DNA of 64,000 nt, taken from positions 1-64,000 of the forward strand of contig JASUSV010000002.1 of assembly GCA_030445865.1 (NCBI GenBank), read 5' to 3'. Position 1 is the first letter of the stretch; each line of letters opens with the position of its first letter. The notes beneath the pieces are model-generated. The model was not told the DNA's origin. It saw only the letters and a program-made list of their open reading frames with translations, and searched no databases. Both the position numbers and the translations under genes were made by a program. This DNA is from Clostridia bacterium. Lineage in GTDB: Bacteria > Bacillota > DSM-521 > Neomoorellales > Neomoorellaceae. Below, piece after piece: positions 1-64,000 of the stretch.

Positions 1-181
1 CGTTGGCGAGACCGAGCCCGGAGGCGGGGCCGAGGGCATGGAGGCCCGAGGCCGGCCACTGAGGCAGGATGCCGAATTGGCCGGGAACCCCGCCGAAGGC
101 GAGGGGGAGCCTACGGATCGCTGGCGAGCCCATCAGGAGCCGGCGCCAGCGCCCCGGCACGGGGAATGTTTCGGATGCATC
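1..181 (+). repeat. 255-bp structured repeat element, copy 1 (3' part)
   Basis: The window opens inside a repeat that recurs in full at 14070-14324 and 52968-53222. About the last 180 bp are present and match those copies almost throughout, ending in a right terminus (169-181) of the form TTTCGGATGCATC. It is GC-rich and full of short hairpins, for example CGCC-GAA-GGCG. The thioredoxin ribosome site follows 10 bp after the end. No protein is likely: a reading frame runs through it into trxA but is not kept in the other copies. The left end and its flanking repeat lie outside the window. Confidence 0.85.
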
Positions 182-203
182 AACTAAACGAGGAGGGTTT
201 AAT

Positions 204-530
204 ATGGGCGCGGTGATAAATGTTGATTCTTCAAGTTTTGAAGCCGAAATTTTGACGGCACCTATACCGGCGGTAGTAGATTTCTGGGCAGCCTGGTGTG
301 GCCCTTGCCGTATGATGGCTCCCGTTTTTGAGGAGCTGGCGGAAGAATATGCCGGTAGAGTAAAATTCGCCAAGCTAAACGTAGACGAAAATCAGGGTAT
401 TGCTGCCGGTTTCGGTGTGATGAGCATTCCGACTCTGATAATTTTTAAAGAGGGCCGCGAAATTAACCGCATAGTAGGCTATATGCCCAAAGAAGCCTTG
501 AAAGCCAACCTGGAAGCAGCTTTAAAGTGA
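204..530 (+). CDS. trxA: Thioredoxin
   Basis: Cytoplasmic protein disulfide reductase, 108 aa, the usual size for thioredoxin 1. The redox motif WCGPC is at residues 31-35 and the cis-proline motif IPT lies near residue 76. The ATG at 204 was chosen because AGGAGGG (191-197) sits just upstream; a longer frame from position 69 would translate the upstream repeat element. A small ferredoxin-like gene follows after 9 bp, suggesting co-transcription and a shared redox role. The gene lies directly behind a mobile-looking repeat, so its native promoter may have been displaced. Confidence 0.96.
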   Translation: MGAVINVDSSSFEAEILTAPIPAVVDFWAAWCGPCRMMAPVFEELAEEYAGRVKFAKLNVDENQGIAAGFGVMSIPTLIIFKEGREINRIVGYMPKEALKANLEAALK

Positions 531-539
531 GGGATAAAA

Positions 540-731
540 ATGCAGCAGCGCCGGGCCTATATCGACAGCCAGAAATGCAGTCAGGCTCCCAGCTGCGCTG
601 CCAGGGAACATTGCCCAACCAAGGCTATCACCCGGGAAGGGCGCGACGAGCCCTGGTATGTCGGCCCCGAATGCCGGGGATGCGGTAAATGCCTCCTGCA
701 CTGCCAACGCCAGGCCATTCGCCTTATTTGA
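540..731 (+). CDS. Small ferredoxin-like 4Fe-4S protein
   Basis: A 63-aa protein with eight cysteines except one: C13, C19 and C25 followed by proline (CX5CX5CP), then C45, C48, C51 and C55 (CX2CX2CX3C). The second group is a standard 4Fe-4S motif; the first is widened and has only three visible cysteines, so it may hold an atypical or no cluster. It begins 9 bp after trxA with GAGGGA as ribosome site, so it is probably an electron carrier expressed with thioredoxin. Its stop codon overlaps the convergent znuB-like gene by 8 bp. No specific partner can be named. Confidence 0.8.
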   Translation: MQQRRAYIDSQKCSQAPSCAAREHCPTKAITREGRDEPWYVGPECRGCGKCLLHCQRQAIRLI

Positions 732-1527
732 GGCGAACTTTTGCCCAAAGGAAGGCTAGCAGGAAGAAAAAAGTTAGCAATAAAATTATTGTAGCGCCGG
801 AAGGTAGATTCAGATAATATGATAGAAACAAGCCTCCAATTATGCTAAAAAAATTGACTGCCAGGGTCAGATACAGGAGTTGACGGTAGCTGCGGGCCAG
901 CTGATAGGCGGTGGCCGCCGGAGTGACCAGCAGGGCCGAAGCTAGAATAATGCCCACCATTTTTACGGATAGTATAACGGTTAAAGCGATAGCTGTTAGG
1001 AGACCAAAATAAAGCGGGGTCACCGGTTTGCCGGTGGCCCTAGCTGTTTCGGGATCAAAAACTATGGCCAGTAAATCCTGGAAGAATATAGCTAAAAACA
1101 CCAAGACAAAGCAGTTAATAATTGCCGTAAATTTCAAATCGCTAAGGGAAACGGCAAGGATGTTTCCAAAAAGGTAACTGAATATATCAACGTAACGGGG
1201 GTAAAATCCCAGGAGCAGAATACCAAGAGCCATGGCAGCCGTAAAGAAAATGCCGGTGCTTATATCTTCGGAGAGGCGGCCTTCTTTGTTTATCCAGCCG
1301 ATAGCCCAGGCGGTAGCGGTTGCAGTTATACCTGCGGTTAGTAAGGGATTCAAGCCGGTTACCAGCCCTACGGCAACTCCGCCGAAGGCGGCATGGGCAA
1401 TACCGGTACCGATAAAGGCGAGGCGCTTGAGGACGATGAAAAAGGAGATAATGGAGCTGGCTATGCTCAACAGGATTCCGGCCAGCAGGGCTCGTTGCAT
1501 AAAGCTATAAGTAAGCATCTCCATCAA
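724..1527 (-). CDS. znuB: Metal ABC transporter permease (ZnuB/MntB type)
   Basis: Membrane subunit of an ABC-3 family importer for zinc or manganese, 267 aa, with eight or so hydrophobic segments and the family pattern of Gly/Ala-rich helices, such as GTGIAHAAFGGVAVG near residues 40-55. It overlaps the ATPase gene upstream by 4 bp, and that gene overlaps the binding-protein gene by 4 bp, so the three are translationally coupled. The leading Fur-family gene suggests metal-dependent repression. The sequence does not settle zinc against manganese; zinc is favoured by the TroA-type lipoprotein and a likely Zur regulator. Confidence 0.9.
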   Translation of the reverse strand: MMEMLTYSFMQRALLAGILLSIASSIISFFIVLKRLAFIGTGIAHAAFGGVAVGLVTGLNPLLTAGITATATAWAIGWINKEGRLSEDISTGIFFTAAMALGILLLGFYPRYVDIFSYLFGNILAVSLSDLKFTAIINCFVLVFLAIFFQDLLAIVFDPETARATGKPVTPLYFGLLTAIALTVILSVKMVGIILASALLVTPAATAYQLARSYRQLLYLTLAVNFFSIIGGLFLSYYLNLPSGATIILLLTFFFLLAFLWAKVRLK

Positions 1528-2240
1528 GCAACACCCTTTGGCGCTGTAGCCATTTGCTTTATGATTTGTCCGGGGCTACCGGCAGCCAGTATGGTTTTAT
1601 TTAAAAGTATAAAACGCTGGGCATAATCTCCCAGCCCGGGAAGATCGTGGGAAACAACTAAAACAGTTAGCCCTAACTCCTGCTGAAGCCGGGATAGGAC
1701 GTTATAAAAATGATCCTGGGCACTTATATCAAGGCCATTTACCGGTTCATCCAGCAGGAGAAGAGAGGGTCGGTTGACCAGGGCGCGGGCCAGGAAAACG
1801 AGCTGTTGCTGGCCACCGGAAAGTTGTCCTAGGGGTTTATGGCTTAAATTTAAAAGATTAAGCAGATCCAGAGTCCTGGTAACCTGTTCTTTTTGCCTTG
1901 AATTATACCGCCAGAAAAAAAGGGGCCGGGGCAGGGCAAGAAATACGGCCTCGCTGACGGTAAGCGGAAAATTGACATCAAAAATCTGGCGCTGGGGCAG
2001 GTACCCTATTTGTCGCCTTACGCTTAAGCTTGAAGCCGGATCCTGACCCAAGACTTCCACCTTTCCGCTGCTGGGCTTAATCAACCCTAAAATGAGCCGC
2101 AGCAAAGTGGTTTTCCCGGCGCCGTTAGGTCCGACCAGGCCCACGAATTCTCCGGGGGCCAAACTAAAGTTAATATCTTCGAGTATAATTCTCCCGCCGA
2201 TTTTATAATTAATCCCCTTTAGTTCTACTATTTTGCTCAT
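1524..2240 (-). CDS. znuC: Metal ABC transporter ATP-binding protein (ZnuC type)
   Basis: Cytoplasmic ATPase that drives the metal importer, 238 aa. The Walker A motif GPNGAGKTT is at residues 37-45, the signature LSGGQQQ near 140 and Walker B LLLLDEP near 160, followed by the switch histidine in VSHD. Length and motifs are normal for the family. It overlaps both neighbours by 4 bp within the regulator-znuA-znuC-znuB unit read on the minus strand. Confidence 0.93.
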   Translation of the reverse strand: MSKIVELKGINYKIGGRIILEDINFSLAPGEFVGLVGPNGAGKTTLLRLILGLIKPSSGKVEVLGQDPASSLSVRRQIGYLPQRQIFDVNFPLTVSEAVFLALPRPLFFWRYNSRQKEQVTRTLDLLNLLNLSHKPLGQLSGGQQQLVFLARALVNRPSLLLLDEPVNGLDISAQDHFYNVLSRLQQELGLTVLVVSHDLPGLGDYAQRFILLNKTILAAGSPGQIIKQMATAPKGVA

Positions 2241-3160
2241 TTTTTACCTCCGGTTTCCGGTTCTATCTCTAAAGCTTTTTCCCAGATGGTGAGATTGGAA
2301 CGCATAAGCTCCAGGTAGTCGGTGTCGGGAGCGCCGAGAGGGTCAAGGGTGAAAACCCTGCCCTCATATTCGGCTGCCAGCAGCTGACCGATCTTAGGAT
2401 TAAATTGCGGCTCAAGCAAAATAGGGGGGTTATTAGCTGTCTTGGCCAGAGCGATTAAATTGGCAAGCTGGCGGGGAGCGGGTTCCTGTTCTGGAACTTC
2501 TTGAATAACTCCCACTTCCTTTAACCCGTAGCGGGCGGCAAAGTAACTCCAGGCGGGATGAAAAGCGATGAAATTTTTTTGCTTAGCTCGGGATAAACTT
2601 CTTTTAATATCGTTGTCTAACTGCGTTAATTCCATCTGGAACTTATTTAGATTAGCCTCGAAATAGGTTTCTTCCGGGGGTGCCAATTCGGCCAGGGCTT
2701 TTTTAATTTCCGGGGCTATATGGTCGCGAACAATTACGGGATCGAGCCAAATATGGGGGTTTTCTGCGTGGCCATACGTCCCAACTTTTTCCTCTAGGAG
2801 GCGGAGTCCCTGGGTTAGTATAATCCTTTTTATTTTCTTGTCATCCTGGGATAAACGCCCGGCCCAGTCGTCCAGGCCGGCGCCTATCTGGATAAGAAGG
2901 TCGGCCTGGGCCAAGGATTTTACTTGCTCCGGTACCGGTTCAAAACTGTGAGGGCTGCTGCCGGGCGGCAGGAGTGTGGTTATTTCTACAAGGTTGCCGC
3001 CGATCTGGCGGGTTATATCTGCAAGAGGTGGGATGGTGGCCACGACTTTGATTGTTGATTTTTCCCTTAGCGGCACCGTCGTGGCCGGCCGCGTTAAGGC
3101 GCAACCCGATCCCAAAAGCAGGAGAGTAAAGCTAAGGAATATGGCTAGGTTTTTCCGCAT
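2237..3160 (-). CDS. znuA: Metal-binding lipoprotein of ABC importer (ZnuA/TroA family)
   Basis: Extracytoplasmic solute-binding lipoprotein, 307 aa. A hydrophobic signal ends in the lipobox LGSGC with the lipid-anchored cysteine near residue 20. The ligand histidines expected for the TroA fold are visible in SPHSFEP, NPHIWLDP and FHPAW. The charged, His-rich loop found in many zinc-specific ZnuA proteins is largely missing, so manganese is not excluded. It follows the Fur-family regulator after 10 bp and overlaps znuC by 4 bp. Confidence 0.9.
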   Translation of the reverse strand: MRKNLAIFLSFTLLLLGSGCALTRPATTVPLREKSTIKVVATIPPLADITRQIGGNLVEITTLLPPGSSPHSFEPVPEQVKSLAQADLLIQIGAGLDDWAGRLSQDDKKIKRIILTQGLRLLEEKVGTYGHAENPHIWLDPVIVRDHIAPEIKKALAELAPPEETYFEANLNKFQMELTQLDNDIKRSLSRAKQKNFIAFHPAWSYFAARYGLKEVGVIQEVPEQEPAPRQLANLIALAKTANNPPILLEPQFNPKIGQLLAAEYEGRVFTLDPLGAPDTDYLELMRSNLTIWEKALEIEPETGGKK

Positions 3161-3170
3161 ATAAGCAAAC

Positions 3171-3617
3171 CTACCTTAATTTTTGTTTTTGGTAATTGCG
3201 TTCCTGGCAACGGCTGCAATAGCCGTGCAGCTCGAAAAAGTGGCCGGTTACTTTGAATTGGCCCAGCACTTTTTTAGGGGGCATCCAGCCGGCTACCGGG
3301 CAATCGGGTAAACAGGTAATTTCGCCGCAGCCAAGGCAGACCAGGTGGTAATGGTGTTCGTGCAACAGTTCAAAACAATCGTTATGGGGCGTGCCCGCCC
3401 TGATTTGGCTTACCAACCCTAATTCGACCAGCAAGCGCAGGTTACGGTAAACCGTATCCAGACTGATCTCGGGAAAAGTTTTTTGCAATTCCTGGCAGAT
3501 CTCCTGAGCAGTTTTGGGTCTGGAAGCAGCGCTTAAGATTTTAATAAGCGTCCTTCGCTGGGGCGTAGCCTTGTAACCAGATTGCTGAAGGTGTTGCAAA
3601 GCTTCCCTGGTGTCCAC
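3171..3617 (-). CDS. Fur-family metalloregulator (Zur/PerR-like)
   Basis: Dimeric DNA-binding repressor, 148 aa, with an N-terminal winged helix and a C-terminal metal-binding domain. The HEHHYHLVCLGCGE stretch supplies the His-rich regulatory site, and the CXXC pairs CLGC and CSRC form the structural zinc site. The start is GTG with AGGAG upstream. As the first gene of a transcription unit with znuABC it most likely senses the metal carried by that transporter, which favours Zur; PerR and Fur cannot be excluded from sequence alone. Confidence 0.85.
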   Translation of the reverse strand: MDTREALQHLQQSGYKATPQRRTLIKILSAASRPKTAQEICQELQKTFPEISLDTVYRNLRLLVELGLVSQIRAGTPHNDCFELLHEHHYHLVCLGCGEITCLPDCPVAGWMPPKKVLGQFKVTGHFFELHGYCSRCQERNYQKQKLR

Positions 3618-3705
3618 CGTAAATCTCCTATTTAGGAATATTATTATTAAAGTACTTCTAATTTATTCGCTATCCAAAAAAAAATTCCTCCCTGATTAAA
3701 AATTT

Positions 3706-3797
3706 AGCCGCCGGTTGTAGCCGGCGGCTTGGGAGAGGAGAAACCGGAGGAAGAGCTCATGGGGGAGGGTTAATTTGGATAACCCTAAGCTCTTTTC
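3706..3797 (+). promoter_or_regulatory. Structured leader with terminator-like hairpin
   Basis: The 302-bp gap between the Fur-family gene and the beta-helix gene holds two strong structures. Hairpin one (3706-3729) has a 9-bp stem around TTGTAG. The second nests AGGGTTA/TAACCCT (3766-3772 / 3780-3786) inside AAGAGCT/AGCTCTT (3751-3757 / 3788-3794) and is followed by TTTTCC, which looks like an intrinsic terminator about 125 bp before the gene start. Between them GGAGG (3746-3750) precedes ATG GGG GAG GGT TAA at 3759, a possible four-codon leader peptide. I do not recognise a known riboswitch. Confidence 0.5.
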
Positions 3798-3919
3798 CAG
3801 TTACTATTATGGTTATTTCAAAGCGGTTTTATACATCTTTCTAAAAAATTTTTAGCAGGAATTCGGGGTTTTGGCGTCGAAAGAACAAGGAAAATATTGG
3901 TTCAGGAGAGAAGCCGGGT

Positions 3920-6808
3920 TTGCGTTTGGTTAAGCTTATACTTTTTTGTTCCACCTTTGCTTTTTTAACCGCCGCCGGTTTTTTCTGCAGAGCCCCGCTT
4001 AGCGTAGCAGAAGAGGTATATAAGGTACATAATCAGTCTCGGAACGTTTTTTATTCTACCTTGCAAGCAGCTATGGACGATGCCCGACCGGGCGAGTTTC
4101 TTAAGATATTGGCTCCGGGAACGGTTTTCCCTGAAAATATTACCTGGATCGCTGATAATTTAACTCTGGATCTTAACGGCAGCAGCATTTGCCCGGCGGC
4201 GGGGAGTGCCATAAATTTTGCCGGTAACGTAACCAAAGCCACGTTAATAAATTCCCGGCCAGAAGATGGCCTTTATGAAATCAGCGGTGACGTTGGGATT
4301 ACGGCCGGGGGCGGCGAATTTATTTTAGATCGGGTTAGCATTAAAGCTTCCAGTAAGGCTATTGGGATTAACGGCGGGGGTTCCTTAAATTATCAAGGCG
4401 GGAATATTAAAAGCGCCGGTGGCGGCATCGAGATTGGACAGGCAGGCGATTTTTCTCTTCGATTACGTAACGTAGCCTTCGATGTTGCCGGTGGTATAGG
4501 CTTGAATTTGAGCGCTATGATAGATAGTTCGGTGCAGGTAGAGGTTTACGGGTGCACTTTCCTTACCGGCGGCCGATCAAGTTTAAGGGTGGCGGGAGAC
4601 CGGGTACAGGTGCTTATCGAGAATTGCGCGTTCAGCAGCAGCAATCAAAATGAGACCGCTTTTTTGGTGAGTATTTCAGGGAGAGCGGGTTCGGCCACCC
4701 TGGCGGCAAACGATTTTCAGACGTTAGCCCAGCAGACCGCTTTTCTAAACGGCCTGAGTGAAATAGAGCTTATTGATAACTGGGTTCGCCCTGCTTTAGG
4801 CGGGCAAAGCAAAATACCTAATTACGTTTTTCAGGCTGAGGCCATCCCGGGCGGGAGCATTATAGCTGAAAATAACCTTATTGAATCGCCTGCCGGCGTA
4901 ACCGCTGCCTTTTTAAAAGCTCCAGGCGGACAGGTAAAAGCCGTCGGTAATCAAATCGGCCCGCCTCGGTACGGTTCTATTTATCAGGGGTTAGAAGTGG
5001 AAACTGCTACCGCCCTGGTAGAGGATAATGCATTGAAGGGTGTAATTGGAACCGGCCTTTACCTTAAAGGCTTGACATCCTGCGAAGGCAAAAACAACTA
5101 CGTCGATAACTCGCTCACAAATGCCCAGGGCACAGGCTTAAAGATTGTTTCCTCTTCCGGAGTTAGAATTAGCGGCGGCGGCCTGGCCCATACCAGCACG
5201 GGGGTATATATAGATGCCAGCGAAGTGGAGGTAGAGGGTCTAGAGATAACCGGCGCGGCCAGGAGAGGCATCTATAGTTCTAATAGCGAACTCGTTTTAC
5301 AGGATGCTTTTGTGCAGGGTCCTACGCCGGAAGGATCTGGTCTCGAAGGCATTTTAACCGACGGTGGTAGCATATTAGTTGAAGCGAGCCGGATAAGCGG
5401 TTTCCGGAAGGGTATCTCTTTGAATAGCTGTGCGTTTACTTTACAGAGGAACACAATAACCGGCAATACCACCGGCATTTATTTAACCGGTACGGCCAGG
5501 GGTAGCCTACAAGGCAATCTAATCAAAGGCAATGAAACCGGCGTTGATCTGGCCGGTTTTGCACCCGGTAATCTCAATTTGCACGGCAACGACATTTACG
5601 GTAACTCGGCGTTGGGGTTGAGCAATAAATCTGCCGCTTCTGTTGATCTGAACCTCAATTATTGGGGGAAAATTAGCGGACCCTACCATGCGGAGCTCAA
5701 CCCTGACGGCAAAGGCAATGCCGCAGAAGGAGAAATGGTGCTGTTTCCCTGGGCTACGTCCGGTTTTTCTTGTGATGCCGAGGGGCCGTGGGTAAAACTC
5801 CTGTCGCCTGCCACCGGAATTTTAGTGCAGGGCCCCGTTGACATTAAGGTTTCTACCGGAGATGACGCCTGGATTGATCATGTGGCGTTGGAAATATTGG
5901 GTCCTGACGGCCGGTTGGAGTTTAGCCGGGTTCTCGAGGAAGAGCCATGGGAATTTACCTGGGATAATACCGGGTGGGCCGATGGCCGATATATTCTAAA
6001 GGCCAAAGCGCAGGATGCTGCCGGAAATATTGCTATGGATGCTGTAGAACTACTGCTCGACCGCCAACCGCCGCAGAATACCATGATAAAAATTAATGGC
6101 GGCGCTCGGTATACTACCGAACTGGAAGTCGAGCTTTCATTGGCAGCCGAGGATATGGCCGGGGTGGAGTCTGTGATCATAAGCAATAGCCCCGATTTTA
6201 GCCATGCCGCCTGGGGAACCTTTGTTTCTGTTAGGACCTGGGAACTTGCTGCAGGCCCTGACGGTCCCCGGCAGGTTTATGCCCGCTTTCGCGATCCGGC
6301 CGGGAATATTTCCGCCGTCGCCGAAGCGGAAATAAGAGTCGATCGGACGCCTCCGGCCACGCCGGGCCTTATTTCGCCGGGGCCAGATGAAATGTTGGCT
6401 GATCTCCTGCCGCATTTTCAGTGGCAGGAGGTGAATGATTTTTCCGGGGTCAGCTATTGTTTGGAGCTTTCCCAGGGCGCCAATTTTAGCCAGCCTTTGG
6501 TGTCCTTAACTACAGACCAGGCGGAATATACTCTGAATGCCATAAAACTTGAAAAAGGAAAGATCTATTACTGGCGGGTCTGCGCCGTAGATGGGGCCGG
6601 GCATCGCTCCGGGTGGGCGGTAAGGAGTTTTAAGACTTCTTTCTCCGAAAACCATCCCCGTCGTGACAAATCCGAACCGTCGGATTCCGAAGCCGCGGAA
6701 TTGCCTAAGTTATACCTTGTACCTGCGCCTTTAGTAAAATTATTACCTTTCTTGTACGGTTATAACTACCTGGCTTTACCTCAAATATTATACATCCTGT
6801 TGAAATAA
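3920..6808 (+). CDS. Secreted right-handed beta-helix protein with Ig/FN3-like C-terminal domains
   Basis: A 962-aa exported protein. Residues 1-30 form a signal peptide. Residues about 90-590 show the irregular Gly/Asn/Ile-rich turns of a parallel beta-helix (PbH1/pectate-lyase-like), with repeats such as NTITGNTTGIYLTG. From about 610 there are two Ig-like modules with the pattern DGxYxLxAxAxDxAGN, then a fibronectin-III-like module with YYWRVCAVDGAG near 890, and a short hydrophobic tail. Start is TTG at 3920 behind CAGGAGAG. It probably binds or cleaves surface polysaccharide, but no catalytic residues are identifiable. It is alone in its transcription unit behind a structured leader. Confidence 0.8.
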   Translation: MRLVKLILFCSTFAFLTAAGFFCRAPLSVAEEVYKVHNQSRNVFYSTLQAAMDDARPGEFLKILAPGTVFPENITWIADNLTLDLNGSSICPAAGSAINFAGNVTKATLINSRPEDGLYEISGDVGITAGGGEFILDRVSIKASSKAIGINGGGSLNYQGGNIKSAGGGIEIGQAGDFSLRLRNVAFDVAGGIGLNLSAMIDSSVQVEVYGCTFLTGGRSSLRVAGDRVQVLIENCAFSSSNQNETAFLVSISGRAGSATLAANDFQTLAQQTAFLNGLSEIELIDNWVRPALGGQSKIPNYVFQAEAIPGGSIIAENNLIESPAGVTAAFLKAPGGQVKAVGNQIGPPRYGSIYQGLEVETATALVEDNALKGVIGTGLYLKGLTSCEGKNNYVDNSLTNAQGTGLKIVSSSGVRISGGGLAHTSTGVYIDASEVEVEGLEITGAARRGIYSSNSELVLQDAFVQGPTPEGSGLEGILTDGGSILVEASRISGFRKGISLNSCAFTLQRNTITGNTTGIYLTGTARGSLQGNLIKGNETGVDLAGFAPGNLNLHGNDIYGNSALGLSNKSAASVDLNLNYWGKISGPYHAELNPDGKGNAAEGEMVLFPWATSGFSCDAEGPWVKLLSPATGILVQGPVDIKVSTGDDAWIDHVALEILGPDGRLEFSRVLEEEPWEFTWDNTGWADGRYILKAKAQDAAGNIAMDAVELLLDRQPPQNTMIKINGGARYTTELEVELSLAAEDMAGVESVIISNSPDFSHAAWGTFVSVRTWELAAGPDGPRQVYARFRDPAGNISAVAEAEIRVDRTPPATPGLISPGPDEMLADLLPHFQWQEVNDFSGVSYCLELSQGANFSQPLVSLTTDQAEYTLNAIKLEKGKIYYWRVCAVDGAGHRSGWAVRSFKTSFSENHPRRDKSEPSDSEAAELPKLYLVPAPLVKLLPFLYGYNYLALPQILYILLK

Positions 6809-6827
6809 TTTCGGTTTCTCCCAAGCG

Positions 6828-7322
6828 CTAACTTAGTTTCCGGCAGTATTCCTTATATGCCTCAAGCCACTGGGGGTTCTCCCTGAAAAAACCCACCAGC
6901 TGCATGATGCAGGTCAAAGTTTCCCTGCTCAAGTTATGTTCGATCTTTTCGGTGTCTTCCAGGATGTTAGCCGTGGTGCCGATGATCTTTAGGAATTCCT
7001 CCAGTATCTTATGCCTTTCCAGTAGGTAGGCCCCGATTTCCCTCCCTTTAGCCGACAGCCTGATTACGCCGTATTTTTCATAGACAAGATAATTATTCTC
7101 CGCCAGCCGTTGCACCATTTTAGTGGCCGAAGATGGCTGCACGTTAAGGGCAGTTGATAATTCCTGTAGCCTGGCAAAGCCGTCGGCGGCAGATAATCTG
7201 TAAATCATTTCCAGATAATCTTCCATGCTGGGCGTTAGGGGATTCTCTTCCTGATTTAAAAGGGCATAGCCGCGGAAGGTATGAAACATCTCTTTATTTT
7301 GGCCTGCGAGCATCCTAGCCAC
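6828..7322 (-). CDS. DtxR/MntR-family iron- or manganese-dependent regulator
   Basis: Metal-activated repressor, about 164 aa. After a roughly 30-residue extension the sequence TPSMEDYLEMIYRL and the helix-turn-helix segment QPSSATKMVQRLAENNYLVYEKYG closely follow MntR. Ligand positions H (RHKILEEFL), E and H (IEHNLSRE) of the metal sites are present. Two starts are possible: GTG at 7322 or ATG at 7313, the latter better spaced from GAGGTGG. It is divergent from feoAB, which suggests it controls ferrous iron uptake in response to Fe(II) or Mn(II). Confidence 0.88.
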   Translation of the reverse strand: MARMLAGQNKEMFHTFRGYALLNQEENPLTPSMEDYLEMIYRLSAADGFARLQELSTALNVQPSSATKMVQRLAENNYLVYEKYGVIRLSAKGREIGAYLLERHKILEEFLKIIGTTANILEDTEKIEHNLSRETLTCIMQLVGFFRENPQWLEAYKEYCRKLS

Positions 7323-7464
7323 CTCGCCTGATTATTACCATCATACGCTTGAAGTTAAATAAATAATACTGCAGTTTAGCGGTCGCCAACTTTTTTGGCG
7401 GTGTCAAAAATAGAGGTAACGTCATAATATCTAGCAAAATTCTTTTGGCGAGGTGCAGAGGTAT

Positions 7465-7740
7465 ATGGGGATGGGGTTCAATGATGGCTTGAAATCGTTG
7501 GCAGAATTACCCGTGAGATCTTTTGCTTACGTGGTTACAGTTGGCGGGCAGGGTCTAACCAGGCGCCGGCTGCTGGATCTGGGTTTTGTACCCGGGACCT
7601 TAATTGAAGTAATCCGCTCCGGCCCCTGCGGTGACCCGGTGGCCTACGGCGTGAGGGGAACGACGGTTGCCTTGCGGCGCGAAGCAGCGGGAGAAATCCA
7701 GGTCAAAGCCGCGGGGAAGGGGTGGCCCGGATGGGCTTAA
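7465..7740 (+). CDS. feoA: FeoA, SH3-like accessory protein of ferrous iron uptake
   Basis: Small cytoplasmic beta-barrel protein, 91 aa from this start, that works with FeoB. The family pattern is visible in LTRRRLLDLGFVPGTLIEV followed by DPVAYGVRGTTVALRREAA. The ATG at 7465 is preferred because GAGGTG lies 9 bases upstream; a GTG at 7453 in the same frame falls inside that ribosome site. Its end overlaps the FeoB GTPase gene by 10 bp, so the genes are coupled. Confidence 0.9.
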   Translation: MGMGFNDGLKSLAELPVRSFAYVVTVGGQGLTRRRLLDLGFVPGTLIEVIRSGPCGDPVAYGVRGTTVALRREAAGEIQVKAAGKGWPGWA

Positions 7741-8438
7741 ATAACCCTGTGCAGTTATGCGTCACCCTGGTCGGAAATCCCAATACTGGCAAGAGCACCA
7801 TATTTAATGCTTTGACCGGCCTGCGCCAGCACACGGGCAACTGGCCGGGCAAGACGGTTTTGACGGCCCGGGGAGTCTATCATTATAAAGGCAGGGAATT
7901 TTTGCTTATAGATTTGCCTGGAACCTATTCCCTGGTAGCTAACTCGCCTGAGGAACGCGTCGCCCGCGATTTCCTTTTTTTTGGCCACCCAGATGCGACG
8001 GTAGTGGTTGCCGATGCCACCTGCCTGGAGCGCAATCTCAACCTTGCGCTCCAGGTTATGGAAATTACTTCTAGAGTTATAGTGTGCGTTAACTTGATAG
8101 ATGAAGCTAGAAAGAAAAATCTAAATATAAATATAGCCGTTCTGGCCCGGGAATTAGGCGTGCCGGTGGTAGCCACGGCTGCCAGGACGGGCCAAGGTCT
8201 TGATGAGTTAAAAGACCTTATCTATGCCGTTGCTTGCGGGTATATCACCCCCTGCCCCCGTGAAATTGGATATGGCCATTACATTGAAGAAAGGCTTCAA
8301 AAACTGCTGCCCTTGATACAACCTTATGTTTCGGAACGCCGCCAGGCGAGGTGGCTGGCCTTGCGCCTGCTGGAAGGAGATGAAAGCCTCCTGGAAACCT
8401 GGGCAAACAAACATCTTAGGGATGATAGCTATGACTAA
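7731..8438 (+). CDS. feoB: FeoB GTPase domain protein (separate polypeptide)
   Basis: Cytoplasmic G protein domain of the ferrous iron transporter, about 235 aa. G1 is GNPNTGKST (about residues 13-21), G3 is DLPGTYS and G4 is NLIDE. The usual FeoB polypeptide continues into the membrane channel, but here it stops in the helical GDI region (LETWANKHLRDDS). The membrane half begins as a separate gene overlapping by 8 bp (ATGACTAA). AAGGGG precedes the ATG at 7731. The split looks stable rather than a sequencing error because the second gene has its own well-spaced ribosome site. Confidence 0.88.
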   Translation: MGLNNPVQLCVTLVGNPNTGKSTIFNALTGLRQHTGNWPGKTVLTARGVYHYKGREFLLIDLPGTYSLVANSPEERVARDFLFFGHPDATVVVADATCLERNLNLALQVMEITSRVIVCVNLIDEARKKNLNINIAVLARELGVPVVATAARTGQGLDELKDLIYAVACGYITPCPREIGYGHYIEERLQKLLPLIQPYVSERRQARWLALRLLEGDESLLETWANKHLRDDSYD

Positions 8439-9810
8439 AATACAAGAATTATACCGGCTGGCAGGAGAGTTGGGCGACGGTCGGAAAGAAGAACTGCAGG
8501 AGCGAATTGTAAAGGCCATCTACCGGCAGGCCGAAGCCATAAGTGGTCGGGTCGTAAGCCGGCACCCCGGTTGGGCCTGCGACTGGGATCGCCGCATCGA
8601 TGATGTAGTTACTTCCAGGCTGACAGGCTTCCCCTTAATGCTTTTGTTATTAGGGGTCGTTTTTTGGGTGACTATTGTGGGGGCGAATTATCCTTCGGAA
8701 ATTCTTGCGGCTTTGCTCTTTGGCCTGGAAGATCCCTTGTCTTTCCTGTTCGATTATACAGGTGCCCCCCAGTGGCTTTGCGGAATGGCCGTCCAGGGCG
8801 TGTATCGCACCGTTGCCTGGGTGGTTTCGGTAATGCTCCCACCCATGGCCATCTTTTTCCCCTGCTTTACCCTACTGGAGGATTTGGGCTATTTACCCAG
8901 GGCAGCTTTTAATCTCGACGGTTTATTTAAACGCGCAGGTACTCAGGGCAAGCAGGGGCTGACTATGTGCATGGGCTTTGGCTGCAACGCCGCCGGCGTT
9001 ACGGCCTGCCGCATTATTGATTCCCCCAGGGAACGGCTGATAGCGATTTTGACCAATAATTTCGTTCCCTGCAACGGCCGTTTTCCAACTTTGATAGCCC
9101 TGGCGACCCTTTTTTTTGCCGGCTCACTTTCAACCTCATTGTCTTTTATGGCCACGGCTGTAGTAACTACTCTGGTGCTGTTGGGCGTAACCGTTACCCT
9201 ATTAGTTTCCTATCTTCTATCAAAAACGCTTTTACGGGGGCTACCTTCATCTTTTGTCCTGGAGCTGCCACCCTACCGCATGCCTCAGGTAGGCCGGGTA
9301 ATCGTGCGCTCGATTTTTGATCGCACCATTTTCGTTTTAGGCAGGGCCGTTACCATAGCTGCTCCTGCGGGGGCCGTCATCTGGCTTCTGGCCAACAACA
9401 GTATCGGCGGCCAAAATATACTTAAGGGAATGGCTAATTTTTTGGATCTCCCGGCCAGATTCCTGGGTTTAGACGGCTACATCTTAACGGCTTTTATCCT
9501 GGGCCTCCCGGCCAACGAGATCGTCTTGCCCATCTTGCTCATGGGTTATCTCGCCCAGGGTACCCTGGTAGAACCAGCTAACTTCCAGGACCTGGGCAAC
9601 CTTTTGGTGGCCTACGGCTGGACTCCGGTTACCGCCTTCTGTTTTATGCTTTTTTCCTTGCTCCATTACCCTTGCGGAACGACCATCTGGACGATTTACA
9701 AGGAAACTAAAAGCTTTAAGTGGACCATAGCGGGGGTGCTTATACCCCTGGCAGTAGCTGTAATCGTTTGCGGCCTGGTTAATTTCGTAGGCAGGTTGAT
9801 ATTGAATTAG
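8431..9810 (+). CDS. feoB: FeoB membrane domain protein (separate polypeptide)
   Basis: Integral membrane half of the iron transporter, 459 aa, with about eight to ten hydrophobic segments. The start ATG at 8431 has AGGG nine bases upstream and overlaps the GTPase gene. Residues 1-45 continue the GDI helices. The gate motifs are variant: MGFGCNAAG in place of the common GLGCNVPA, and VPCNGRFPTL in place of SCSARLPVY, keeping both cysteines. A strong terminator follows at 9851. The protein should pair with the GTPase product to form a functional FeoB. Confidence 0.88.
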   Translation: MTKIQELYRLAGELGDGRKEELQERIVKAIYRQAEAISGRVVSRHPGWACDWDRRIDDVVTSRLTGFPLMLLLLGVVFWVTIVGANYPSEILAALLFGLEDPLSFLFDYTGAPQWLCGMAVQGVYRTVAWVVSVMLPPMAIFFPCFTLLEDLGYLPRAAFNLDGLFKRAGTQGKQGLTMCMGFGCNAAGVTACRIIDSPRERLIAILTNNFVPCNGRFPTLIALATLFFAGSLSTSLSFMATAVVTTLVLLGVTVTLLVSYLLSKTLLRGLPSSFVLELPPYRMPQVGRVIVRSIFDRTIFVLGRAVTIAAPAGAVIWLLANNSIGGQNILKGMANFLDLPARFLGLDGYILTAFILGLPANEIVLPILLMGYLAQGTLVEPANFQDLGNLLVAYGWTPVTAFCFMLFSLLHYPCGTTIWTIYKETKSFKWTIAGVLIPLAVAVIVCGLVNFVGRLILN

Positions 9811-9850
9811 AAAATGACCCGGACATCCAGAAAGAAGAGGTATCAACACC

Positions 9851-9880
9851 GGTGCGGTATTCTTTTCCGCGCCTTTTTTT
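9851..9880 (+). terminator. Intrinsic terminator after feoAB
   Basis: A 7-bp stem GGTGCGG/CCGCGCC (9851-9857 / 9867-9873, one G-T pair) is followed directly by seven T residues. It ends the feo transcription unit just before the rsmD promoter. Confidence 0.85.
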
Positions 9881-9888
9881 GTTATAAT
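9880..9888 (+). promoter_or_regulatory. Extended -10 promoter for rsmD
   Basis: TGTTATAAT is an extended -10 element 24 bp before the rsmD start codon. No good -35 hexamer is visible at the usual distance because that position is taken by the feo terminator, which fits an extended -10 promoter. Confidence 0.6.
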
Positions 9889-9911
9889 ACCCACGGGAGT
9901 TTTGACCAAAA

Positions 9912-10469
9912 ATGTTACGGATTATCGCCGGCGAAGCCAAAGGGCGCGTCTTAAGTGCCCCCCGGGGCCGCAGTACCCGCCCGACGACCGCCCGGGTGCG
10001 GGAGGCCCTTTTTAATATTTTAGGCCCGCGAGTTATCGAGGCCGATTTTCTCGATGTCTTTGCGGGCAGCGGGGCCGTGGGCCTGGAAGCTTTAAGCCGC
10101 GGCGCCCGGCGGGCCGTTTTTATTGAAAACGATAAGCAGGCCTTGCGCTGCCTTCAGGCCAACTTGCAAAATACAGGCCTAGGGGACAGGGCCGAGATCT
10201 GGCGCTCGGAAGTTATGTCGGCCTTGGCCGCCCTAATCGGGCGCGGCGAGAGCTTTGATTTAATTTATGTTGATCCTCCTTATGGAAAAAATTTAGTAAG
10301 CTTTGTTTTGCCAAAGTTAAAATTGTTATCCAAGCCCGGGGGGTTAGTTATAGTCGAGGTGGCAGCCAAGGGGGAGTTTTTGCCGGAAACCGGGGGATGG
10401 AACCAGATTAAACGTTACGTTTATGGAAGTACGGCCCTGTATTTTTTAACCAGACCGGAAGGGAGATAG
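9912..10469 (+). CDS. rsmD: 16S rRNA (guanine966-N2)-methyltransferase RsmD
   Basis: SAM-dependent methyltransferase that modifies G966 of 16S rRNA during 30S assembly, 185 aa. The SAM site is DVFAGSGAVGLEALSRGA near residues 49-66 and the catalytic motif DPPYGKN near 120. The N-terminal RIIAGEAKGR and STRPTTARVREALFN patterns are typical of the family. In many Firmicutes it precedes coaD; here the next gene is a coiled-coil protein instead. Confidence 0.95.
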   Translation: MLRIIAGEAKGRVLSAPRGRSTRPTTARVREALFNILGPRVIEADFLDVFAGSGAVGLEALSRGARRAVFIENDKQALRCLQANLQNTGLGDRAEIWRSEVMSALAALIGRGESFDLIYVDPPYGKNLVSFVLPKLKLLSKPGGLVIVEVAAKGEFLPETGGWNQIKRYVYGSTALYFLTRPEGR

Positions 10470-10474
10470 CAAGA

Positions 10475-10972
10475 TTGGAAATCACCAAGATCCTCGATGA
10501 AATAGAAAAAATGGTGGAAAAAGCCCCCCACGTACCGCTAACGGGAAGGGTATTTCTCGATGGCGATTTGCTTCTGGACTACCTTGACCGCTTGCGCGCC
10601 TGCTTGCCGGAAGATATCCGGGAAGCCCGATGGCTTACCAGCGAAAAAGAACGGATTATTGAAGAAGCCAGGCAGCAGGCCCAGCGCATAATCTCCGAGG
10701 CAGAGAAAAAGGCAGGGGAGATGGCGCAGGAGAGCGAGCTGGTGCGTAAAGCCCAGGCCCAGGCCGGCGAAATAACGGCCAGGGCCCGCCAGATGGCAGA
10801 AGAATTGCGGAGCGGGGCTATAAACTATGCCGCTGAAGTTCTGCAGCGCTTAGCGGATAATCTGGAAAAGGCCCTGTTGCAGGTCAGGAACGGGCTGGAA
10901 GAGTTGCGGGCCAGCAAGCCCGGTTCCGCAGCCGTAACTAAGGAGGATGCGGCCCGTTCCAAAGAGCGTTAG
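10475..10972 (+). CDS. Coiled-coil protein of unknown function
   Basis: A soluble 165-aa protein starting at TTG behind GGGAG. Residues 1-45 resemble a short folded segment; residues about 48-150 are a long Ala/Glu/Gln/Arg-rich coiled coil, similar in texture to ATP synthase b-type subunits or DivIVA tails but without a membrane anchor or the DivIVA N-terminal motif. It lies 5 bp behind rsmD and converges on ylbJ. A scaffold or cell-division role is possible but nothing in the sequence proves it. Confidence 0.75.
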   Translation: MEITKILDEIEKMVEKAPHVPLTGRVFLDGDLLLDYLDRLRACLPEDIREARWLTSEKERIIEEARQQAQRIISEAEKKAGEMAQESELVRKAQAQAGEITARARQMAEELRSGAINYAAEVLQRLADNLEKALLQVRNGLEELRASKPGSAAVTKEDAARSKER

Positions 10973-10973
10973 T

Positions 10974-12185
10974 TTACCGCCTGGCGAGGCCATAGGCCGC
11001 CATCCCTACGGCGGCCAGCAGGAAGAGGAACAAAAGTATACCCAGGGAGAAGCCGGTATAATGCATCCAAAGTGCCGGCCAGGGCCCGCAGGGCGGAGGG
11101 TAGAAGGGGCGCAAGGCGAAATGCATAACCGGCTGAGCGGGCCCCAGGAACAGGTAAACCAGTTGGCTGGCTAGGAGGCCGTGGAGCAGGCGGGCGACCA
11201 GGAAAGGAAAAAGCCTCAGGTCGGTATTGCTGATTACGGCGGCCACCTGGGCATGAATGGAAAGGCCGGCCCAGCCGAGGATCAAGCTGATGGCGGCCAG
11301 TTTTTCTGGTAAAGGAGAAAGGGCTTCGCTGGCGAATTTGGTCCCCATAGTCATTTCCAAAAAACCAGCAGCGATGGCCCTGCAGGTCTCAGAATCAAAA
11401 CCCCAGGGGGCAAGTATAATCCCGAGTAGCTTAACAATCACCTTTAGAAACCCTATAGCGTCCGCCAGTTGGATGATTACTGCAAAAAGAATTATAAAGC
11501 CGCCGATGGTTATCAACGTCTGGAAAGACCGGCTTACGGCATCCCCCAGAAGTTTACCTAAAGCCCGGTTATCGCTTTGCTGGGCCTGCAGCAGCGCCTG
11601 CCAGGCGCGGTAGATAATATTCCCTGGCGGCGGGTTGGAGGTAAAAGCAAATTCCTGCCTTCGCCCGTAAAAGCGAAAGCAGATCCCGAGCAGGAAGTTG
11701 GCGCTATAGTGGGCCAGGGCGATAGTCGGGCCCAGGAGAGGGTTGTCTAACATGCCGACGGCTACGGCTCCAAGCATAAATAACGGGCTGGCGTTATTGG
11801 TAAAGCAGAGCAACCTCTCCCCTTCTATCCGGCTCAATAAACCTTGCTGGCGCAATTCCGCCGTTAGCATGGCGCTGATTGGGGCTCCGGAAGTATACCC
11901 CATGGCCATAATAAAGGCCCCGCTGCCCGGCACGTTAAAAAGGGGGCGCATAACAGGTTCCAGCAGTACTCCCAGAAAGTGGACAATACCCAGGCCCATA
12001 AAAATTTGAGAGACGATGAAAAAAGGAAGCAGGGCGGGCAGAACTACTTCCCACCAGGTCTTTAAACCCCGCAAAGCCCCTTGAAATACCTCTCTGGGAA
12101 ATAAAACGATAGCTGCGGCCAGAATTACCGCCAGGAAAACGGTAAAAGCGGAAAGAAACGGAGTTGCCGGGCGGGGGCGAAGCAA
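10974..12185 (-). CDS. ylbJ: Sporulation integral membrane protein YlbJ
   Basis: Polytopic membrane protein of 403 aa with about eight hydrophobic helices and the nucleoside-transporter-gate-like motifs typical of YlbJ/SpoVV, such as LPALLPFFIVSQIFMGLG and GYTSGAPISAMLTAEL. In spore formers this family (SpoVV in Bacillus) exports dipicolinic acid from the mother cell into the intermembrane space. Start is TTG at 12185 behind GTGAGG. It is convergent with the coiled-coil gene (1 bp apart) and divergent from ackA. Confidence 0.92.
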   Translation of the reverse strand: MLRPRPATPFLSAFTVFLAVILAAAIVLFPREVFQGALRGLKTWWEVVLPALLPFFIVSQIFMGLGIVHFLGVLLEPVMRPLFNVPGSGAFIMAMGYTSGAPISAMLTAELRQQGLLSRIEGERLLCFTNNASPLFMLGAVAVGMLDNPLLGPTIALAHYSANFLLGICFRFYGRRQEFAFTSNPPPGNIIYRAWQALLQAQQSDNRALGKLLGDAVSRSFQTLITIGGFIILFAVIIQLADAIGFLKVIVKLLGIILAPWGFDSETCRAIAAGFLEMTMGTKFASEALSPLPEKLAAISLILGWAGLSIHAQVAAVISNTDLRLFPFLVARLLHGLLASQLVYLFLGPAQPVMHFALRPFYPPPCGPWPALWMHYTGFSLGILLFLFLLAAVGMAAYGLARR

Positions 12186-12320
12186 GGTTCAAGCCTCACT
12201 TCCTTGATCGAACCCGTAAATCTTCGGTACGTTAGCAGTATACTCCCGAGTCTTCTAGTTTAGAAGTAAAGGAGATAAATTATAAATTCATGTACAATAA
12301 ATCACAAGGAGGAACTTTTT

Positions 12321-13532
12321 ATGAAAATCTTAGTTTTAAACTGTGGCAGCTCCTCGGTTAAATATCAACTTTTTGACATGGAAGAAGAGAAAGTCCTGGC
12401 CAGGGGGCTGGTGGAAAGGATAGGATTGGCGCGAGGAGTTTTAACCCACCGTCCTGCAGGTAAAGAAAAGATGGTGCAGGAGAGCGAAATACCCGATCAC
12501 CAGAAGGCTATTCGTCTGGTTTTAGATGCCCTTATACACCCCGAGTTCGGCGTTTTAAAAAAGTTCCAGGAGATCGATGGCATCGGCCATCGGGCCGTCC
12601 ACGGCGGCACCCTCTCCTCCTCCCTGTTGGTAGACGAAAAGACAAAAGAAGTTATTAAAGAACTTGAAGTTCTGGCTCCCCTGCACAACGGCCCCTCCTT
12701 GCGGGGTATTGAGGCCTGCGAAAAAATTTTACCCGGCATACCCCAGGTAGCTGTTTTTGACACCGCTTTTCATCAGTCCATGCCGGATTACGCCTATACT
12801 TACAGCCTGCCCTATGAAATCTGCCAGAAACATAAGATCAGGCGCTACGGCTTTCACGGCACCTCGCATAAATATGTAGCTCAGCGGGCAGCCGCTTTAA
12901 TGAAGAGGCCCTTGGAGGAACTCAAGATAATTACCTGCCATCTAGGCAATGGTTCCAGTATTACGGCGGTTAAAGAAGGTAAATCCATAGACACCAGCAT
13001 GGGTTTTACTCCCCTGGCAGGTTTAACTATGGGTACCCGTTGCGGCGACATCGACCCGGCCATCGTTACTTTTCTAATGATGAAAGAAGATTACTCGCCT
13101 GCGGAAGTGGACGAGCTGCTCAACCGCAAGTCCGGGGTGCTGGGGGTTTCCGGTCTGAGCAGCGATTTTCGCGACCTGGAAAAGGCCATAGACGAAGGTA
13201 ACGACCGCGCCCGGCTGGCGTGGGATGTATTTGTATATACGGTCAAGAAATTTATCGGCGCCTATGCAGCCGCTCTTAACGGCTTGGATGCGCTGGTATT
13301 TACGGCCGGTTTGGGAGAAAATTCGCCGCGCGTGCGGGCGGACATTTGCCGGGATATGGACTACCTGGGGCTGAGAATCGATCCCGCGAAAAATGAAGTT
13401 CACGGCCAGGAGAAGGAAATATCCTCCCCAGATTCTTCCGTGCACGTTTTTGTTATCCCCACCAATGAAGAATTGATGATAGCCAGGGATACCCGGGCTA
13501 TCGTTGACAGTTTAAGGTTGCATTCGGTATAA
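12321..13532 (+). CDS. ackA: Acetate kinase
   Basis: Catalyses acetyl phosphate + ADP to acetate + ATP, the substrate-level ATP step of acetogenesis, 403 aa. Seen are the N-terminal NCGSSSVK phosphate loop, GHRAVHGG, the HLGNGSSI adenosine loop and RYGFHGTSHKYV. AAGGAGG precedes the ATG. The 135-bp upstream gap holds TACAAT (12293) as a possible -10 and a small inverted repeat CTTCTAGTTTAGAAG. No pta gene is adjacent; yceD and rpmF follow in the same direction. Confidence 0.97.
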   Translation: MKILVLNCGSSSVKYQLFDMEEEKVLARGLVERIGLARGVLTHRPAGKEKMVQESEIPDHQKAIRLVLDALIHPEFGVLKKFQEIDGIGHRAVHGGTLSSSLLVDEKTKEVIKELEVLAPLHNGPSLRGIEACEKILPGIPQVAVFDTAFHQSMPDYAYTYSLPYEICQKHKIRRYGFHGTSHKYVAQRAAALMKRPLEELKIITCHLGNGSSITAVKEGKSIDTSMGFTPLAGLTMGTRCGDIDPAIVTFLMMKEDYSPAEVDELLNRKSGVLGVSGLSSDFRDLEKAIDEGNDRARLAWDVFVYTVKKFIGAYAAALNGLDALVFTAGLGENSPRVRADICRDMDYLGLRIDPAKNEVHGQEKEISSPDSSVHVFVIPTNEELMIARDTRAIVDSLRLHSV

Positions 13533-13549
13533 TCAACAGGGTGAATGTG

Positions 13550-14068
13550 GTGAAAATTGGCGTTGCTGAACTTAAGAAAGCTCCAGGAAGCCAAGTGGAA
13601 TATAAATGGGAAGAAAAATGGCCACCGCTTTCCTTTGAAGGCCAGGAGATACCGTTTGCTGGCCCCGTGATCGTCAAGGTGGTAGTAACCAATACCGGCA
13701 ATACTTTTTTAGTTAACGGGAAAGTGAATGCGGACCTCAACTTGTATTGCAGTCGTTGCCTGGAAAGTTTTATCTACCACTTGGAGCTACCGTTTGAAGA
13801 GCAATACTGCAGTGCCGACTTCTGGCAGGCCCTGCCCGAGGATCTGGAGCTTAAAGACGAAATTCGGGTATTTACGGGCGATACTATAGATCTTTCCCCT
13901 GCCGTTAGAGAAGCCTTGCTTTTAGCCCTACCTATGAAGCCCCTTTGCCGCGAGAGCTGCCAGGGGCTTTGTCCGGGGTGCGGTAAAGATCTTAACCGGG
14001 GTAACTGCGAATGCCACCGCGAAGATGGCGATCCGCGTTTGGCCGCCCTAGCAAAGTTGCTAAGCTGA
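13550..14068 (+). CDS. yceD: YceD/DUF177 family protein
   Basis: A roughly 172-aa protein of the DUF177 family, whose gene is commonly paired with rpmF; the bacterial homologue is linked to 23S rRNA accumulation. The family cysteines are present: CSRCLESF near residue 66 and CQGLCPGCG with CECH near the C-terminus, probably a zinc site. GTG codons at 13541, 13547 and 13550 are in frame; 13550 was chosen for spacing from AGGGTG. The stop codon lies within the 8-bp direct repeat that flanks the inserted 255-bp element. Confidence 0.9.
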   Translation: MKIGVAELKKAPGSQVEYKWEEKWPPLSFEGQEIPFAGPVIVKVVVTNTGNTFLVNGKVNADLNLYCSRCLESFIYHLELPFEEQYCSADFWQALPEDLELKDEIRVFTGDTIDLSPAVREALLLALPMKPLCRESCQGLCPGCGKDLNRGNCECHREDGDPRLAALAKLLS

Positions 14069-14332
14069 GGGTGCTTCCGAAAGAAGTATGAAAATGCCGG
14101 GGATGCTGGCGTAAGGCGACTTTGGGCGAGCCTTGTGAGCCGTTGGCGAGGCCGAGCCCGGAGGCGGGGCCGAGGGCATGGAGGCCCGAGGCCGGCCACT
14201 TAAGTCTGCGATGCCGAATTGGCCGGGAACCCCGCCGAAGGGCGAGGGGGAGCCTACGGATCGCTGGCGAGCCCATCTGGAGCCGTCGCCAGCGCCCCGG
14301 CACGGGGAATGTTTCGGAAGCATCAAGCTGAG
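14062..14332 (+). mobile_element. 255-bp structured element, copy 2, with 8-bp target duplication
   Basis: The element itself is 14070-14324. It begins GGTGCTTCCGAAA and ends TTTCGGAAGCATC, 13-bp terminal inverted repeats with one mismatch. An identical 8-mer AAGCTGAG flanks both sides (14062-14069 and 14325-14332). Deleting the element and one 8-mer joins the yceD stop codon to the rpmF ribosome site in a normal 20-bp operon gap. The inside pairs heavily: TGCCGGGG with CCCCGGCA, GCTGGCG with CGCCAGC, GGCC-CCC with GGG-GCC and CGCC-GAAG-GGCG. No transposase is encoded, so it looks like a MITE-type element or mobile structured RNA. Confidence 0.85.
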
Positions 14333-14349
14333 AAGAGGAGGTGGCAAAA

Positions 14350-14538
14350 ATGGGAGTACCGAAACGCAGAGTTTCTAAAGCCAGGAAAAATAAGCGCCGC
14401 TCCATTTGGGCTAAACTCGACGCCCCTTCTTTAGTGGAATGCCCGCACTGCCATGAATTGAAACTGGCCCACCGGGTTTGCGGCCATTGTGGTTACTATA
14501 AGGGAAGAGAAGCCGTGAAGGTAGCAGCGGAAGAGTAG
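14350..14538 (+). CDS. rpmF: Ribosomal protein bL32
   Basis: Large-subunit ribosomal protein, 62 aa. It has the family start [16 protein letters not shown] and a zinc-ribbon of CPHC (about residues 30-33) and CGHC (about 43-46). The ATG at 14350 follows GAGGAGGTGG; a GTG at 14341 lies inside this ribosome site and is not used. The mobile 255-bp element now separates it from yceD, so its transcription must pass through the element or start within it. A strong terminator follows. Confidence 0.96.
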
Positions 14539-14556
14539 TTTGGCCGTTCAACGGTT

Positions 14557-14613
14557 AGCTTTCAGCGATCAGCAGCCAACTACGGTCGAGGCTGGTAGCT
14601 GAAAGCTTTTTTA
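14557..14613 (+). terminator. Intrinsic terminator after rpmF
   Basis: A 10-bp perfect stem AGCTTTCAGC/GCTGAAAGCT (14557-14566 / 14598-14607) with an inner CAGCC/GGCTG helix is followed by TTTTTTA. It separates yceD-rpmF from the fatty acid operon. Confidence 0.9.
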
Positions 14614-14619
14614 TTCCAC

Positions 14620-14676
14620 TTGCATAAAACTGGCTGTATAGTTATACTATGGTTATAGCCTGGTAATATTAACAGG
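14620..14676 (+). promoter_or_regulatory. fapR operon promoter and candidate FapR operator
   Basis: TTGCAT (14620-14625), a 17-bp spacer and TATACT (14643-14648) form a good sigma-A promoter. Just downstream, over the expected start site, lies a near-perfect palindrome, CCTGGTAATATTAACAGG (14659-14676, 16 of 18 positions symmetrical). Because the first gene is fapR and FapR is known to repress its own lipid operon, this palindrome is the best candidate operator, though it is not a close match to the Bacillus site. Confidence 0.65.
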
Positions 14677-14696
14677 TAATATGAGGGGGTGCGCCG

Positions 14697-15278
14697 GTGT
14701 ATAAAAGAAATAAAAGGCAAGAACGCCATAAGGCGCTGGCGCGTTATTTACAAAATGACCCCTTTGCGACTGATGAGGAGCTGGCAGAACATTTTCATGT
14801 CAGCATTCCCACCATCCGCCTTGACCGCCTGGCTTTAGGCATTCCGGAAGTCCGCGAAAGAGTTCGGGCTATGGCCCGAGAAGCTCAGAGCCGCATGCGC
14901 GGACTCACGGCGGAGGAACTGGTAGGCGAACTGGTAGAGCTCCAGCCGGGGCAGATGGGCATTTCTATCTTAGAAATTAAGCCGGAAATGATCATTCAAC
15001 CGGCAGGAGTAGCCAAAGGTTATTACCTCTTTGCCCAGGCCAATTCCCTGGCCCTAGCTACGATAGGAGCCGAAATGGTAGTTACGGGCAGCGCGAGGGT
15101 ACGTTACCGCAGGCCGGTTTATCTTCACGAACATGTTGTGGCCCGTGCGCTGGTAAAAGTGAAGAGAGGGGTTACCTACTTGGTATCGGTTCATTCCAAG
15201 GTTCAGGGCGAGATCGTCTTTAAGGGCCAGTTTATCGTTATAGCCCCGCAGATAGCCACCGGCCAGGAGGCGAACTAG
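14697..15278 (+). CDS. fapR: Fatty acid and phospholipid regulator FapR
   Basis: Repressor of lipid synthesis that is released by malonyl-CoA, 193 aa. The N-terminal HTH shows DEELAEHFHVSIPTIRLDRLALGIPEVRERV (about residues 25-55) and the C-terminal hot-dog effector domain shows AKGYYLFAQANSLALA. Start is GTG behind GAGGGGG. It leads plsX-fabH-fabK-fabD-fabG-acpP-fabF, the classic FapR regulon order, and probably controls its own operon through the palindrome at 14659. Confidence 0.95.
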   Translation: MYKRNKRQERHKALARYLQNDPFATDEELAEHFHVSIPTIRLDRLALGIPEVRERVRAMAREAQSRMRGLTAEELVGELVELQPGQMGISILEIKPEMIIQPAGVAKGYYLFAQANSLALATIGAEMVVTGSARVRYRRPVYLHEHVVARALVKVKRGVTYLVSVHSKVQGEIVFKGQFIVIAPQIATGQEAN

Positions 15279-15279
15279 C

Positions 15280-16299
15280 TTGAAGATAGCCGTAGATGCT
15301 ATGGGGGGCGATTATGCACCTGGCGCCATGGTGGCGGGAGCAGTTGCGGCCGCGAGGGCCGGCCTTGCCGAGATTATTTTGGTCGGCGACGCGGTGCGTA
15401 TTGAGCAGGAACTGTGCCGCCACACTCCCTTGGGCGGGTTAGAAGTAGTCCACACCGACCAGTTTATAGAAATGCACGAACAGCCTGCTCTGGCATTGCG
15501 CAAGAAACGCGATGCCTCGATAGCCGTAGCCACGCGCCTGGTAAAAGAAGGTAGAGCAGCGGCGGTGGTTTCGGCAGGGAGCACGGGAGCCCAAATGGTC
15601 GCTGCCCTGCTTATTTTGGGCCGCAGCGGTAATATCCAGCGCCCGGCGATAGCTACCGTCATGCCCACCCTTGCAGGCCCCAAGTTGCTTTTGGACGCCG
15701 GGGCCAATGTAGACTGTCGGCCCGAACACCTGCTGGAATTTGCCCTGATGGGTAGTCTTTACGCAGAACGGGTAATGGGGATAAATAACCCCCGCGTAGG
15801 TTTATTAAACGTAGGCGCAGAGGAAAGCAAAGGCAACGAACTCACTTTAAACGCTTACCAGCTGCTGCGCTCAACCTCCCTAAATTTTATCGGCAATGTT
15901 GAAGGCAGGGATATAGCCAAAGGGGAGGCCGATGTTTTTGTTTGCGATGGCTTTGTGGGCAATTTACTTTTAAAATTCGGCGAAGGCCTGGGTCAGGCTA
16001 TTTTCACCTGGATCCAGGGCAAAATAGGTAATTCCTGGCGGGCTAAACTGGGCGCGGCCCTATTGTTGCCTGCTTTACGCCAGTTGAAGAAAGAGGTAGA
16101 CTATGCCGAATACGGCGGAGCGCCGTTGCTGGGGGTGCAGGGCATAAGTATAATCTGCCACGGGAGTTCCGACGCCAGGGCCATAAAAAACGCTATAGCT
16201 TTGGCGGTCAAGTGTGCGGAGGGAAAGCTGGTAGAACGGTTGGGTTACTTAAATACGGATTTTATTTATAACGAATGTCGAGAGCGGGGATATAGTTGA
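15280..16299 (+). CDS. plsX: Phosphate acyltransferase PlsX
   Basis: Converts acyl-ACP to acyl-phosphate, the donor for the first acylation of glycerol-3-phosphate. 339 aa, normal length. It opens with the family sequence IAVDAMGGDYAPG and contains SAGSTGAQM and CDGFVGNLLLK. Start is TTG at 15280, with AGGAGG inside the end of fapR. Its stop overlaps the fabH start by 4 bp. Confidence 0.96.
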   Translation: MKIAVDAMGGDYAPGAMVAGAVAAARAGLAEIILVGDAVRIEQELCRHTPLGGLEVVHTDQFIEMHEQPALALRKKRDASIAVATRLVKEGRAAAVVSAGSTGAQMVAALLILGRSGNIQRPAIATVMPTLAGPKLLLDAGANVDCRPEHLLEFALMGSLYAERVMGINNPRVGLLNVGAEESKGNELTLNAYQLLRSTSLNFIGNVEGRDIAKGEADVFVCDGFVGNLLLKFGEGLGQAIFTWIQGKIGNSWRAKLGAALLLPALRQLKKEVDYAEYGGAPLLGVQGISIICHGSSDARAIKNAIALAVKCAEGKLVERLGYLNTDFIYNECRERGYS

Positions 16300-17294
16300 G
16301 ACAAGTCGGCATAACCGGTGTAGGCTCTTACCTGCCCGAAGAAGTAATAACCAACTTTGACCTGGAAAAAATAGTTGATACCAGCGATGAATGGATTCGT
16401 ACCCGGACGGGCATCAGGGAACGCCGGCGAGCCAGCAGCGAGGAGGCGGCTTCTGACCTCAGCCTTGTTGCTGCCGAGAAGGCGCTGGCCTGCGCGGAGG
16501 TGGCAGCCGAAGATATCGACCTGATAATCGTGGCTACCGTCACGCCGGATATGTTTTTCCCAGCTACGGCCTGCTTGGTTCAGGACAGGCTGGGGGCAAA
16601 GCGGGCGGCGGCTTTTGATCTTTCGGCAGGCTGCAGCGGCTTTATCTACGCTCTGGCGGTGGCTTCCCAGTTCATCGCCAACGGTACCTATAATACGGCC
16701 CTGGTCATCGGCGTGGATGTTTTAACTAAAATCATTAATTGGGAAGACCGCAGCACCTGCGTGCTGTTCGGTGATGGCGCCGGCGCGGTTATCTTGCAGC
16801 CGGTGGAGCCTGGCCAGGGATTACTGGCCGTGCATTTGGGGGCCGATGGGAGCGGCGGGCGTTTTTTAGAAATGCCGGCGGGGGGTTCCCGGCAGCCTGC
16901 AACCTTGGACACGGTGAAAGCCAAGCTGCATAGCATTCATATGAACGGGCCCGAAGTTTTTAAGTTTGCCGTCCGAATTTTAGGTGAAGCTTCCCTGGCT
17001 GTTCTGGAAAAAGCCAACCTTACCAAGGCAGATATAGATTTTCTCATCCCCCACCAGGCCAACATCCGCATCGTAGAAGCGGCGATTAAGCGCCTGGGGC
17101 TAGAAGCGGAAAAAGTTTTCGTTAACCTCGACCGCTACGGTAACATGTCTAGCGCTTCTATTCCTGTGGCCCTAGATGAGGCCTACAGGGAGGGGAAGCT
17201 CAAAGTCGGCGCTAACGTACTGCTGGTTTCCTTCGGAGCCGGATTGACCTGGGGTTCGGCTGTGCTCAGGTGGAGCTTACCGCCTAAGGGTTAA
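16296..17294 (+). CDS. fabH: Beta-ketoacyl-ACP synthase III
   Basis: Condenses acetyl-CoA (or a branched acyl-CoA) with malonyl-ACP to start fatty acid synthesis, 332 aa. Active-site cysteine lies in LSAGCSGF near residue 112; the histidine and asparagine are in HQANIRI (about 253) and the C-terminal region NMSSASIPVAL. Start is TTG, overlapping plsX. It sits in the fapR operon. Confidence 0.96.
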   Translation: MRQVGITGVGSYLPEEVITNFDLEKIVDTSDEWIRTRTGIRERRRASSEEAASDLSLVAAEKALACAEVAAEDIDLIIVATVTPDMFFPATACLVQDRLGAKRAAAFDLSAGCSGFIYALAVASQFIANGTYNTALVIGVDVLTKIINWEDRSTCVLFGDGAGAVILQPVEPGQGLLAVHLGADGSGGRFLEMPAGGSRQPATLDTVKAKLHSIHMNGPEVFKFAVRILGEASLAVLEKANLTKADIDFLIPHQANIRIVEAAIKRLGLEAEKVFVNLDRYGNMSSASIPVALDEAYREGKLKVGANVLLVSFGAGLTWGSAVLRWSLPPKG

Positions 17295-17306
17295 GAGGTG
17301 ATAATT

Positions 17307-18248
17307 TTGTGGCGAACCGTCCTTTGTGATCTTTTAAATATCGAATACCCCATCCTCCAAGGGGGCATGGCCTGGGTAGCTACAGGCGAACTGGCGGCTG
17401 CTGTTTCCGCAGCCGGAGGCCTAGGTATTATCGGCGCCGGCAACGCGCCGCCGGAGGCGGTGCGCCAGGAAATACATAAAGTAAGAGAGCGGACAGACCG
17501 GCCTTTTGGCGTAAATGTTTACTACATGTCTCCTTTTGCGGAAGACATAATCAAGCTGGTAATAGAGGAAAAGGTGCCGGTAGTAACCACCGGAGCCGGA
17601 AACCCCGGCAAACACCTGCCCCTTCTTAAGGAGGCCGGCACCAAAGTAATACCGGTTATTGCCTCGGTTTCCCTGGCCAAACGCTTAGAACGCCTGGGGG
17701 TTGACGCCCTGATCGCTGAAGGCATGGAATGCGGCGGCCATATTGGCGAAATTACCACCATGGCTCTGGTGCCCCAGGTTGTAGATGCCGTTAAGGTACC
17801 GGTAATCGCCGCCGGCGGCATAGCCGACGGCCGCGGTCTGGTGGCAGCCTTAAGTTTGGGCGCTGTCGGCGTGCAGATGGGTACTCGTTTCATCTGTGCT
17901 ACCGAATGCGTAGCCCACGAAAATTATAAACAGGCTATCCTTAGAGCCGGCGACCGGGACACGGTAGTGACCGGTATTAAAGGCCATTACGTTCGGGTGC
18001 TGCGTAATAAGCTTTCCCGGCAGTTTGAAGAACTGGCTGCCCGCGGAGCTTCCTGGGAGGAGATGGATAAACTGGGGAGCGGCAAATTACGGGCGGCGGT
18101 AATTGAAGGGGACGTGGAGTACGGTTCTTTAATGGCCGGGCAGATTGCCGGTCTAATCCAAGACGTTAAACCGGCAAAGGAAATAATTTCAGACATCATG
18201 GCCGAGGCCGAGAAGGTAATAAATAATTTAGGGAGAATTATGCAGTGA
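17307..18248 (+). CDS. fabK: Enoyl-ACP reductase FabK (flavin type)
   Basis: FMN-dependent, NAD(P)H-using trans-2-enoyl-ACP reductase, 313 aa, of the nitronate monooxygenase-like TIM-barrel family. Visible motifs are YPILQGGMAW near the start, the GMECGGHIG loop with its catalytic histidine near residue 140, and AAGGIADGRG then GAVGVQMGTRF for phosphate binding. No FabI is present in this operon, so FabK is the predicted sole reductase here. TTG at 17307 was chosen because AGAGGTGA lies six bases upstream; a GTG at 17298 overlaps that site. It overlaps fabD by 4 bp. Confidence 0.93.
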   Translation: MWRTVLCDLLNIEYPILQGGMAWVATGELAAAVSAAGGLGIIGAGNAPPEAVRQEIHKVRERTDRPFGVNVYYMSPFAEDIIKLVIEEKVPVVTTGAGNPGKHLPLLKEAGTKVIPVIASVSLAKRLERLGVDALIAEGMECGGHIGEITTMALVPQVVDAVKVPVIAAGGIADGRGLVAALSLGAVGVQMGTRFICATECVAHENYKQAILRAGDRDTVVTGIKGHYVRVLRNKLSRQFEELAARGASWEEMDKLGSGKLRAAVIEGDVEYGSLMAGQIAGLIQDVKPAKEIISDIMAEAEKVINNLGRIMQ

Positions 18249-19186
18249 AAAAGATAGCTTTTCTCTTTCCGGGACAGGGATCCCAGTATGTGGGTATGGG
18301 TCGGGCGCTGGCAACTGCTTTCCCGGTTGCCGCTGCTACTTTTGAGGCGGCAGATAAAGCCCTTGGTTATGATATAAGCGATCTATGCTTTAAGGGCCCG
18401 GCGGAAAAGCTCAATATCACAGAATATACGCAGCCGGCCATCCTTACGGTCAGCGTAGCCTGCTACCGGGTCCTGGAGGAGAAAGGGGTTCTGCCCGGGG
18501 CAGTAGCCGGCCATAGCGTGGGCGAATACAGCGCTTTGGTGGCTGCCGGAGCTCTCGATTTTGTGGACGCCGTGAAGTTGGTAGCCCAGCGCGGCCGGTT
18601 TATGTCGGAAGCCGTTCCTGCCGGCCAGGGCGGTATGGCGGCCATCCTGGGGCTGTCGGAAGCCGAGGTGAAGGAAGTCTGCCGGAAAGCAGGCGAGGCA
18701 GGTGTAGTGGAAGCTGCCAACTTGAACGCTCCGGGTCAGGTGGTAATCTCCGGCGAAAATAAGGCCCTGCAGCGGGCCATTGAGCTGGCTCGCCAGGCCG
18801 GGGCCAAAAAAGCGGTTGTACTCAACGTCAGCGGGCCCTTCCATTCTTCCCTGATGGCGCCGGCGCAAGAAAAATTGGCCCGGGTTTTAGAATCCGTAGC
18901 CATTGCACCCCCCCGATTGCCGGTAGTGGCCAATGTGAGCGCTAATTTGATTACCGGCGCGGCGGACGTACGCGAAGCGCTAATCGCCCAGATAGCCAGC
19001 CCGGTACGCTGGGAGGAATCTATCCGAAAGTTGGCAGCTGACGGCTATAACATTTTTATAGAGGTTGGCCCGGGTAAAGTCTTGAGCGGCCTTGCCCGCC
19101 GCATAGCTCCGGAGGCAACATTGGGAAATGTGGAGGACCCGGCATCTTTAACCAAGACCCTTGCTATTTTGGGGGAGGCCATATAG
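18245..19186 (+). CDS. fabD: Malonyl-CoA:ACP transacylase
   Basis: Loads malonyl groups on acyl carrier protein, 313 aa. The oxyanion motif [11 protein letters not shown] is at the N-terminus, the active serine in [10 protein letters not shown] near residue 90, and the catalytic histidine in SGPFHSSLM near 200. It begins with GTG inside the fabK stop codon and ends one base before the fabG start. Confidence 0.96.
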
Positions 19187-19187
19187 A

Positions 19188-19937
19188 ATGGTATTAAATG
19201 GAAAAACAGCCCTGGTAACCGGAGCTTCTCGCGGAATCGGCAGAGCCATAGCCCTGGCTTTAGCCAGGGCAGGAGCCAGGGTTGCCGTCAACTACGTTCG
19301 GAAGGCAGAGGCGGCGGAGGAAGTAGTGGCTTTGATAAAGGAAGCCGGAGGCGAAGGGATAGCCCTTCAAGCCGATGTTTCTCGGCAAAACGAAGCAACT
19401 GAATTAGTGGAGCGTACCCTCACCGCTTTTGGCCGCCTGGATGTCCTGGTAAATAACGCTGGCATCGCCCGCGACGGCCTTTGCTTGCGGCTGAAGCCGG
19501 AGGATTGGGAGGCCGTCTTGGCTACTAACCTTAACGGCGTCTTTTACTGCACCCAGGCTGCCCTAAAACCCATGTTGCGCCAGCGGGAGGGCCGGATAAT
19601 AAACCTGACCTCTGTTGTAGCCCAGCTGGGCAATCCGGGCCAGACGAACTACGCCGCTGCTAAGGCGGGCGTTATAGGTTTTACCAAGTCCCTGGCCAAG
19701 GAGATGGCCGGCCGTGGCATACTGGTTAATGCCGTGGCTCCGGGCTTTATCGTTACCGAGATGACCCAAAACCTTGGCGAAGCTGTAGCGGAAAATTTTA
19801 AGGCGCGTATTCCTCTTGGCCGGCCCGGGCGGCCGGAAGAAGTAGCTGAAGTAGTTCTCTTCCTGGCCTCTCCGGCGGCCAGTTATATAACCGGCCAGGT
19901 GATTAATGTAGATGGCGGCCTGGCAATGGCCATGTAG
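19188..19937 (+). CDS. fabG: 3-oxoacyl-ACP reductase
   Basis: NADPH-dependent short-chain dehydrogenase that reduces 3-oxoacyl-ACP, 249 aa. It has TGASRGIG (about residues 12-19), NNAGI near 90 and the YAAAK catalytic pair near 154. The ATG at 19188 is used because GGGGGAGG precedes it; an upstream in-frame start would overlap fabD. Followed by acpP after 21 bp. Confidence 0.96.
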
Positions 19938-19958
19938 AAAAACTTAAGGAGGTGAGGT

Positions 19959-20195
19959 ATGGTGGACAACATTCTGGAAAAAGTTAAGGAAATTGTAGCC
20001 GAACAACTGGGCGTAGAGGTAGACGATCTTACCAGTGAAACTTCTTTTGAGGATTTAAATGCGGATTCGCTGGATATCGTCGAACTGATTATGGCCCTGG
20101 AGGAGGAATTCGACCTGGAAATCCCCGATGAAGATGCCGAAAAACTTACCACTATCGGAGCGGCAGTAGAATACATCAGGGAGCGTACCAAATAA
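19959..20195 (+). CDS. acpP: Acyl carrier protein
   Basis: Small acidic helical carrier, 78 aa, that holds growing acyl chains on a phosphopantetheine arm. The attachment serine is in the DSLD motif near residue 39. AAGGAGGTGA precedes the start. Central gene of the fapR operon. Confidence 0.97.
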
Positions 20196-20222
20196 AAAGG
20201 GTGCGATTGGAGGAAACTTGCT

Positions 20223-21455
20223 TTGCACCGTGTAGTTATTACCGGCTTGGGAGTGATATCTCCGGTCGGAAATACTAAAGATGATTTTTGGCGCTCGCTC
20301 CTGGCCGGCGTTTCCGGGATAGGTCCTATTACCCGCTTTGACGCCAGTAGCATGGCCACGCGCATAGCCGGAGAAGTAAAGGATTTCGACCCCGCAGCTT
20401 TCTTGGACCGTAAAGAAGTTAAGCGTATGGACCGCTTCACCCAGTACGCAGTGGTTACGGCGCGTATGGCCCTTAACGATGCTGCTCTCGACCCAAAGTC
20501 TGTAGATCCGGAACGTATAGGTGTCGTCTATGCCTCCGGTATTGGCGGCATAGAAACTTTGGAAGATCAAGCCCGGACCTTGTTGGAAAAAGGCCCGGGC
20601 AGGGTGAGTCCCTTCTTTGTGCCCATGATGATCGGCAATATGGCCGCCGGGCAAATTTCCATCCACATCGGAGCGCGGGGACCTAACTTTACCGTAGTGA
20701 ACGCCTGCGCCTCTTCTGCCAACGCCGTAGGCGAGGCTTTTCGCCTCCTGCAACGGGGGGAGGTAGATGTGGTCATTACCGGCGGCAGTGAAGCCAGCGT
20801 AACCCCTTTGGCAGTGGCAGGTTTCAGCTCTATGAAGGCGCTTTCTACCCGTAATGAAGCGCCCCAGGCCGCCAGCCGGCCTTTTGACCGCGGCCGCGAC
20901 GGTTTTGTTTTGGGCGAGGGAGCGGGGACTTTGATTTTGGAAACCCTGGAACACGCCGAAAGGCGGGGGGCGCGCATCTACGCCGAAGTAGCGGGTTATG
21001 GCTGCACGGCCGATGCTTACCATATTACAGCCCCGGATCCGGAAGGCAGGGGATCATCAAGGGCTATGCAGCTAGCCATAGCTGACGCCGGCCTTAAGCC
21101 GGAGGACGTAGATTACATTAACGCCCATGGGACTTCTACGGATTTAAACGACCGTTTGGAAACCCTTGCCATTAAGCAGGTTTTTGGTTCCCATGCCTAT
21201 AAATTAGCCGTGAGCTCAAATAAATCCATGATCGGGCATCTTTTAGGCGCTGCGGGGGCAGTAGAGCTGATCGCCACGGCGTTGACCATCTACGAAGGTG
21301 TTATTCCCCCTACCATTAACTACGAGGACCCGGATCCCGAATGTGACCTTGACTATGTGCCCAATAAGGCCAGACACCAGGAGGTTAAAGTGGCTTTATC
21401 TAACTCTTTTGGTTTTGGCGGGCATAATGCCTCTATTTTGCTGCGTAAATTTTAA
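20223..21455 (+). CDS. fabF: Beta-ketoacyl-ACP synthase II
   Basis: Elongating ketosynthase, 410 aa. The Cys-His-His triad is visible in [15 protein letters not shown] (about 165), NAHGTST (about 303) and [17 protein letters not shown] (about 340), and the C-terminal gate NSFGFGGHN is intact. TTG start at 20223 with GGAGGAAAC upstream. It is the last lipid gene of the operon; rnc follows after 13 bp. Confidence 0.96.
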
Positions 21456-21468
21456 GCAGGTGTAAGTT

Positions 21469-22254
21469 ATGTTGCCTCGACGCCGTAACGACCTCTGCAA
21501 ATTTTTGGACCAGGCCGGGATTAAACCTTCCGGCCTGGAACTTTTGGATATGGCCCTTACCCACCCTACATATGCTTTTGAACATGGAACGGCAGACAAC
21601 CAGCGGCTGGAGTTTTTAGGTGACGCAGTTTTAGGTTTAATCGTGGCCGATTACCTTTACCGCACATATCCTGATCTTTCCGAAGGCGAGTTGACTCGCC
21701 TGCGCGCCAGGATAGTTTGTGAGGATAGCCTGGCTGCTGCTGCCGGGCGGCTGGGGTTGGGGCGTTTACTGCTTTTGGGTAAAGGCGAAGAAATGAGCGG
21801 TGGCGCGGAGAGGGAATCGAATCTAGCCGATGCGGTAGAAGCGGTCCTGGGCGCCCTTTATCTTGAAGGCGGCCTGGAACTGGCCCGTCAATTTTTCCGT
21901 TTCGCCCTGGACCCGGTTTTAAAAGAGGCAGAAATAATTGATAAAGACTATAAAACCAGGTTGCAGGAAGAAGTGCAAAGACTCAGCCAGGAAAATGTCA
22001 GTTATGCCATTTTAGAAGAGTGGGGTCCGGATCATGCCAAGAACTTTCGCGCCGGCGTTTATTTCCGGGGCAAGTTATGGGCTACAGGTACCGGTAAAAG
22101 TAAAAAAGAAGCCGAACAAGAGGCGGCGCGGTTGGCCTTAAAAGACTTTGAGGCTAGGAAGGATTTGTTTTCCCCTTGTCGAAATATTAGTAAGGATATA
22201 TCCAACAAATCCAGGAGAATGGGAACGAGGGAGGGGGAAAATGGAAGTACTTAA
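21469..22254 (+). CDS. rnc: Ribonuclease III
   Basis: Double-stranded RNA endonuclease for rRNA and mRNA processing, 261 aa. The signature LEFLGDAVLGLIV (about residues 44-56) carries the catalytic acids, with a second in LADAVEAVLGA. The dsRNA-binding domain (about 160-230) ends in KKEAEQEAARLALKDF. A 30-residue basic tail follows and overlaps spoVS by 14 bp; this tail is longer than usual. Confidence 0.96.
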   Translation: MLPRRRNDLCKFLDQAGIKPSGLELLDMALTHPTYAFEHGTADNQRLEFLGDAVLGLIVADYLYRTYPDLSEGELTRLRARIVCEDSLAAAAGRLGLGRLLLLGKGEEMSGGAERESNLADAVEAVLGALYLEGGLELARQFFRFALDPVLKEAEIIDKDYKTRLQEEVQRLSQENVSYAILEEWGPDHAKNFRAGVYFRGKLWATGTGKSKKEAEQEAARLALKDFEARKDLFSPCRNISKDISNKSRRMGTREGENGST

Positions 22255-22501
22255 AGTATCGGCTCACTCCAATCCCAAAGCCGTGGCCGGGGCTCTGGCG
22301 GCCGTTTTCCGTCAGCATGGCAAGGCCGAAGTTCAAGCTGTAGGAGCAGGGGCAGTAAATCAAGCCGTGAAAGCCATCGCTATTGCCCGGGGTTTTATCG
22401 CACCGAATGGAATTGATCTGGTCATGATTCCCGCTTTTACCGAGATTACCATTGACGGCGAAGAACGAACGGCAATCAGGTTTATCGTAGAGCCACGCTA
22501 A
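22241..22501 (+). CDS. spoVS: Stage V sporulation protein S
   Basis: Small DNA/RNA-binding-like (Alba-fold) protein needed for spore coat assembly and engulfment timing, 86 aa, exactly the family length. The start ATG at 22241 follows GAGGGGG; a longer frame from 22148 only overlaps rnc. Motifs include KVSAHSNPKAVAGALA and AVNQAVKAIAIARGF. Placement between rnc and smc ties cell-cycle and sporulation genes in one transcription unit. Confidence 0.96.
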   Translation: MEVLKVSAHSNPKAVAGALAAVFRQHGKAEVQAVGAGAVNQAVKAIAIARGFIAPNGIDLVMIPAFTEITIDGEERTAIRFIVEPR

Positions 22502-22512
22502 AGTACCCCTCG

Positions 22513-22540
22513 GAAACTGCTCTACAAAAGAGCAGTTTCT
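22513..22540 (+). terminator. Terminator-like hairpin after spoVS
   Basis: An 11-bp perfect stem GAAACTGCTCT/AGAGCAGTTTC with loop ACAAA, followed by only TT. It may reduce rather than stop transcription into smc. Confidence 0.6.
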
Positions 22541-22559
22541 TCGCTCCTGGAGGTTGTTG

Positions 22560-25500
22560 ATGCTTTTAAAAGGCTTAGAGGTGCGCGGATTTAAATCTTT
22601 TGTAGACCGGGTGAGACTCGAGTTCGGGCCCGGTATTACTTGTATTATAGGTCCCAACGGCAGCGGTAAAAGTAATATCGCCGACGCCATACTCTGGGTT
22701 TTAGGCGAGCAAAGCGCTAAGGCGCTGCGCAGCGCCCACATGGATGAGGTTATTTTTGCCGGAAGCGCCGGCCGGCACCCGGTCGGCCTGGCCGAAGTCA
22801 CCCTAATCCTGGATAACACCCGGGGTACTTTTCCCCTGGAGTACGGCGAAATTGCCTTAACGCGGCGGGTTTTTCGTTCCGGCGAGGGGGAATATTTGGT
22901 TAACCGGGTTCCCTGCCGGCTCAAAGATATTCAGGAATTGCTCTTGGAGGCCGGTTCCAGCCGCAGCGCTCTGACTATTGTTGGCCAAGGGAAACTCGAG
23001 GATATCCTGACGGCCAGAGGGGAAGAGCGCCGGATGCTTCTAGAAGAGGTTCTGGGCCTGGCGCGCCTCCGCTGGCGTAAAAAGGAAGCCGAGCAAAAGT
23101 TGGACGCCGTGGAGCAAGATCTGCTGCGTCTGGGAGACGTCTTAAACGAGCTTGACCGCCAGCTCCAGCCCCTGGCCAGGGAAGCCCAGCTTGCCCGGCG
23201 CTATCAGAAGTTAGAAAAAGGCCTGGCTTTAATCGATCTCTTGCTGGCTAATGGGAAAATCCAGGAATTAAAGGAGGAGCAGCAAATAAAACAAAAGCTC
23301 GTTGGCGCCTTGCAACAAAAGCTTGATGAGTTGCAGGCCCGGAGCCGGGAGCTGGCGGAGGAAAGGGAGAGGGTAGAAGCTGAGCTGGCGGTTCTTGCTC
23401 AAAGCCGCAAGCAAAAAGAGGAGGAATTGGATCGGTTTCGAAAAGAATTGGAAGCAGTGCGCGCCAGGATGAACATAATAAGCGAGCGGCGGGAATTTTT
23501 CCAGCTTAAAAAAGGCGAGCTCCTGCAAGAAAAAGAGCGCCTGCTTGAGGAAAGGTTATTTCTTGAACAGGAGAAGCCCATCCTTATAGAACAAAAGGAA
23601 AAGCTGGATCGGGAAAGCCGGGTTTTAGAGGAAAAGATGGCCCGGGAGCAAAAATTGAGGGAAGAGCTGGCTCAAAAGCGGGAGGCAACGGCAGGAACGG
23701 TAGAAAAGTTGCGGTCCGACCTTTACGATGTTTTACATAATCTTGCCAGCGTCAAAAGCAACCTCGTACGCCTGGAAGAAAGACAAAAAGCCCGCCAGAA
23801 AGAGTTCCTGGCTGCCGGGTCCGAGCGGGACAGGCTGGAGGCGGCCAGGGAGAAGCTGGAGCGGCAGTTGAATTTAGCCCGGGAGGAGGCGGAGAAAGCC
23901 GAGGCAGTTTTAAAACAACTGGCCGAAGAAAAGATCGACCTGGAAGAAGAACTGGCGTCGGTCAGGAGCTCTTTGGTGGAGGTAGAACGCCAGATAAAAA
24001 CCCTGTCTGCAAGGCACCAGCAGCTTCTCGGCCAGCTTAGCTGGTTAAACCAGCTGGAAGCCGATTATGCCGGGTTTGGCGAAGGCGTAAAAATAATCCT
24101 CGAAGGGGTAAAAGCGGGCAACCCGGAGCTTAAAGGGGTAATCGGGGTACTGGCTGAGCATTTGGAAGTACCCGAAGGAATGGAAAAAGCTGTAGAAGCC
24201 GCTCTGGGCGGCGCCTTAACATATATCTTGGTTCAGGGCGCCGCTGATGCCGGCAGGGCGGTGGCCTTTCTTAAACAAAGGCGTGGCCGCGCTACTTTTT
24301 TGCCCTTGGAGTGGCTGGAAGGCCGCACCTGGCCGAAATCCTTAAGTTGGTGCCTGCAGGAAAAGGGCGTTCTGGGGATTGCTTCCCAATTAGTCCGGGT
24401 TAAAGGGGAGCTTAAGCCGGCCCTGGATTACCTCCTGGGACAAACCCTGGTGGTAGAAGACATGGAGCGGGCCATCGCCATAGCCCGCCATTTGCGCTCT
24501 CCCCTTCGCCTGGTCACCCTAGATGGAGATCTAGTGCAACCTAAAGGACCGATCAGTGGCGGGGCTAGGCGGGGGCGGGGGGGTATGTTGTCCCGCCGAC
24601 AGGAAATAACCCGCTTAGAAGCCGAGGCCGCCAGGTTGGCGGAGGAGATACAGCAACTCCAACTTACCGGCGAGGGATATAACCGGATTTTAACCGGCAA
24701 ACAGAAAAGGTTGCTGGCTATAGAAAAACAGCAGGCGGAACTGCGCGGCCGCCTCAAAGCAGCCCTGGCGAGCTTAAGTGAGCTTAACGAAGAGAAAGCC
24801 CGGCAGGAAGCGGAACTGGCTGCTTTAAACGCAGAAGCAGCTGTTGCCCAGTCAGGAAGCGACGAATTGGAGGAGACCCTGGGGGAATACGGCGTTAAAT
24901 TAAAAGCCCTGCAGGATGAGGAAAGGCAACTCCAGGAGGAATTGGCAGCAGCCCGCCGGGAAATGCTGAATCTGGAACAGGCGCTCCAGGAAAGCAATCG
25001 GCGGCTGGAGGAATACCACGCTAAGGCAGTTAACCTCGCCGGGAGCCGGGAAAAGGTAGAAGCCGAATTAAAAGCGGCGGAACAGCACCGGCAAAAAACG
25101 GAAGCTTATTTGAATGAAGTCGAGTCGGGACTGGCGAAGTTATCCGGCGAAATGGAAGAACTTTTAAAGGAAGAACGGCTTTTACAGGATACGCTTATTA
25201 ATTTGGAAAAAATCTACAACAACCTGGAAAAGGCCTTGCAGGCCAGCCGTCAGCAAGAAGTGCGCCTTAATGAGCTTAAGCGACAAATCGGTAGGCAAGA
25301 AAATATCCGGAATCAGGAAACCTTAAATGCGGTCAACCAGCTCAAAGGGGAAGAAATAGCCTTGGCGCGCCTGGAGGCCGCCATTACTAATTTGATTCAG
25401 GAGATTGAAACCAACTACGGCCCGAACTGGCAGAAGGAGTTGGCTAGGCCGCGCCCCCTGACCATGAAAAAAGCTCCTCTGGCCCGGAAGAAGCTGGAGG

Positions 25501-26105
25501 CTAAGCTATTGGCTTTAGGCAACGTTAATTTAGCCGCCTTAAAAGAGTATGAGCGTCTTAAGGCCAGGTTTGATGAATTGGCCGGGCAGAAGGCCGACCT
25601 GGAGGCAGGGAAAGCGGCCCTACGGGCCGTTATCCGCGAATGCGAAGGGTTGATGGCCACCCGCATTAAAGCCGGCTTCCAGGAAGTTCGATCCCATTTT
25701 ATTTCCCTTTTTCAGGAGCTCTTTGGAGGCGGAACGGCTGATCTGATCTTAAAGGGCGAAAATATTTTAGAGGCCGGCATCGAAATCCTGGCTAGCCCGC
25801 CCGGTAAAAAATTGCAGCACCTATCCCTTCTTTCCGGCGGGGAGAAAGCACTTACCGCCATTGCCTTTATTTTTGCTTTGCTTAAATTCAGACCAAGCCC
25901 TTTTTGTATTTTTGACGAAGTAGACACAGCTTTAGATGAAGCCAACGTAAATAGATTTGCCCGTCTCCTCAAAAAATTTACTTCCACAACCCAATTTATA
26001 GTTATTTCTCACCGCCAGGGCACCATGGCGGTAGCCGATACCCTTTACGGTGTGACCATGGAAGAAGCCGGTGTTTCCCGCCTGGTGTCGGTAAAGCTAG
26101 AATAA
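22560..26105 (+). CDS. smc: Chromosome segregation ATPase SMC
   Basis: Condensin core subunit, 1181 aa, normal length. Walker A GPNGSGKSN is near residue 32, coiled coils span about 170-500 and 670-1000, the hinge with GVIGVLAEHLEVPEGME starts near 520, and the C-terminal head carries LSGGEKALTA and Walker B FCIFDEVDTALDE. The ATG at 22560 is used rather than two TTG codons just upstream because GGAGG is then seven bases away. ftsY follows after 23 bp, a conserved arrangement. Confidence 0.97.
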   Translation: MLLKGLEVRGFKSFVDRVRLEFGPGITCIIGPNGSGKSNIADAILWVLGEQSAKALRSAHMDEVIFAGSAGRHPVGLAEVTLILDNTRGTFPLEYGEIALTRRVFRSGEGEYLVNRVPCRLKDIQELLLEAGSSRSALTIVGQGKLEDILTARGEERRMLLEEVLGLARLRWRKKEAEQKLDAVEQDLLRLGDVLNELDRQLQPLAREAQLARRYQKLEKGLALIDLLLANGKIQELKEEQQIKQKLVGALQQKLDELQARSRELAEERERVEAELAVLAQSRKQKEEELDRFRKELEAVRARMNIISERREFFQLKKGELLQEKERLLEERLFLEQEKPILIEQKEKLDRESRVLEEKMAREQKLREELAQKREATAGTVEKLRSDLYDVLHNLASVKSNLVRLEERQKARQKEFLAAGSERDRLEAAREKLERQLNLAREEAEKAEAVLKQLAEEKIDLEEELASVRSSLVEVERQIKTLSARHQQLLGQLSWLNQLEADYAGFGEGVKIILEGVKAGNPELKGVIGVLAEHLEVPEGMEKAVEAALGGALTYILVQGAADAGRAVAFLKQRRGRATFLPLEWLEGRTWPKSLSWCLQEKGVLGIASQLVRVKGELKPALDYLLGQTLVVEDMERAIAIARHLRSPLRLVTLDGDLVQPKGPISGGARRGRGGMLSRRQEITRLEAEAARLAEEIQQLQLTGEGYNRILTGKQKRLLAIEKQQAELRGRLKAALASLSELNEEKARQEAELAALNAEAAVAQSGSDELEETLGEYGVKLKALQDEERQLQEELAAARREMLNLEQALQESNRRLEEYHAKAVNLAGSREKVEAELKAAEQHRQKTEAYLNEVESGLAKLSGEMEELLKEERLLQDTLINLEKIYNNLEKALQASRQQEVRLNELKRQIGRQENIRNQETLNAVNQLKGEEIALARLEAAITNLIQEIETNYGPNWQKELARPRPLTMKKAPLARKKLEAKLLALGNVNLAALKEYERLKARFDELAGQKADLEAGKAALRAVIRECEGLMATRIKAGFQEVRSHFISLFQELFGGGTADLILKGENILEAGIEILASPPGKKLQHLSLLSGGEKALTAIAFIFALLKFRPSPFCIFDEVDTALDEANVNRFARLLKKFTSTTQFIVISHRQGTMAVADTLYGVTMEEAGVSRLVSVKLE

Positions 26106-26128
26106 ATAACCAACGGGGTGAATGCTTT

Positions 26129-27043
26129 TTGAACCTGCTGCGTGTATTTAAAGAAGGCCTGGCCAAAACCAGGCAGGCCTTTACCCAACAGATAACCGGC
26201 CTTATAGGCCGGCATAAAAATTTTGATGACAACTTTTTTGAAGAACTCGAAGAAATATTGCTTACCGCCGATGTAGGAATGAAGATTACGCTGGAACTGG
26301 TAGGGCGCTTAAAAGAAAGGGTGAGGCGGGAAAAATTATCGGACCCTGGGCTGGCCTACAACATTTTGCAGGAAGAAGTTGCATCCATATTGGATAAAGG
26401 TACGAGCCGGCTCCGGGAAGCAGCCCAACCCCCAACGGTTATCTTGGTAGTGGGCGTCAACGGCAGCGGTAAAACGACGACCATCGGTAAACTGGCTTAT
26501 CAATATAAGTTGGGCGGCAAAAAGGTAATTCTGGCTGCCGCCGATACCTTCCGGGCCGCTGCCGGCGAACAACTAGGTGTTTGGGCACAGAGGGCCGGCG
26601 CAGAATTGATCCGCCACCAGGAAGGAGCCGACCCGGCTGCCGTGGCCTTTGATGCCATCCAGGCGGCCAGGAGCAGGCGGGCCGATGTGGTTCTGATCGA
26701 TACCGCCGGCCGTTTGCAGTCCAAAGTTAACCTCATGGAGGAATTAAAGAAAATCCAACGGGTTATTGCCCGGGAAATACAAGAAGCGCCTCATGAGGTA
26801 CTGCTCGTTTTAGATGCCACTACCGGTCAGAACGGTCTTTCCCAGGCGCGCATTTTCCGCGAGGCGGTGGGCGTAACGGGGATTGTGCTTACTAAATTAG
26901 ATGGGACTGCTAAAGGCGGGGTGGTTCTGGCCATAGGTGCCGAACTGGGTTTACCTGTTAAGCTGGTGGGCTTAGGCGAGAAAATCACCGATTTGCGGGA
27001 ATTCAGCCCCCAGGACTACGCGGCCGCTCTTTTTTCCCGTTAA
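26129..27043 (+). CDS. ftsY: Signal recognition particle receptor FtsY
   Basis: SRP-GTPase at the inner face of the membrane that docks ribosome-SRP complexes, 304 aa. The NG domain is complete with [15 protein letters not shown] (about 110), DTAGRLQ (about 193) and [10 protein letters not shown] (about 257). The acidic A domain of enterobacterial FtsY is absent, as usual in Firmicutes. Start is TTG with GGGGTGA upstream. Confidence 0.96.
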
Positions 27044-27108
27044 GTTTGATTTGGCGACCTCCCGGGTTTTATCCGGGTAAGTTTAAATTTGTAAGGGGGA
27101 GAGGATGA

Positions 27109-27651
27109 ATGTCGCATGATACTTTGGATCCCGAGGTGCTGAAGAGAAAGATTCGCAACATCCCTGATTTCCCTAAAAAAGGGATTCTCTTCCGGGATAT
27201 TACGCCCTTGCTCCAGGACGGCCCTTTATTCAGCCGGGTAGTTGATGTGCTGGCAGAATATTGCCGGCAGAAGGAAGCCGAGGCCGTGGTGGCCATCGAA
27301 TCCAGGGGCTTTATATTTGCTAGCGCCCTGGCCGACCGGTTAAAAATTTCCTTTGTGCCTGTGCGTAAAGAGGGAAAATTACCGTATAAGACAAAAAAGG
27401 TCTGCTATTCTTTAGAGTACGGAGAGGAATGTGTAGAAATTCACGAGGATTCTTTTAAAAAAGGTAGCCGGGTGGTTATTATTGACGACCTTCTGGCTAC
27501 GGGGGGAACTGCGGCTGCTACCACAGAACTGGTAGAGGCTTGCGGAGGAGAAGTTCAGGGCCTGGCTTTTGTAATTGAGCTGGTTCCTCTTAAGGGTAGA
27601 GAGAAGCTGAAAAAATACGACGTTTTTACTATCGTTCGATACGAAGAGTAG
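27109..27651 (+). CDS. apt: Adenine phosphoribosyltransferase
   Basis: Converts adenine and PRPP to AMP, 180 aa. The PRPP loop VVIIDDLLATGGTAAA is near residues 120-135. It directly precedes two methylthioadenosine-phosphorylase family genes, so the adenine released by the first of these can be recycled here. The 65-bp gap before it has a CCCGG/CCGGG hairpin without a T-tract. Confidence 0.95.
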   Translation: MSHDTLDPEVLKRKIRNIPDFPKKGILFRDITPLLQDGPLFSRVVDVLAEYCRQKEAEAVVAIESRGFIFASALADRLKISFVPVRKEGKLPYKTKKVCYSLEYGEECVEIHEDSFKKGSRVVIIDDLLATGGTAAATTELVEACGGEVQGLAFVIELVPLKGREKLKKYDVFTIVRYEE

Positions 27652-27664
27652 GAGGGTGAGGAAG

Positions 27665-28459
27665 ATGCAGGCGGACATCGGCATTTTTGGCGGGTCCGGT
27701 TTTTATAGCTTTTTGGATAATATTGAAGAAGTTAAAATTGAGACCCCTTATGGCCCCCCCAGCGATAAAATCGCCATCGCCGAATTTAAAGGCAAAAAGG
27801 TGGCTTTTCTACCCCGGCACGGGAAAGAACATACCCTGCCGCCTCACGCCATTAATTACCGGGCCAATATTTATGCCATGTACAAGCTGGGAGTCAAGAG
27901 GATTATAGGTCCCTGTGCTTCGGGAAGTTTGCAACCCCATATCAAGCCCGGAGATTTTGTAATTTGCGACCAATTCGTGGACCGCACCTGGGGTAGGAAG
28001 GATACCTTTTATGACGGGCCTATAACTACCCATATTAGCGCAGCTGATCCTTACTGTCCTGAATTAAGGGGAATAATAATTGAGCAGGGCAGGAAACTGG
28101 GGCTTTCTATTCACCCCGCCGGAACGGTGGTGGTTATTCAGGGCCCGCGTTTTTCTACGCGCTCTGAGAGCCGGTGGTTTCAGAAAATGGGCTGGGAAGT
28201 CATAAACATGACGCAATACCCAGAATGCATCTTGGCCCGCGAACTTGGAATTTGTTACGCCAACATTTCTTTAATTACCGATTATGATGTAGGGCTGGAA
28301 GGGCAGGAAGACATCCGTCCGGTCAGCCATGAAGAAGTTATTCGGGTTTTTAATGCCAATAACGAAAAATTGCGCACTTTACTTTACGCCGTTATAGAGG
28401 CGCTGGATACGGAGAGAAAATGTTCTTGCGACAAAGCCTTAACCACAGCGCGGATATAA
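27665..28459 (+). CDS. mtnP: S-methyl-5'-thioadenosine phosphorylase (adenine type)
   Basis: Phosphorolyses methylthioadenosine to adenine and methylthioribose-1-phosphate, 264 aa. Motifs GGSGFY, LPRHGKEHTLPPHAINYRAN and GPRFSTRSES are family hallmarks. The base-site segment reads LITDYDVG: the two aspartates match those that bind the adenine amino group and N7 in MTAP. The ATG at 27665 lies eight bases after GGAGGG; an earlier GTG is inside that site. It lies 13 bp behind apt. Confidence 0.92.
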   Translation: MQADIGIFGGSGFYSFLDNIEEVKIETPYGPPSDKIAIAEFKGKKVAFLPRHGKEHTLPPHAINYRANIYAMYKLGVKRIIGPCASGSLQPHIKPGDFVICDQFVDRTWGRKDTFYDGPITTHISAADPYCPELRGIIIEQGRKLGLSIHPAGTVVVIQGPRFSTRSESRWFQKMGWEVINMTQYPECILARELGICYANISLITDYDVGLEGQEDIRPVSHEEVIRVFNANNEKLRTLLYAVIEALDTERKCSCDKALTTARI

Positions 28460-28478
28460 TGCAGAAAGAGGGAATAAG

Positions 28479-29267
28479 ATGAAGGTTGCCATTATCGGCG
28501 GCACTGGTTTATACGATTCCGGCCTGGTGGCTGGGATTCAAAGGGAAATTGTAGAAACGCCTTATGGCCGGGTGGCCCTACTTACGGGGGCGCTAGAAAA
28601 CGGCCGGGAAATAGTATTTCTGGCGCGTCACGGCGAGGGCCACTCCGTACCGCCGCACCGGGTCAACTACCGGGCCAATATTGCGGCGCTAAAAAAAATA
28701 GGAGCGGAAGCCATACTGGCTACGGCAGCGGTAGGTTCCCTTAACCGGGCTATGGCTCCCGGAAATCTGGCCCTGGTGGACCAGTTTCTGGACTTTACCA
28801 AAAGCCGCCCCATGACTTTTTTTGAAGGGGGAGAAACGGGCGTCGTACATATTGATATGACCGAACCATACTGCCCCGAACTACGCCGCACCTTGGCCGA
28901 AGCCGCCTCGAGTATCCCCGGTCTAATAGTTCACCGCTCCGGGACTTACGTCTGTACCGAGGGACCCCGCTTTGAGACGCCAGCCGAGATCGAGATGTTT
29001 CGCCGCCTGGGCGGCGATATAGTCGGCATGACAGGCGTTCCCGAAGTCGTCCTCGCGCGCGAGGCCGGGATCTGCTATGCTGCCGTGGCCGTCATCACTA
29101 ACTATGCTGCCGGCCTGGCCGGAGTCGCCTTATCTCATGCCGAAGTAGTCGCCAAAGTTGGGCAGCAGTCCGGGAGCTTAAAAGAACTGCTCCTAAAGGC
29201 GGCGGCGGAATTACCGGTAGAACGCCGTTGCCAGTGCAGGAACATACCCGAGGCAATAAAGCTTTAA
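28479..29267 (+). CDS. MTAP-family phosphorylase, probably methylthioinosine/6-oxopurine specific
   Basis: A 262-aa paralogue of the preceding gene with GGTGLY, ARHGEGHSVPPHRVNYRAN and GPRFETPAEI intact. The base-site segment reads VITNYAAG, so asparagine and alanine replace the two aspartates of the adenine type. In this superfamily Asn at that place goes with 6-oxopurines, as in methylthioinosine phosphorylase and PNP. The next gene is an MTA/SAH deaminase, which would supply methylthioinosine. Function is inferred from these residues and the neighbour; generic purine nucleoside phosphorylase is the alternative. Confidence 0.82.
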   Translation: MKVAIIGGTGLYDSGLVAGIQREIVETPYGRVALLTGALENGREIVFLARHGEGHSVPPHRVNYRANIAALKKIGAEAILATAAVGSLNRAMAPGNLALVDQFLDFTKSRPMTFFEGGETGVVHIDMTEPYCPELRRTLAEAASSIPGLIVHRSGTYVCTEGPRFETPAEIEMFRRLGGDIVGMTGVPEVVLAREAGICYAAVAVITNYAAGLAGVALSHAEVVAKVGQQSGSLKELLLKAAAELPVERRCQCRNIPEAIKL

Positions 29268-29289
29268 AGTACGCCAGGAGCGATATATA

Positions 29290-30579
29290 ATGGCCAGGTT
29301 GCTCGTTAAAGATTGCATCATTATCCCTATTACCGGCGAAGTAATTTCGGAAGGGGTAATTGCTATAGAAGATGACCAGCTGTTTTACGTCGGCCCTGCT
29401 AGGGGGCTGCCCCCCGAATGGGTGGCGGATGAAGTTATAGAAGCCCGGGACCGGGTGGCCCTCCCGGGGCTGATAAATGCCCATACCCATGCAGCCATGA
29501 CTTTGTTGCGCAATTTTGCCGACGATTTACCTTTAAAAACCTGGCTGGAAGAGAAAATATGGCCCCAAGAAGCTAAGCTGGAACGTCAGGATATTTACTG
29601 GGGTACTCAACTTGCTCTTCTCGAAATGCTTCGCAGCGGTACCACCACCTTCGCCGACATGTATTTCCATATGGAGGCCGTGGCCGAAGCGGTAATAGCT
29701 TCAGGCATGAGGGCCTGCCTGGCCCGGGGGCTCATAGGCTACCAGGACCGGTTAGGCCTGCGCCTCCGGAGCGCCGAAGCCTTTGCCCGGCAATGGCAGG
29801 GAGCCGGCGAAGGCCGGGTTACTACCATGCTGGGTCCGCATGCGCCCTATACCTGCCCACCGGAATATTTAAAAAAAGTTATGGCAGCGGCAGAGAGGGT
29901 TGGCGTAGGTCTACATATTCACCTGGCGGAGACGCGGGGAGAAGTGGAGGAAATGCGCCGGCAATACGGTCGAACGCCGGTAGAGCTTATGGAAAGCTTG
30001 GGGCTTTTTGAATTGCCTGCCGTGGCCGCCCACTGCGTCCACCTAACGCCGCTGGAGATAGAAATCCTGGCGAGGCGGGGGGTTGGCGTGGCCCATTGCC
30101 CTGAGAGCAATTTGAAGCTGGGCAGCGGGATAGCCCCGGTCAGCGAGATGTTATCTAAAGGAGTAAAGGTTGGTATCGGTACCGATAGCGCGGCCAGTAA
30201 CAACAACCTGGATATGTTGGAGGAAACCCGGCTTGCGGCTTTGCTGGCCAAGGGTTTGTGTCAGGAACCCACGCTTATCCCGGCTGCCCGGGCGTTGCAG
30301 ATGGCTACCCTCAACGGTGCCGCGGCCCTAGGCCTAGAGGACAAAATAGGTAGCCTGGAGGCAGGGAAAAAGGCGGACGTCGTCCTAATAAACCTCAAAC
30401 AGCCCCATCTCTATCCCGTATATGACCCGCAGGCCAGCCTGGTTTATGCCGCCAGGGGCAGCGATGTGGAGACGGTCATCGTTAACGGGAAGGTTCTCAT
30501 GTACAAGGGAGAGGTGCGGACGATTGATGAGGATAAAGTGATGGCGGAAGTCTCCCGGTGCATAGAGAAATTTTCTTGA
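29290..30579 (+). CDS. mtaD: 5'-methylthioadenosine/S-adenosylhomocysteine deaminase
   Basis: Amidohydrolase-fold enzyme, 429 aa, that deaminates MTA, SAH or adenosine at N6. Metal and catalytic residues appear as NAHTHAAM (about 60), HIHLAETRGEVEE (about 205), AAHCVHL (about 248) and GTDSAASNN (about 300). It sits 22 bp behind the NYA-type phosphorylase, so the two probably act in sequence. The -35 box of the ylxM-ffh promoter overlaps its last codons. Confidence 0.92.
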   Translation: MARLLVKDCIIIPITGEVISEGVIAIEDDQLFYVGPARGLPPEWVADEVIEARDRVALPGLINAHTHAAMTLLRNFADDLPLKTWLEEKIWPQEAKLERQDIYWGTQLALLEMLRSGTTTFADMYFHMEAVAEAVIASGMRACLARGLIGYQDRLGLRLRSAEAFARQWQGAGEGRVTTMLGPHAPYTCPPEYLKKVMAAAERVGVGLHIHLAETRGEVEEMRRQYGRTPVELMESLGLFELPAVAAHCVHLTPLEIEILARRGVGVAHCPESNLKLGSGIAPVSEMLSKGVKVGIGTDSAASNNNLDMLEETRLAALLAKGLCQEPTLIPAARALQMATLNGAAALGLEDKIGSLEAGKKADVVLINLKQPHLYPVYDPQASLVYAARGSDVETVIVNGKVLMYKGEVRTIDEDKVMAEVSRCIEKFS

Positions 30580-30605
30580 CTCTCATCCGCCCCTTTCTAT
30601 ATAAT
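30576..30605 (+). promoter_or_regulatory. Sigma-A promoter for ylxM-ffh
   Basis: TTGACT (30576-30581) and a perfect TATAAT (30600-30605) with an 18-bp spacer. The -35 lies across the mtaD stop codon. It should drive the ylxM-ffh and ribosomal gene block. Confidence 0.8.
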
Positions 30606-30643
30606 AGGCCTGTAAAAGTTAAGGCCTTGACAGGATATTTGCT

Positions 30644-31012
30644 ATGCTGGAAAAGTTAACGCGTATCGCCCGCCTCCTTGATTTTTACGGGCCGCTGTTG
30701 ACTCCCAAGCAAAGGGAATGGCTGGAACTACATTATTACCATGATTTTTCCCTGAGAGAAATAGCTTCGGCCTCCGGCGTAAGCCGCCAGGCGGTTCATG
30801 ATGGCATCCAGCGGGCAGAAAAGTTGCTTGAAGGCTATGAATCTAAGCTGGGTTTTCTGGCCCGTTATCAGGTGGAGAAGGAAAAACTAGAGGAAGTGGC
30901 GCGATCCCTGGAATTCTATAGTCAAGGTGGCGGCGAGGAATTGCTCCGGCGTTCTATAAAAATAGTGGACGAACTCTTAAATTTGCCGGAAGGTAATTTT
31001 GGTAGGGGGTGA
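30644..31012 (+). CDS. ylxM: YlxM/p13 family HTH protein (UPF0122)
   Basis: A 122-aa DNA-binding-like protein with a sigma-70 region 4-type HTH, LREIASASGVSRQAVHDGIQRAEKLL (about residues 36-61). Members of this family are encoded next to ffh and modulate the SRP pathway. Its stop overlaps the ffh ribosome site, so the pair is coupled. Confidence 0.92.
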   Translation: MLEKLTRIARLLDFYGPLLTPKQREWLELHYYHDFSLREIASASGVSRQAVHDGIQRAEKLLEGYESKLGFLARYQVEKEKLEEVARSLEFYSQGGGEELLRRSIKIVDELLNLPEGNFGRG

Positions 31013-31016
31013 AGGA

Positions 31017-32363
31017 GTGGCCGTTTTTGCCTCCCTTGCCGAAAGGCTGCAGGCTACATTTCAAAAATTGCGGGGCCGGGGTAAGCTCAGCGAGGCCGAT
31101 GTCACTGCAGCCCTGCGGGAAATTCGCCTCGCTTTGCTGGAAGCCGACGTAAACTTTAAGGTAGTTAAGGATTTTGTGGATAAAGTGAAGAGCCGGGCTA
31201 TCGGCCAGGAAGTCCTGCAGAGTTTAACTCCCGCTCAGCAGGTTATTAAAATTGTTTATGAAGAATTGACGGCGCTTATGGGCGGCAGCCAGAGCAAACT
31301 CATCTTTGCTTCTCACCCGCCGACGGTTATTCTTATGGTCGGTCTTCAGGGTTCCGGAAAAACCACTACTGCGGCCAAACTGGCCCGCTTTTTAACCAGG
31401 CAAGGCCACCGCCCCCTCCTCGCGGCGGCCGACATCTATCGGCCGGCGGCCATTAAACAACTTCAGGTCCTGGGTGGCCAGTTGGGTGTACCGGTTTTTA
31501 GCCTTGGAGATGAAGTTAAGCCCCCGGCCATAGCTGGCGCTGCCGTGGAGCACGCACGCAGCCAGGGGCGAGACGTGGTTATTGTTGATACTGCCGGTCG
31601 TTTGCACATTGATGCCGAGATGATGGCTGAGTTAGCAGAGATAAAACATGCGGTTTCTCCCCATGAGATTCTCTTAGTTCTGGATGCCATGACCGGTCAG
31701 GACGCCGTGCGCGTGGCTGACGAATTTCATCGCCAACTGAATTTAACCGGCGTTATACTGACCAAGTTAGATGGCGATGCCCGGGGTGGCGCCGCCCTGA
31801 CGGTGCGGGCGGTTACTGGTTGCCCTATTAAGTTTATCGGCGTAGGGGAAAAAGCCGGTGCCTTGGAAGCTTTTCACCCCGAACGCCTGGCTGCCCGCAT
31901 TCTGGGTATGGGAGATGTGCTTACTTTAATTGAAAAGGCCCAGGCGAATATAGATGCCCAGAAGGCCAAGGAACTGGAGCGCAAGGTTAGGCAACAACAA
32001 TTTACCCTGGAGGATTTCCTGGAACAGCTAAAGCAGTTAAAGCAAATGGGGCCTTTAGATGAACTTCTCAGCCTTTTGCCGGGCATTGGCAAAGTGAAAC
32101 AACTCAAAGATTTAAAAGTTGACCCTAAAGAGCTGCTGCATATTGAGGCTATAATCCAATCCATGACGCCGGAAGAACGGCGGAATCCCGATATTATTAA
32201 TGGGAGTCGCAAGCGCCGCATTGCTGCTGGCAGCGGCGTTAAAGTCCAGGATGTCAACCGTCTGCTTAAACAATTTGCCGATGCTCAGCAGCTAATGCGG
32301 CAATTTGGTCAGCTCGCAGGCGGTAAAAGAAAGGGTAGCGGGAAAATTAAGCTACCGTGGTAA
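31017..32363 (+). CDS. ffh: Signal recognition particle protein Ffh
   Basis: SRP54 GTPase that binds signal peptides and 4.5S/scRNA, 448 aa. N domain, then G domain with GLQGSGKTTTAAKLA (about 105), DTAGRLH (about 190) and TKLDGDARGG (about 247), then a methionine-containing M domain from about 300 that includes GSRKRRIAAGSG for RNA contact. GTG at 31017 was chosen from the AGGGGGTGA spacing. No SRP RNA gene was seen in this window. Confidence 0.96.
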   Translation: MAVFASLAERLQATFQKLRGRGKLSEADVTAALREIRLALLEADVNFKVVKDFVDKVKSRAIGQEVLQSLTPAQQVIKIVYEELTALMGGSQSKLIFASHPPTVILMVGLQGSGKTTTAAKLARFLTRQGHRPLLAAADIYRPAAIKQLQVLGGQLGVPVFSLGDEVKPPAIAGAAVEHARSQGRDVVIVDTAGRLHIDAEMMAELAEIKHAVSPHEILLVLDAMTGQDAVRVADEFHRQLNLTGVILTKLDGDARGGAALTVRAVTGCPIKFIGVGEKAGALEAFHPERLAARILGMGDVLTLIEKAQANIDAQKAKELERKVRQQQFTLEDFLEQLKQLKQMGPLDELLSLLPGIGKVKQLKDLKVDPKELLHIEAIIQSMTPEERRNPDIINGSRKRRIAAGSGVKVQDVNRLLKQFADAQQLMRQFGQLAGGKRKGSGKIKLPW

Positions 32364-32410
32364 ATTATGATCAATCCCTTGCTTTGAACCTAAATTGGAG
32401 GTGATAACGT

Positions 32411-32683
32411 TTGGCTACCAAGATTAGGCTGAAGCGCATGGGCGCTAAAAAGACCCCTTTTTACCGGCTGGTGGTGGCAGATTCCCGTTCGCCGCGGGAT
32501 GGCCGGGTAATAGAAGAAATAGGGTATTACAATCCCTGCCGGAATCCCGAGGAAGTAAACATTGATGAGGAAAAAGCCCTGCGCTGGCTGATCACCGGGG
32601 CTCAGCCTTCAGATACGGCGCGGGCCTTGCTTAAGAAGACGGGTATATGGCAAAAATATACTGAAACGAGAAATGCTAAATAG
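32411..32683 (+). CDS. rpsP: Ribosomal protein bS16
   Basis: Small-subunit ribosomal protein, 90 aa, with the N-terminal [18 protein letters not shown] signature. TTG start with GGAGGTGAT upstream. First of the conserved rpsP-khpA-rimM-trmD-rplS series. Confidence 0.97.
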
Positions 32684-32704
32684 AACTCCGTAGGAGGGAG
32701 TACT

Positions 32705-32935
32705 GTGAAGGAATTAATAGAGCTCTTGGCCAAAGCTCTGGTTGACCACCCGGAAAAAGTCAGCGTAAACCAGATTGCCGGTGAAAAGGCGGTCATTCTG
32801 GAACTACGCGTTGATCCGGAAGATATGGGCAAAGTAATAGGCAAACAGGGTCGCATAGCCAAGGCAATCAGGACGGTAGCGAAAGCAGCAGCAGCTCGCG
32901 AGGGTAAAAGAGCGGTGGTGGAAATAATTCAGTAG
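32705..32935 (+). CDS. khpA: KH-domain RNA-binding protein KhpA
   Basis: A 76-aa single KH domain with the [15 protein letters not shown] loop near residues 40-54, which carries the GxxG RNA contact. KhpA works with KhpB in cell-envelope regulation in other Firmicutes. GTG start behind GGAGGG. Confidence 0.94.
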
Positions 32936-32937
32936 AA

Positions 32938-33453
32938 ATGGCCAGGCGGGTGAGCGTGGGGCAGATTGTTTCTACGCACGGTTACCGTGGGGAAGTATGT
33001 GTTTTGCCCTTGACCGATTTTCCCCAGCGCTTTCGGAGCGGCACTAGGTATTTCTTGGCCGACGACCTGGGGGAAAAGGAAGAAAGATTGACTTTAAAAA
33101 GGGCGCGGGCCAAGGGTAAAATGTTGTTGCTCACCTTTGCCGAGATCAATTCTTTAGAAGAGGCGGCCCGCCTGAAAGGAACTTATTTACAAGTTAACCC
33201 CGATGAGGTTGAGCCCTTGCCTCCCGGAAGTTATTACGCTTTTCAACTGTTGGGTGCTAAGGTTTATACTCATACAGGCCTTTACCTGGGCGAAATAGAA
33301 GACGTCTTCCGGACCGGCGCCAATGATGTGTGGCAGGTAAAAAGCGTTCAAGGTCAGGAAATCCTTCTGCCGGCCATTAGAGAAGTGATCCTGGAGGTAG
33401 ACCTGGAGAAAAAGCGCGTGAAAATAAATCCTTTGCCGGGTCTTTTAGATTGA
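32938..33453 (+). CDS. rimM: Ribosome maturation factor RimM
   Basis: Binds S19 and helps mature the 30S head, 171 aa. N-terminal barrel begins VGQIVSTHGYRGEV; C-terminal PRC barrel has LGEIEDVFRTGANDVWQVK and EILLPAIREVI. It follows khpA by 2 bp. Confidence 0.95.
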   Translation: MARRVSVGQIVSTHGYRGEVCVLPLTDFPQRFRSGTRYFLADDLGEKEERLTLKRARAKGKMLLLTFAEINSLEEAARLKGTYLQVNPDEVEPLPPGSYYAFQLLGAKVYTHTGLYLGEIEDVFRTGANDVWQVKSVQGQEILLPAIREVILEVDLEKKRVKINPLPGLLD

Positions 33454-33473
33454 ACTAGAAACGGTGGAAAAAG

Positions 33474-34214
33474 GTGCGCATCGATGTCTTAACCATTTTT
33501 CCGGGGATGTTCTCAGGCCCTCTTGATGAAAGCATAATCAAGAGGGCAAGAGAAAAGGGTATCCTGGAGATAAACTTAATAGATATCCGCGCCTTTTCCC
33601 AGGATAAACATCGATCGGTGGACGACTACCCTTATGGAGGCGGACCGGGGATGGTTATGCGCCCCGAGCCGATTTTTTTGGCGGTGGAAGCCTGCATTCC
33701 TCTGGGAGGGTCTTCTCCGGAAATAATACTTTTAACGCCCCAGGGAGAGCGTTTTAACCAACGCCTTGCCGGTGAACTGGCGGGGCAGGAACATTTGATT
33801 TTAATCTGTGGGCACTACGAAGGCGTAGATGAAAGGGTGCGCCAGGCCCTGGTTACCCGGGAAATATCTATTGGCGACTACGTGCTCACTGGCGGCGAAC
33901 TTCCCGCTATGGTAATAATCGATGCCATTGCCCGCCTGCTCCCCGGCGTGCTGGGAGCTCCCGAGGGAACAGCCGAGGATTCTTTTTCCTGGGGCCTGCT
34001 GGAATACCCCCAGTATACCCGGCCTCGTATTTTCAGAGGCATGGAAGTGCCCCCCGTGCTTTTATCCGGCAACCACGAAGAGATCCGCCTCTGGCGCCGT
34101 CGCCAGGCGCTGAAACGTACCTGGCAGCGCCGCCCCGATCTCCTGGAAGTCGCTAATTTGAGCCAGGAAGACCGGCGCCTGTTGGCCGAGGTAGTTAGCG
34201 AGGGTGACGCTTAG
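33474..34214 (+). CDS. trmD: tRNA (guanine37-N1)-methyltransferase TrmD
   Basis: SPOUT-class enzyme that makes m1G37, 246 aa. The trefoil-knot motifs are [12 protein letters not shown] (about 110) and [16 protein letters not shown] (about 132), with the linker EYPQYTRP (about 180). GTG start at 33474. A 281-bp structured gap separates it from rplS. Confidence 0.96.
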
Positions 34215-34218
34215 GGCT

Positions 34219-34420
34219 GATGAACCCGGAGTTCATCTGGGTGATCCCCAGTTTTCGCTGGGGGAGGCGTGCCTTGGCTTGAAAGCGAGGTTCCTTCCCC
34301 TTTGAATTTGCCGGGAAGTCCGCCTTAAGCTTTAAGGCCGAGCAAAAGTCCTGCCCGCGAGGATTTTAGAGCGAGCGTAAGCCAAAGCAGGCTGAAAAGT
34401 TGGGATGCGCCAGGATCCCA
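34219..34420 (+). ncRNA. Structured intergenic region between trmD and rplS
   Basis: A 200-nt stretch with many nested perfect helices: GATGAAC/GTTCATC (34219-34225 / 34231-34237), TGGG-tg-ATCC with GGATCCCA (34238-34247 / 34413-34420), CCCCAG/CTGGGG (34246-34251 / 34258-34263), TTGGCTT/AAGCCAA (34274-34280 / 34379-34385), GCCTTAA/TTAAGGC (34322-34328 / 34332-34338) and CCTGC/GCAGG (34350-34354 / 34387-34391). Some are mutually exclusive, as in a switch. It has no reading frame and lies upstream of the rplS promoter. I do not recognise the family. Confidence 0.4.
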
Positions 34421-34446
34421 TACCCACCCTAGCCAACAAAAGGTTG

Positions 34447-34455
34447 TGTTATAAT
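34447..34455 (+). promoter_or_regulatory. Extended -10 promoter for rplS
   Basis: TGTTATAAT lies 41 bp before the rplS start codon; no clear -35 is seen. It would give a leader of about 34 nt, too short for the known L19 leader structure. Confidence 0.65.
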
Positions 34456-34495
34456 ACTAATGTTAACCCACTAACAACGAAGGGAGTCTGTAAAT

Positions 34496-34843
34496 ATGGG
34501 AGTAATTGAAGCTCTAGGGCAAGAACAACTGCGAAAGGACCTTCCCTCCTTTAAGCCGGGCGATACCGTTAGGGTTTACGTTAAAGTTGTCGAGGGAGGC
34601 CGCGAGCGTATTCAGGTATTTGAGGGCGCGGTTATTGGCCGGCAGGGTAAAGGTATTCAGGAAACCTTTACCGTCAGAAGAATTTCTTATGGCGTGGCTG
34701 TGGAAAGAATTTTTCCCCTCCATTCGCCCCGGATCGAAAAAATCGAAGTTGTGCGGCAGGGCAGGGTTCGCCGGGCCAAATTATACTACCTCCGCAGCCG
34801 CACGGGGAAAGCAGCCCGGATTAAAAGCAACCGACAATCATAA
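34496..34843 (+). CDS. rplS: Ribosomal protein bL19
   Basis: Large-subunit protein at the 30S-50S interface, 115 aa. Signature segments [19 protein letters not shown] and [18 protein letters not shown] 12-bp perfect hairpin (34839-34868) overlaps its stop codon. Confidence 0.97.
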
Positions 34844-34868
34844 GGGACTGGTGCATCAGTCCCTTATG
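34839..34868 (+). terminator. Perfect hairpin overlapping the rplS stop
   Basis: CATAAGGGACTG pairs with CAGTCCCTTATG around a 6-nt loop. There is no T-tract, so it may stabilise the rplS mRNA end or attenuate rather than terminate fully. Confidence 0.55.
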
Positions 34869-34890
34869 CGGCTCTAGGGGGTCTATTTTA

Positions 34891-35415
34891 ATGGGGGAGT
34901 GCAAAAAAAGTTCTACCCTGGTGGATATTTTACAATCGGTTACGGTCGCTGCTATCTTGGCCTTCCTTATCCGGACTTTCCTTTTTACCCCGTTTTATAT
35001 TCCCTCCAAATCTATGGAGCCAACCCTTTACCCCAACGACAGGATTATCGTCAACCGCCTGGCCTACCGCTGGCACGAGCCGGAGCGTGGCGATGTAATT
35101 GTCTTTCGCTACCCCCTCGATCCCCAGAGGGATTACATTAAGCGCATAGTAGCCTTAGGCGGCGAAGAGATTGAAGCCAGGGGCGGCCACCTTTATGTTA
35201 ACGGCCGCAGACTAAACGAGGATTACCTGCCGAAAGGTGTAGTTCTTGAGGATTTTGGCCCTGTTAAAGTGCCGGAAGGATCTTATTTTATGATGGGCGA
35301 TAACCGCAAATATAGCGCCGACAGCAGGGTATGGGGCGCGCTGGAGCGCAAGTACATTCTCGGCAAAGCATTACTGGTTTTTTGGCCTCCCGATCATATT
35401 AAGCTAATTAAGTAG
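34891..35415 (+). CDS. lepB: Signal peptidase I
   Basis: Membrane-anchored serine protease that removes signal peptides, 174 aa. One N-terminal membrane helix (about 15-33), catalytic serine in PSKSMEPTL (about 40) and lysine in DYIKRIVALGG (about 80), and box E GDNRKYSADSR. The rplS-lepB-rbgA-rnhB order is conserved in Firmicutes. Confidence 0.96.
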   Translation: MGECKKSSTLVDILQSVTVAAILAFLIRTFLFTPFYIPSKSMEPTLYPNDRIIVNRLAYRWHEPERGDVIVFRYPLDPQRDYIKRIVALGGEEIEARGGHLYVNGRRLNEDYLPKGVVLEDFGPVKVPEGSYFMMGDNRKYSADSRVWGALERKYILGKALLVFWPPDHIKLIK

Positions 35416-35424
35416 GTGGGCAAT

Positions 35425-36246
35425 ATGCCGGGCGGCTTTCGACTGCACAAATTTCTTAAAATAGTTGACGTGGTCATTGAAGCAGCTGATGCCCGCCTGC
35501 CGGCATCCAGCCGTTACCCAGATCTCGGAAAATTATTTGCCCGCCGGCATAGATTTTTGGTACTGACGCGGGCCGACCTGGCCGATCCCGTACATACCAG
35601 GCGTTGGTTGGATTATTTTCGCCAGCAGGGAGAAAGCGTCGTCGCCGTTAACGCCCGCACCGGCGAAGGCATGCGAGAATTACGCCAAAAGTTGGCGGGT
35701 TTAAGGGGCCAAAAAGTCAAAGAACTGGCCACAAGAGGATTTTGCAACAAACCCTTAAGGCTGATGATTGTTGGCATACCCAATGTTGGAAAATCAACGT
35801 TGTTAAACAGGCTCGCCGGCCGGGCGGTAGTTCCAACCGGCGACCGTCCAGGTATCACCAGGGGGCCACAATGGGTGCGGGTAGAAAGCGGCCTGGAACT
35901 TTTGGATACCCCAGGCGTACTGTGGCCCTACTGGAGTAAACACGATACTGCCTTGAATTTAGCGGCCATTGGTTGTCTTCCCGATACTACCTTCGCAGTT
36001 TCAGAGGTAGCGTTAAATTTAATTGACTTTCTGCTCAAAGAAATACCCGGCTTGCTTGCCGATCGCTATGCCGTAAACGAGGACGAAAAGGCGGAAGAAA
36101 TCTTATCGGCCATAGGCCGGCGGCGCGGTTTTTTTGTTAAAAAAGGTGAAATTGACTTTGAAAAATCCGCTGTAGCCCTGCTGGAGGATTTTCGTGAAGG
36201 CCGCCTGGGCCGGATAACTCTAGAGGCTCCAGGAGGTGGTAACTGA
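35425..36246 (+). CDS. rbgA: Ribosome biogenesis GTPase RbgA/YlqF, variant N-terminus
   Basis: Circularly permuted GTPase for late 50S assembly, about 273 aa. G4 TRAD, G5, then G1 GIPNVGKSTLLNRL (about 122), G2 GDRPGITR and G3 LDTPGVLWP are intact. The usual N-terminal WFPGHM, whose histidine acts in GTP hydrolysis in the Bacillus protein, is missing; this protein begins MPGGFRLHKFLKIVDVV. ATG at 35425 was chosen behind AGGTGG. Its last codons contain the AGGAGGTGG that serves the decayed kinase gene downstream. Confidence 0.9.
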   Translation: MPGGFRLHKFLKIVDVVIEAADARLPASSRYPDLGKLFARRHRFLVLTRADLADPVHTRRWLDYFRQQGESVVAVNARTGEGMRELRQKLAGLRGQKVKELATRGFCNKPLRLMIVGIPNVGKSTLLNRLAGRAVVPTGDRPGITRGPQWVRVESGLELLDTPGVLWPYWSKHDTALNLAAIGCLPDTTFAVSEVALNLIDFLLKEIPGLLADRYAVNEDEKAEEILSAIGRRRGFFVKKGEIDFEKSAVALLEDFREGRLGRITLEAPGGGN

Positions 36247-36248
36247 CC

Positions 36249-36695
36249 TTGGAAGGTTATAGCGGTACTGGCGGCCTAAATCCCCGGGCCGCCAGATCCG
36301 AGCTTAACGACTACATACTTTTGGCCAAAGAAACTTTAAAAGAAATGCGTAAAATAATTTTTGACCTGCGCCCTATGGCCCTTGATGATTTGGATCTCAT
36401 TCCGGCGTGTAACTGAAATCGGCCTTTTTCGCGTTATTCAGGAAGCTTTGAATAATGTTTGGAAACATTCCGGTGCCAGGCAAGCCGTTATCCGCCCGAA
36501 ACGCGACCCATAATTTAACTCTCAGTATTCGCGATAACGGTTGCGGATTCGAGTTGGGGAAAACGGGGGGACAAAAAGGCCTACGGCCTGGCCAGTATGC
36601 AGGAAAGGATCAGGCTCCCGGGAGGGCAGTTGGAAATTAAGTCTGCTCCTGGCAAAGGGACGGAGGTAAAGGTTGTTATACCGCTTAGGAAATAA
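36249..36695 (+). pseudogene. Decayed DegS-like sensor histidine kinase
   Basis: Fragments of a HisKA_3/HATPase kinase lie in different frames. Frame one (36249-36416) ends KEMRKIIFDLRPMALDDLDLIP then a stop; from 36412 another frame gives TEIGLFRVIQEALNNVWKHSGA; about 36495-36545 a third gives LTLSIRDNGCGFEL (N/G box); and the end gives GLASMQERIRLPGG and GTEVKVVIPL. About 35-40 codons are missing between the first two. The N-terminal sensor region is absent. A ribosome site still precedes TTG 36249. It lies 17 bp before an intact DegU-like gene. Confidence 0.9.
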
Positions 36696-36711
36696 AGGGT
36701 GGTGAGACAAA

Positions 36712-37374
36712 ATGAGCTGGCCCATCAGGGTCTTAATTGCTGATGACCATCCGCTGGTGCGCGAAGGTATAAGAAAAATTCTTGGGCTGGAACCGAGGAT
36801 TAGTATTGTTGGAGAAGCAACCGATGGCCAGGAGGCGGTTGAGCTGGCCAAGAGCTGCCGCCCGGATATCGTTCTTATGGACATTAATATGCCCAGGATT
36901 AACGGCATTGAGGCGACAAAGGCGATTAAGAAAAGTTTGCCGGACACCAGTATTATTGCCCTGACTATTCACGATGACGATGAATATATTATGGAATTAT
37001 TGCGCGCCGGTATCTCCGGTTATGTATTAAAAGATATCGGCACCGAGGCCCTGTTAAATACCGTCTTGCAGGTGGCCGAGGGATTGCCGGTAATTCACCC
37101 AGGTATAGCTAAGAAAATGCTGGGCCTTTTGCAAAATAAACATTCGCCGGATCCCGGGAACAGGAATCCCCTGCTTACCAGTAGAGAAAAAGAAGTGTTG
37201 CTGCATGTAGTTAAAGGTAAATCTAACCGCGAGATAGCAAAAGAACTATATATTAGCGAAAAGACGGTTAAGAACCATTTAACCAATATTTTTCGCAAAC
37301 TAGGCGTACACGATCGCACGCAAGCGGCCCTTTATGCCTTGAAACATGGTTTAACTGATGCTAAGCTAGATTAG
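36712..37374 (+). CDS. DegU-like response regulator (NarL/FixJ family)
   Basis: Two-domain regulator, 220 aa. Receiver domain with acidic pair DDHP (about residues 10-13), phospho-acceptor aspartate in DIVLMDINMP (about 56) and lysine in GYVLKD (about 106); LuxR-type HTH with LTSREKEVLLHVVKGKSNREIAKELYI (about 150-176). Its partner kinase directly upstream is broken, so it is now an orphan or is served by another kinase. Confidence 0.93.
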   Translation: MSWPIRVLIADDHPLVREGIRKILGLEPRISIVGEATDGQEAVELAKSCRPDIVLMDINMPRINGIEATKAIKKSLPDTSIIALTIHDDDEYIMELLRAGISGYVLKDIGTEALLNTVLQVAEGLPVIHPGIAKKMLGLLQNKHSPDPGNRNPLLTSREKEVLLHVVKGKSNREIAKELYISEKTVKNHLTNIFRKLGVHDRTQAALYALKHGLTDAKLD

Positions 37375-37385
37375 GTGCAAAGAAA

Positions 37386-38015
37386 TTGGACTGGGAGAAA
37401 CGTTTACAGGCGCAAGGCGTTAATTACATAGCCGGGGTTGATGAAGCCGGCCGTGGCCCCCTGGCTGGTCCAGTGGCAGCGGGGGCCGTTATTCTGCCTG
37501 TAGGATTTATATTTGCCGATATTAAGGATTCCAAAAAGCTTTCCCCGGCAAGTCGCCTGATTTTGGCTGAAGAAATTAAAAAAAAGTGTGTAGCCTGGGC
37601 TGTTGGCTGGGCTTCGGTAGCCGAAATAGATAGCCTGAATATTCTAGCAGCTACCAGACTGGCCATGCGACGGGCTTTGGAAGGTTTAAAGGTAAGGCCG
37701 CAGCACGTTTTAACCGATGCTGTAAACTTGCCCGGGTTAAAAATCCCCGTAACCCCTCTGGTAGATGGCGATAACCTCAGCGCTTCTATTGCTGCGGCAT
37801 CAATTCTGGCCAAAGTAGCGCGGGATGAGCTGATGCAGGTTTATGACAGTCTTTTTCCGGGATATGGCTTCAGCCGCCACAAAGGCTATGCTACGCCAGA
37901 TCACCGGGAGGCCATTAGAAAATACGGAATGAGCTTGCTTCACCGGCGAAGTTTTGTTGGCTTGGGTTTAAAAAATAATTTTCTGAAAAGGGATTTATTA
38001 AAATGTAGCGAATAA
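37386..38015 (+). CDS. rnhB: Ribonuclease HII
   Basis: Cleaves RNA in RNA-DNA hybrids, 209 aa. Catalytic acids are in GVDEAGRGPLAGPV (about 17-30) and in VLTDAVNLP (about 113), with a C-terminal RHKGYATPDHREAI. TTG start. In related Firmicutes yraN is a close neighbour; here a 12-gene respiratory block lies between them. Confidence 0.95.
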   Translation: MDWEKRLQAQGVNYIAGVDEAGRGPLAGPVAAGAVILPVGFIFADIKDSKKLSPASRLILAEEIKKKCVAWAVGWASVAEIDSLNILAATRLAMRRALEGLKVRPQHVLTDAVNLPGLKIPVTPLVDGDNLSASIAAASILAKVARDELMQVYDSLFPGYGFSRHKGYATPDHREAIRKYGMSLLHRRSFVGLGLKNNFLKRDLLKCSE

Positions 38016-38085
38016 AAAATAAGGTATAAGTAAAAGGCGGTTAAAAAGAAGTTAAAAAGTTTCTCTTTTCCAGGAGAGGGGTCGA

Positions 38086-39993
38086 ATGGGAGAATTATTT
38101 TTTAACAGTTGGCGTAAAGAGGATTTACCGGCTGTTTATGGCTTACAACATCAGGAGGAAGTAAAAGCCCTGGTAGGTTGGGGCGGAATAGCCCTGAAGG
38201 ACCCCGGGGTCAATATAGTAGAATTGCTGCGGGCTTACATGGCTATGGTGCAAGAAGAATCCTGCGGGCGCTGTATACCCTGCCGTGTGGGCTCGAAAAT
38301 AATTCTGGACATCTTAACTAAGATTACCCAGGGACAGGGGCGAGAAGAAGACCTGGATTTAATAGAACGCATTGCCGGTTTGGCCAAAGACGGTTCCCTT
38401 TGCGAACTCGGACAATCCTTTCCCATACCGTTATTAGACGGTTTAAAATTCCACCGGGAAGTTTTCCTTCACGCCATTACTCATAAACAACCGTTAGGAT
38501 CAAAGGGCTACCGTTATCACAAGTTGTATACCGCACCCTGTATGCAAGGATGCCCCGCCCATATCGATATCCCCCGTTATATCGAAAATATTCGTCGGGG
38601 TGATTTTGAAGCTGCGCTGGCAGCCATCCGGGAAAAGACTGTTCTGGCCGGCGTATTAGGCCGTGTTTGCGTACACCCCTGCGAAGCCAACTGCCGCCGC
38701 AATAACTTGGACGCGCCTCTTTCCATCCGATGCCTTAAGAGGTTCGTAGCAGACTTCGAGTTGGCGCTGCGGCGGAAACCCTCCTGGCCTGAAAGAAAGT
38801 TAAGGGATAAAGTAGCCATTATCGGTTCCGGGCCGGCCGGTTTAAGCTGCGCCTATCAGCTGGCCCGGCAGGGGTATAGAGTGACTGTTTTTGAAGCCCT
38901 GCCGGTAGCTGGAGGCATGCTGGCCGTGGGCATTCCCAGCTACCGCTTGCCTCGGGATATTTTACAATACGAAATAAACCTGCTTCTGGATTTAGGGGTA
39001 GAAATTAAGTTAAACACTCGCATAGGCCATGATCTGCAATTCGAAGATTTAAAGAAGCAGGGCTTCAAAGCTATTTTTATTGCTACCGGCCTGCATGCCA
39101 GCGCCAAAATGGGCCTGGAAGGTGAAGATGAGGGTTATGAAGGCTTTATTCCGGGCGTTGACTTTTTACGTGAGGCGAACTTGGGAAGAAAGATAAAATT
39201 GGGCCGCAGGGTGGCGGTTGTCGGCGGCGGTAACGTAGCCATGGACTGCAGCCGGGTGGCCCTGCGCCTGGGGGCAGAAGAGGTATATATAATCTATCGC
39301 CGTTCGCGCGCGGAAATGCCGGCCCACGAGGCTGAGATCGAGGAGGCCGAGGCCGAAGGAGTTAAGTACCATTTCTTAACCAACCCCACCCGCATCATAG
39401 CCAAAAACGGCAAAATGGTTGGGGTCGAATGTATTCGTATGGAATTAGGCGAGCCGGATAGCAGCGGGAGAAGGAGGCCGGTACCTGTCCCCGGTTCGGA
39501 ATTTATCTTAGAAATAGATAATTTAATACCGGCCATAGGCCAGGTTTCCGACCTCGACTTCCTTCCCCAGGGGGAAGGGGCTATAAACGTAAGCCGGCGC
39601 GGCACTATCGAAGTCGATCCCTGGACTCTGGCCACAAATTTACCGGGTGTCTTTGCCGGAGGGGATGTAGTGCACGGGGCCCGCACCGTTATCGAGGCCG
39701 TAGCTTCCGGCAACCGCGCGGCCAAGTCTATAGACCTTTACCTGCGGGAGGGTAGGGTTGCTCCAGATACCGAAGATGACCGGCAGGCTTATTTAGACCG
39801 GTTAGGGTGTTATGATCCTCAGGAAAAACCGGGTGTTATCGCTGGCAGAAGCCGGCAGCAGCCGGAGTTGTTACCTACTGCACAAAGAAAAGGTAATTTT
39901 CAAGAGGTAGAACTGGCATTCCCGACGCCGGTTGCTCTAAAAGAAGCTGACCGCTGCCTCCGCTGTTACCGCCTGGCCTTGGCGGTGACTTAA
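38086..39993 (+). CDS. NuoF-fragment/GltD fusion: FAD- and NAD(P)H-binding iron-sulfur oxidoreductase
   Basis: A 635-aa cytoplasmic flavoprotein. Residues 30-130 equal the C-terminal part of NuoF with the 4Fe-4S ligands C60, C63, C66 (ESCGRCIPCR) and C106; the FMN/NADH Rossmann region of NuoF is absent. Residues 150-600 are a glutamate-synthase-small-subunit (GltD) module with cysteines from C152, C156, C195, C199 and C203, an FAD site GSGPAG (247-252) and an NAD(P)H site VVGGGNVAMD near 375. It opens the nuo cluster and probably feeds electrons between NAD(P)H and the complex. Relation to FDH beta subunits of acetogens is possible. Confidence 0.85.
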   Translation: MGELFFNSWRKEDLPAVYGLQHQEEVKALVGWGGIALKDPGVNIVELLRAYMAMVQEESCGRCIPCRVGSKIILDILTKITQGQGREEDLDLIERIAGLAKDGSLCELGQSFPIPLLDGLKFHREVFLHAITHKQPLGSKGYRYHKLYTAPCMQGCPAHIDIPRYIENIRRGDFEAALAAIREKTVLAGVLGRVCVHPCEANCRRNNLDAPLSIRCLKRFVADFELALRRKPSWPERKLRDKVAIIGSGPAGLSCAYQLARQGYRVTVFEALPVAGGMLAVGIPSYRLPRDILQYEINLLLDLGVEIKLNTRIGHDLQFEDLKKQGFKAIFIATGLHASAKMGLEGEDEGYEGFIPGVDFLREANLGRKIKLGRRVAVVGGGNVAMDCSRVALRLGAEEVYIIYRRSRAEMPAHEAEIEEAEAEGVKYHFLTNPTRIIAKNGKMVGVECIRMELGEPDSSGRRRPVPVPGSEFILEIDNLIPAIGQVSDLDFLPQGEGAINVSRRGTIEVDPWTLATNLPGVFAGGDVVHGARTVIEAVASGNRAAKSIDLYLREGRVAPDTEDDRQAYLDRLGCYDPQEKPGVIAGRSRQQPELLPTAQRKGNFQEVELAFPTPVALKEADRCLRCYRLALAVT

Positions 39994-40022
39994 TGAAAGC
40001 GCTGGTGAAAGGGTGAGAAAGC

Positions 40023-40379
40023 TTGCCTGATTTCTTTGTCCTTGCTTTTTATGCCGTCCTTGGGCTTGGGATGGCGGCAGTTATTATCCTGTTGAACTGG
40101 TTTGTGGCGCCACGTACGTTGGCTACCGCGCGCCGTAATACGCCCTATGAATGCGGCGATCCGCCTTTAGGTAGCGGCTGGGTAGCTTACCACATTCGCT
40201 ATTATATTTTTGCCCTTCTTTTCGTCGTATTTGACGTGGAAGCCATCTTCCTTTTTTCCTGGGTGGCGGTTTTTAAAACGCTGGGGTTATGGGGCTTTAT
40301 TGAAGTTGCTATCTTTATTGTTATTTTGGTTATCGGTTTGCTCTATGCCTGGAAGAAGGGGGTTTTGAGGTGGATTTAA
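40023..40379 (+). CDS. nuoA: Complex I subunit NuoA
   Basis: Membrane subunit, 118 aa, three helices. The loop motif [12 protein letters not shown] (about 43-54) and [11 protein letters not shown] (about 75) are typical. TTG start with GGGTGA upstream. Overlaps nuoB by 10 bp. Confidence 0.95.
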
Positions 40380-40945
40380 AAACCGGCTTACACCAAACCG
40401 ATCCCGGTCCCTTGGGAAATATTTTCAGTTACGTAGAACGGTTACCGGGAGGCCAGATCCTCATCGGCAGCTTGGATGCACTGGTGAACTGGGGGAGGAA
40501 ATGCTCCCTCTGGCCGCTCACCTTTGGCCTGGCCTGCTGCGCCATTGAGATGATGAGCACTGGCGCTTCGCGTTTTGATATTGATCGATTTGGGGCTGGC
40601 GTATTCAGGCCTTCTCCACGCCAGGCTGATGTTATGCTGGTAGCCGGGACAATTACTTATAAGATGGCCCCCAGAGTAAGGATGCTCTACGAGCAAATGC
40701 CTGCGCCTAAATGGGTAATAGCTCTGGGCAACTGCGCCTGCAGCGGCGGGCCGTTCAACACTTACAGCGTCGTCCAGGGAATGGACAAGATAGCCCCGGT
40801 CGACGTTTATATCCCCGGTTGCCCGCCAAGGCCAGAAGCCCTTTTATATGGCCTAATGCGGCTTCAGGACAAAATCAGCAAGGAAACTATTACGCGAAGG
40901 GGGGCTTTGAAGGATGGGCCCCAGGGAATTGCAAGCGGAGCTTAA
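40370..40945 (+). CDS. nuoB: Complex I subunit NuoB (N2 cluster)
   Basis: Peripheral-arm subunit that carries terminal 4Fe-4S cluster N2, 191 aa. Cluster ligands are the tandem C56-C57 in LACCAIEMM, a cysteine in GNCACSGG (about 121) and one in PGCPPRPEA (about 151). It overlaps nuoC by 32 bp, an unusually long but common overlap in this family. Confidence 0.95.
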
Positions 40946-41375
40946 GAAAAGCTTCGGCGACCTTATTAACATTGTCCAGGAAGAACCGGACTTGGTGGCC
41001 GAAATTCCGGCATCCGAAGTATTAAATATTGCCGGCATCTTAAAAAATGACCGGCGTTTTAACTTTGATTTCCTGGTTAGCTTGACGGCAGTCGACCGGC
41101 GTGATCACCTGGAAGTTGTTTATGTCTTGCGCTCTCTAAAAGAGCGGCATCAATTAATACTCAAAGTAAAGATTGATGCCGCCTGGCCAGAAGTGCCATC
41201 GGTGGCTTCCGTTTGGCCGGCGGCCAACTGGGATGAGCGCGAGGTTTACGATCTCTTTGGCATCCGTTTTACCGGCCATCCCAACCTTAAACGCATTCTT
41301 TTGCCCGATGATTGGGAAGGCCACCCCCTCCGCAAAGACTATCCTGTAGATAAGCGGCCGGAAAAGGTTTTTTAA
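40914..41375 (+). CDS. nuoC: Complex I subunit NuoC
   Basis: 30-kDa-type subunit, 153 aa, with the signature [51 protein letters not shown]. It is separate from NuoD, unlike in enterobacteria. Confidence 0.94.
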
Positions 41376-41389
41376 AGGAGTAAAGGCTG

Positions 41390-42562
41390 ATGATTACTAC
41401 CCAGGAATTTCATGTCAATCTAGGACCGCAACACCCTAGTACGCACGGGGTGCTAAAATTAAATCTGGTTTTAGACGGGGAGTATATCGTGGATTGCGAA
41501 CCGGTGCTGGGGCAGCTACACCGCGGTATGGAAAAAATGGCCGAGGGGATGCATTACGGCCAGTTTATACCTCTTACCGACCGACTAGACTACCTGGCAT
41601 CGGCTGCCAATAATCTCGCCTACGTTCTGGCGGTGGAAAAATTAATGGGGGTAGAAGCGCCGGAGCGAGCTAAATATATCAGGGTAATTATTACCGAACT
41701 GCAGCGTATCGCCAGCCACCTGGTGGCTATAGGGACCTGGGGGTTAGACCTGGGTGCCTGGACGGTTATGCTTTACACCTTCCGGGATAGGGAAATGGTC
41801 CTCGACTTATTTGAAATGTATTGTGGTGCCCGCCTGACTTTGAATTGCTTCCGGGTAGGTGGCACGACTTACGATTTCCCCCCCGGATTTATTGAGAAGC
41901 TTAAGGAATTTTTAGATGTCTTTCCTAGGCGCGTTGATGATTATGAAGCCTTATTGACCAGGAACCCCATTTGGTTATCGAGAACAAAAGACGTAGGGGT
42001 TATTTCGGCCGAAGATGCCGTAGCCTACGGTTTAACCGGCCCGAACTTAAGGGCCTCGGGCGTTAACTGGGACATCCGCAGGGTTTATCCCTATGAAATA
42101 TACGATCGGGTGGAGTTCGACGTTCCCCTGGGTAGCCGGGGCGATGCCTTCGATCGGTATATGGTACGCATCCAAGAGATGCGACAGAGTTGTCGCATAA
42201 TCAAGCAGGCTCTGGAGCAACTCCCGCCCGGGGAGGTTATGCTTGATTTGCCTACCATATCCCTGCCCGATAAGCGCCAGTTCCCCAATAATTTCCCGGC
42301 CGTCGTCCGGCATTTCCATCTCCTCGTGCAGGGTTATGCCCCACAGGAGAAGGAGATCTACCTGGGGGTGGAAAACCCCAAAGGCGAGCTAGGCTTTTAT
42401 ATCGTCAGCGACGGTTCGGCTTACCCCTACAGGTTGAAGATCAGGGCGCCTTCCTTTATCAATCTCCAGATCCTGCCCAAGGTTTTAAAGGGCGCGCTGC
42501 TGGCCGACGTTGTCTGTATTTTAGCCAGTCTGGACCCGGTTCTGGGTGAAGTAGATCGTTAA
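41390..42562 (+). CDS. nuoD: Complex I subunit NuoD
   Basis: 49-kDa-type subunit at the quinone site, 390 aa. N-terminal NLGPQHPSTHGVLKLNLVLDGE and C-terminal LASLDPVLGEVDR are intact. The four NiFe-ligand cysteines of hydrogenase homologues are missing, so it is a quinone-type complex I subunit, not a hydrogenase large subunit. AAAGGAG precedes the start. Confidence 0.95.
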   Translation: MITTQEFHVNLGPQHPSTHGVLKLNLVLDGEYIVDCEPVLGQLHRGMEKMAEGMHYGQFIPLTDRLDYLASAANNLAYVLAVEKLMGVEAPERAKYIRVIITELQRIASHLVAIGTWGLDLGAWTVMLYTFRDREMVLDLFEMYCGARLTLNCFRVGGTTYDFPPGFIEKLKEFLDVFPRRVDDYEALLTRNPIWLSRTKDVGVISAEDAVAYGLTGPNLRASGVNWDIRRVYPYEIYDRVEFDVPLGSRGDAFDRYMVRIQEMRQSCRIIKQALEQLPPGEVMLDLPTISLPDKRQFPNNFPAVVRHFHLLVQGYAPQEKEIYLGVENPKGELGFYIVSDGSAYPYRLKIRAPSFINLQILPKVLKGALLADVVCILASLDPVLGEVDR

Positions 42563-42576
42563 AAGGGGGTAGGGGC

Positions 42577-43008
42577 ATGGCTTTAGGCTTAAAAGATATC
42601 GGTTTGGCCATGGAATTGATACGCGGGATAGGAGTTACGGTGCGCCACTTTTTCCAGCCCACGGTGACCATCCATTACCCCAAACAGCGGCGCGAACCTT
42701 ACCCGCGTTTCCGGGGTCTGGTGAGATGGGATAAAGAAAAGTGCGCCGCCTGTGTCCTTTGCGCCCATTACTGTCCGGTTAAAGCGATTCAGATCGTTAC
42801 CGGGGAAGGCAAAGAGGGGCAAAAAGAAGTTCTTTATTACCAGATCGATGCTGCGCGCTGCATGTACTGCGGCCTTTGCAGTGAAATTTGCCCGGTAGGT
42901 GCGTTATCTCATTCGCCGTATTACGAATTGGCCGTTTACGAGCGCCAGGATGCGGTGTATGCTCAAGAACGTCTAGCCGGGGAACCGCCTATTATCAGGT
43001 ACCGCTAA
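42577..43008 (+). CDS. nuoI: Complex I subunit NuoI
   Basis: Two-cluster ferredoxin-like subunit, 143 aa. Cluster motifs CAACVLCAHYCPVKAI and CMYCGLCSEICPVGAL hold N6a and N6b. In the order nuoA-B-C-D-I-H there is no nuoE, nuoG or full-length nuoF. Confidence 0.95.
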   Translation: MALGLKDIGLAMELIRGIGVTVRHFFQPTVTIHYPKQRREPYPRFRGLVRWDKEKCAACVLCAHYCPVKAIQIVTGEGKEGQKEVLYYQIDAARCMYCGLCSEICPVGALSHSPYYELAVYERQDAVYAQERLAGEPPIIRYR

Positions 43009-43022
43009 GGGGTGTGATTGGC

Positions 43023-44069
43023 GTGTCGCTTTGGCAATTATTATATGAGCCCGATCGCTGGGCAGACGAGATAAATAAATTAATTACTAACTGGGGCTTG
43101 CAGTTAGGTATACCTGTCTTTATTACCCAGTTATTTTTAATGATTGTTGTGGCCGTTATACTTTTAAGCTTCATTTTGCTTAACGTTGCGTTTCTAACCT
43201 GGCTGGAGCGCAAAGTCGCTGGGCATATCCAGGTGCGGCACGGGCCCATGCGCACCGGGCCTCACGGCATTTTGCAGCCGGTTGCCGATGGTATTAAGCT
43301 CCTTTTTAAGGAATCCATAACCTTACCTTTTGTAGATAATTTTATTTATACCCTCAGCCCGGCCATGATGTTTACGGCCGCCATGCTGACTTATATCGTC
43401 CTTCCTTTTGCCCCCGGCTGGGTAGTGGCCCCCCTGGATTACGGCCTCATCTTCGTTTTTGCTGCCGGCGGCGTGAGTTCCTTTTTTGTGTTTACCGCCG
43501 GATGGAGTTCTAATAATAAATATTCCCTTCTTGCCGGCATGCGTACTATAGCGCAGGTTATCAGCTACGAAATACCTATGATCTTGGCGGCTTTAGGCGT
43601 AGCTCTTTTTGCCGGGAGTTTAAACCTGGTAGAAATCGTGGAAGCGCAAAAAGGCTTGTGGAACATTGTGGTGCAGCCTTTGGGTTTCCTGCTATTCTTG
43701 ACGGCGGCGCTGGGCGAAACCCATCGCGCGCCTTTCGATCTCCTCGAGGCCGAGCAGGAGCTGGTTGCCGGTTATATGACGGAGTATTCCGGTATGCGTT
43801 TTGCCCTTTTTTATCTAGGAGAATATACCCATATGTTTGCTGCGGCGGCTTTAATGACCACCCTCTACCTGGGTGGCTGGCAGGGCCCTTATTTGCCGCC
43901 GGTGGTGTGGTTTTTACTTAAGGCCTATGCTCTAGTTCTCTTGATTATGTGGTTCCGCTGGACTTATCCCCGTATCCGCATCGATCATTTAATGAACTTC
44001 AGCTGGAAATTTATCCTGCCGTTGGCTTTAATTAATTTGGGCGTAACGGCTTTAGTCCTGGTCTGGTAG
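43023..44069 (+). CDS. nuoH: Complex I subunit NuoH
   Basis: Membrane subunit at the quinone channel, 348 aa, about eight helices. Seen are FLTWLERKVAGHIQVRHGPMRTGPHG (about 57-82), GETHRAPFDLLEAEQELVAGYMTEYSGMRFA (about 237) and a C-terminal RWTYPRIRIDHLM. GTG at 43023 is preferred; a longer frame from 42888 overlaps nuoI. Confidence 0.95.
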   Translation: MSLWQLLYEPDRWADEINKLITNWGLQLGIPVFITQLFLMIVVAVILLSFILLNVAFLTWLERKVAGHIQVRHGPMRTGPHGILQPVADGIKLLFKESITLPFVDNFIYTLSPAMMFTAAMLTYIVLPFAPGWVVAPLDYGLIFVFAAGGVSSFFVFTAGWSSNNKYSLLAGMRTIAQVISYEIPMILAALGVALFAGSLNLVEIVEAQKGLWNIVVQPLGFLLFLTAALGETHRAPFDLLEAEQELVAGYMTEYSGMRFALFYLGEYTHMFAAAALMTTLYLGGWQGPYLPPVVWFLLKAYALVLLIMWFRWTYPRIRIDHLMNFSWKFILPLALINLGVTALVLVW

Positions 44070-44102
44070 GTATATCCCTTTGATCAGAGAGGAGGGGCGA
44101 AG

Positions 44103-44627
44103 GTGGATGTATTATATAACCTATCATTTTGGCTGTTAGCGATCATTACCGTAGGGTCGGCCCTGATGGTGGTTACGCTGAAAAATCTGTCTCGAGCCGT
44201 GATTTTTTTAGTCATATTTTTCCTGGGCGTGGGCGGATTCTATTTTCTTATGCAGGCCAAATTTTTGGCTTTAATTCAGGTGGTAATCTATGCCGGCGCC
44301 GTAGCGGTGATTTTTGCCTTTGTCATTATGCTGACCCCCGGCCTGCCGGGGACGAAAATAAGGCAGAGTTTAAACCAGGGTGTGGCCTTAATAATTACCG
44401 GGCTCTTTTTGGGATCCATGAGCCTGCTTATATATAAACAGCTGGCGGGCGCAGGCAAGGCTGCGGGGATAGAAAAAAGTTTAAGCCTTAAAGACCTGGG
44501 GCAGGTTCTTTTTACCGATTACCTTTTGCCCTTTGAACTCGTTTCCTTCGTTTTACTGGTAGCGCTGGTCGGCGCGGTCTTGCTTACCGCCCGCGAAAGA
44601 GGTGAAGGCAACGGTGGCCTTGAATAA
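44103..44627 (+). CDS. nuoJ: Complex I subunit NuoJ
   Basis: Hydrophobic subunit, 174 aa, about five helices, with ALIQVVIYAGAVAVIFAFVIML, the pi-bulge helix linked to proton transfer. GTG start behind GAGGAGGGG. Overlaps nuoK. Confidence 0.94.
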   Translation: MDVLYNLSFWLLAIITVGSALMVVTLKNLSRAVIFLVIFFLGVGGFYFLMQAKFLALIQVVIYAGAVAVIFAFVIMLTPGLPGTKIRQSLNQGVALIITGLFLGSMSLLIYKQLAGAGKAAGIEKSLSLKDLGQVLFTDYLLPFELVSFVLLVALVGAVLLTARERGEGNGGLE

Positions 44628-44919
44628 TTTTCTCGTTTTGGGGGCGTTGATATTCGCCATTGGAGCTTACGGGGTACTTACCCGCCGCAATGTGGTCTTT
44701 ATTTTTATGGGTTTAGAGATCATGTTTAGCGGCGTCGGCATCACGCTGGCGGCCTTTGCGCAGCATATCCAACCTGCAAGCGCCCTAGGCCAGATTTTTA
44801 TCCTTTTTATCTTGACGGTTGCGGCGGCGGAAACGGCCCTAGGTCTGGCTATCTTCCTGCGGCTGGCTAAAACTCATGGTACGGTGCAGGCCGATAAAAT
44901 TAATGAATTAAAGGGTTAA
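44614..44919 (+). CDS. nuoK: Complex I subunit NuoK
   Basis: Small three-helix subunit, 101 aa with the GTG at 44614, matching the family length; an earlier GTG at 44602 would add four residues. The start LNNFLVLGALIFAIGAYGVLTRRN and the buried glutamates in FMGLEIMF and AAAETALGLA are present. Confidence 0.94.
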   Translation: MALNNFLVLGALIFAIGAYGVLTRRNVVFIFMGLEIMFSGVGITLAAFAQHIQPASALGQIFILFILTVAAAETALGLAIFLRLAKTHGTVQADKINELKG

Positions 44920-44934
44920 CAAAAAGGATGGTGG

Positions 44935-46830
44935 ATGATGGTACCTTATGCCTGGCTGATAACCGCAATGCCTTTTATTGCCTTCCTGATAATTATCGGC
45001 GTTACTTACCGCAGGCCTCTGGCCAGCGCACTCGTGGCCATTACCTGTACAGCCGTGTCCCTCATGGTCTCCCTGTCCGTTTTAGTGGCGGTTATAGGAG
45101 GGCAAACGGCCGAATTGAGCCTGAAATGGGCAGAAATCAGCTCGTTTAAGTTAGAACTCGGCGTGCTGGTAGATCCCATGTCTGCCGTCATGTTCGTGGT
45201 GGTAAGTACCATCACTTTGCTGGTACAAATTTATTCCATCGGCTATATGCACGGCGATCCGGGATTTTCTCGATTCTTTTCTTTCCTTTCGCTTTTTGCT
45301 TTTTCCATGCTCGGTCTGGTTTCGGCCAATAATTTCCTGCAGATCTTTATGTTCTGGGAGCTAGTAGGTCTATGTTCCTATTTGTTAATAGGCTTCTGGT
45401 ACGATCAGCCGGGCGTGGCTCTGCCGCCCCCTGCTGCCGGCATGCGGGCTTTTATTGTTACCCGTATCGGCGACGTTGGTTTCCTGATCGGCATCCTTTT
45501 ATTGGCTTCGGCCATTCCTACCCTCAACTTCAATGAAATATTTGCGGCTGCCGAAGCCGGCAAATTAAATACGACCCTTTTAACGATAGCAGCCGTTCTC
45601 ATTTTTACCGGCGCCGTAGGCAAGTCGGCCCAGTTCCCTCTGCACGTCTGGTTGCCGGACGCCATGGAAGGCCCGACACCGGTCAGCGCTCTTATTCATG
45701 CGGCGACTATGGTGGCGGCCGGCGTCTACCTGGTGGCCAGGACCATGGCTATTTTTGCAGCTGGCCCGGATTCCCTTCTGGTGGTAGCCTATATCGGCGG
45801 CTTTACCGCCTTCCTGGCTGCTTCCATCGGGCTGGTAATGACCGATTTCAAGCGCGTAATAGCCTATTCCACTATCAGCCAGCTCGGCTATATGATGATG
45901 GCCTTAGGGGTAAGCGGCGCGGTTACCGCCGGTATGTTTCATTTAACCACCCATGCTTTCTTTAAAGCCCTTTTGTTTTTGGCTATCGGGAGCGTAATCC
46001 ATGCTGCTCATTCCCAGGAAATGCGTGACCTGGGCGGGCTGGGGAAGGATATGAAAATTACTTCCCTGACCTTTTTGGTCGGCTCCCTGGCCCTAGCCGG
46101 CATCCCGCCCTTCAGCGGCTTTTGGAGTAAAGACGAGATCGTACACGCAGCTTTTGCCTCCGGTAAAGTGGGGCTGGGCTTTTTAGGCCTCATCGTGGCC
46201 TTTATGACCTCCTTCTATATTTTCCGCGTCTATTTTGCCACTTTCTGGGGGGAACGCCCCGCTCACCAGCATGGCCACCATGTCCACGAATCCCCGCCGA
46301 CTATGACGGTTCCGCTTATAATCCTGGCTGTACTGGCCGTTGTGGTGGGTTGGGTCGGCACCCCTTGGGCCAATTATTTTGCCGCTTTTTTGAGCCCTGG
46401 CGAGCATCACGGCGGAGGAGTCGAGGGTTTTACCGTAATGTTAATGCTGGTTTCCACCCTCATCGCTCTGGCCGGCATCCTCTTAGCCTGGGCTATTTAC
46501 GGGCGGCGGCACTACGACATAGAACCCCTGGCAGAAAAATCCCCCGGACTTTACGCCTTTTTAAGCAAGAAGTGGTTCATTGAAAACTTCTATTATGGCG
46601 TTATAGTGCCTTACGGCGCGGTGGGCCTGGCCCGCCTTTGCGCCTGGTTTGACCGGGCTATAATCGACGGGCTGGTAAACGGCATTGCCGGGGTAGTCGG
46701 AGGTATAGGCGTAAGTTTGAGGCGTTTTCAGACGGGCTACCTCCAGTTTTATGCTTTAATCTTTTTTGCGGTGGTAGTAATTGCTGCCGTCTATCTAACT
46801 TTGTTTACTGGCTTAAGTGCAGGAATTTAG
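44935..46830 (+). CDS. nuoL: Complex I proton-pumping subunit NuoL
   Basis: Antiporter-like subunit with long lateral helix, 631 aa. Conserved glutamate in FWELVGLCSYLLIGFW (about 145), lysine helix GKSAQFPLHVWLPDAMEGPTPVSALIHAATMVAAGVYL (about 225), and FWSKDEI (about 397). Normal length. Confidence 0.96.
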   Translation: MMVPYAWLITAMPFIAFLIIIGVTYRRPLASALVAITCTAVSLMVSLSVLVAVIGGQTAELSLKWAEISSFKLELGVLVDPMSAVMFVVVSTITLLVQIYSIGYMHGDPGFSRFFSFLSLFAFSMLGLVSANNFLQIFMFWELVGLCSYLLIGFWYDQPGVALPPPAAGMRAFIVTRIGDVGFLIGILLLASAIPTLNFNEIFAAAEAGKLNTTLLTIAAVLIFTGAVGKSAQFPLHVWLPDAMEGPTPVSALIHAATMVAAGVYLVARTMAIFAAGPDSLLVVAYIGGFTAFLAASIGLVMTDFKRVIAYSTISQLGYMMMALGVSGAVTAGMFHLTTHAFFKALLFLAIGSVIHAAHSQEMRDLGGLGKDMKITSLTFLVGSLALAGIPPFSGFWSKDEIVHAAFASGKVGLGFLGLIVAFMTSFYIFRVYFATFWGERPAHQHGHHVHESPPTMTVPLIILAVLAVVVGWVGTPWANYFAAFLSPGEHHGGGVEGFTVMLMLVSTLIALAGILLAWAIYGRRHYDIEPLAEKSPGLYAFLSKKWFIENFYYGVIVPYGAVGLARLCAWFDRAIIDGLVNGIAGVVGGIGVSLRRFQTGYLQFYALIFFAVVVIAAVYLTLFTGLSAGI

Positions 46831-46842
46831 GGAGGGAAATTT

Positions 46843-48294
46843 ATGCCCTGGCTTTCGCTATTGCTCGTTTTGCCCGTACTGGGAGCGCTGATTATTTTTT
46901 GCACTCCCAGAGAACAGGATAAGACGGTTAAAGCGGTAGCCCTGCTTATAGGTATACTTGAAACCGTCATTTCTCTAGGCCTGTATTTTAGTTACGACTT
47001 TCATAAGGCGGGGCTCCAGTTTATAGAGGAGTATAATTGGATTACCACCCTGAACATCAAGTACTTCTTGGGCGTAGACGGCTTGAGCCTGCCTATGGTT
47101 GTCCTGACGACTTTTATTTTCCTGTGCGCCGTTCTGGCTTCCTGGGGTATGAGCCACCGGGTAAAAGAATACTTCTTTTTAATTATGATCATGGAAACGG
47201 CGGTGCTGGGCGTTTTTACTTCCCTTGACCTCTTCCTTTTCTTCCTTTTCTGGGAGCTGGAATTGATACCCATGTACCTGCTCATCGGTATCTGGGGTTC
47301 TGCCCGGCGCGAGTATGCGGCCATGAAGTTCATTATTTACACCATGACGGGTAGCGCCTTCTTGCTGGCTGGTTTCCTGGCCATGTACTTCCTGGCCCCC
47401 GAGCGCACTTTTGATATAACCCAACTGGCGAAAGCGGGGTTTGCGCCCGGCGTCCAGAGCCTGCTTTTCGTCCTGATATTCTTAGGGTTTGCCGTGAAGC
47501 TACCGGTTTTCCCTTTCCATACCTGGTTACCCGACGCCCACGTTGAGGCTCCGGCGCCGGTGAGTATGATCCTGGCCGGCGTCCTCTTAAAAATGGGGGG
47601 CTACGGGCTTATCCGCATTAACGTCGGCCTGTTGCCGGAAGGGGTAAAAGCGTATATTCCCCTGTTGGCGACTCTGGCCATAATTAACGTGCTTTATGGT
47701 GCCTATGTGGCCCTGGGGCAAAAGGATTTGAAGACCATGATCGCCATGTCCAGCGTGAGCCATATGGGCTTTGTGCTTTTGCCGGTGGCGGCCATGACGC
47801 CTCTGGCCCTTAACGGCGCGGTATTGGAAATGTTCGCCCACGGCACGGTGTCGGCCCTGCTCTTCTTTTGCGTCGGCCTGATTTACGAGCGGGCCCATAC
47901 CCGCGAGATTAAAGCGCTGGAGGGCGGCCTGGCGGCCTGCGTACCTAAGATAGCCGTGGCCTTTATAATCGGCGGCCTGGCCTCCCTGGGCCTACCGGGA
48001 ATGAGCCAGTTTATAGCCGAATTCCTGGTCTTCCTGGGTTCTTTTCCCGTGCTGCGCCTGCCAACCGTCCTTGGGACTACGGGGATTGTGTTTACGGCCG
48101 GCTATATTCTCTGGGCGATAAAGCGGATTTTTTACGGGCCGCTTAACCCCAAGTGGGCGCACTTGAAAGATATGCAGCATTCTTACGAGTACCTGCCGGT
48201 AGTAATCCTTGTCGGGTTGACGGTTTTAATTGGCTTCTACCCGGCTTTAATCACCAACTGGAGCGACTCCAGTTTGCTGGCCATGCTAAGGTAG
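46843..48294 (+). CDS. nuoM: Complex I proton-pumping subunit NuoM
   Basis: Antiporter-like subunit, 483 aa. FWELELIPMYLLIGIWG (about 135) has the conserved glutamate; KLPVFPFHTWLPDAHVEAPAPVSMILAGVLLKMGGYG (about 220) has the lysine and HTWLPDAH motif. GGGAGG precedes the start. Confidence 0.96.
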   Translation: MPWLSLLLVLPVLGALIIFCTPREQDKTVKAVALLIGILETVISLGLYFSYDFHKAGLQFIEEYNWITTLNIKYFLGVDGLSLPMVVLTTFIFLCAVLASWGMSHRVKEYFFLIMIMETAVLGVFTSLDLFLFFLFWELELIPMYLLIGIWGSARREYAAMKFIIYTMTGSAFLLAGFLAMYFLAPERTFDITQLAKAGFAPGVQSLLFVLIFLGFAVKLPVFPFHTWLPDAHVEAPAPVSMILAGVLLKMGGYGLIRINVGLLPEGVKAYIPLLATLAIINVLYGAYVALGQKDLKTMIAMSSVSHMGFVLLPVAAMTPLALNGAVLEMFAHGTVSALLFFCVGLIYERAHTREIKALEGGLAACVPKIAVAFIIGGLASLGLPGMSQFIAEFLVFLGSFPVLRLPTVLGTTGIVFTAGYILWAIKRIFYGPLNPKWAHLKDMQHSYEYLPVVILVGLTVLIGFYPALITNWSDSSLLAMLR

Positions 48295-48312
48295 TGAGGG
48301 GGAAATTGGATT

Positions 48313-49752
48313 ATGGACTGGTGGCTCTTAAGCCCGGAAATTATCGTCGCTACGCTGGCCCTGGTCTTACTGATTCTTGATTTCCTGCTCCCGGCCGGCG
48401 TTGACCGCAAGAAGATGGGGGTATTCGCCCTGATCGGCCTGCTAGCTGCCCTGCTGGCCACGCTGGATATAGCTGGCAGTAAAGGCCAGCTTTTCGGCGG
48501 CCTTCTGGCGGTTGATAACCTATCCCTCTTCTTTAAGATAATTTTTATCCTGGCGGCCATATGCGTCTTTTTATTGGCCCATGATTACCTGGAAAAAGTT
48601 CCGGGGCACCGGGGAGAATTCTACTGGCTTACTTTAACCGCCCTGCTGGGCATGATGATTACGGCGGCCAGCAGCGAATTGATTACCATTTATATTGGTA
48701 TTGAATTGATGAGCCTGTCTTTTTATCCGCTGGTAGGGTGCTTGAAAAAAAATAAAGCCTCGACGGAGGCGGCTTTGAAATATTTTATCTTGGGCTCTTT
48801 TGCCATCGCCGTCTGGCTTTATGGCGCGGCCATCCTTTACGGCCTCACCGGCACAACCGATCTGGCTAAAATCGCTGCCGGGCTGGGCAAGGAAGCGGGG
48901 CCTTTAATGTATTTCGGCCTGTTCTTGCTTCTAGCCGGTTTTGGTTTTAAGATGGGTTTGGTACCCTTCCATATGTGGGTGCCGGATACGTACGAAGGGG
49001 CCCCGACGCCGGTAACCGCCTATCTGGCGGTGGGCTCCAAGGCGGCCGGTTTTGCCGTTTTCTTAAGGCTCATGTTTACCGCCTTTCCAGCCCTTTATGC
49101 CCGGTGGATGGTATGGTTGGGGATACTGGCCGTGCTGACCATGACCTGGGGCAATATTGCTGCCTTGAGGCAGAGCAATATTAAGCGCCTGCTGGCCTAT
49201 TCGGCCATAGCGCATGCCGGCTATACTTTAATAGGCGTCATATCCTTTAATGCCACCGGAGCCGCGGCCATTATGTTCTACCTTTTCGGCTACCTTTTTG
49301 CCAACCTGGGCGCTTTTGCAGTAGTCATCGCTTTTGCCAATGCTACCGGGAGTGAGCATATTGCCGATTATGCCGGCTTACGCTGGCGCAATCCTTTTCT
49401 GGCCTTCTGCCTTGCCTTATGCCTTCTTTCCCTGGCGGGCATACCGCCCCTCACTGGGTTTTTCGGTAAACTCTACCTCTTTTTGGGCGCTCTGGAGCGG
49501 GGGGGATGGCTGCTGACTCTGGTGATAATTGCGGCCATCAACAGCGCCATCTCGCTTTTTTACTATGTTAACGTAATCCGCACCATGTATTTGCTGCCGC
49601 CCAAAGATACCGGCGAGCTTAAATCTTCGCCGTTGCTTAATTTTACCCTTGTGGTTACCGTAGCCGGCGTACTCTTGGCCCTGTTCTACTTCCAACCCCT
49701 CATCGGGGCGCTCCAGGCAAACGACCTGATGTCGGCGGCCTGGCTAAAATAA
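48313..49752 (+). CDS. nuoN: Complex I proton-pumping subunit NuoN
   Basis: Antiporter-like subunit, 479 aa, last of the nuo genes. It has TIYIGIELMSLSFYPLVG (about 120), KMGLVPFHMWVPDTYEGAPTPVTAYLAVGSKAAG (about 216) and LSLAGIPPLTGFFGKLYLF (about 375). Its stop touches an in-frame start of yraN. Confidence 0.96.
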   Translation: MDWWLLSPEIIVATLALVLLILDFLLPAGVDRKKMGVFALIGLLAALLATLDIAGSKGQLFGGLLAVDNLSLFFKIIFILAAICVFLLAHDYLEKVPGHRGEFYWLTLTALLGMMITAASSELITIYIGIELMSLSFYPLVGCLKKNKASTEAALKYFILGSFAIAVWLYGAAILYGLTGTTDLAKIAAGLGKEAGPLMYFGLFLLLAGFGFKMGLVPFHMWVPDTYEGAPTPVTAYLAVGSKAAGFAVFLRLMFTAFPALYARWMVWLGILAVLTMTWGNIAALRQSNIKRLLAYSAIAHAGYTLIGVISFNATGAAAIMFYLFGYLFANLGAFAVVIAFANATGSEHIADYAGLRWRNPFLAFCLALCLLSLAGIPPLTGFFGKLYLFLGALERGGWLLTLVIIAAINSAISLFYYVNVIRTMYLLPPKDTGELKSSPLLNFTLVVTVAGVLLALFYFQPLIGALQANDLMSAAWLK

Positions 49753-49778
49753 TGAACCTTAAAAGCGGTCGAGGTATT

Positions 49779-50144
49779 ATGCCATCGCCATGGAAACAAG
49801 AAATAGGGAGGCTGGGAGAAGAGGCGGCCGCTAATTATTTGAAGGCTATGGGCTACCGGATCCTGGAACGCAATTTCCGCTGCCGCCTGGGCGAAATCGA
49901 TTTAATTGCCCTGGAAAAGGACGAGCTGGTCTTTGTGGAGGTCCGGACCCGCACCTCTCTGAGTTTAGGCTTGCCTCAAGAATCGGTACGGCATTGGAAG
50001 CGACATAAGTTGAGGGAACTCGCCAGCTTTTACCTTAAGAAGTTTCCTGACAAAACGCCTCCCTGCCGCTTCGATGTAGTGGCGGTGCAGGTAACCAAAA
50101 AGGGTGAGGTGGAGAAAATAGAGCTCTTCCGCAACGCTTTTTGA
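49779..50144 (+). CDS. yraN: YraN family nuclease-like protein (UPF0102)
   Basis: A 121-aa protein with a restriction-endonuclease-like core: GRLGEEAAANYLKAMGYRILERNFR, GEIDLIALEKDELVFVEVRTR has the E..D..ExK-like acidic residues. ATG at 49779 is chosen because GAGG lies just upstream; ATG 49752 is also possible. Normally near rnhB in Firmicutes; the nuo block now lies between them. Confidence 0.88.
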   Translation: MPSPWKQEIGRLGEEAAANYLKAMGYRILERNFRCRLGEIDLIALEKDELVFVEVRTRTSLSLGLPQESVRHWKRHKLRELASFYLKKFPDKTPPCRFDVVAVQVTKKGEVEKIELFRNAF

Positions 50145-50150
50145 TATAAT
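50142..50150 (+). promoter_or_regulatory. Extended -10 promoter for fdhA
   Basis: TGATATAAT overlaps the yraN stop codon and lies 68 bp before the fdhA start. The leader contains a GGGC-TATC-GCCC hairpin. fdhA can therefore be expressed apart from the nuo genes. A molybdenum-cofactor riboswitch seems unlikely because the leader is only about 60 nt. Confidence 0.6.
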
Positions 50151-50217
50151 TAAAATTAGTAAGGGCTATCGCCCCGACCCTTTGGATAACCCAAGACCTA
50201 TTTAGGGGGTTAATAGC

Positions 50218-52926
50218 GTGGTCAAGTTGAAGATTAACGATAAAGAAATAGCCGTTCCGGAGGGGACGACTATTTTAGAAGCGGCCAGGGAAATGGGTGT
50301 TCATATTCCTACCCTTTGCTACCATCCCAAGCTTAGGCCGCTGGGACATTGCCGCCTCTGCCTGGTAGAAGTTAAGGGAGCGGCCAAGCCCGTAGCTGCC
50401 TGCGAAACGCCGGCCCTGGAAGGTATGGAAGTTTTCACTGATACCCCCAGGGTTCGCGAAATGCGTAAAGGAATTCTTGAACTGCTGATCGCCACGCATC
50501 CGGTTAACGGCTGTTACACCTGCGACCGTTCCGGCAATTGCGAGTTGCAGAACTTCGTCTACGCCCAAGGCCTGACGGAATGTACTTTTTCAACCGATAC
50601 TTATCGCTATCCGGTGGTGAAAGACAACCCTTTTATCGTCCGGGACTATGAAAAGTGCATTCTCTGCGGTCGCTGCGTGCAGGTATGCCGCGAGGTGCAA
50701 CTCAATTTTGCCCTGAATATGGTAAATAAAGGTTTTAAAACCAAAATTGCGCCGGTAGCCAACGGCGAAGAAGCGGCTTCCACTGAAAGCCCCTGCGTAT
50801 TTTGCGGACAGTGCGTCCAGGTCTGCCCCGTAGGCGCTCTGGTTGAAAAAAGCAGCCGCTATAAAGTGCGGGAATGGGAGCTTAAAAAGGTTCGAAGCGT
50901 TTGTTCTTATTGCGGGGTAGGCTGCAACCTGGAGCTTTATGTCAAGGACGGGAAGGTAGTCAAAGTTAGAGGTTATGATAACCCCGCCGTTAATAACGGC
51001 TGGCTTTGCGTGAAAGGCCGTTTTGGCTTTGACTATATTCACAGCCCCGAGCGGCTGCAGCAGCCTTTGATCCGCGTAGGCGAGCGGGGCGAAGGGAAAT
51101 TCAGGGAGGCCACCTGGGATGAGGCGCTGGATTTGGTAGCCGAGAACTTACGCCGTATCCGCGATGAATATGGCGGCGACTCCCTAGGAATCTTGTGCTC
51201 GGCTAAATGCACTAACGAGGAAAATTACCTCTTACAGAAGCTGACGCGAGGTGTGCTGGGCACCAATAATATCGACCATTGCGCCCGTCTCTGACACTCT
51301 TCTACGGTTGCCGGTCTGGCAGCCGCGTTTGGCAGTGGGGCTATGACCAATTCCATCCAGGACATAGGTCAGGCCGACTGCATCCTAGTAATCGGGAGCA
51401 ACACTACCGAAAACCATCCTATAATCGGACAGAAGGTTAAGCAGGCTGTGCGCCGCGGGGCCAGGCTGATTGTAGCTGACCCGCGTGAAATTGAACTGTC
51501 CAGGTGGGCTACCCTATGGCTGAGGCAGAAGCCCGGTAGCGACCTGGCGCTGATTAACGGTCTTTTAAATGTGATCGTTAAAGAAGGGCTCTACGACCGG
51601 GAATTCATCGCCAGCAGAACCGAAGGCTTTGAGGAGCTTAAGGAGGCCGTATCCCGGTACACGCCGGATAAAGTAGCGGAAATTACCGGTGTCCCGGCAG
51701 AAGATATTATAAAGGCAGCGAGGCTCTATGCCTCCGGCCCGCGGTCGGCCATCTTGTATGCCATGGGTATTACCCAGCATATAAGTGGCACGGCTAATGT
51801 TATGGCTCTGGCCAACCTGGCTATGGCTTGCGGTATGCTGGGCAAGGAGGGCGCGGGTGTCAACCCCTTGCGTGGCCAGAGCAACGTCCAGGGCGCCTGC
51901 GATATGGGTGGCCTGCCCAACGTTTACCCCGGCTACCAGCCCGTCACCGATGCGGCTGTGCGGGAAAAATTTGCCCGCGCCTGGGGTATTGCCCCCGAGA
52001 AGCTTTCTCCGAGCAACGGTTTGACTTTAATGGAGATGATGCAAGCGGCCGAAGAGGGGCGTCTCCGGGGGATGTATATTTTAGGAGAAAACCCGGTTTT
52101 AAGCGACCCCGACGCCGCCCATGTGGAGAAAGCGCTGCGTAAGTTAGATTTTCTGGTGGTGCAGGATATTTTCCTCACCGAAACGGCCAGGTTTGCCGAC
52201 GTAGTCCTGCCCGGTGCCGCCTTTGCCGAAAAAGAGGGTACCTTTACCAACACCGAAAGGCGAGTACAGCTCCTCCATAAAGCCATCGATCCGCCCGGGG
52301 GGGCCAGGGCCGACTGGCAGATTATAGCGGAAATTATCCGCCGCCTGGGGTTCCCGGCGAACTATAACTCGCCGGCGGAAATTATGGCCGAAATCGCCCA
52401 GGTGACACCTAGCTACGCTGGAATTAATTATAAACGCCTTGAGGGGCAGGGGTTGCAATGGCCTTGCCCGGCGCCAGATCATCCGGGTACGCCCGTTTTG
52501 CACCAGGAAAAGTTTAACCGCGGTTTAGGCAAGTTCCATGTAGTAGATTATGTCTTACCGGATGAAGAACCGGATGAGGAATACCCCTATATTTTTACTA
52601 CGGGGCGCCTGCTTTATCATTACCATACGGTTATTTCCCGCAAATCTAAGGGCCTGGAGGAGATCTGCCCCGAGCCGGTGGCAGAAATCAATCCCCAGGA
52701 TGCGGAAAGCTTGGGTATAGGCGACGGCGAACGAGTGGAGCTGATTTCCCGCCGGGGCCGGGTGCAGGTCAAAGCCTGGGTTACCAACAGGGTGCCGCGG
52801 GGTGTAGTGTTTATGACCTTTCATTTCTGGGAGGCGGCGGCTAACCTCCTTACTAACCCGGCTCTTGACCCCGTTGCCAAAATACCCGAGTATAAAGTTT
52901 GCGCCGTCAAAGTGCGGAAACTTTGA
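50218..52926 (+). CDS. fdhA: Selenocysteine formate dehydrogenase alpha subunit
   Basis: Mo/W-bis-pterin formate dehydrogenase, 902 aa when the TGA at 51292-51294 (codon 359) is read as selenocysteine; the frame is open on both sides and the residue follows DHCARL and precedes HSSTV, the active-site position. N-terminus is NuoG-like: 2Fe-2S C34, C45, C48, C62; His-ligated cluster H94, C99, C102, C108; two 4Fe-4S from C147 and C193. The FDH cluster uses C229, C232, C236 and C264. GTG start behind AGGGGG. It oxidises formate or reduces CO2 in the Wood-Ljungdahl path and probably joins the adjacent complex I-like proteins. Confidence 0.97.
51292..51324 (+). promoter_or_regulatory. UGA selenocysteine codon and bacterial SECIS hairpin
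   Basis: Eleven bases after the TGA, GGTTGCC (51306-51312) pairs with GGCAGCC (51318-51324) around the loop GGTCT. Stem position, spacing and the GGUCU apex match the E. coli fdhF SECIS element, where SelB binds the apical G and U. This marks the codon as recoded, not a stop. Confidence 0.93.
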
Positions 52927-52960
52927 CCCGGGATGCGGGGGCGAGATCGAAAGCTTGATT

Positions 52961-53229
52961 TAATACGGGTGCATCCGAAAGAAGTATGAAAATGCCGGGG
53001 ATGCTGGCGTAAGGCGACTTTGGGCGAGTCTTAAGAGCCGTTGGCGAGACCGAGCCCGGAGGCAGGCGACGAGGGCATGGAGGAGGCCGGAAACTCGCGC
53101 AGGATGCTTAAATCCGGCCGGGAACCCCGCCTTAAGGCGCGAGGGGGAGCGATACGGATCGCAGACGAGTCCATCTGGAGCCGTCGCCAGCGCCCCGGTA
53201 CGGGGAATGTTTCGGAAGCATCTAATACG
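52961..53229 (+). mobile_element. 255-bp structured element, copy 3, with 7-bp target duplication
   Basis: The element is 52968-53222, exactly 255 bp as in copy 2. Left end GGTGCATCCGAAA, right end TTTCGGAAGCATC. TAATACG flanks both sides (52961-52967 and 53223-53229), a different sequence from the 8-mer at copy 2, so these are target duplications. Outer and first 100 bp are nearly identical to copy 2; the middle differs but keeps helices, for example CGCCTTAAGGCG in place of CGCC-GAAG-GGCG and GGCCGG/CCGGCC. It lies upstream of the aldehyde oxidoreductase gene in the same orientation as the other copies. Confidence 0.85.
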
Positions 53230-53274
53230 CGGGTGGGCCGAGGGGCGGTTTCTTAACCCAAGACTATCCCAGCC

Positions 53275-53395
53275 CTACCCTGTGCTCCAACTGTAGAAAA
53301 AAGCAACAACTAAAGGCTTAAAAGTTAACCGGACTCCTGATATGCTTGATTGGAAGCAGGGTAGCTTTCCCCAAGGTGTACCCTGCTTCTATTTT
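53275..53395 (+). promoter_or_regulatory. Attenuator-like leader of the aldehyde oxidoreductase gene
   Basis: GAAGCAGGGTA/TACCCTGCTTC (53353-53363 / 53379-53389) followed by TATTTT is a strong intrinsic terminator that ends 15 bp before the gene start. Its left arm can instead pair with CTACCCTG at 53275-53282, which would act as an antiterminator. The 70 nt between them could hold a ligand- or protein-binding domain. A Mo/W-cofactor riboswitch is a reasonable thought for this enzyme but I cannot confirm its consensus. Confidence 0.5.
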
Positions 53396-53409
53396 ACGGG
53401 GTGAGAAAT

Positions 53410-55302
53410 ATGAGCTTTTTCCCTGATGCCAATATTCTTCATGTAGATTTAAACCAGCTAAAGATTATAAGAAAGACCATTCCAGGAGAAACTTACTCTC
53501 TTTACCCGGGAGGCGGGGCACTGGCTTTATATTTAATTCTACAAGGAATGGGGGCCGGCGTTGACCCTTTAGGCCCGGAAAACATGCTGGTTTTTGCCGT
53601 TTCCCCCCTCACGGGGTTACCTGTCAGCGGCCAGAGCAGGATGGTAGTTTCCACCCGGAGCCCCCTTACTGGAGCGATAGGCGAAAGCCAAGGTGGAGGA
53701 TTTTTCCCTGCTGCCCTAAAGGGTAATGGGTGGGATGCCGTGGTTTTTACCGGCAGGGCGCCTAAACCTGTATACCTCGAAATTAAGGGTTCGGAAGCCC
53801 GATTGCGCCCGGCAGAACACCTTTGGGGCAGGGTTACCGGGGAAGCAGAAGATCTCATCCGGGAAGAATTGGGCACTAAAAATATTGAAATCGCTCAAAT
53901 TGGGCCGGCCGGGGAAAATTTGGTACGTTTTGCCTGCATTATTAATAGATGCAGCCGCGCCAATGGCCGGACTGGTTGCGGGGCCGTGATGGGTTCTAAA
54001 AACTTAAAAGCGGTGGTAGTGCATAAAAGCAAACCAAGGATGCCGGTAGATCCGGTTGAGTTTCGTTATTTAACCAGGAATATAAGCAAAAGGATAAATG
54101 AAAACAGCATAGTTTATTCTTTAAAGAAATTTGGTACGGCCGGGAATATTAAAGACAACCATGAGGCAGGTTTTCTGGCTACCAGGAACTTTACTTCCGG
54201 TTGGTTTCCGGAAGGAGCCGAAAACTTAAGCGGGGACAACATAGCGGCTACCATCCTTAAGAAAACGGATACCTGTTACGCATGTTCCGTAAGGTGCAAG
54301 CGGGTGGTGGCCATCCCGGGTAAAGTTGATAGCCGTTACGGCGGCCCTGAATACGAAACCTGCGCCGCCATGGGTTCGTACTGCGGTATAGGTAGCCTGG
54401 AGGCCGTCGCCATGGCCAATCAATTATGTAATATGTACGGGCTGGACACTATATCTTGCGGGGCAACAATCGCTTTTGCCATGGAGTGCTACGAAAGAGG
54501 AATTTTGACTTCTGCCGATACCGGGGGCATGGCGCCTAAGTTCGGCGATGCGGCAGTAATGCTAAAATTGATAGAGATGATCGCCAAAAGGGAAGGCATC
54601 GGCGATCTTCTTGCCGAAGGTAGCTTGCGGGCGGCCAGGAAAATAGGGAAAGAAGCCGAATATTTGTCTCTAACACTAAAAGGATTGGAAATTCCGGCTC
54701 ATATGCCGCAATTTAAACCCGCAGTCGGCCTAATTTACGCCGTCAACCCGTATGGGGCCGATCACCAGTCAAGCGAGCATGATACGGTTTTAACTTTACC
54801 GCCGGATAGCGTTGAAGGAGAGCGGCTAGCCCGGATCGGCTTTAGGAAGAGCTACGATAACCCTTTGGAATTAGATGCCGATAAAGTACGTTTCGCTTTC
54901 TTGACCCAATGTTTTTATTCCCTTACCGACACCCTGTGCCTTTGCCAGTTTGTCTGGGGCCCATCCTGGCAGCTATACGGCCCCGAAGAATTGTTGGTTT
55001 TTTGCCGTAGCGGCATTGGCTGGGAAACTACGATGGAAGACTTAATGCGTATTGGAGAAAGGCACATTAATATGATGCGGTATTTTAACGCTAGAGAAGG
55101 TTTTAATAAGGAACAGGATTCCCTGCCAAAGCGATTTTTCCAGCCCTTGCCGGACGGGCCTTCCAAGGGCGTTAAAATCGAAGAGGATAAGTTTAAAGAG
55201 GCCGTCGGGCAATATTACCAGCTGGCTGGCTGGGACCCGACCACCGGCAACCCCACGGCGGCCAAATTAAAGGAACTTTCTTTAGATTGGCTCCTGGAGT
55301 AG
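53410..55302 (+). CDS. aor: Tungsten-type aldehyde ferredoxin oxidoreductase
   Basis: Oxidises aldehydes to acids (or reduces acids) with ferredoxin, using a W- or Mo-bis-pterin and a 4Fe-4S cluster; 630 aa, near the family norm. N-domain shows SGQSRMVVSTRSPLTGAIGESQGGGFF; cluster cysteines lie in CYACSVRCKR (about 295) and in the C-terminal TLCLCQF (about 515). ATG at 53410 follows GGGGTGA. A MoaD/ThiS-like gene follows after 18 bp, the usual pairing for AOR genes. Confidence 0.94.
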   Translation: MSFFPDANILHVDLNQLKIIRKTIPGETYSLYPGGGALALYLILQGMGAGVDPLGPENMLVFAVSPLTGLPVSGQSRMVVSTRSPLTGAIGESQGGGFFPAALKGNGWDAVVFTGRAPKPVYLEIKGSEARLRPAEHLWGRVTGEAEDLIREELGTKNIEIAQIGPAGENLVRFACIINRCSRANGRTGCGAVMGSKNLKAVVVHKSKPRMPVDPVEFRYLTRNISKRINENSIVYSLKKFGTAGNIKDNHEAGFLATRNFTSGWFPEGAENLSGDNIAATILKKTDTCYACSVRCKRVVAIPGKVDSRYGGPEYETCAAMGSYCGIGSLEAVAMANQLCNMYGLDTISCGATIAFAMECYERGILTSADTGGMAPKFGDAAVMLKLIEMIAKREGIGDLLAEGSLRAARKIGKEAEYLSLTLKGLEIPAHMPQFKPAVGLIYAVNPYGADHQSSEHDTVLTLPPDSVEGERLARIGFRKSYDNPLELDADKVRFAFLTQCFYSLTDTLCLCQFVWGPSWQLYGPEELLVFCRSGIGWETTMEDLMRIGERHINMMRYFNAREGFNKEQDSLPKRFFQPLPDGPSKGVKIEEDKFKEAVGQYYQLAGWDPTTGNPTAAKLKELSLDWLLE

Positions 55303-55320
55303 ACTTTTTGGGGGGATTGC

Positions 55321-55518
55321 ATGGAAATAAGTATCAACAATAAAATATATAAAGCTAAAGATAATTCTACGGTCATGGATATATTAAATGATTTGGGGTT
55401 TTCCCGACAGGTGGCCGTTTGGGTCAATGAGTATAAGTTGCTGCAAAAGGAATACCCTACCTATAGACTGCAACCCGGAGATAAGCTTAAGATTATTAAA
55501 CCTTTGGTGGGAGGATAG
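55321..55518 (+). CDS. MoaD/ThiS-like sulfur carrier protein
   Basis: A 65-aa ubiquitin-fold protein ending in Gly-Gly, the sulfur-accepting tail of MoaD and ThiS. Sequence features: NSTVMDILNDLG, VAVWVNEYKLLQ and LQPGDKLKIIKPLVGG. Its place behind an AOR gene favours a role in pterin-cofactor synthesis over thiamine. GGGGGG precedes the ATG. Confidence 0.88.
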   Translation: MEISINNKIYKAKDNSTVMDILNDLGFSRQVAVWVNEYKLLQKEYPTYRLQPGDKLKIIKPLVGG

Positions 55519-55563
55519 AAGCTAATTCTCCCCCAAGTTTTTACAAAAACCCCGCCAGAATGC

Positions 55564-55884
55564 CCCGGTTTCAACCGGGGTATGGATGGCGGCTATCAAT
55601 TGGTTATGGTATAATATGTGAGAGGTTCTTACCCCGGATGTTCCGGGTATAATCTTGAAAACGCGATAGTTCGGGAGGTTGCAGCAGCGAATCTTCTGCT
55701 GCGTAAAACTATTAGGAGTATCGCAACTATGCCAGCAGGGTATATCCCTGCTGGAGAGGGGAGCGTGGCACCCCTAAAGGCCAAGGTGATGATCTGGGTC
55801 ATCCGGGGAATGCTGGCTAACCTGCGGCTTAAAGCCGCCGTCCCGCGACGGGATGTCCCCCAATTTATTGGGGGGAGGATGTCA
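55564..55884 (+). ncRNA. Structured RNA region resembling an orphan HEARO/omega-RNA
   Basis: This 366-bp gap has no gene but about ten strong helices. Upstream CCCCGGTT/AACCGGGG. After an extended -10 TGGTATAAT (55607-55615) and GTGA (55618-55621) come CCCGGA/TCCGGG (55633-55647), GCAGCAG/CTGCTGC (55681-55702), overlapping pairs ATAGTT/AACTAT, GCGATA/TATCGC and GTTGC/GCAAC that suggest pseudoknots, CCAGCAGGG/CCCTGCTGG (55732-55754), AGGGG/CCCCT, GATGA/TCATC, GCGGCT/AGCCGC, TCCCG/CGGGA and CCCCCAAT/ATTGGGGG (55857-55874). Size, density and the preceding GTGA recall HEARO; no IscB/IsrB gene is nearby. A standalone sRNA is the alternative. Confidence 0.5.
55607..55615 (+). promoter_or_regulatory. 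Extended -10 promoter before the structured RNA
   Basis: TGGTATAAT is a perfect extended -10. Its start site would fall near 55622, the first base of the helix-rich region, so the RNA could be made from its own promoter without an upstream guide. Confidence 0.6.
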
Positions 55885-57201
55885 CTACCTGTATAAAAGT
55901 ATATCCTTGAGGCGGTCTTGCAGGTAGAGATGGGTGAAATTTTGCTTTGGGGTTTGTTCAAAGATTTTGTACCCTTCTTCATAACAGCGGGAACAGCTCG
56001 AGCGCGGGATGAAGACGGCCAGGATGTGCTCGCCTTGATCGGTGCAAGAATCGATCCAGCTCAACCCGGCACAGGCATCGCAGATTAGGGTGGTTTCGGT
56101 CTGAGTTTCTAAAAGCCCCTCCGTATCGTAATAGATGCGGCGATGGCGCTGAACCTTTTCCTGGCCTGAACGAAGTTTGGCGGCGATTTCTTCACGGTTG
56201 CGCCAGGCGTTTAAAGCTTGCCGGCAGAGATCGGCGATATATTGGGTTATTTCAGCCGGTTGAGATACTTTGGCGGGGGCATAATCGGGCTCCCGGACGT
56301 AGCTGTAATCGAGCCCGGCCATAGCCAGGATGATGCCCACGTTGGTGTAGGGGAGGGCGCCCTCGATGGAATAGCCCCCCTCCAGCACGGCGATATCCGG
56401 TTTGAGGCGGTCGTTGAGCTTGGCGTACCCGGGCGCCGAAAAGCGCATGTTGGTGATGGGGTCGGTGTAGTGGTTGTCCTGCCCGGCGGAATTGATTATC
56501 AGGTCGGGCTTAAATTCTTCTAAAACGGGCAGGATAAAGTTGTCCAGGGCGTAAAGGAATCCGTCTTCACCCGTACCCGGCGGCAGCGGCAAATTGAGGT
56601 TATAGCCCAGGGCGTTGGGGCCCCCGAATTCATGTAAGAAACCGCTTCCGGGGTAAAGGGTGCGGCCGTCCTGGTGTATGGAGATATAAAGGGTGTCTTT
56701 ATCGTGCCAGTATATATCCTGGGTGCCGTCGCCATGGTGGCAGTCGGTATCTACGATGGCTACGCGCTTGGGCCCGTATTGCTGGCGAATGTATTCCAGC
56801 ATGATGGCTTCGATATTAATATTGCAGAAACCGCGGGCGCCGTGGACGATGCGGAAGGCGTGGTGCCCCGGCGGCCGCACGAGGGCAAAGGCCCGGTCAA
56901 CCTCCCCTTTTATGACGGCTTCGGCGGCTACCATAGCCCCGCCGGCGGCAATTAAGTGGGATTCTGTCGTCCTGGACTTTACATCGGGTACACAGACGTG
57001 GACTCGCTCCACGTCCCTGGTGGTGGCCAGGCGGGGGCGGTATTCAATAATCCCTTCTATATCAAGCAGCCCTTCTTCGATTACCTGGTCCTGGGTATAG
57101 AGCAGCCTTTCCTCACGTTCGGGGTGGGTGGGGGAGATGGCCCAGTCGAAAGCGGGGAAAAATACCAATCCAAGTCGATTTTGGGCTTTAAGCACAGGCA
57201 A
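55885..57201 (-). CDS. HDAC-family deacetylase with C-terminal cysteine-rich domain
   Basis: Zinc-dependent deacetylase of the histone deacetylase/acetylpolyamine amidohydrolase family, 438 aa. Catalytic residues are visible in RPPGHHAFR (about 109), DTDCHHGDGTQ (about 152, metal Asp and His) and GQDNHYTDPI (about 250). Residues 1-345 are the deacetylase; about 375-415 carry two CxxC-type pairs (CDAC, SSCSRC) like a zinc ribbon, unusual for AcuC. Start is TTG behind GGGAGG. Likely target is an acetylated protein such as acetyl-CoA synthetase, or a small acetylated amine. Confidence 0.88.
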   Translation of the reverse strand: MPVLKAQNRLGLVFFPAFDWAISPTHPEREERLLYTQDQVIEEGLLDIEGIIEYRPRLATTRDVERVHVCVPDVKSRTTESHLIAAGGAMVAAEAVIKGEVDRAFALVRPPGHHAFRIVHGARGFCNINIEAIMLEYIRQQYGPKRVAIVDTDCHHGDGTQDIYWHDKDTLYISIHQDGRTLYPGSGFLHEFGGPNALGYNLNLPLPPGTGEDGFLYALDNFILPVLEEFKPDLIINSAGQDNHYTDPITNMRFSAPGYAKLNDRLKPDIAVLEGGYSIEGALPYTNVGIILAMAGLDYSYVREPDYAPAKVSQPAEITQYIADLCRQALNAWRNREEIAAKLRSGQEKVQRHRRIYYDTEGLLETQTETTLICDACAGLSWIDSCTDQGEHILAVFIPRSSCSRCYEEGYKIFEQTPKQNFTHLYLQDRLKDILLYR

Positions 57202-57445
57202 TTTCCTCCCGGTAATGAGGTTTCCGACTTTCTCAATGACTTGAGCGGTATAATCTTGCTCTTATGCTCTTTTTGGCCTGAGGGTCCGATGGTTTTCCGC
57301 GGGCAAACTTGGCTCTTTGGATAGCTTTAAGCGGCAGGGTAATCAATACTTTGGTCCCAGTCACCGATCGCTATCTGCGCCTCCAACCAAGTGTCCTCCG
57401 CCTGTATCCCCCCAGCCTCGCAATCTAGCAAGCTAAGTTCCCAGC

Positions 57446-59110
57446 CTATCTCCTAATTATAGTCTCTAACCCCGGTTTAATTTGGGCCTTGAGGCGGATG
57501 TTTCTGCCACTTGTCCAGAAGCCGCGAACCATATTGAACGATTGTTCTTCGGTGATTTCCACTTCTTCTAACTGCTCGGGATAAGCACCCATTTGTCGGG
57601 CCCTTTCCCGGATTAAATTTAAGGCCCGCCCGCGGGCGGTAGCCAAATTAAAGCTGGCCGGGATGGTTTCTTTAAGCCCGAGTTCGGGTACAAGTAATAC
57701 TTTCTGTTCCGTATCCGCTTGCAAACTAATTTCAGCGGTAACCCGGCTCAGGGCCGCGCCGACGGCGTTGGCTATTTCGGCGAGCTCCGGCACTTTTACC
57801 GGTAATTTTAAGGTTTCCTCCAGGTAGGGAGCCAGGGCGTTAGCGGGAGCTCCGATGGCGATGGCATGGGTCGGGTTGATTTTTTTATCCTCCAGCACTT
57901 CGCGGACGGTATAGACGGGGCGGCTGTTGATTTCTTTAAGAAATGATTCTACGGCTACGGCAATTTGACAGGCAAATTGCCGTAAAATTTGCTCTGCTAC
58001 ATCTTCAACTCCTAATCCCAGTTGCAAGCCCAGAAGTTTCATGGCCCGCCTGGCCGCCTCAGGATCGCCGATATTAATGCGTTCCAAGGTCAGAAGAGCA
58101 TCGGTAGGCGTCGGCTGCGGGCCGCCCAGGGCCATAGCAGGACCGTGGCGCTGGGGGCCCAGGCGCAAACCCCCGCCTTCCACCCGCGTGTAACTGTCTC
58201 CGCCTAAGCCTAAAGATCTGGTGAGCAGGGCGCGCACCAGGGTCGGCCGCCCGGCGATAAATGCTCCCTGGGGCTCCAGGAGAGGCGCCCCGCCGGCCAG
58301 AAAAGCGATATCGGTGGTGGTGCCGCCGATGTCCAGGATGATGGCATCGTCGTTTGTAGGCGCCAAAGCCAGCGCTCCCATAATGCTAGCTGCCGGGCCG
58401 GAGAGAATGGTTTCGATCGGCATTTCCCGGGAAGTTTCTAGGGAGAGAGTGCCTCCGTCGGCTTTGAGAATGTAGATGGGGGCCGTTATCTTATTGCCGC
58501 TGCAGAAAGACATCATGGCCTGGGCAAAAGAACGGTAGGTATCGGCGACGGCGGCGTTAAAATAAGCTGAAAATACGCGGCGGGGGAAGTTTAGGCGCCC
58601 GGAAAGGCGATGGCCCAGGGTAAGATGCGGAAAGTCCTTTTTAAAGTATTCCGCCGCGGCCAATTCGTGGGCAGGGTTGCGGGGCGAGAATTTGCCCACG
58701 ATAGCCAGGTGGCCAATTTTTCTTTGGCGGAAGGCGCTGGCGGCTTCCCGGAGCTCCTCCTCTTTTAGGGGCGCGGTTTCTCTCCCGCGGTGGTCGATGG
58801 CGCTGCTCAAGAAATAGTTATGCCGCCCGCAGGCTAAAAAGGCCGGGTTAAGACCCGGCCCCGGTTCCAGAACCAGGCCGACAGGCGCGGTTTTACCTTC
58901 AACAATGGCATTGGTAGAAACCGTAGTGCTTAAGTTCACGCGTCGGATATTGTCAAGGGGGATTCCTGCCAGCACTTCCTTTAAAGCGCTCTGAATGGAT
59001 TCTAAAAAATTATGGGGTGAAGTAAGGACTTTGGTGTAACGCCATACTTTGGCATCCCTAATAACCACGGCATCAGTATGGGTGCCGCCCATATCCAGGC
59101 CGACGAGCAT
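57446..59110 (-). CDS. Hydantoinase/oxoprolinase family protein (HyuA-like)
   Basis: ASKHA-fold ATPase-hydrolase, 554 aa. N-terminal GLDMGGTHTDAVV (about 4-16) and central ILDIGGTTTDIAF (about 256-268) are the two nucleotide-binding motifs of N-methylhydantoinase A/5-oxoprolinase A/acetone carboxylase beta. No HyuB partner is adjacent. It is shorter than HyuA (about 700 aa), so it belongs to a short subfamily of unknown substrate. Start ATG is immediately next to the DUF1015 stop codon. Confidence 0.87.
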   Translation of the reverse strand: MLVGLDMGGTHTDAVVIRDAKVWRYTKVLTSPHNFLESIQSALKEVLAGIPLDNIRRVNLSTTVSTNAIVEGKTAPVGLVLEPGPGLNPAFLACGRHNYFLSSAIDHRGRETAPLKEEELREAASAFRQRKIGHLAIVGKFSPRNPAHELAAAEYFKKDFPHLTLGHRLSGRLNFPRRVFSAYFNAAVADTYRSFAQAMMSFCSGNKITAPIYILKADGGTLSLETSREMPIETILSGPAASIMGALALAPTNDDAIILDIGGTTTDIAFLAGGAPLLEPQGAFIAGRPTLVRALLTRSLGLGGDSYTRVEGGGLRLGPQRHGPAMALGGPQPTPTDALLTLERINIGDPEAARRAMKLLGLQLGLGVEDVAEQILRQFACQIAVAVESFLKEINSRPVYTVREVLEDKKINPTHAIAIGAPANALAPYLEETLKLPVKVPELAEIANAVGAALSRVTAEISLQADTEQKVLLVPELGLKETIPASFNLATARGRALNLIRERARQMGAYPEQLEEVEITEEQSFNMVRGFWTSGRNIRLKAQIKPGLETIIRR

Positions 59111-60418
59111 TTAAATCGCCTCCAGGTCGTCGAGGGGATGGAGTACCAGGCCGGTTATGAGCTTGGGATAAAAATAAGTTGATTTTTGGGGCATCTTATC
59201 TCCGGATGCGGCTACGGCCAGCACCTGTTCCACCGGTGTAGGCAGCAAGAAAAAAGCCATTTGCTGGTTGCCTTTTTTGACCTCCTGGTAAGCCTGGGCG
59301 GCGTCTCTGGTATAGGTAAGATTGCTTTCGCCTTCCCTTTGGGCCTGGCCGATGCCCAGCAGGGGTTCCAGGATAAGGCCGTGCAGGATGGCCACGTCCA
59401 GGCGGCGCCAACCGGGGGATTTATCCGGGGCGTAGAGCCGGTCCAAATCCAGTTCTGGTTTAAGTTTTAAATAAAAAAACTTTTGGCCGCCGGCATAAAA
59501 GCCCAGGGTATGGAGGCCCTGTGTTTTAAGGCCGGCCAGGAAGTCTTCCAGGGATAAAGACGTTTCTTCCACGAGAAAATTTACCCGTACTTTTTTAAGG
59601 AAATTATCTAGGGAAAAGGAAGCCAGGTTGCGCACGAGGCGGTGGGTGGGGAGAATAACCAGCCCCGGGTCGTAGAGGTTGACCAGAACCATCATCACGT
59701 AATTGTACCCTTCGTTGCCACTACCCTGCCTGCCGAGGCTATATTCCAGGGCGGTTTCGTAGCGATGGTGGCCGTCGGCTATGTAAATGGTCTGTTGTGC
59801 AAACGATTTTTCGATGCTATCGATTAAATCGGGGTTACCCAGGGCCCATAGGCGGTGGGTAGTTTGTTCGGGATCTGTGAATTCAGCCCAGGGAGGGTTT
59901 TGAGATATAAATTCCTGCAGGATATTATCAACTTTCCTCTCCCGGTCAACATAGAGGCTGAAAATGGGGCTGAAATTGGTGCGGCAGGCTTGGAGCAGAG
60001 CCAGGCGGTCGGCTTTGGCTTTAGGTAGAGTTTCTTCATGGGGCAAAATCTCGCCGCTCGTATAGGGTACCAGGCGAACTCGTCCTACTAGTCCCGTTCT
60101 CGTTAATAACTCCCCGTTTTCTCCTGGAAAGGATTGCTGGTAAATATAAAAATGCGGGGTCGGGTCCTTTTGTAAAATACCTGCCCGCAACCATTCTTTC
60201 AGGTAGGTGGCCGCTCTGGTATAGCGGTTATCCCTCTCTGTATCCGTAGGTAGGATCTTGCCGAGTTCGAGGCGGATGATATTATAAGGGCTGCGGCGGT
60301 AATACTCCTCCTGCGCCGCCGGATCGATAACGTCATAGGGCGGTGTAGTAACCAGCGCCAGGTCTTTAACCATTTCTTGGTTATAGCGTAACCCTTGGAA
60401 GGCCCTTACTTCTGCCAT
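59111..60418 (-). CDS. DUF1015 family protein
   Basis: A 435-aa cytoplasmic protein of the DUF1015 family, function unknown. Characteristic segments are AFQGLRYN, TTPPYDVIDPAAQEEYYRRSPYNIIRLELGK and YIADGHHRYETALEY, the last with conserved histidines. ATG 60418 was chosen behind GGGGG; an upstream in-frame start at 60478 is less likely. It is directly coupled to the hydantoinase-like gene. Confidence 0.9.
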   Translation of the reverse strand: MAEVRAFQGLRYNQEMVKDLALVTTPPYDVIDPAAQEEYYRRSPYNIIRLELGKILPTDTERDNRYTRAATYLKEWLRAGILQKDPTPHFYIYQQSFPGENGELLTRTGLVGRVRLVPYTSGEILPHEETLPKAKADRLALLQACRTNFSPIFSLYVDRERKVDNILQEFISQNPPWAEFTDPEQTTHRLWALGNPDLIDSIEKSFAQQTIYIADGHHRYETALEYSLGRQGSGNEGYNYVMMVLVNLYDPGLVILPTHRLVRNLASFSLDNFLKKVRVNFLVEETSLSLEDFLAGLKTQGLHTLGFYAGGQKFFYLKLKPELDLDRLYAPDKSPGWRRLDVAILHGLILEPLLGIGQAQREGESNLTYTRDAAQAYQEVKKGNQQMAFFLLPTPVEQVLAVAASGDKMPQKSTYFYPKLITGLVLHPLDDLEAI

Positions 60419-60557
60419 AAAAATCCCCCTTACTTTTTTAACATTTACCATTGTACGCCAATATGCCGGGGTATGCAAGCAGAGTCCCTTGAGTAATTTT
60501 AAGCCGCCGGGGGAGCATAAAATTTTAAATTAGGAGGAGTCCCGATATTCAATCATT

Positions 60558-62453
60558 TTAACGGCCATCTCTCAGCCGTAGCTTAATTTGGTGAACGTCC
60601 TTAACGATGGTAGCGTAAACCCAGGTTTTTTCCTGTGAGAACTCCCAGGTATTCCTGTCTGCTTCAATGCTGTATTCATTTTCCTTTATAGGGAGCGCAA
60701 AGGTTAACTCCCGAAGGGAAAGGGGGGATGTGGCTTCTAACTCGTAACCTTTATCCATCCGACGAAAAACAAATGTAACCGCTTGATGGCGGTTAAGAAA
60801 ACTTGCATAGTCGGACATCGTCCTTACGGTAAGGCGACCGGCCTTTTTTTGCTCAAGTAGATAATTTTTAATTCCTTCCCAAATCTCCGGATGGCGGCTC
60901 AAGCTGTCGGCGTGGGTATAAAAAAGGCGGATCTCCCGGCGTTTTATAGCCGTATCAATTACCTCTTCTCGGATGGCCTGCACAATTTGCGGCGGCTGGC
61001 AGCCGGCACTGAGCATATTTTCCGGGCAGTTGCCGTATCTGGTAGAAGTATAGCCGAAGTGCCAGAAGCGCAAATCGGGCCTTTCATTGAACCAGGCTCT
61101 GGTCGGGGGCGAATTGAAAGCGGCCGGGAAAGCCGTGGCTTCTATGCCCCAGCGGGCCAGGTAATCATTAATTTGGGGACTGTGTCTGCCGTTGGGCGCG
61201 GCGTATTCGGTTACTGGTTTGGCTGAAATTTGGGCAATGGTGGCTATATTTTGGTCGATAAGCTGCTGTTTTTCATTTTCAGGTATTTTATCGAAAAATA
61301 AGCCCCAATAAGCGTGGTTCCACCCTCCATGGGCTCCAAGGCTGCCATATTTCTCTAGTTTTTTAAGAATAGATTTTCCTTTGCCTGCGGCATCCACGCC
61401 CTGGCGGTCCCCTTTAATCAGGTTATCGGGGCCGGCAGAAGCGCAGACAGACATGGGCAAATCCGGCGTAAAAGCGTGGCTATCTAAAAGTTCTTTAGTA
61501 AATCGAAGCGAAGGTTTGGCGCATATATGCAGATTTAATACCAAGCCGCCGATACCCCTCGGAGCGGAAATCAACCGGGGAACGCGGGCCAAATCTATGA
61601 GAAAATATTTTAAAATAGTTCTAAGAAGGAAGTCGTCGTTTGATGTCGCTTTCAAATAACCTAAAGGAGAGTTAATAAAAAAAGCAGCGCCATTGCCAGG
61701 GTAGGTATAAGCGGTTATTAAAGGTATTATTTTACCCTGGGGAGAAATGGTGGTGGCGAGCAATTGTACTCCTTCGGAAGCGGTTTCGATATAAAGGTGG
61801 GGGCTTTGATATGGTGAGTAACCCGGAACCTGGATTTGATTTTGATTAACGACGCCGGGATCTATAACCCTCATTAAGGGCGATGCCGGCGGTATAATCC
61901 AGGGGGCTGCGAAAACAACCGGACGCCCATCATGGTTTATGAACTTTAACCCGGCTAGGGCAATTAATTCCCCCGCCTCCCCCTGTTCGCTGCCATCAAA
62001 AATCACTAAGATTTTACCACCCCGACTTTCGATCCAATTTTTTAATTTCTTTCTTATATATGCCAGGTTGGTTAAATCTAAGCCCTCCGGGAAAATTAAG
62101 GCCCAGAACCTGCCTATTATTTCGTCAGTTGATAAAGAAGCGAGTTCTTTCAGGCTTACCAGCTTAAAAGGGAATCCTTCTTCGGCAAGTATTTCTATGT
62201 AGGCTAATTGTTGCGGCCTGGGGTTAAAAGTATCAGTGATTAGGCCGATGGTTATCGCGTCTTTACTTCCTACGGGGTTGCCTTCTTGTTTTAACCAAGC
62301 AGTAAGCGAGGATAATCTGGCAGTTTCTGAAATTTTATTTACCTTTATCTCCTGCTGGGGGTTGGGGTTGATATCAATATTACTACTAAATGAAGTAGCA
62401 CTTATACTTATAATACTTAGTAAGAATAATAATGCCTTTATTTTTAGCGACAT
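60558..62453 (-). CDS. Secreted polysaccharide-deacetylase-like protein
   Basis: A 631-aa exported protein with an N-terminal signal peptide (about 1-24). Residues 60-290 look like a GATase/flavodoxin-like beta-sheet domain (IGLITDTF, ILVIFDGSE); residues about 310-560 resemble the NodB/glycoside deacetylase barrel, with HGGWNH, EYAAPNGRHSP and FYTHADSLSRHPEIW supplying histidines. The C-terminal 70 residues are beta-rich. Function in cell-surface polysaccharide processing is inferred; the catalytic set is not fully assigned. Divergent from the FAD oxidoreductase. Confidence 0.75.
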   Translation of the reverse strand: MSLKIKALLFLLSIISISATSFSSNIDINPNPQQEIKVNKISETARLSSLTAWLKQEGNPVGSKDAITIGLITDTFNPRPQQLAYIEILAEEGFPFKLVSLKELASLSTDEIIGRFWALIFPEGLDLTNLAYIRKKLKNWIESRGGKILVIFDGSEQGEAGELIALAGLKFINHDGRPVVFAAPWIIPPASPLMRVIDPGVVNQNQIQVPGYSPYQSPHLYIETASEGVQLLATTISPQGKIIPLITAYTYPGNGAAFFINSPLGYLKATSNDDFLLRTILKYFLIDLARVPRLISAPRGIGGLVLNLHICAKPSLRFTKELLDSHAFTPDLPMSVCASAGPDNLIKGDRQGVDAAGKGKSILKKLEKYGSLGAHGGWNHAYWGLFFDKIPENEKQQLIDQNIATIAQISAKPVTEYAAPNGRHSPQINDYLARWGIEATAFPAAFNSPPTRAWFNERPDLRFWHFGYTSTRYGNCPENMLSAGCQPPQIVQAIREEVIDTAIKRREIRLFYTHADSLSRHPEIWEGIKNYLLEQKKAGRLTVRTMSDYASFLNRHQAVTFVFRRMDKGYELEATSPLSLRELTFALPIKENEYSIEADRNTWEFSQEKTWVYATIVKDVHQIKLRLRDGR

Positions 62454-62555
62454 CCAGTCTTCTCCTTTTAATACTTTAACATTTGGGAATAGACACTAAG
62501 TAAGTTTTTTGATATTCTTCATTCTGTCAAGATTTTTAAAAAAGGTGATTAAACG

Positions 62556-64000
62556 TTGAGCCCCCGTCTCCTTTTAGGTCTAATTTACCTCTCTTTAGGT
62601 TTAATCATCTTTGGCTTAATTAACGATATTTCCCTAAAAAGGGAAAAACCTGTTTTATCACCCTCTCCTGAAGTAATTTTATTACCATCTTTCCAAGAAA
62701 TATTTGATGTTTTGGTTATGGGTGCCGAGCCCGAAGGCGTGGCGGCTGCGATAAGCGCGGCCCGAAGCGGCGTGCGTGTTTTGCTCCTGGACCCGCACGA
62801 GAAACCAGGAGGGCTTTTTACCTATGGTATGTTAAATGTTTTAGATATGAATTTCGGCCCCCGGGGCGAGCTCTTGACAAAAGGTATTTTTGAAGAGTTT
62901 TTCCGGCAAATAAAAGGCGAGGCTTTTGATGTAGAGCATGCAGCACGCGTCCTGACGGATTTAATAAAAAGAGAGTCCAACCTTACTTTTTTACCCTTGG
63001 CGACTTTTATGAGGCCTGAAATGGATGTCCTCGGCAAGACTATAATTGGCTTGCGGGTAAAACACGATAGCCTGGAAAAGTCATTTTTCGGCAAAATAAT
63101 AATAGATGCAACTCAAGATGCTGATGTTGCCGCCGCTGCCGGTGTACCCTATACGCTGGGGGGTAGCGATTACGGCCTTAAGGAAAAAATGGCTGCTACC
63201 CTAATTTTACATATTGGCGGTGTTAACTGGCAAGTATTTACCCAGGGATTAAGGCATAGCAGGGAACCTACTACAGGTTTTAATAAGGTAACGGCTTGGG
63301 GCTACGGAGAGGTAATGCATCAATACCGTCCGAAACATCCTCAGATTTATGTGCGCGGTTTGAACGTTGGTTTACAACACGATGGTTCCGTGCTAATAAA
63401 TTGTATGCTAATTTTTTTGCCCGATTATCTAGACCCTGCCGCCAGGTTAAAAGCCCTGCAGATTGGCCAGGCAGAGGCCCCGCTGCTGGTAGAATATATG
63501 AAAAAAAGAATACCCGGTTTTGAACGCGCTTACCTAATTGGTACGGCACCCGAATTATACATCCGGGAAACCAGGCATATTATGGGGGAGTACCGACTAA
63601 CGATTAATGATGTTTTGGGAAATAAGATGTTTGCCGATCGCATCGCTCTTGGTTCCTATCCTGTTGATGTTCAAGCTACTGCGCCTGGCAAGTACGGGGT
63701 TGTTTACGGTAAGCCTGCTGTCTATTCTATCCCTTACCGCTGCCTGGTACCCTTAAAGATCGACAACCTTTTAGTTGTAGGCCGTTCGGCTTCCTATACT
63801 TCTCTTGCCGCCGGCAGCGCGCGGGTAGTGCCTATAGGTATGGCAGTAGGCCAGGCTGCCGGTGTAGCTGCTGCTTATTGCATAAGAAAGGGTCTAACGC
63901 CACGCCAGCTGGCCTATAACTTAGCCGATATTCAACAAGTACAAAAGGAATTGATCAGGCAAGGAGCCTATTTGGAAGAATATAATATACCTGAAGCAAT
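62556..64000 (+). CDS. Membrane-anchored FAD-dependent oxidoreductase (cut by window end)
   Basis: An open frame of 481 codons runs from TTG 62556 (AAAAGGTGA upstream) to the window end without a stop. Residues 6-24 form a membrane anchor or signal. Then comes FDVLVMGAEPEGVAAAISAAR (an FAD motif in which the second glycine is replaced: GAEPEG), LLLDPHEKPGGLFTYGM, and IIIDATQDADVAAAAG, typical of the FAD_oxidored/xanthan-lyase-associated family. The late segment LLVVGRSASYTSLAAGSARVVPIGMAVGQAAG closes the FAD fold. Probably acts on an extracytoplasmic sugar or polymer with the divergent deacetylase-like protein. Confidence 0.85.
   Translation, partial: MSPRLLLGLIYLSLGLIIFGLINDISLKREKPVLSPSPEVILLPSFQEIFDVLVMGAEPEGVAAAISAARSGVRVLLLDPHEKPGGLFTYGMLNVLDMNFGPRGELLTKGIFEEFFRQIKGEAFDVEHAARVLTDLIKRESNLTFLPLATFMRPEMDVLGKTIIGLRVKHDSLEKSFFGKIIIDATQDADVAAAAGVPYTLGGSDYGLKEKMAATLILHIGGVNWQVFTQGLRHSREPTTGFNKVTAWGYGEVMHQYRPKHPQIYVRGLNVGLQHDGSVLINCMLIFLPDYLDPAARLKALQIGQAEAPLLVEYMKKRIPGFERAYLIGTAPELYIRETRHIMGEYRLTINDVLGNKMFADRIALGSYPVDVQATAPGKYGVVYGKPAVYSIPYRCLVPLKIDNLLVVGRSASYTSLAAGSARVVPIGMAVGQAAGVAAAYCIRKGLTPRQLAYNLADIQQVQKELIRQGAYLEEYNIPEA

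Follow-up and report, generated by a model that had tools for sequence, protein, structure and literature searches.

What is the sequence that separates yceD from rpmF in the window, that is, in the whole 64,000-nt stretch of DNA analyzed here, and what could it contribute to the genes next to which it resides? The first-pass annotation described a structured insertion with an 8-bp target duplication and 13-bp terminal inverted repeats, and this description holds: an exact AAGCTGAG is present on both sides, and of the 13 positions of the terminal repeats, GGTGCTTCCGAAA and TTTCGGAAGCATC, 12 are complementary. The relevant features, with the insertion denoted type A, are as follows.

1..181, + strand: truncated copy at the contig start, its right end preceding GAGGAGGG and a thioredoxin-like start
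13541..14068, + strand: yceD, 5' of the element
14062..14069, no strand: left target duplication, AAGCTGAG, by direct reading
14070..14324, + strand: non-autonomous transposable element, type A, 255 bp, bounds from the target duplications
14070..14082, + strand: left terminal inverted repeat, GGTGCTTCCGAAA, supported by the 65 genomic occurrences of its end motif, GRTGCWTCCGAAA
14312..14324, - strand: right terminal inverted repeat (TTTCGGAAGCATC on the + strand), supported by the genome count of the end motif
14325..14332, no strand: right target duplication, AAGCTGAG, by direct reading
14336..14341, + strand: rpmF Shine-Dalgarno sequence AGGAGG, 12 nt past the right end of the element
14350..14538, + strand: rpmF, 3' of the element
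52968..53222, + strand: second full copy in the window, with the target duplication TAATACG at 52961-52967 and 53223-53229

The stop codon of yceD (14066-14068) lies inside the left duplication. When the element and one 8-mer are removed on paper, the ribosome site is kept, as had been proposed, with AGGAGG intact, and the distance from the stop codon to the rpmF ATG (14350) is 18 nt rather than the claimed 20 bp. In all 23 relatives examined, the yceD-rpmF gap lacks the element, so that the insertion in the window is lineage-specific, in agreement with the proposed mobility; one of the 23 contains a single truncated core on the opposite side of yceD. The genome as a whole (2.08 Mb in 90 contigs) yielded at least 40 copies of the 255-bp element, with identities of 84-100%, and 65 exact matches to GRTGCWTCCGAAA compared to none for the reversed control. 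Most of the full copies are flanked by 7-8-bp duplications, and among the elements with both ends readable, these duplications are exact in 19 and vary in sequence from site to site. The contigs themselves (C3, C13, C23, C36, C40, C55, C90 and others) often end within element copies, so the actual copy number is probably higher. One copy (L072:2688-2996) harbors a nested short element with Moorella-type ends (TACCCTGAAAATAAC...).

Hairpin variants occur in mosaic combinations among the copies, suggestive of gene conversion, as would be expected of a stable, non-mobile family of structured RNA genes spread by recombination. We nevertheless give this explanation almost no credence because the exact duplications, which differ between sites, already contradict it, the ends are shared with a transposase-encoding element, and the orthologous site lacks the element in the 23 relatives. 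By its ends, duplications and copy number, the element is a miniature inverted-repeat transposable element (MITE): it is short and non-coding, with no reading frame common to the copies, as noted in the first-pass annotation, and has the same ends as a candidate autonomous element. That annotation offered a choice between a MITE with an unknown transposase and a mobile structured RNA. Both descriptions apply, given that the MITE carries a conserved RNA, but the transposase can no longer be called unknown, now that a candidate sharing these ends has been identified. At four places, we identified 97-bp versions that have these ends, too, and duplications of their own but no RNA core; what they lack is the segment that two GCTGGCG direct repeats delimit in the full form, and they are thus either deletion derivatives or the state that preceded the gain of the core.

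The candidate autonomous element, L128:2-1377, comes from a genome of the same order but a different family (G018) and encodes, on its minus strand, a 276-aa DDE protein (DDE_Tnp_IS240, PF13610; 35.1 bits, cut-off 27) and, in an overlapping open reading frame, a 109-aa zinc-ribbon protein. The transposase scores 51 bits against the NCBIfam IS6 model, the cut-off of which is 125, and no viral relative of it was found. Judging from the shared ends, it is the best candidate for the mobilizing enzyme and would act on the MITE in trans. The genome under study contains no full transposase of this kind, only a remnant (L082) that has the zinc-ribbon start and the right end in common with the candidate, and the sole intact autonomous copy, L128:2-1377, has no exact flanking duplication, in contrast to the MITE copies with their 8-bp duplications. 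Other candidates were rejected: the type A ends presumably resemble those of the ISL3 family, but neither ISL3 (PF01610) nor IS256 (PF00872) transposases were matched in this genome, the single IS4-type match is degenerate and frameshifted, and the right-end matches in G003 and G007 are fossil fragments without a transposase. A search for a phage or plasmid origin returned only an 82-bp core match (83%) in one Klebsiella plasmid record (NZ_CP061968.1, 19611-19690), possibly a contamination.

The sites of insertion are far from random. Past the right end of type A, positions +12 to +17 are enriched in guanine, and a Shine-Dalgarno-like string is present at +9 to +21 for 40 of the 46 right ends in the same genome and for all 19 in G018, compared to 11-14% for positions drawn at random from these loci. 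This motif is mostly followed by a start codon and an open frame. The orientation is fixed, with the right end directed toward the motif, about 12 nt away. The constant distance and the sense orientation would fit a cis-regulatory leader, whereby selection favored insertions ahead of Shine-Dalgarno sites that put the gene under the control of the RNA-binding regulator CsrA. CsrA commonly acts near such sites, for example, in the hag leader of Bacillus subtilis. We regard this explanation as improbable because the core-less 97-bp copies and the transposase-bearing elements are placed identically, right end before the Shine-Dalgarno site. Furthermore, the second full copy in the window adjoins a G-run (at 53223) with no start codon nearby, and in L014 and L021, the G-run after the right end is not the working Shine-Dalgarno sequence, which is located further on. 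Target recognition explains the placement without selection, and these observations point to sequence recognition by the transposition machinery rather than post-insertion selection. Such Shine-Dalgarno-adjacent insertion of type A appears to be new here; for a transposon, a preference for a constant spacing ahead of Shine-Dalgarno sites would be unusual, and an element of this kind would show how mobile DNA can become many regulatory leaders at once.

Inside the element, the + strand is predicted to fold into an elaborate structure, with the following parts.

14096..14111, + strand: 5' arm of the closing stem, GCCGGGGATGCTGGCG, from the fold
14138..14254, + strand: conserved RNA core, apparently TwoAYGGAY-related, with a three-way junction, two hairpins and tandem-GA loops
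14163..14236, + strand: three-way junction closed by GGCGGGG/CCCCGCC, from the fold and covariation
14174..14187, + strand: hairpin 1, GGGC(AUGGAG)GCCC, with an intact CsrA-type GGA loop
14200..14219, + strand: position of hairpin 2, degenerate in the window copy (UUAAGUCUGCGAUGCC), with the GGA lost
14287..14301, + strand: 3' arm of the closing stem, CGCCAGCGCCCCGGC, from the fold

The interior of the window element has a folding energy of -154.5 kcal/mol (z-score -6.1), with a long stem that is interrupted by symmetric GA/GA loops and leads to the three-way junction with the two hairpins. In an alignment of 23 diverse cores, 85% of the cells assigned to pairs are paired, 20 pairs changed on both sides, and there are 79 compensatory cells, a number that none of 500 shuffles reached, with slid structures yielding 7-30; covariation thus supports the fold. 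A model (R2) built from distant members alone, with the sequences of this genome left out, recognizes the window copy with 79.5 bits (E = 2e-20). In the loop and its closing pair, both hairpins conform to CA(N)GGANG in GC-rich and AT-richer genomes alike, whereas the stems vary (GGGC, GGAC, GCGC, GCAC and GGCC in hairpin 1, and several in hairpin 2). At least one GGA motif is retained in nearly all copies in the genome, by a count of hairpin status that misreads L009 and L022. At several sites (L122:1039-1377 and L123:120-544 in G018; L039 and L053 in Moorella-type genomes), a hairpin element, CCAGCACTCAAC...GTTGAGTGCTGG, replaces hairpin 1 or other stems of the RNA exactly, as if modules were swapped.

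Comparing the copies within this one genome, we found that most changes in base pairs disturb the pairing (97 to GU, 83 to AC, 91 other and 14 compensatory), so that single copies drift after insertion and might not be under selection; most likely, the RNA of a master element is conserved and the individual copies decay. In core alignments in which some outer pairs are poorly placed, AC exceeds GU (81:54 and 44:20), so that this comparison is uninformative with regard to a transcribed + strand, or even contrary to it. Neither a promoter nor a terminator was found inside the element. The c-di-GMP riboswitch was rejected as its identity (19-26 bits, with 40-48 needed); a c-di-GMP-I riboswitch (64.4 bits) is located near one element copy (L018:2612-2707).

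The core recurs in many relatives, with differing outer ends. Of the 22 genomes of the class, 16 possess the RNA, several of them in 34-56 copies, and we found it in 67 of the 399 sampled genomes of the phylum, from 48 genera. Among the carriers with names are Moorella mulderi, M. stamsii, M. sulfitireducens and Desulfofundulus australicus. The elements that contain this core in G005 are unrelated to the 8-bp type A: they terminate in CTGAGTTATCCCCA and TGGGGATACGCCAG and are flanked by duplications of 9 bp, such as ATTATTCAT, TACTGCCAC, GTCTAAGGA, GATAATAAT and GCGAAAGGG, so that the RNA is carried by at least two types of transposons. As far as rough gene calls indicate, the core can point either way relative to genes when it is not part of type A. 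At a site in front of a hemN-like gene, it is sense in L043 and antisense in L099, L100 and L158, by a flip or through independent insertions. Members of one genus (g91: L216, L217, L218 and L227, from G139, G104, G244 and G374) have just one copy of the RNA, richer in AT, which in L216 ends in a stem followed by T's, resembling a stand-alone small RNA with a terminator. This single-copy form could be the ancestral one.

This distribution bears on the possibility that the element is an ordinary MITE, the structure of which serves the element alone, for instance, by limiting harm to target genes or assisting transposition, with GGA loops that are a legacy of a captured RNA and no longer have a function. 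The drift of the copies, the transposition of the core-less 97-bp versions and the loss of one GGA loop from the window copy are all compatible with this explanation, which, in our view, has perhaps one chance in four. It does not readily account for the retention of the loops and the fold across 48 genera, in several vehicles and both orientations, or for the presence of the same RNA in at least two unrelated transposon types.

A link to CsrA is suggested by the loop motifs and by co-occurrence: csrA was detected in 15 of the 16 RNA-bearing genomes of the class compared to 2 of the 6 genomes lacking the RNA (Fisher p = 0.009), a small correlation confounded by kinship, which, along with genome reduction, may explain part of it; in G021, the RNA is present and csrA was not found. 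The genome under study encodes a fliW-csrA operon, and its CsrA retains LTRR and VRRE, which we take to be the RNA-binding segments by comparison with Escherichia coli CsrA. The element RNA probably binds CsrA, and the element may affect gene expression.

We somewhat favor, over the alternatives taken together, a scenario in which a distant IS6-like DDE transposase would move the MITE in trans, generating 8-bp duplications and leaving a spacing of about 12 nt between its right end and a G-rich target resembling a Shine-Dalgarno sequence. Given this distance, the element normally ends up, sense-oriented, within the 5' leader of a gene. Its cargo is a structured RNA of roughly 200 nt with two GGA-loop hairpins of the CsrA-binding type. 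Upon transcription of the leaders, the two GGA hairpins of an RNA would together bind a CsrA dimer, and the many copies scattered over the genome would jointly form a sink for CsrA; within a given leader, the element may recruit CsrA to the vicinity of the Shine-Dalgarno sequence. A mobile element may thus spread a regulatory RNA through these bacteria. The broader proposition, that Shine-Dalgarno-targeting transposons spread CsrA-binding leaders, rewiring dozens of genes together with the pool of free CsrA, and that the RNA was captured independently by several transposon families, is tentative, and we consider it somewhat unlikely.

Among known systems, the vehicle resembles IS6-family insertion sequences and their MITEs in the DDE_Tnp_IS240 match of the partner transposase, in ends starting with GG and in the 8-bp duplications of the MITE copies, but the partner scores well below the IS6 cut-off and has a separate zinc-ribbon frame, and type A has a different end sequence and a Shine-Dalgarno-adjacent target. 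With respect to the cargo, the repeat of CsrB is CAGGA(U/A/C)G and the consensus for RsmE is CANGGANG. The element loops match both; unlike the CsrA-sequestering RNAs of the CsrB/RsmZ type, the element has two putative sites per RNA rather than many, and its copies are dispersed in mRNA leaders. IStrons, in which a group I intron is combined with an insertion sequence (PMC4227781), similarly join a structured RNA to a DNA transposon, but the element shows no sign of a ribozyme or splicing.

The closest relative of the RNA itself is probably TwoAYGGAY (RF01731, clan CL00106). PMC2864571 lists this RNA from the human gut, Gammaproteobacteria and Clostridiales. According to PMC4333381, TwoAYGGAY was predicted in 2014 to bind CsrA, with its tandem GAs noted; Gammaproteobacteria were the only bacteria in which RNAs that sequester CsrA had been identified, and such RNAs were predicted for Clostridia through TwoAYGGAY. 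The first-pass annotation did not recognize the element from known families, which remains true of the window copy, for which there was no meaningful Rfam match, but not entirely of its distant members: three of these align with TwoAYGGAY over the full length and on the right strand, with 42.7 (in L216), 40.6 and 39.2 bits, all short of the gathering threshold of 43. Both RNAs have two hairpins with GGA-type terminal loops, here A(N)GGAN at the level of the family, with one such loop left in the window copy, and tandem-GA loops in the stem, here the symmetric GA/GA loops of the predicted folds. From these near-threshold scores, we infer that the RNA is a divergent, GC-rich, mobile branch of TwoAYGGAY, and a TwoAYGGAY-like RNA as high-copy transposon cargo appears to be new here. 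Because such a relative occurs in thermophiles that can be cultured, Moorella among them, the CsrA prediction for Clostridia becomes directly testable. The family described here differs from TwoAYGGAY in its sub-threshold scores, with the window copy undetected, and in its GC-richness, high copy number and mobility, the latter two not being reported for TwoAYGGAY in the passages that we consulted.

Follow-up and report, generated by a model that had tools for sequence, protein, structure and literature searches.

Boundaries and fold of the element

What occupies the gap between two genes at positions 55519-55884 of the window, that is, the whole 64-kb stretch of DNA that was analysed? The gap is bordered by a ThiS/MoaD-like open reading frame (ORF; 65 aa, ending at 55518) and by a convergent ORF with its stop codon ending at 55885, and only low-quality ORFs are observed within it. 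An earlier note had placed a structured RNA in this gene-free gap, and the fold agrees with this: for 55540-55900, the + strand has a folding energy of -161 kcal/mol (z -5.5), a value equalled by none of the shuffled sequences. The - strand is also well folded (z -4.6), as palindromes would lead one to expect.

The span first given for the element, 55564-55884, proved close. Comparison with other copies, the flanks of which are unrelated, sets the ends at 55545 and 55885, which defines a complete non-autonomous IS200/IS605-family element of 341 bp on the + strand, as are its parts described below. The five left ends found in this genome all read TTTAC followed by AAAAACCCCGCC, with unrelated flanks. 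The right ends here and in relatives read GGATGTCAC, with GTCAC terminal and, again, unrelated flanks. The left ~55 bp and the right ~110 bp of the element are also found apart from each other. TTTAC (55540-55544) adjoins the element on the left, is present at 5/5 left ends of this genome and in one other locus (L066), and is the presumed target and TAM in view of its position. As in PATE and MITE derivatives, TTTAC and GTCAC, which are common to independent copies, correspond to the conserved cleavage-site sequences of an autonomous family, and neither a transposase nor tnpB is contained in the element. Since both ends are shared with tnpB-bearing copies, either in the same genome or in relatives, 55545-55885 is, judging from this homology, an IS200/IS605-family element lacking tnpB.

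A TnpB guide-RNA scaffold in the 3′ part

The 3′ 160 nt of the element, from about 55732 to 55885, is homologous to the sequence that lies 3′ of tnpB in relatives, the best of which show ~86-91% identity. Like an omegaRNA, it terminates at the right end, where it closes with the right-end hairpin and GTCAC. This right end recurs in relatives ~1.1 kb after a TnpB start (MQTVTLKIKLL...), and in the copy that was read whole it directly follows a 372-aa TnpB. On these grounds, the 3′ part of the element is assigned as the omegaRNA/reRNA scaffold of a TnpB family. The orphan omega-RNA suggested in the earlier note is thus borne out at the sequence level, with a scaffold resembling the region 3′ of tnpB and no tnpB present.

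The scaffold consensus, derived from ten sequences, consists of hairpins and of a closing helix formed by GUGGCACC and the terminal GGAUGUCAC; most of these pairs are invariant, which limits the support from covariation. The arms of the first hairpin are unlike those of the tnpB-linked copies, yet nine base pairs are retained, which therefore represents a compensatory replacement. By analogy with ISDra2 TnpB, the reRNA of which derives its last ~16 nt from the flank (PMC8612924), the flank at 55886-55905 (TACCTGTATAAAAGTATATC) is the predicted guide. It had been expected that transcription starting at the element would leave no guide. This does not apply in this orientation, because the guide of TnpB is the 3′ flank, and a transcript starting within the element would still include it.

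No Rfam family was matched in the 64-kb window at gathering thresholds, and at relaxed E-values the only listings were at chance level, apart from a sub-threshold match of HgcC to the scaffold (55786-55898; 24.9 bits, gathering 50). HgcC is archaeal and may itself be a TnpB guide RNA.

Left end and promoter box

The left-end palindrome (CCGCCA..CCCCGGTT/AACCGGGG..TGGCGG) spans 55552-55592, within the left end common to copies that adjoin a TnpB start. As pointed out before, an extended -10 box is placed to start the element: TGGTATAAT, a perfect match, lies at 55607-55615, with a predicted start at ~55622. A second TATAAT (55648-55653) directly precedes the conserved domain described below; it reads TAGAAT in the second copy of this genome. 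An exact TATAAT is observed at most 60 nt upstream of this domain in 39 of 69 loci, compared with 9 of 138 control windows further upstream.

Between promoter and domain, the window exhibits an extra segment, ACCCCGGATGTTCCGGGTA (55632-55650), which closely matches the scaffold hairpin ATCCGGGTCATCCGGGGAAT in inverted orientation. It includes a 9-nt perfect complement (CCCCGGATG near 55632 and CATCCGGGG in the scaffold), the strands of which are candidate pseudoknot partners only. The segment is confined to the two copies of this genome and could be an internal antisense or a repair product.

A conserved 5′ RNA domain at the position of tnpB

The middle ~140 nt, from the left end to the scaffold, has no match to tnpB elements. 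At the position where tnpB would stand, a 5′ RNA domain (55664-55714) is found instead. It consists of two helices, P2 (55665-55671/55707-55713) and P3 (55680-55687/55696-55703), with conserved GGUU and GUAAAA loop strands; the residues GUU preceding P3 and GUAAAA following it are strongly conserved and near-invariant.

BLAST with the middle segment gave matches in the same genome only when 121 relatives were searched, and the first, weak homologues in two genomes when 398 genomes of the phylum were searched. Other short matches in the latter search were unrelated sequence and were dropped after inspection or as chance-level. R1, a covariance model derived from five sequences, was positive in 12 of the 398 genomes, including this one, and revealed multi-copy relatives; two hits (L100 and L102) were dropped, as they resemble coding sequence. 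A further model, R2, was applied to two classes and was positive in 14 of 113 genomes of one and 15 of 59 of the other; five of these positive genomes had been counted before. Altogether, 96 matches were obtained in ~36 genomes of the same bacterial phylum; 70 loci were collected and screened, most of them inspected in sequence, and the remaining matches are based on model score. R2 matches the window at 54.9 bits (E 3.6e-12), a score to be read with the window sequence being a training row and the E-values of the model being rough. An exact-pattern scan of genome contigs gave four matches, one of which was inspected in sequence and none of which was accepted as a homologue, and exact-pattern scans of viral contigs gave none. 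Plasmids exhibited no match to the element of the window or of genome G265, and only ~35-base matches to that of G331.

Among 41 distinct sequences, P2 and P3 are 91.5% paired and show strong covariation, with 169 double-change cells compared with 10-26 in slid controls, in an alignment that was fitted to the same structure, which favours it, and in which related copies are non-independent, although the groups differ from one another in their helix sequences. For an outer helix, P1, found in only some of the copies, 11 of 2000 permutations were equally strong. A pseudoknot joining the GGxUU strand to the P3 loop was considered and rejected: many copies, but not all, have the complement, and the loops would be almost of zero length, so that such a fold is sterically improbable. 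Three loci (L183, L184 and L192) form a subgroup in which the P3 loop is larger by ~17 nt. In Rfam 15, no credible family covers the 5′ domain in the window, the region or the related elements, chance-level listings apart. The domain is a candidate new RNA family, and the new structured RNA with its own promoter foreseen in the earlier note is borne out at the sequence level.

The main alternative for the domain is a regulatory switch, an attenuator or riboswitch-like element that sets the output of guide RNA. The near-invariant loop residues are consistent with this, as is an alternative helix, GGxUU/AAxCC, which is possible in many copies and would compete with P3. In contrast, the group with a GUCAA loop exhibits no competing helix, and no shared terminator is seen directly after the domain. 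We consider a switch unlikely.

The same domain before different scaffolds

No tnpB was detected at E≤1e-5 within up to 1.5 kb on each side of the 70 domain loci, using 22 query ORFs from tnpB loci. Conversely, 45 loci, mostly from the tnpB side, lack the domain, although not all of them reach the left end. Most inspected copies exhibit the same order: a left-end-type palindrome, a TATAAT-like box, the 5′ domain and an omegaRNA-like tail that ends in TCAC or a similar right end. Many of the related tails are termed omegaRNA-like from their ending and position alone. Where a tail can be traced, its source is a tnpB element of the same genome. The G265 copy resembles the tnpB element of its genome with 95% identity in the tail and 76% in the left end; the tails of G187 and G310 are 97% and 88% identical to the tnpB element of their own genome; for G127, the values are 76% in the tail and 84% in the left end. 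The G331 type, with 12 copies, has a tail with a sub-threshold match (E 3.9e-8) to Rfam sot0042, a known archaeal IS200/IS605 omegaRNA family (PMC12558985). The TnpBs compared between the traced families, with G265 outside the comparison, share at most ~30% identity. Because the tails trace to different tnpB families, the same 5′ domain precedes unrelated scaffolds.

Some copies deviate from this order. In L152, L162 and L164, the scaffold is broken by an insert (CCCAGCACTCAACACCCATC...GGGTGTTGAGTGCTGGG), apparently a mobile palindrome that sits in the element. In L103 (1501-1551), no recognisable scaffold follows the domain; this copy may be truncated, or it may hint that the domain is able to exist by itself, and domain and scaffold therefore need not always occur together. 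One element copy (L097, 63-391) is located directly upstream of a purine riboswitch (RF00167, 78.5 bits).

Copies and cognate genes in the same genome

A search of this genome for further copies, as had been advised, returned one, diverged and nearly full-length (87% identity; L002, G000:C76:10613-10949). Its right-end terminus is missing after TTTATTGACGAG and its -10 box is disrupted by a 5-nt insertion; the 5′ domain is retained and the copy appears decayed. From the loss of the right end and of the box it follows that single copies decay. The left-end copies of this genome run into the TnpB start (MQTVTLKIKLL...) at contig ends, as expected of a collapsed repeat. No complete cognate tnpB is present in the assembly of this genome. 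Two Y1 transposase matches were found, neither of them with matching ends nearby, and no TnpA with matching ends was identified. A second tnpB family of the genome (L011 and L012, both 1501-1617) is likewise broken at contig ends and exhibits a long structured tail with an AT-rich repeat at the right end.

The element might be a dead relic, a deletion derivative that is mobile in trans via its DNA ends only and the RNA of which is an unexpressed leftover. The left-end and right-end hairpins would suffice for TnpA, and the second copy has lost its right end and promoter box. Nevertheless, DNA ends do not require two RNA helices to covary over 41 sequences, nor are a compensatory replacement in the scaffold hairpin and an enriched upstream -10 box needed for their function. 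We consider a relic improbable.

The HEARO identity put forward in the earlier note is not retained. On this view, the - strand would encode an orphan guide RNA of IscB/IsrB that carries its guide at the 5′ end, which would fit a strongly structured RNA and a - strand that starts with GTGA. No match to RF02033 was obtained, however, at the gathering threshold in the 64-kb window, nor at E≤5 in the region or E≤0.001 genome-wide, the last being weak alone since control genomes likewise gave none. The homologous autonomous elements carry tnpB rather than iscB or isrB, and both the 5′ domain and the promoter box have + strand orientation. As for GTGA, taken as a HEARO junction, one is the complement of the terminal TCAC (55882-55885) of the IS200/IS605 right end and another (55618-55621) lies between the -10 box and the predicted start. 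We regard HEARO as very improbable. Equally so is a shrunken IStron, a group I intron fused to IS605-type ends: IStrons likewise combine IS605-type ends with structured RNA in the 5′ part (PMC4227781), but no group I intron core is matched in the region or in related elements and only ~145 nt would be free for it.

Proposed mechanism

We conclude, with a probability of about 0.8, that this is a non-autonomous IS200/IS605 element of the PATE/MITE type, which has kept the ends and the TnpB scaffold and in which a short conserved RNA domain replaces tnpB. The element ends, the homology to tnpB elements, the absence of tnpB, the recurrence and covariation of the domain, and the TATAAT box can all be read from the DNA itself; the steps proposed below go further. 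TnpB obtains its guide RNA from its own mRNA, which it trims at the 5′ side (PMC10278001). An element without the gene cannot depend on a translated tnpB message. On the simplest reading, which the anatomy suggests, the left-end promoter would transcribe the 5′ domain, the scaffold and the flank in one RNA, the 5′ part of which TnpB supplied from elsewhere, alone or with host RNases, could trim. TnpA acting in trans would excise the element, and TnpB guided by the flank would then cleave the donor site left empty (TTTAC + TACCTG...), which would preserve the element.

The most speculative part concerns the 5′ domain itself, which, from its position close to the start of the predicted transcript and its conserved loop residues, might stabilise the untranslated RNA or present it to a partner. 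Protection against decay from the 5′ end, or recruitment of a conserved partner, is a tentative proposal to which we give somewhat less than even odds. The conservation of the loop residues GUU and GUAAAA favours a specific partner over a plain hairpin. A further reading, more doubtful still, is that the domain is a module that makes independent mobile guide genes out of the guide RNAs of various TnpB families by binding one conserved partner, either a host protein or a surface of TnpB, with unrelated TnpB nucleases being used in trans.

Comparison with known systems

HEARO (RF02033) is also the guide RNA of a mobile element, but it is not matched here, serves another nuclease and has its guide at the 5′ end. 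RAGATH-18, the reRNA of IS607 TnpB, was likewise first known as a structured RNA; 64% of its copies adjoin tnpB, so a third do not (PMC11061315). It is, however, the scaffold of an IS607 TnpB rather than a 5′ domain, and it has no Rfam match here. The sotRNAs RF02656 and RF02657 are IS200/IS605 omegaRNAs (PMC12558985), and RF02656 has a sub-threshold match to the tail of the G331 relatives. In contrast to the present element, sotRNAs overlap tnpB and lack the 5′ domain, and the window is unmatched by either family. The omegaRNAs or reRNAs of ISDra2 and Ama TnpB share with the element a scaffold that ends at the right end and a guide provided by the 3′ flank (PMC8612924). Known TnpB omegaRNAs, in contrast, come from the 3′ end of the tnpB mRNA and are trimmed by TnpB (PMC10278001), whereas no tnpB lies upstream here.

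The closest likeness in element type is with the PATE and MITE derivatives of IS200/IS605, which are ends-only elements moved in trans. In a PATE-like copy of Halanaerobium, 28 nt remain of the left end and 58 nt from the 3′ terminus of tnpB, together with the complete right end of 160 nt; the report on these elements nowhere mentions RNA (PMC7290912). The present element differs from them in that tnpB has given way to a conserved RNA domain that follows a promoter box. In the open-access literature, tnpB-less guide elements are represented by PATE reports, with no such RNA domain, and an earlier description is possible; a 2023 paper on TnpB guide RNAs reportedly discusses PATEs. What is new would thus be the 5′ domain, as judged against Rfam 15 and this literature, rather than tnpB-less elements in general. 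TnpB guide RNAs are known mainly as parts of the tnpB transcript. If the proposed reading is true, TnpB has guide-only parasites that make up a common and structured form of these transposons, and a defined 50-nt motif enables gene-less guide elements to be found and tested.
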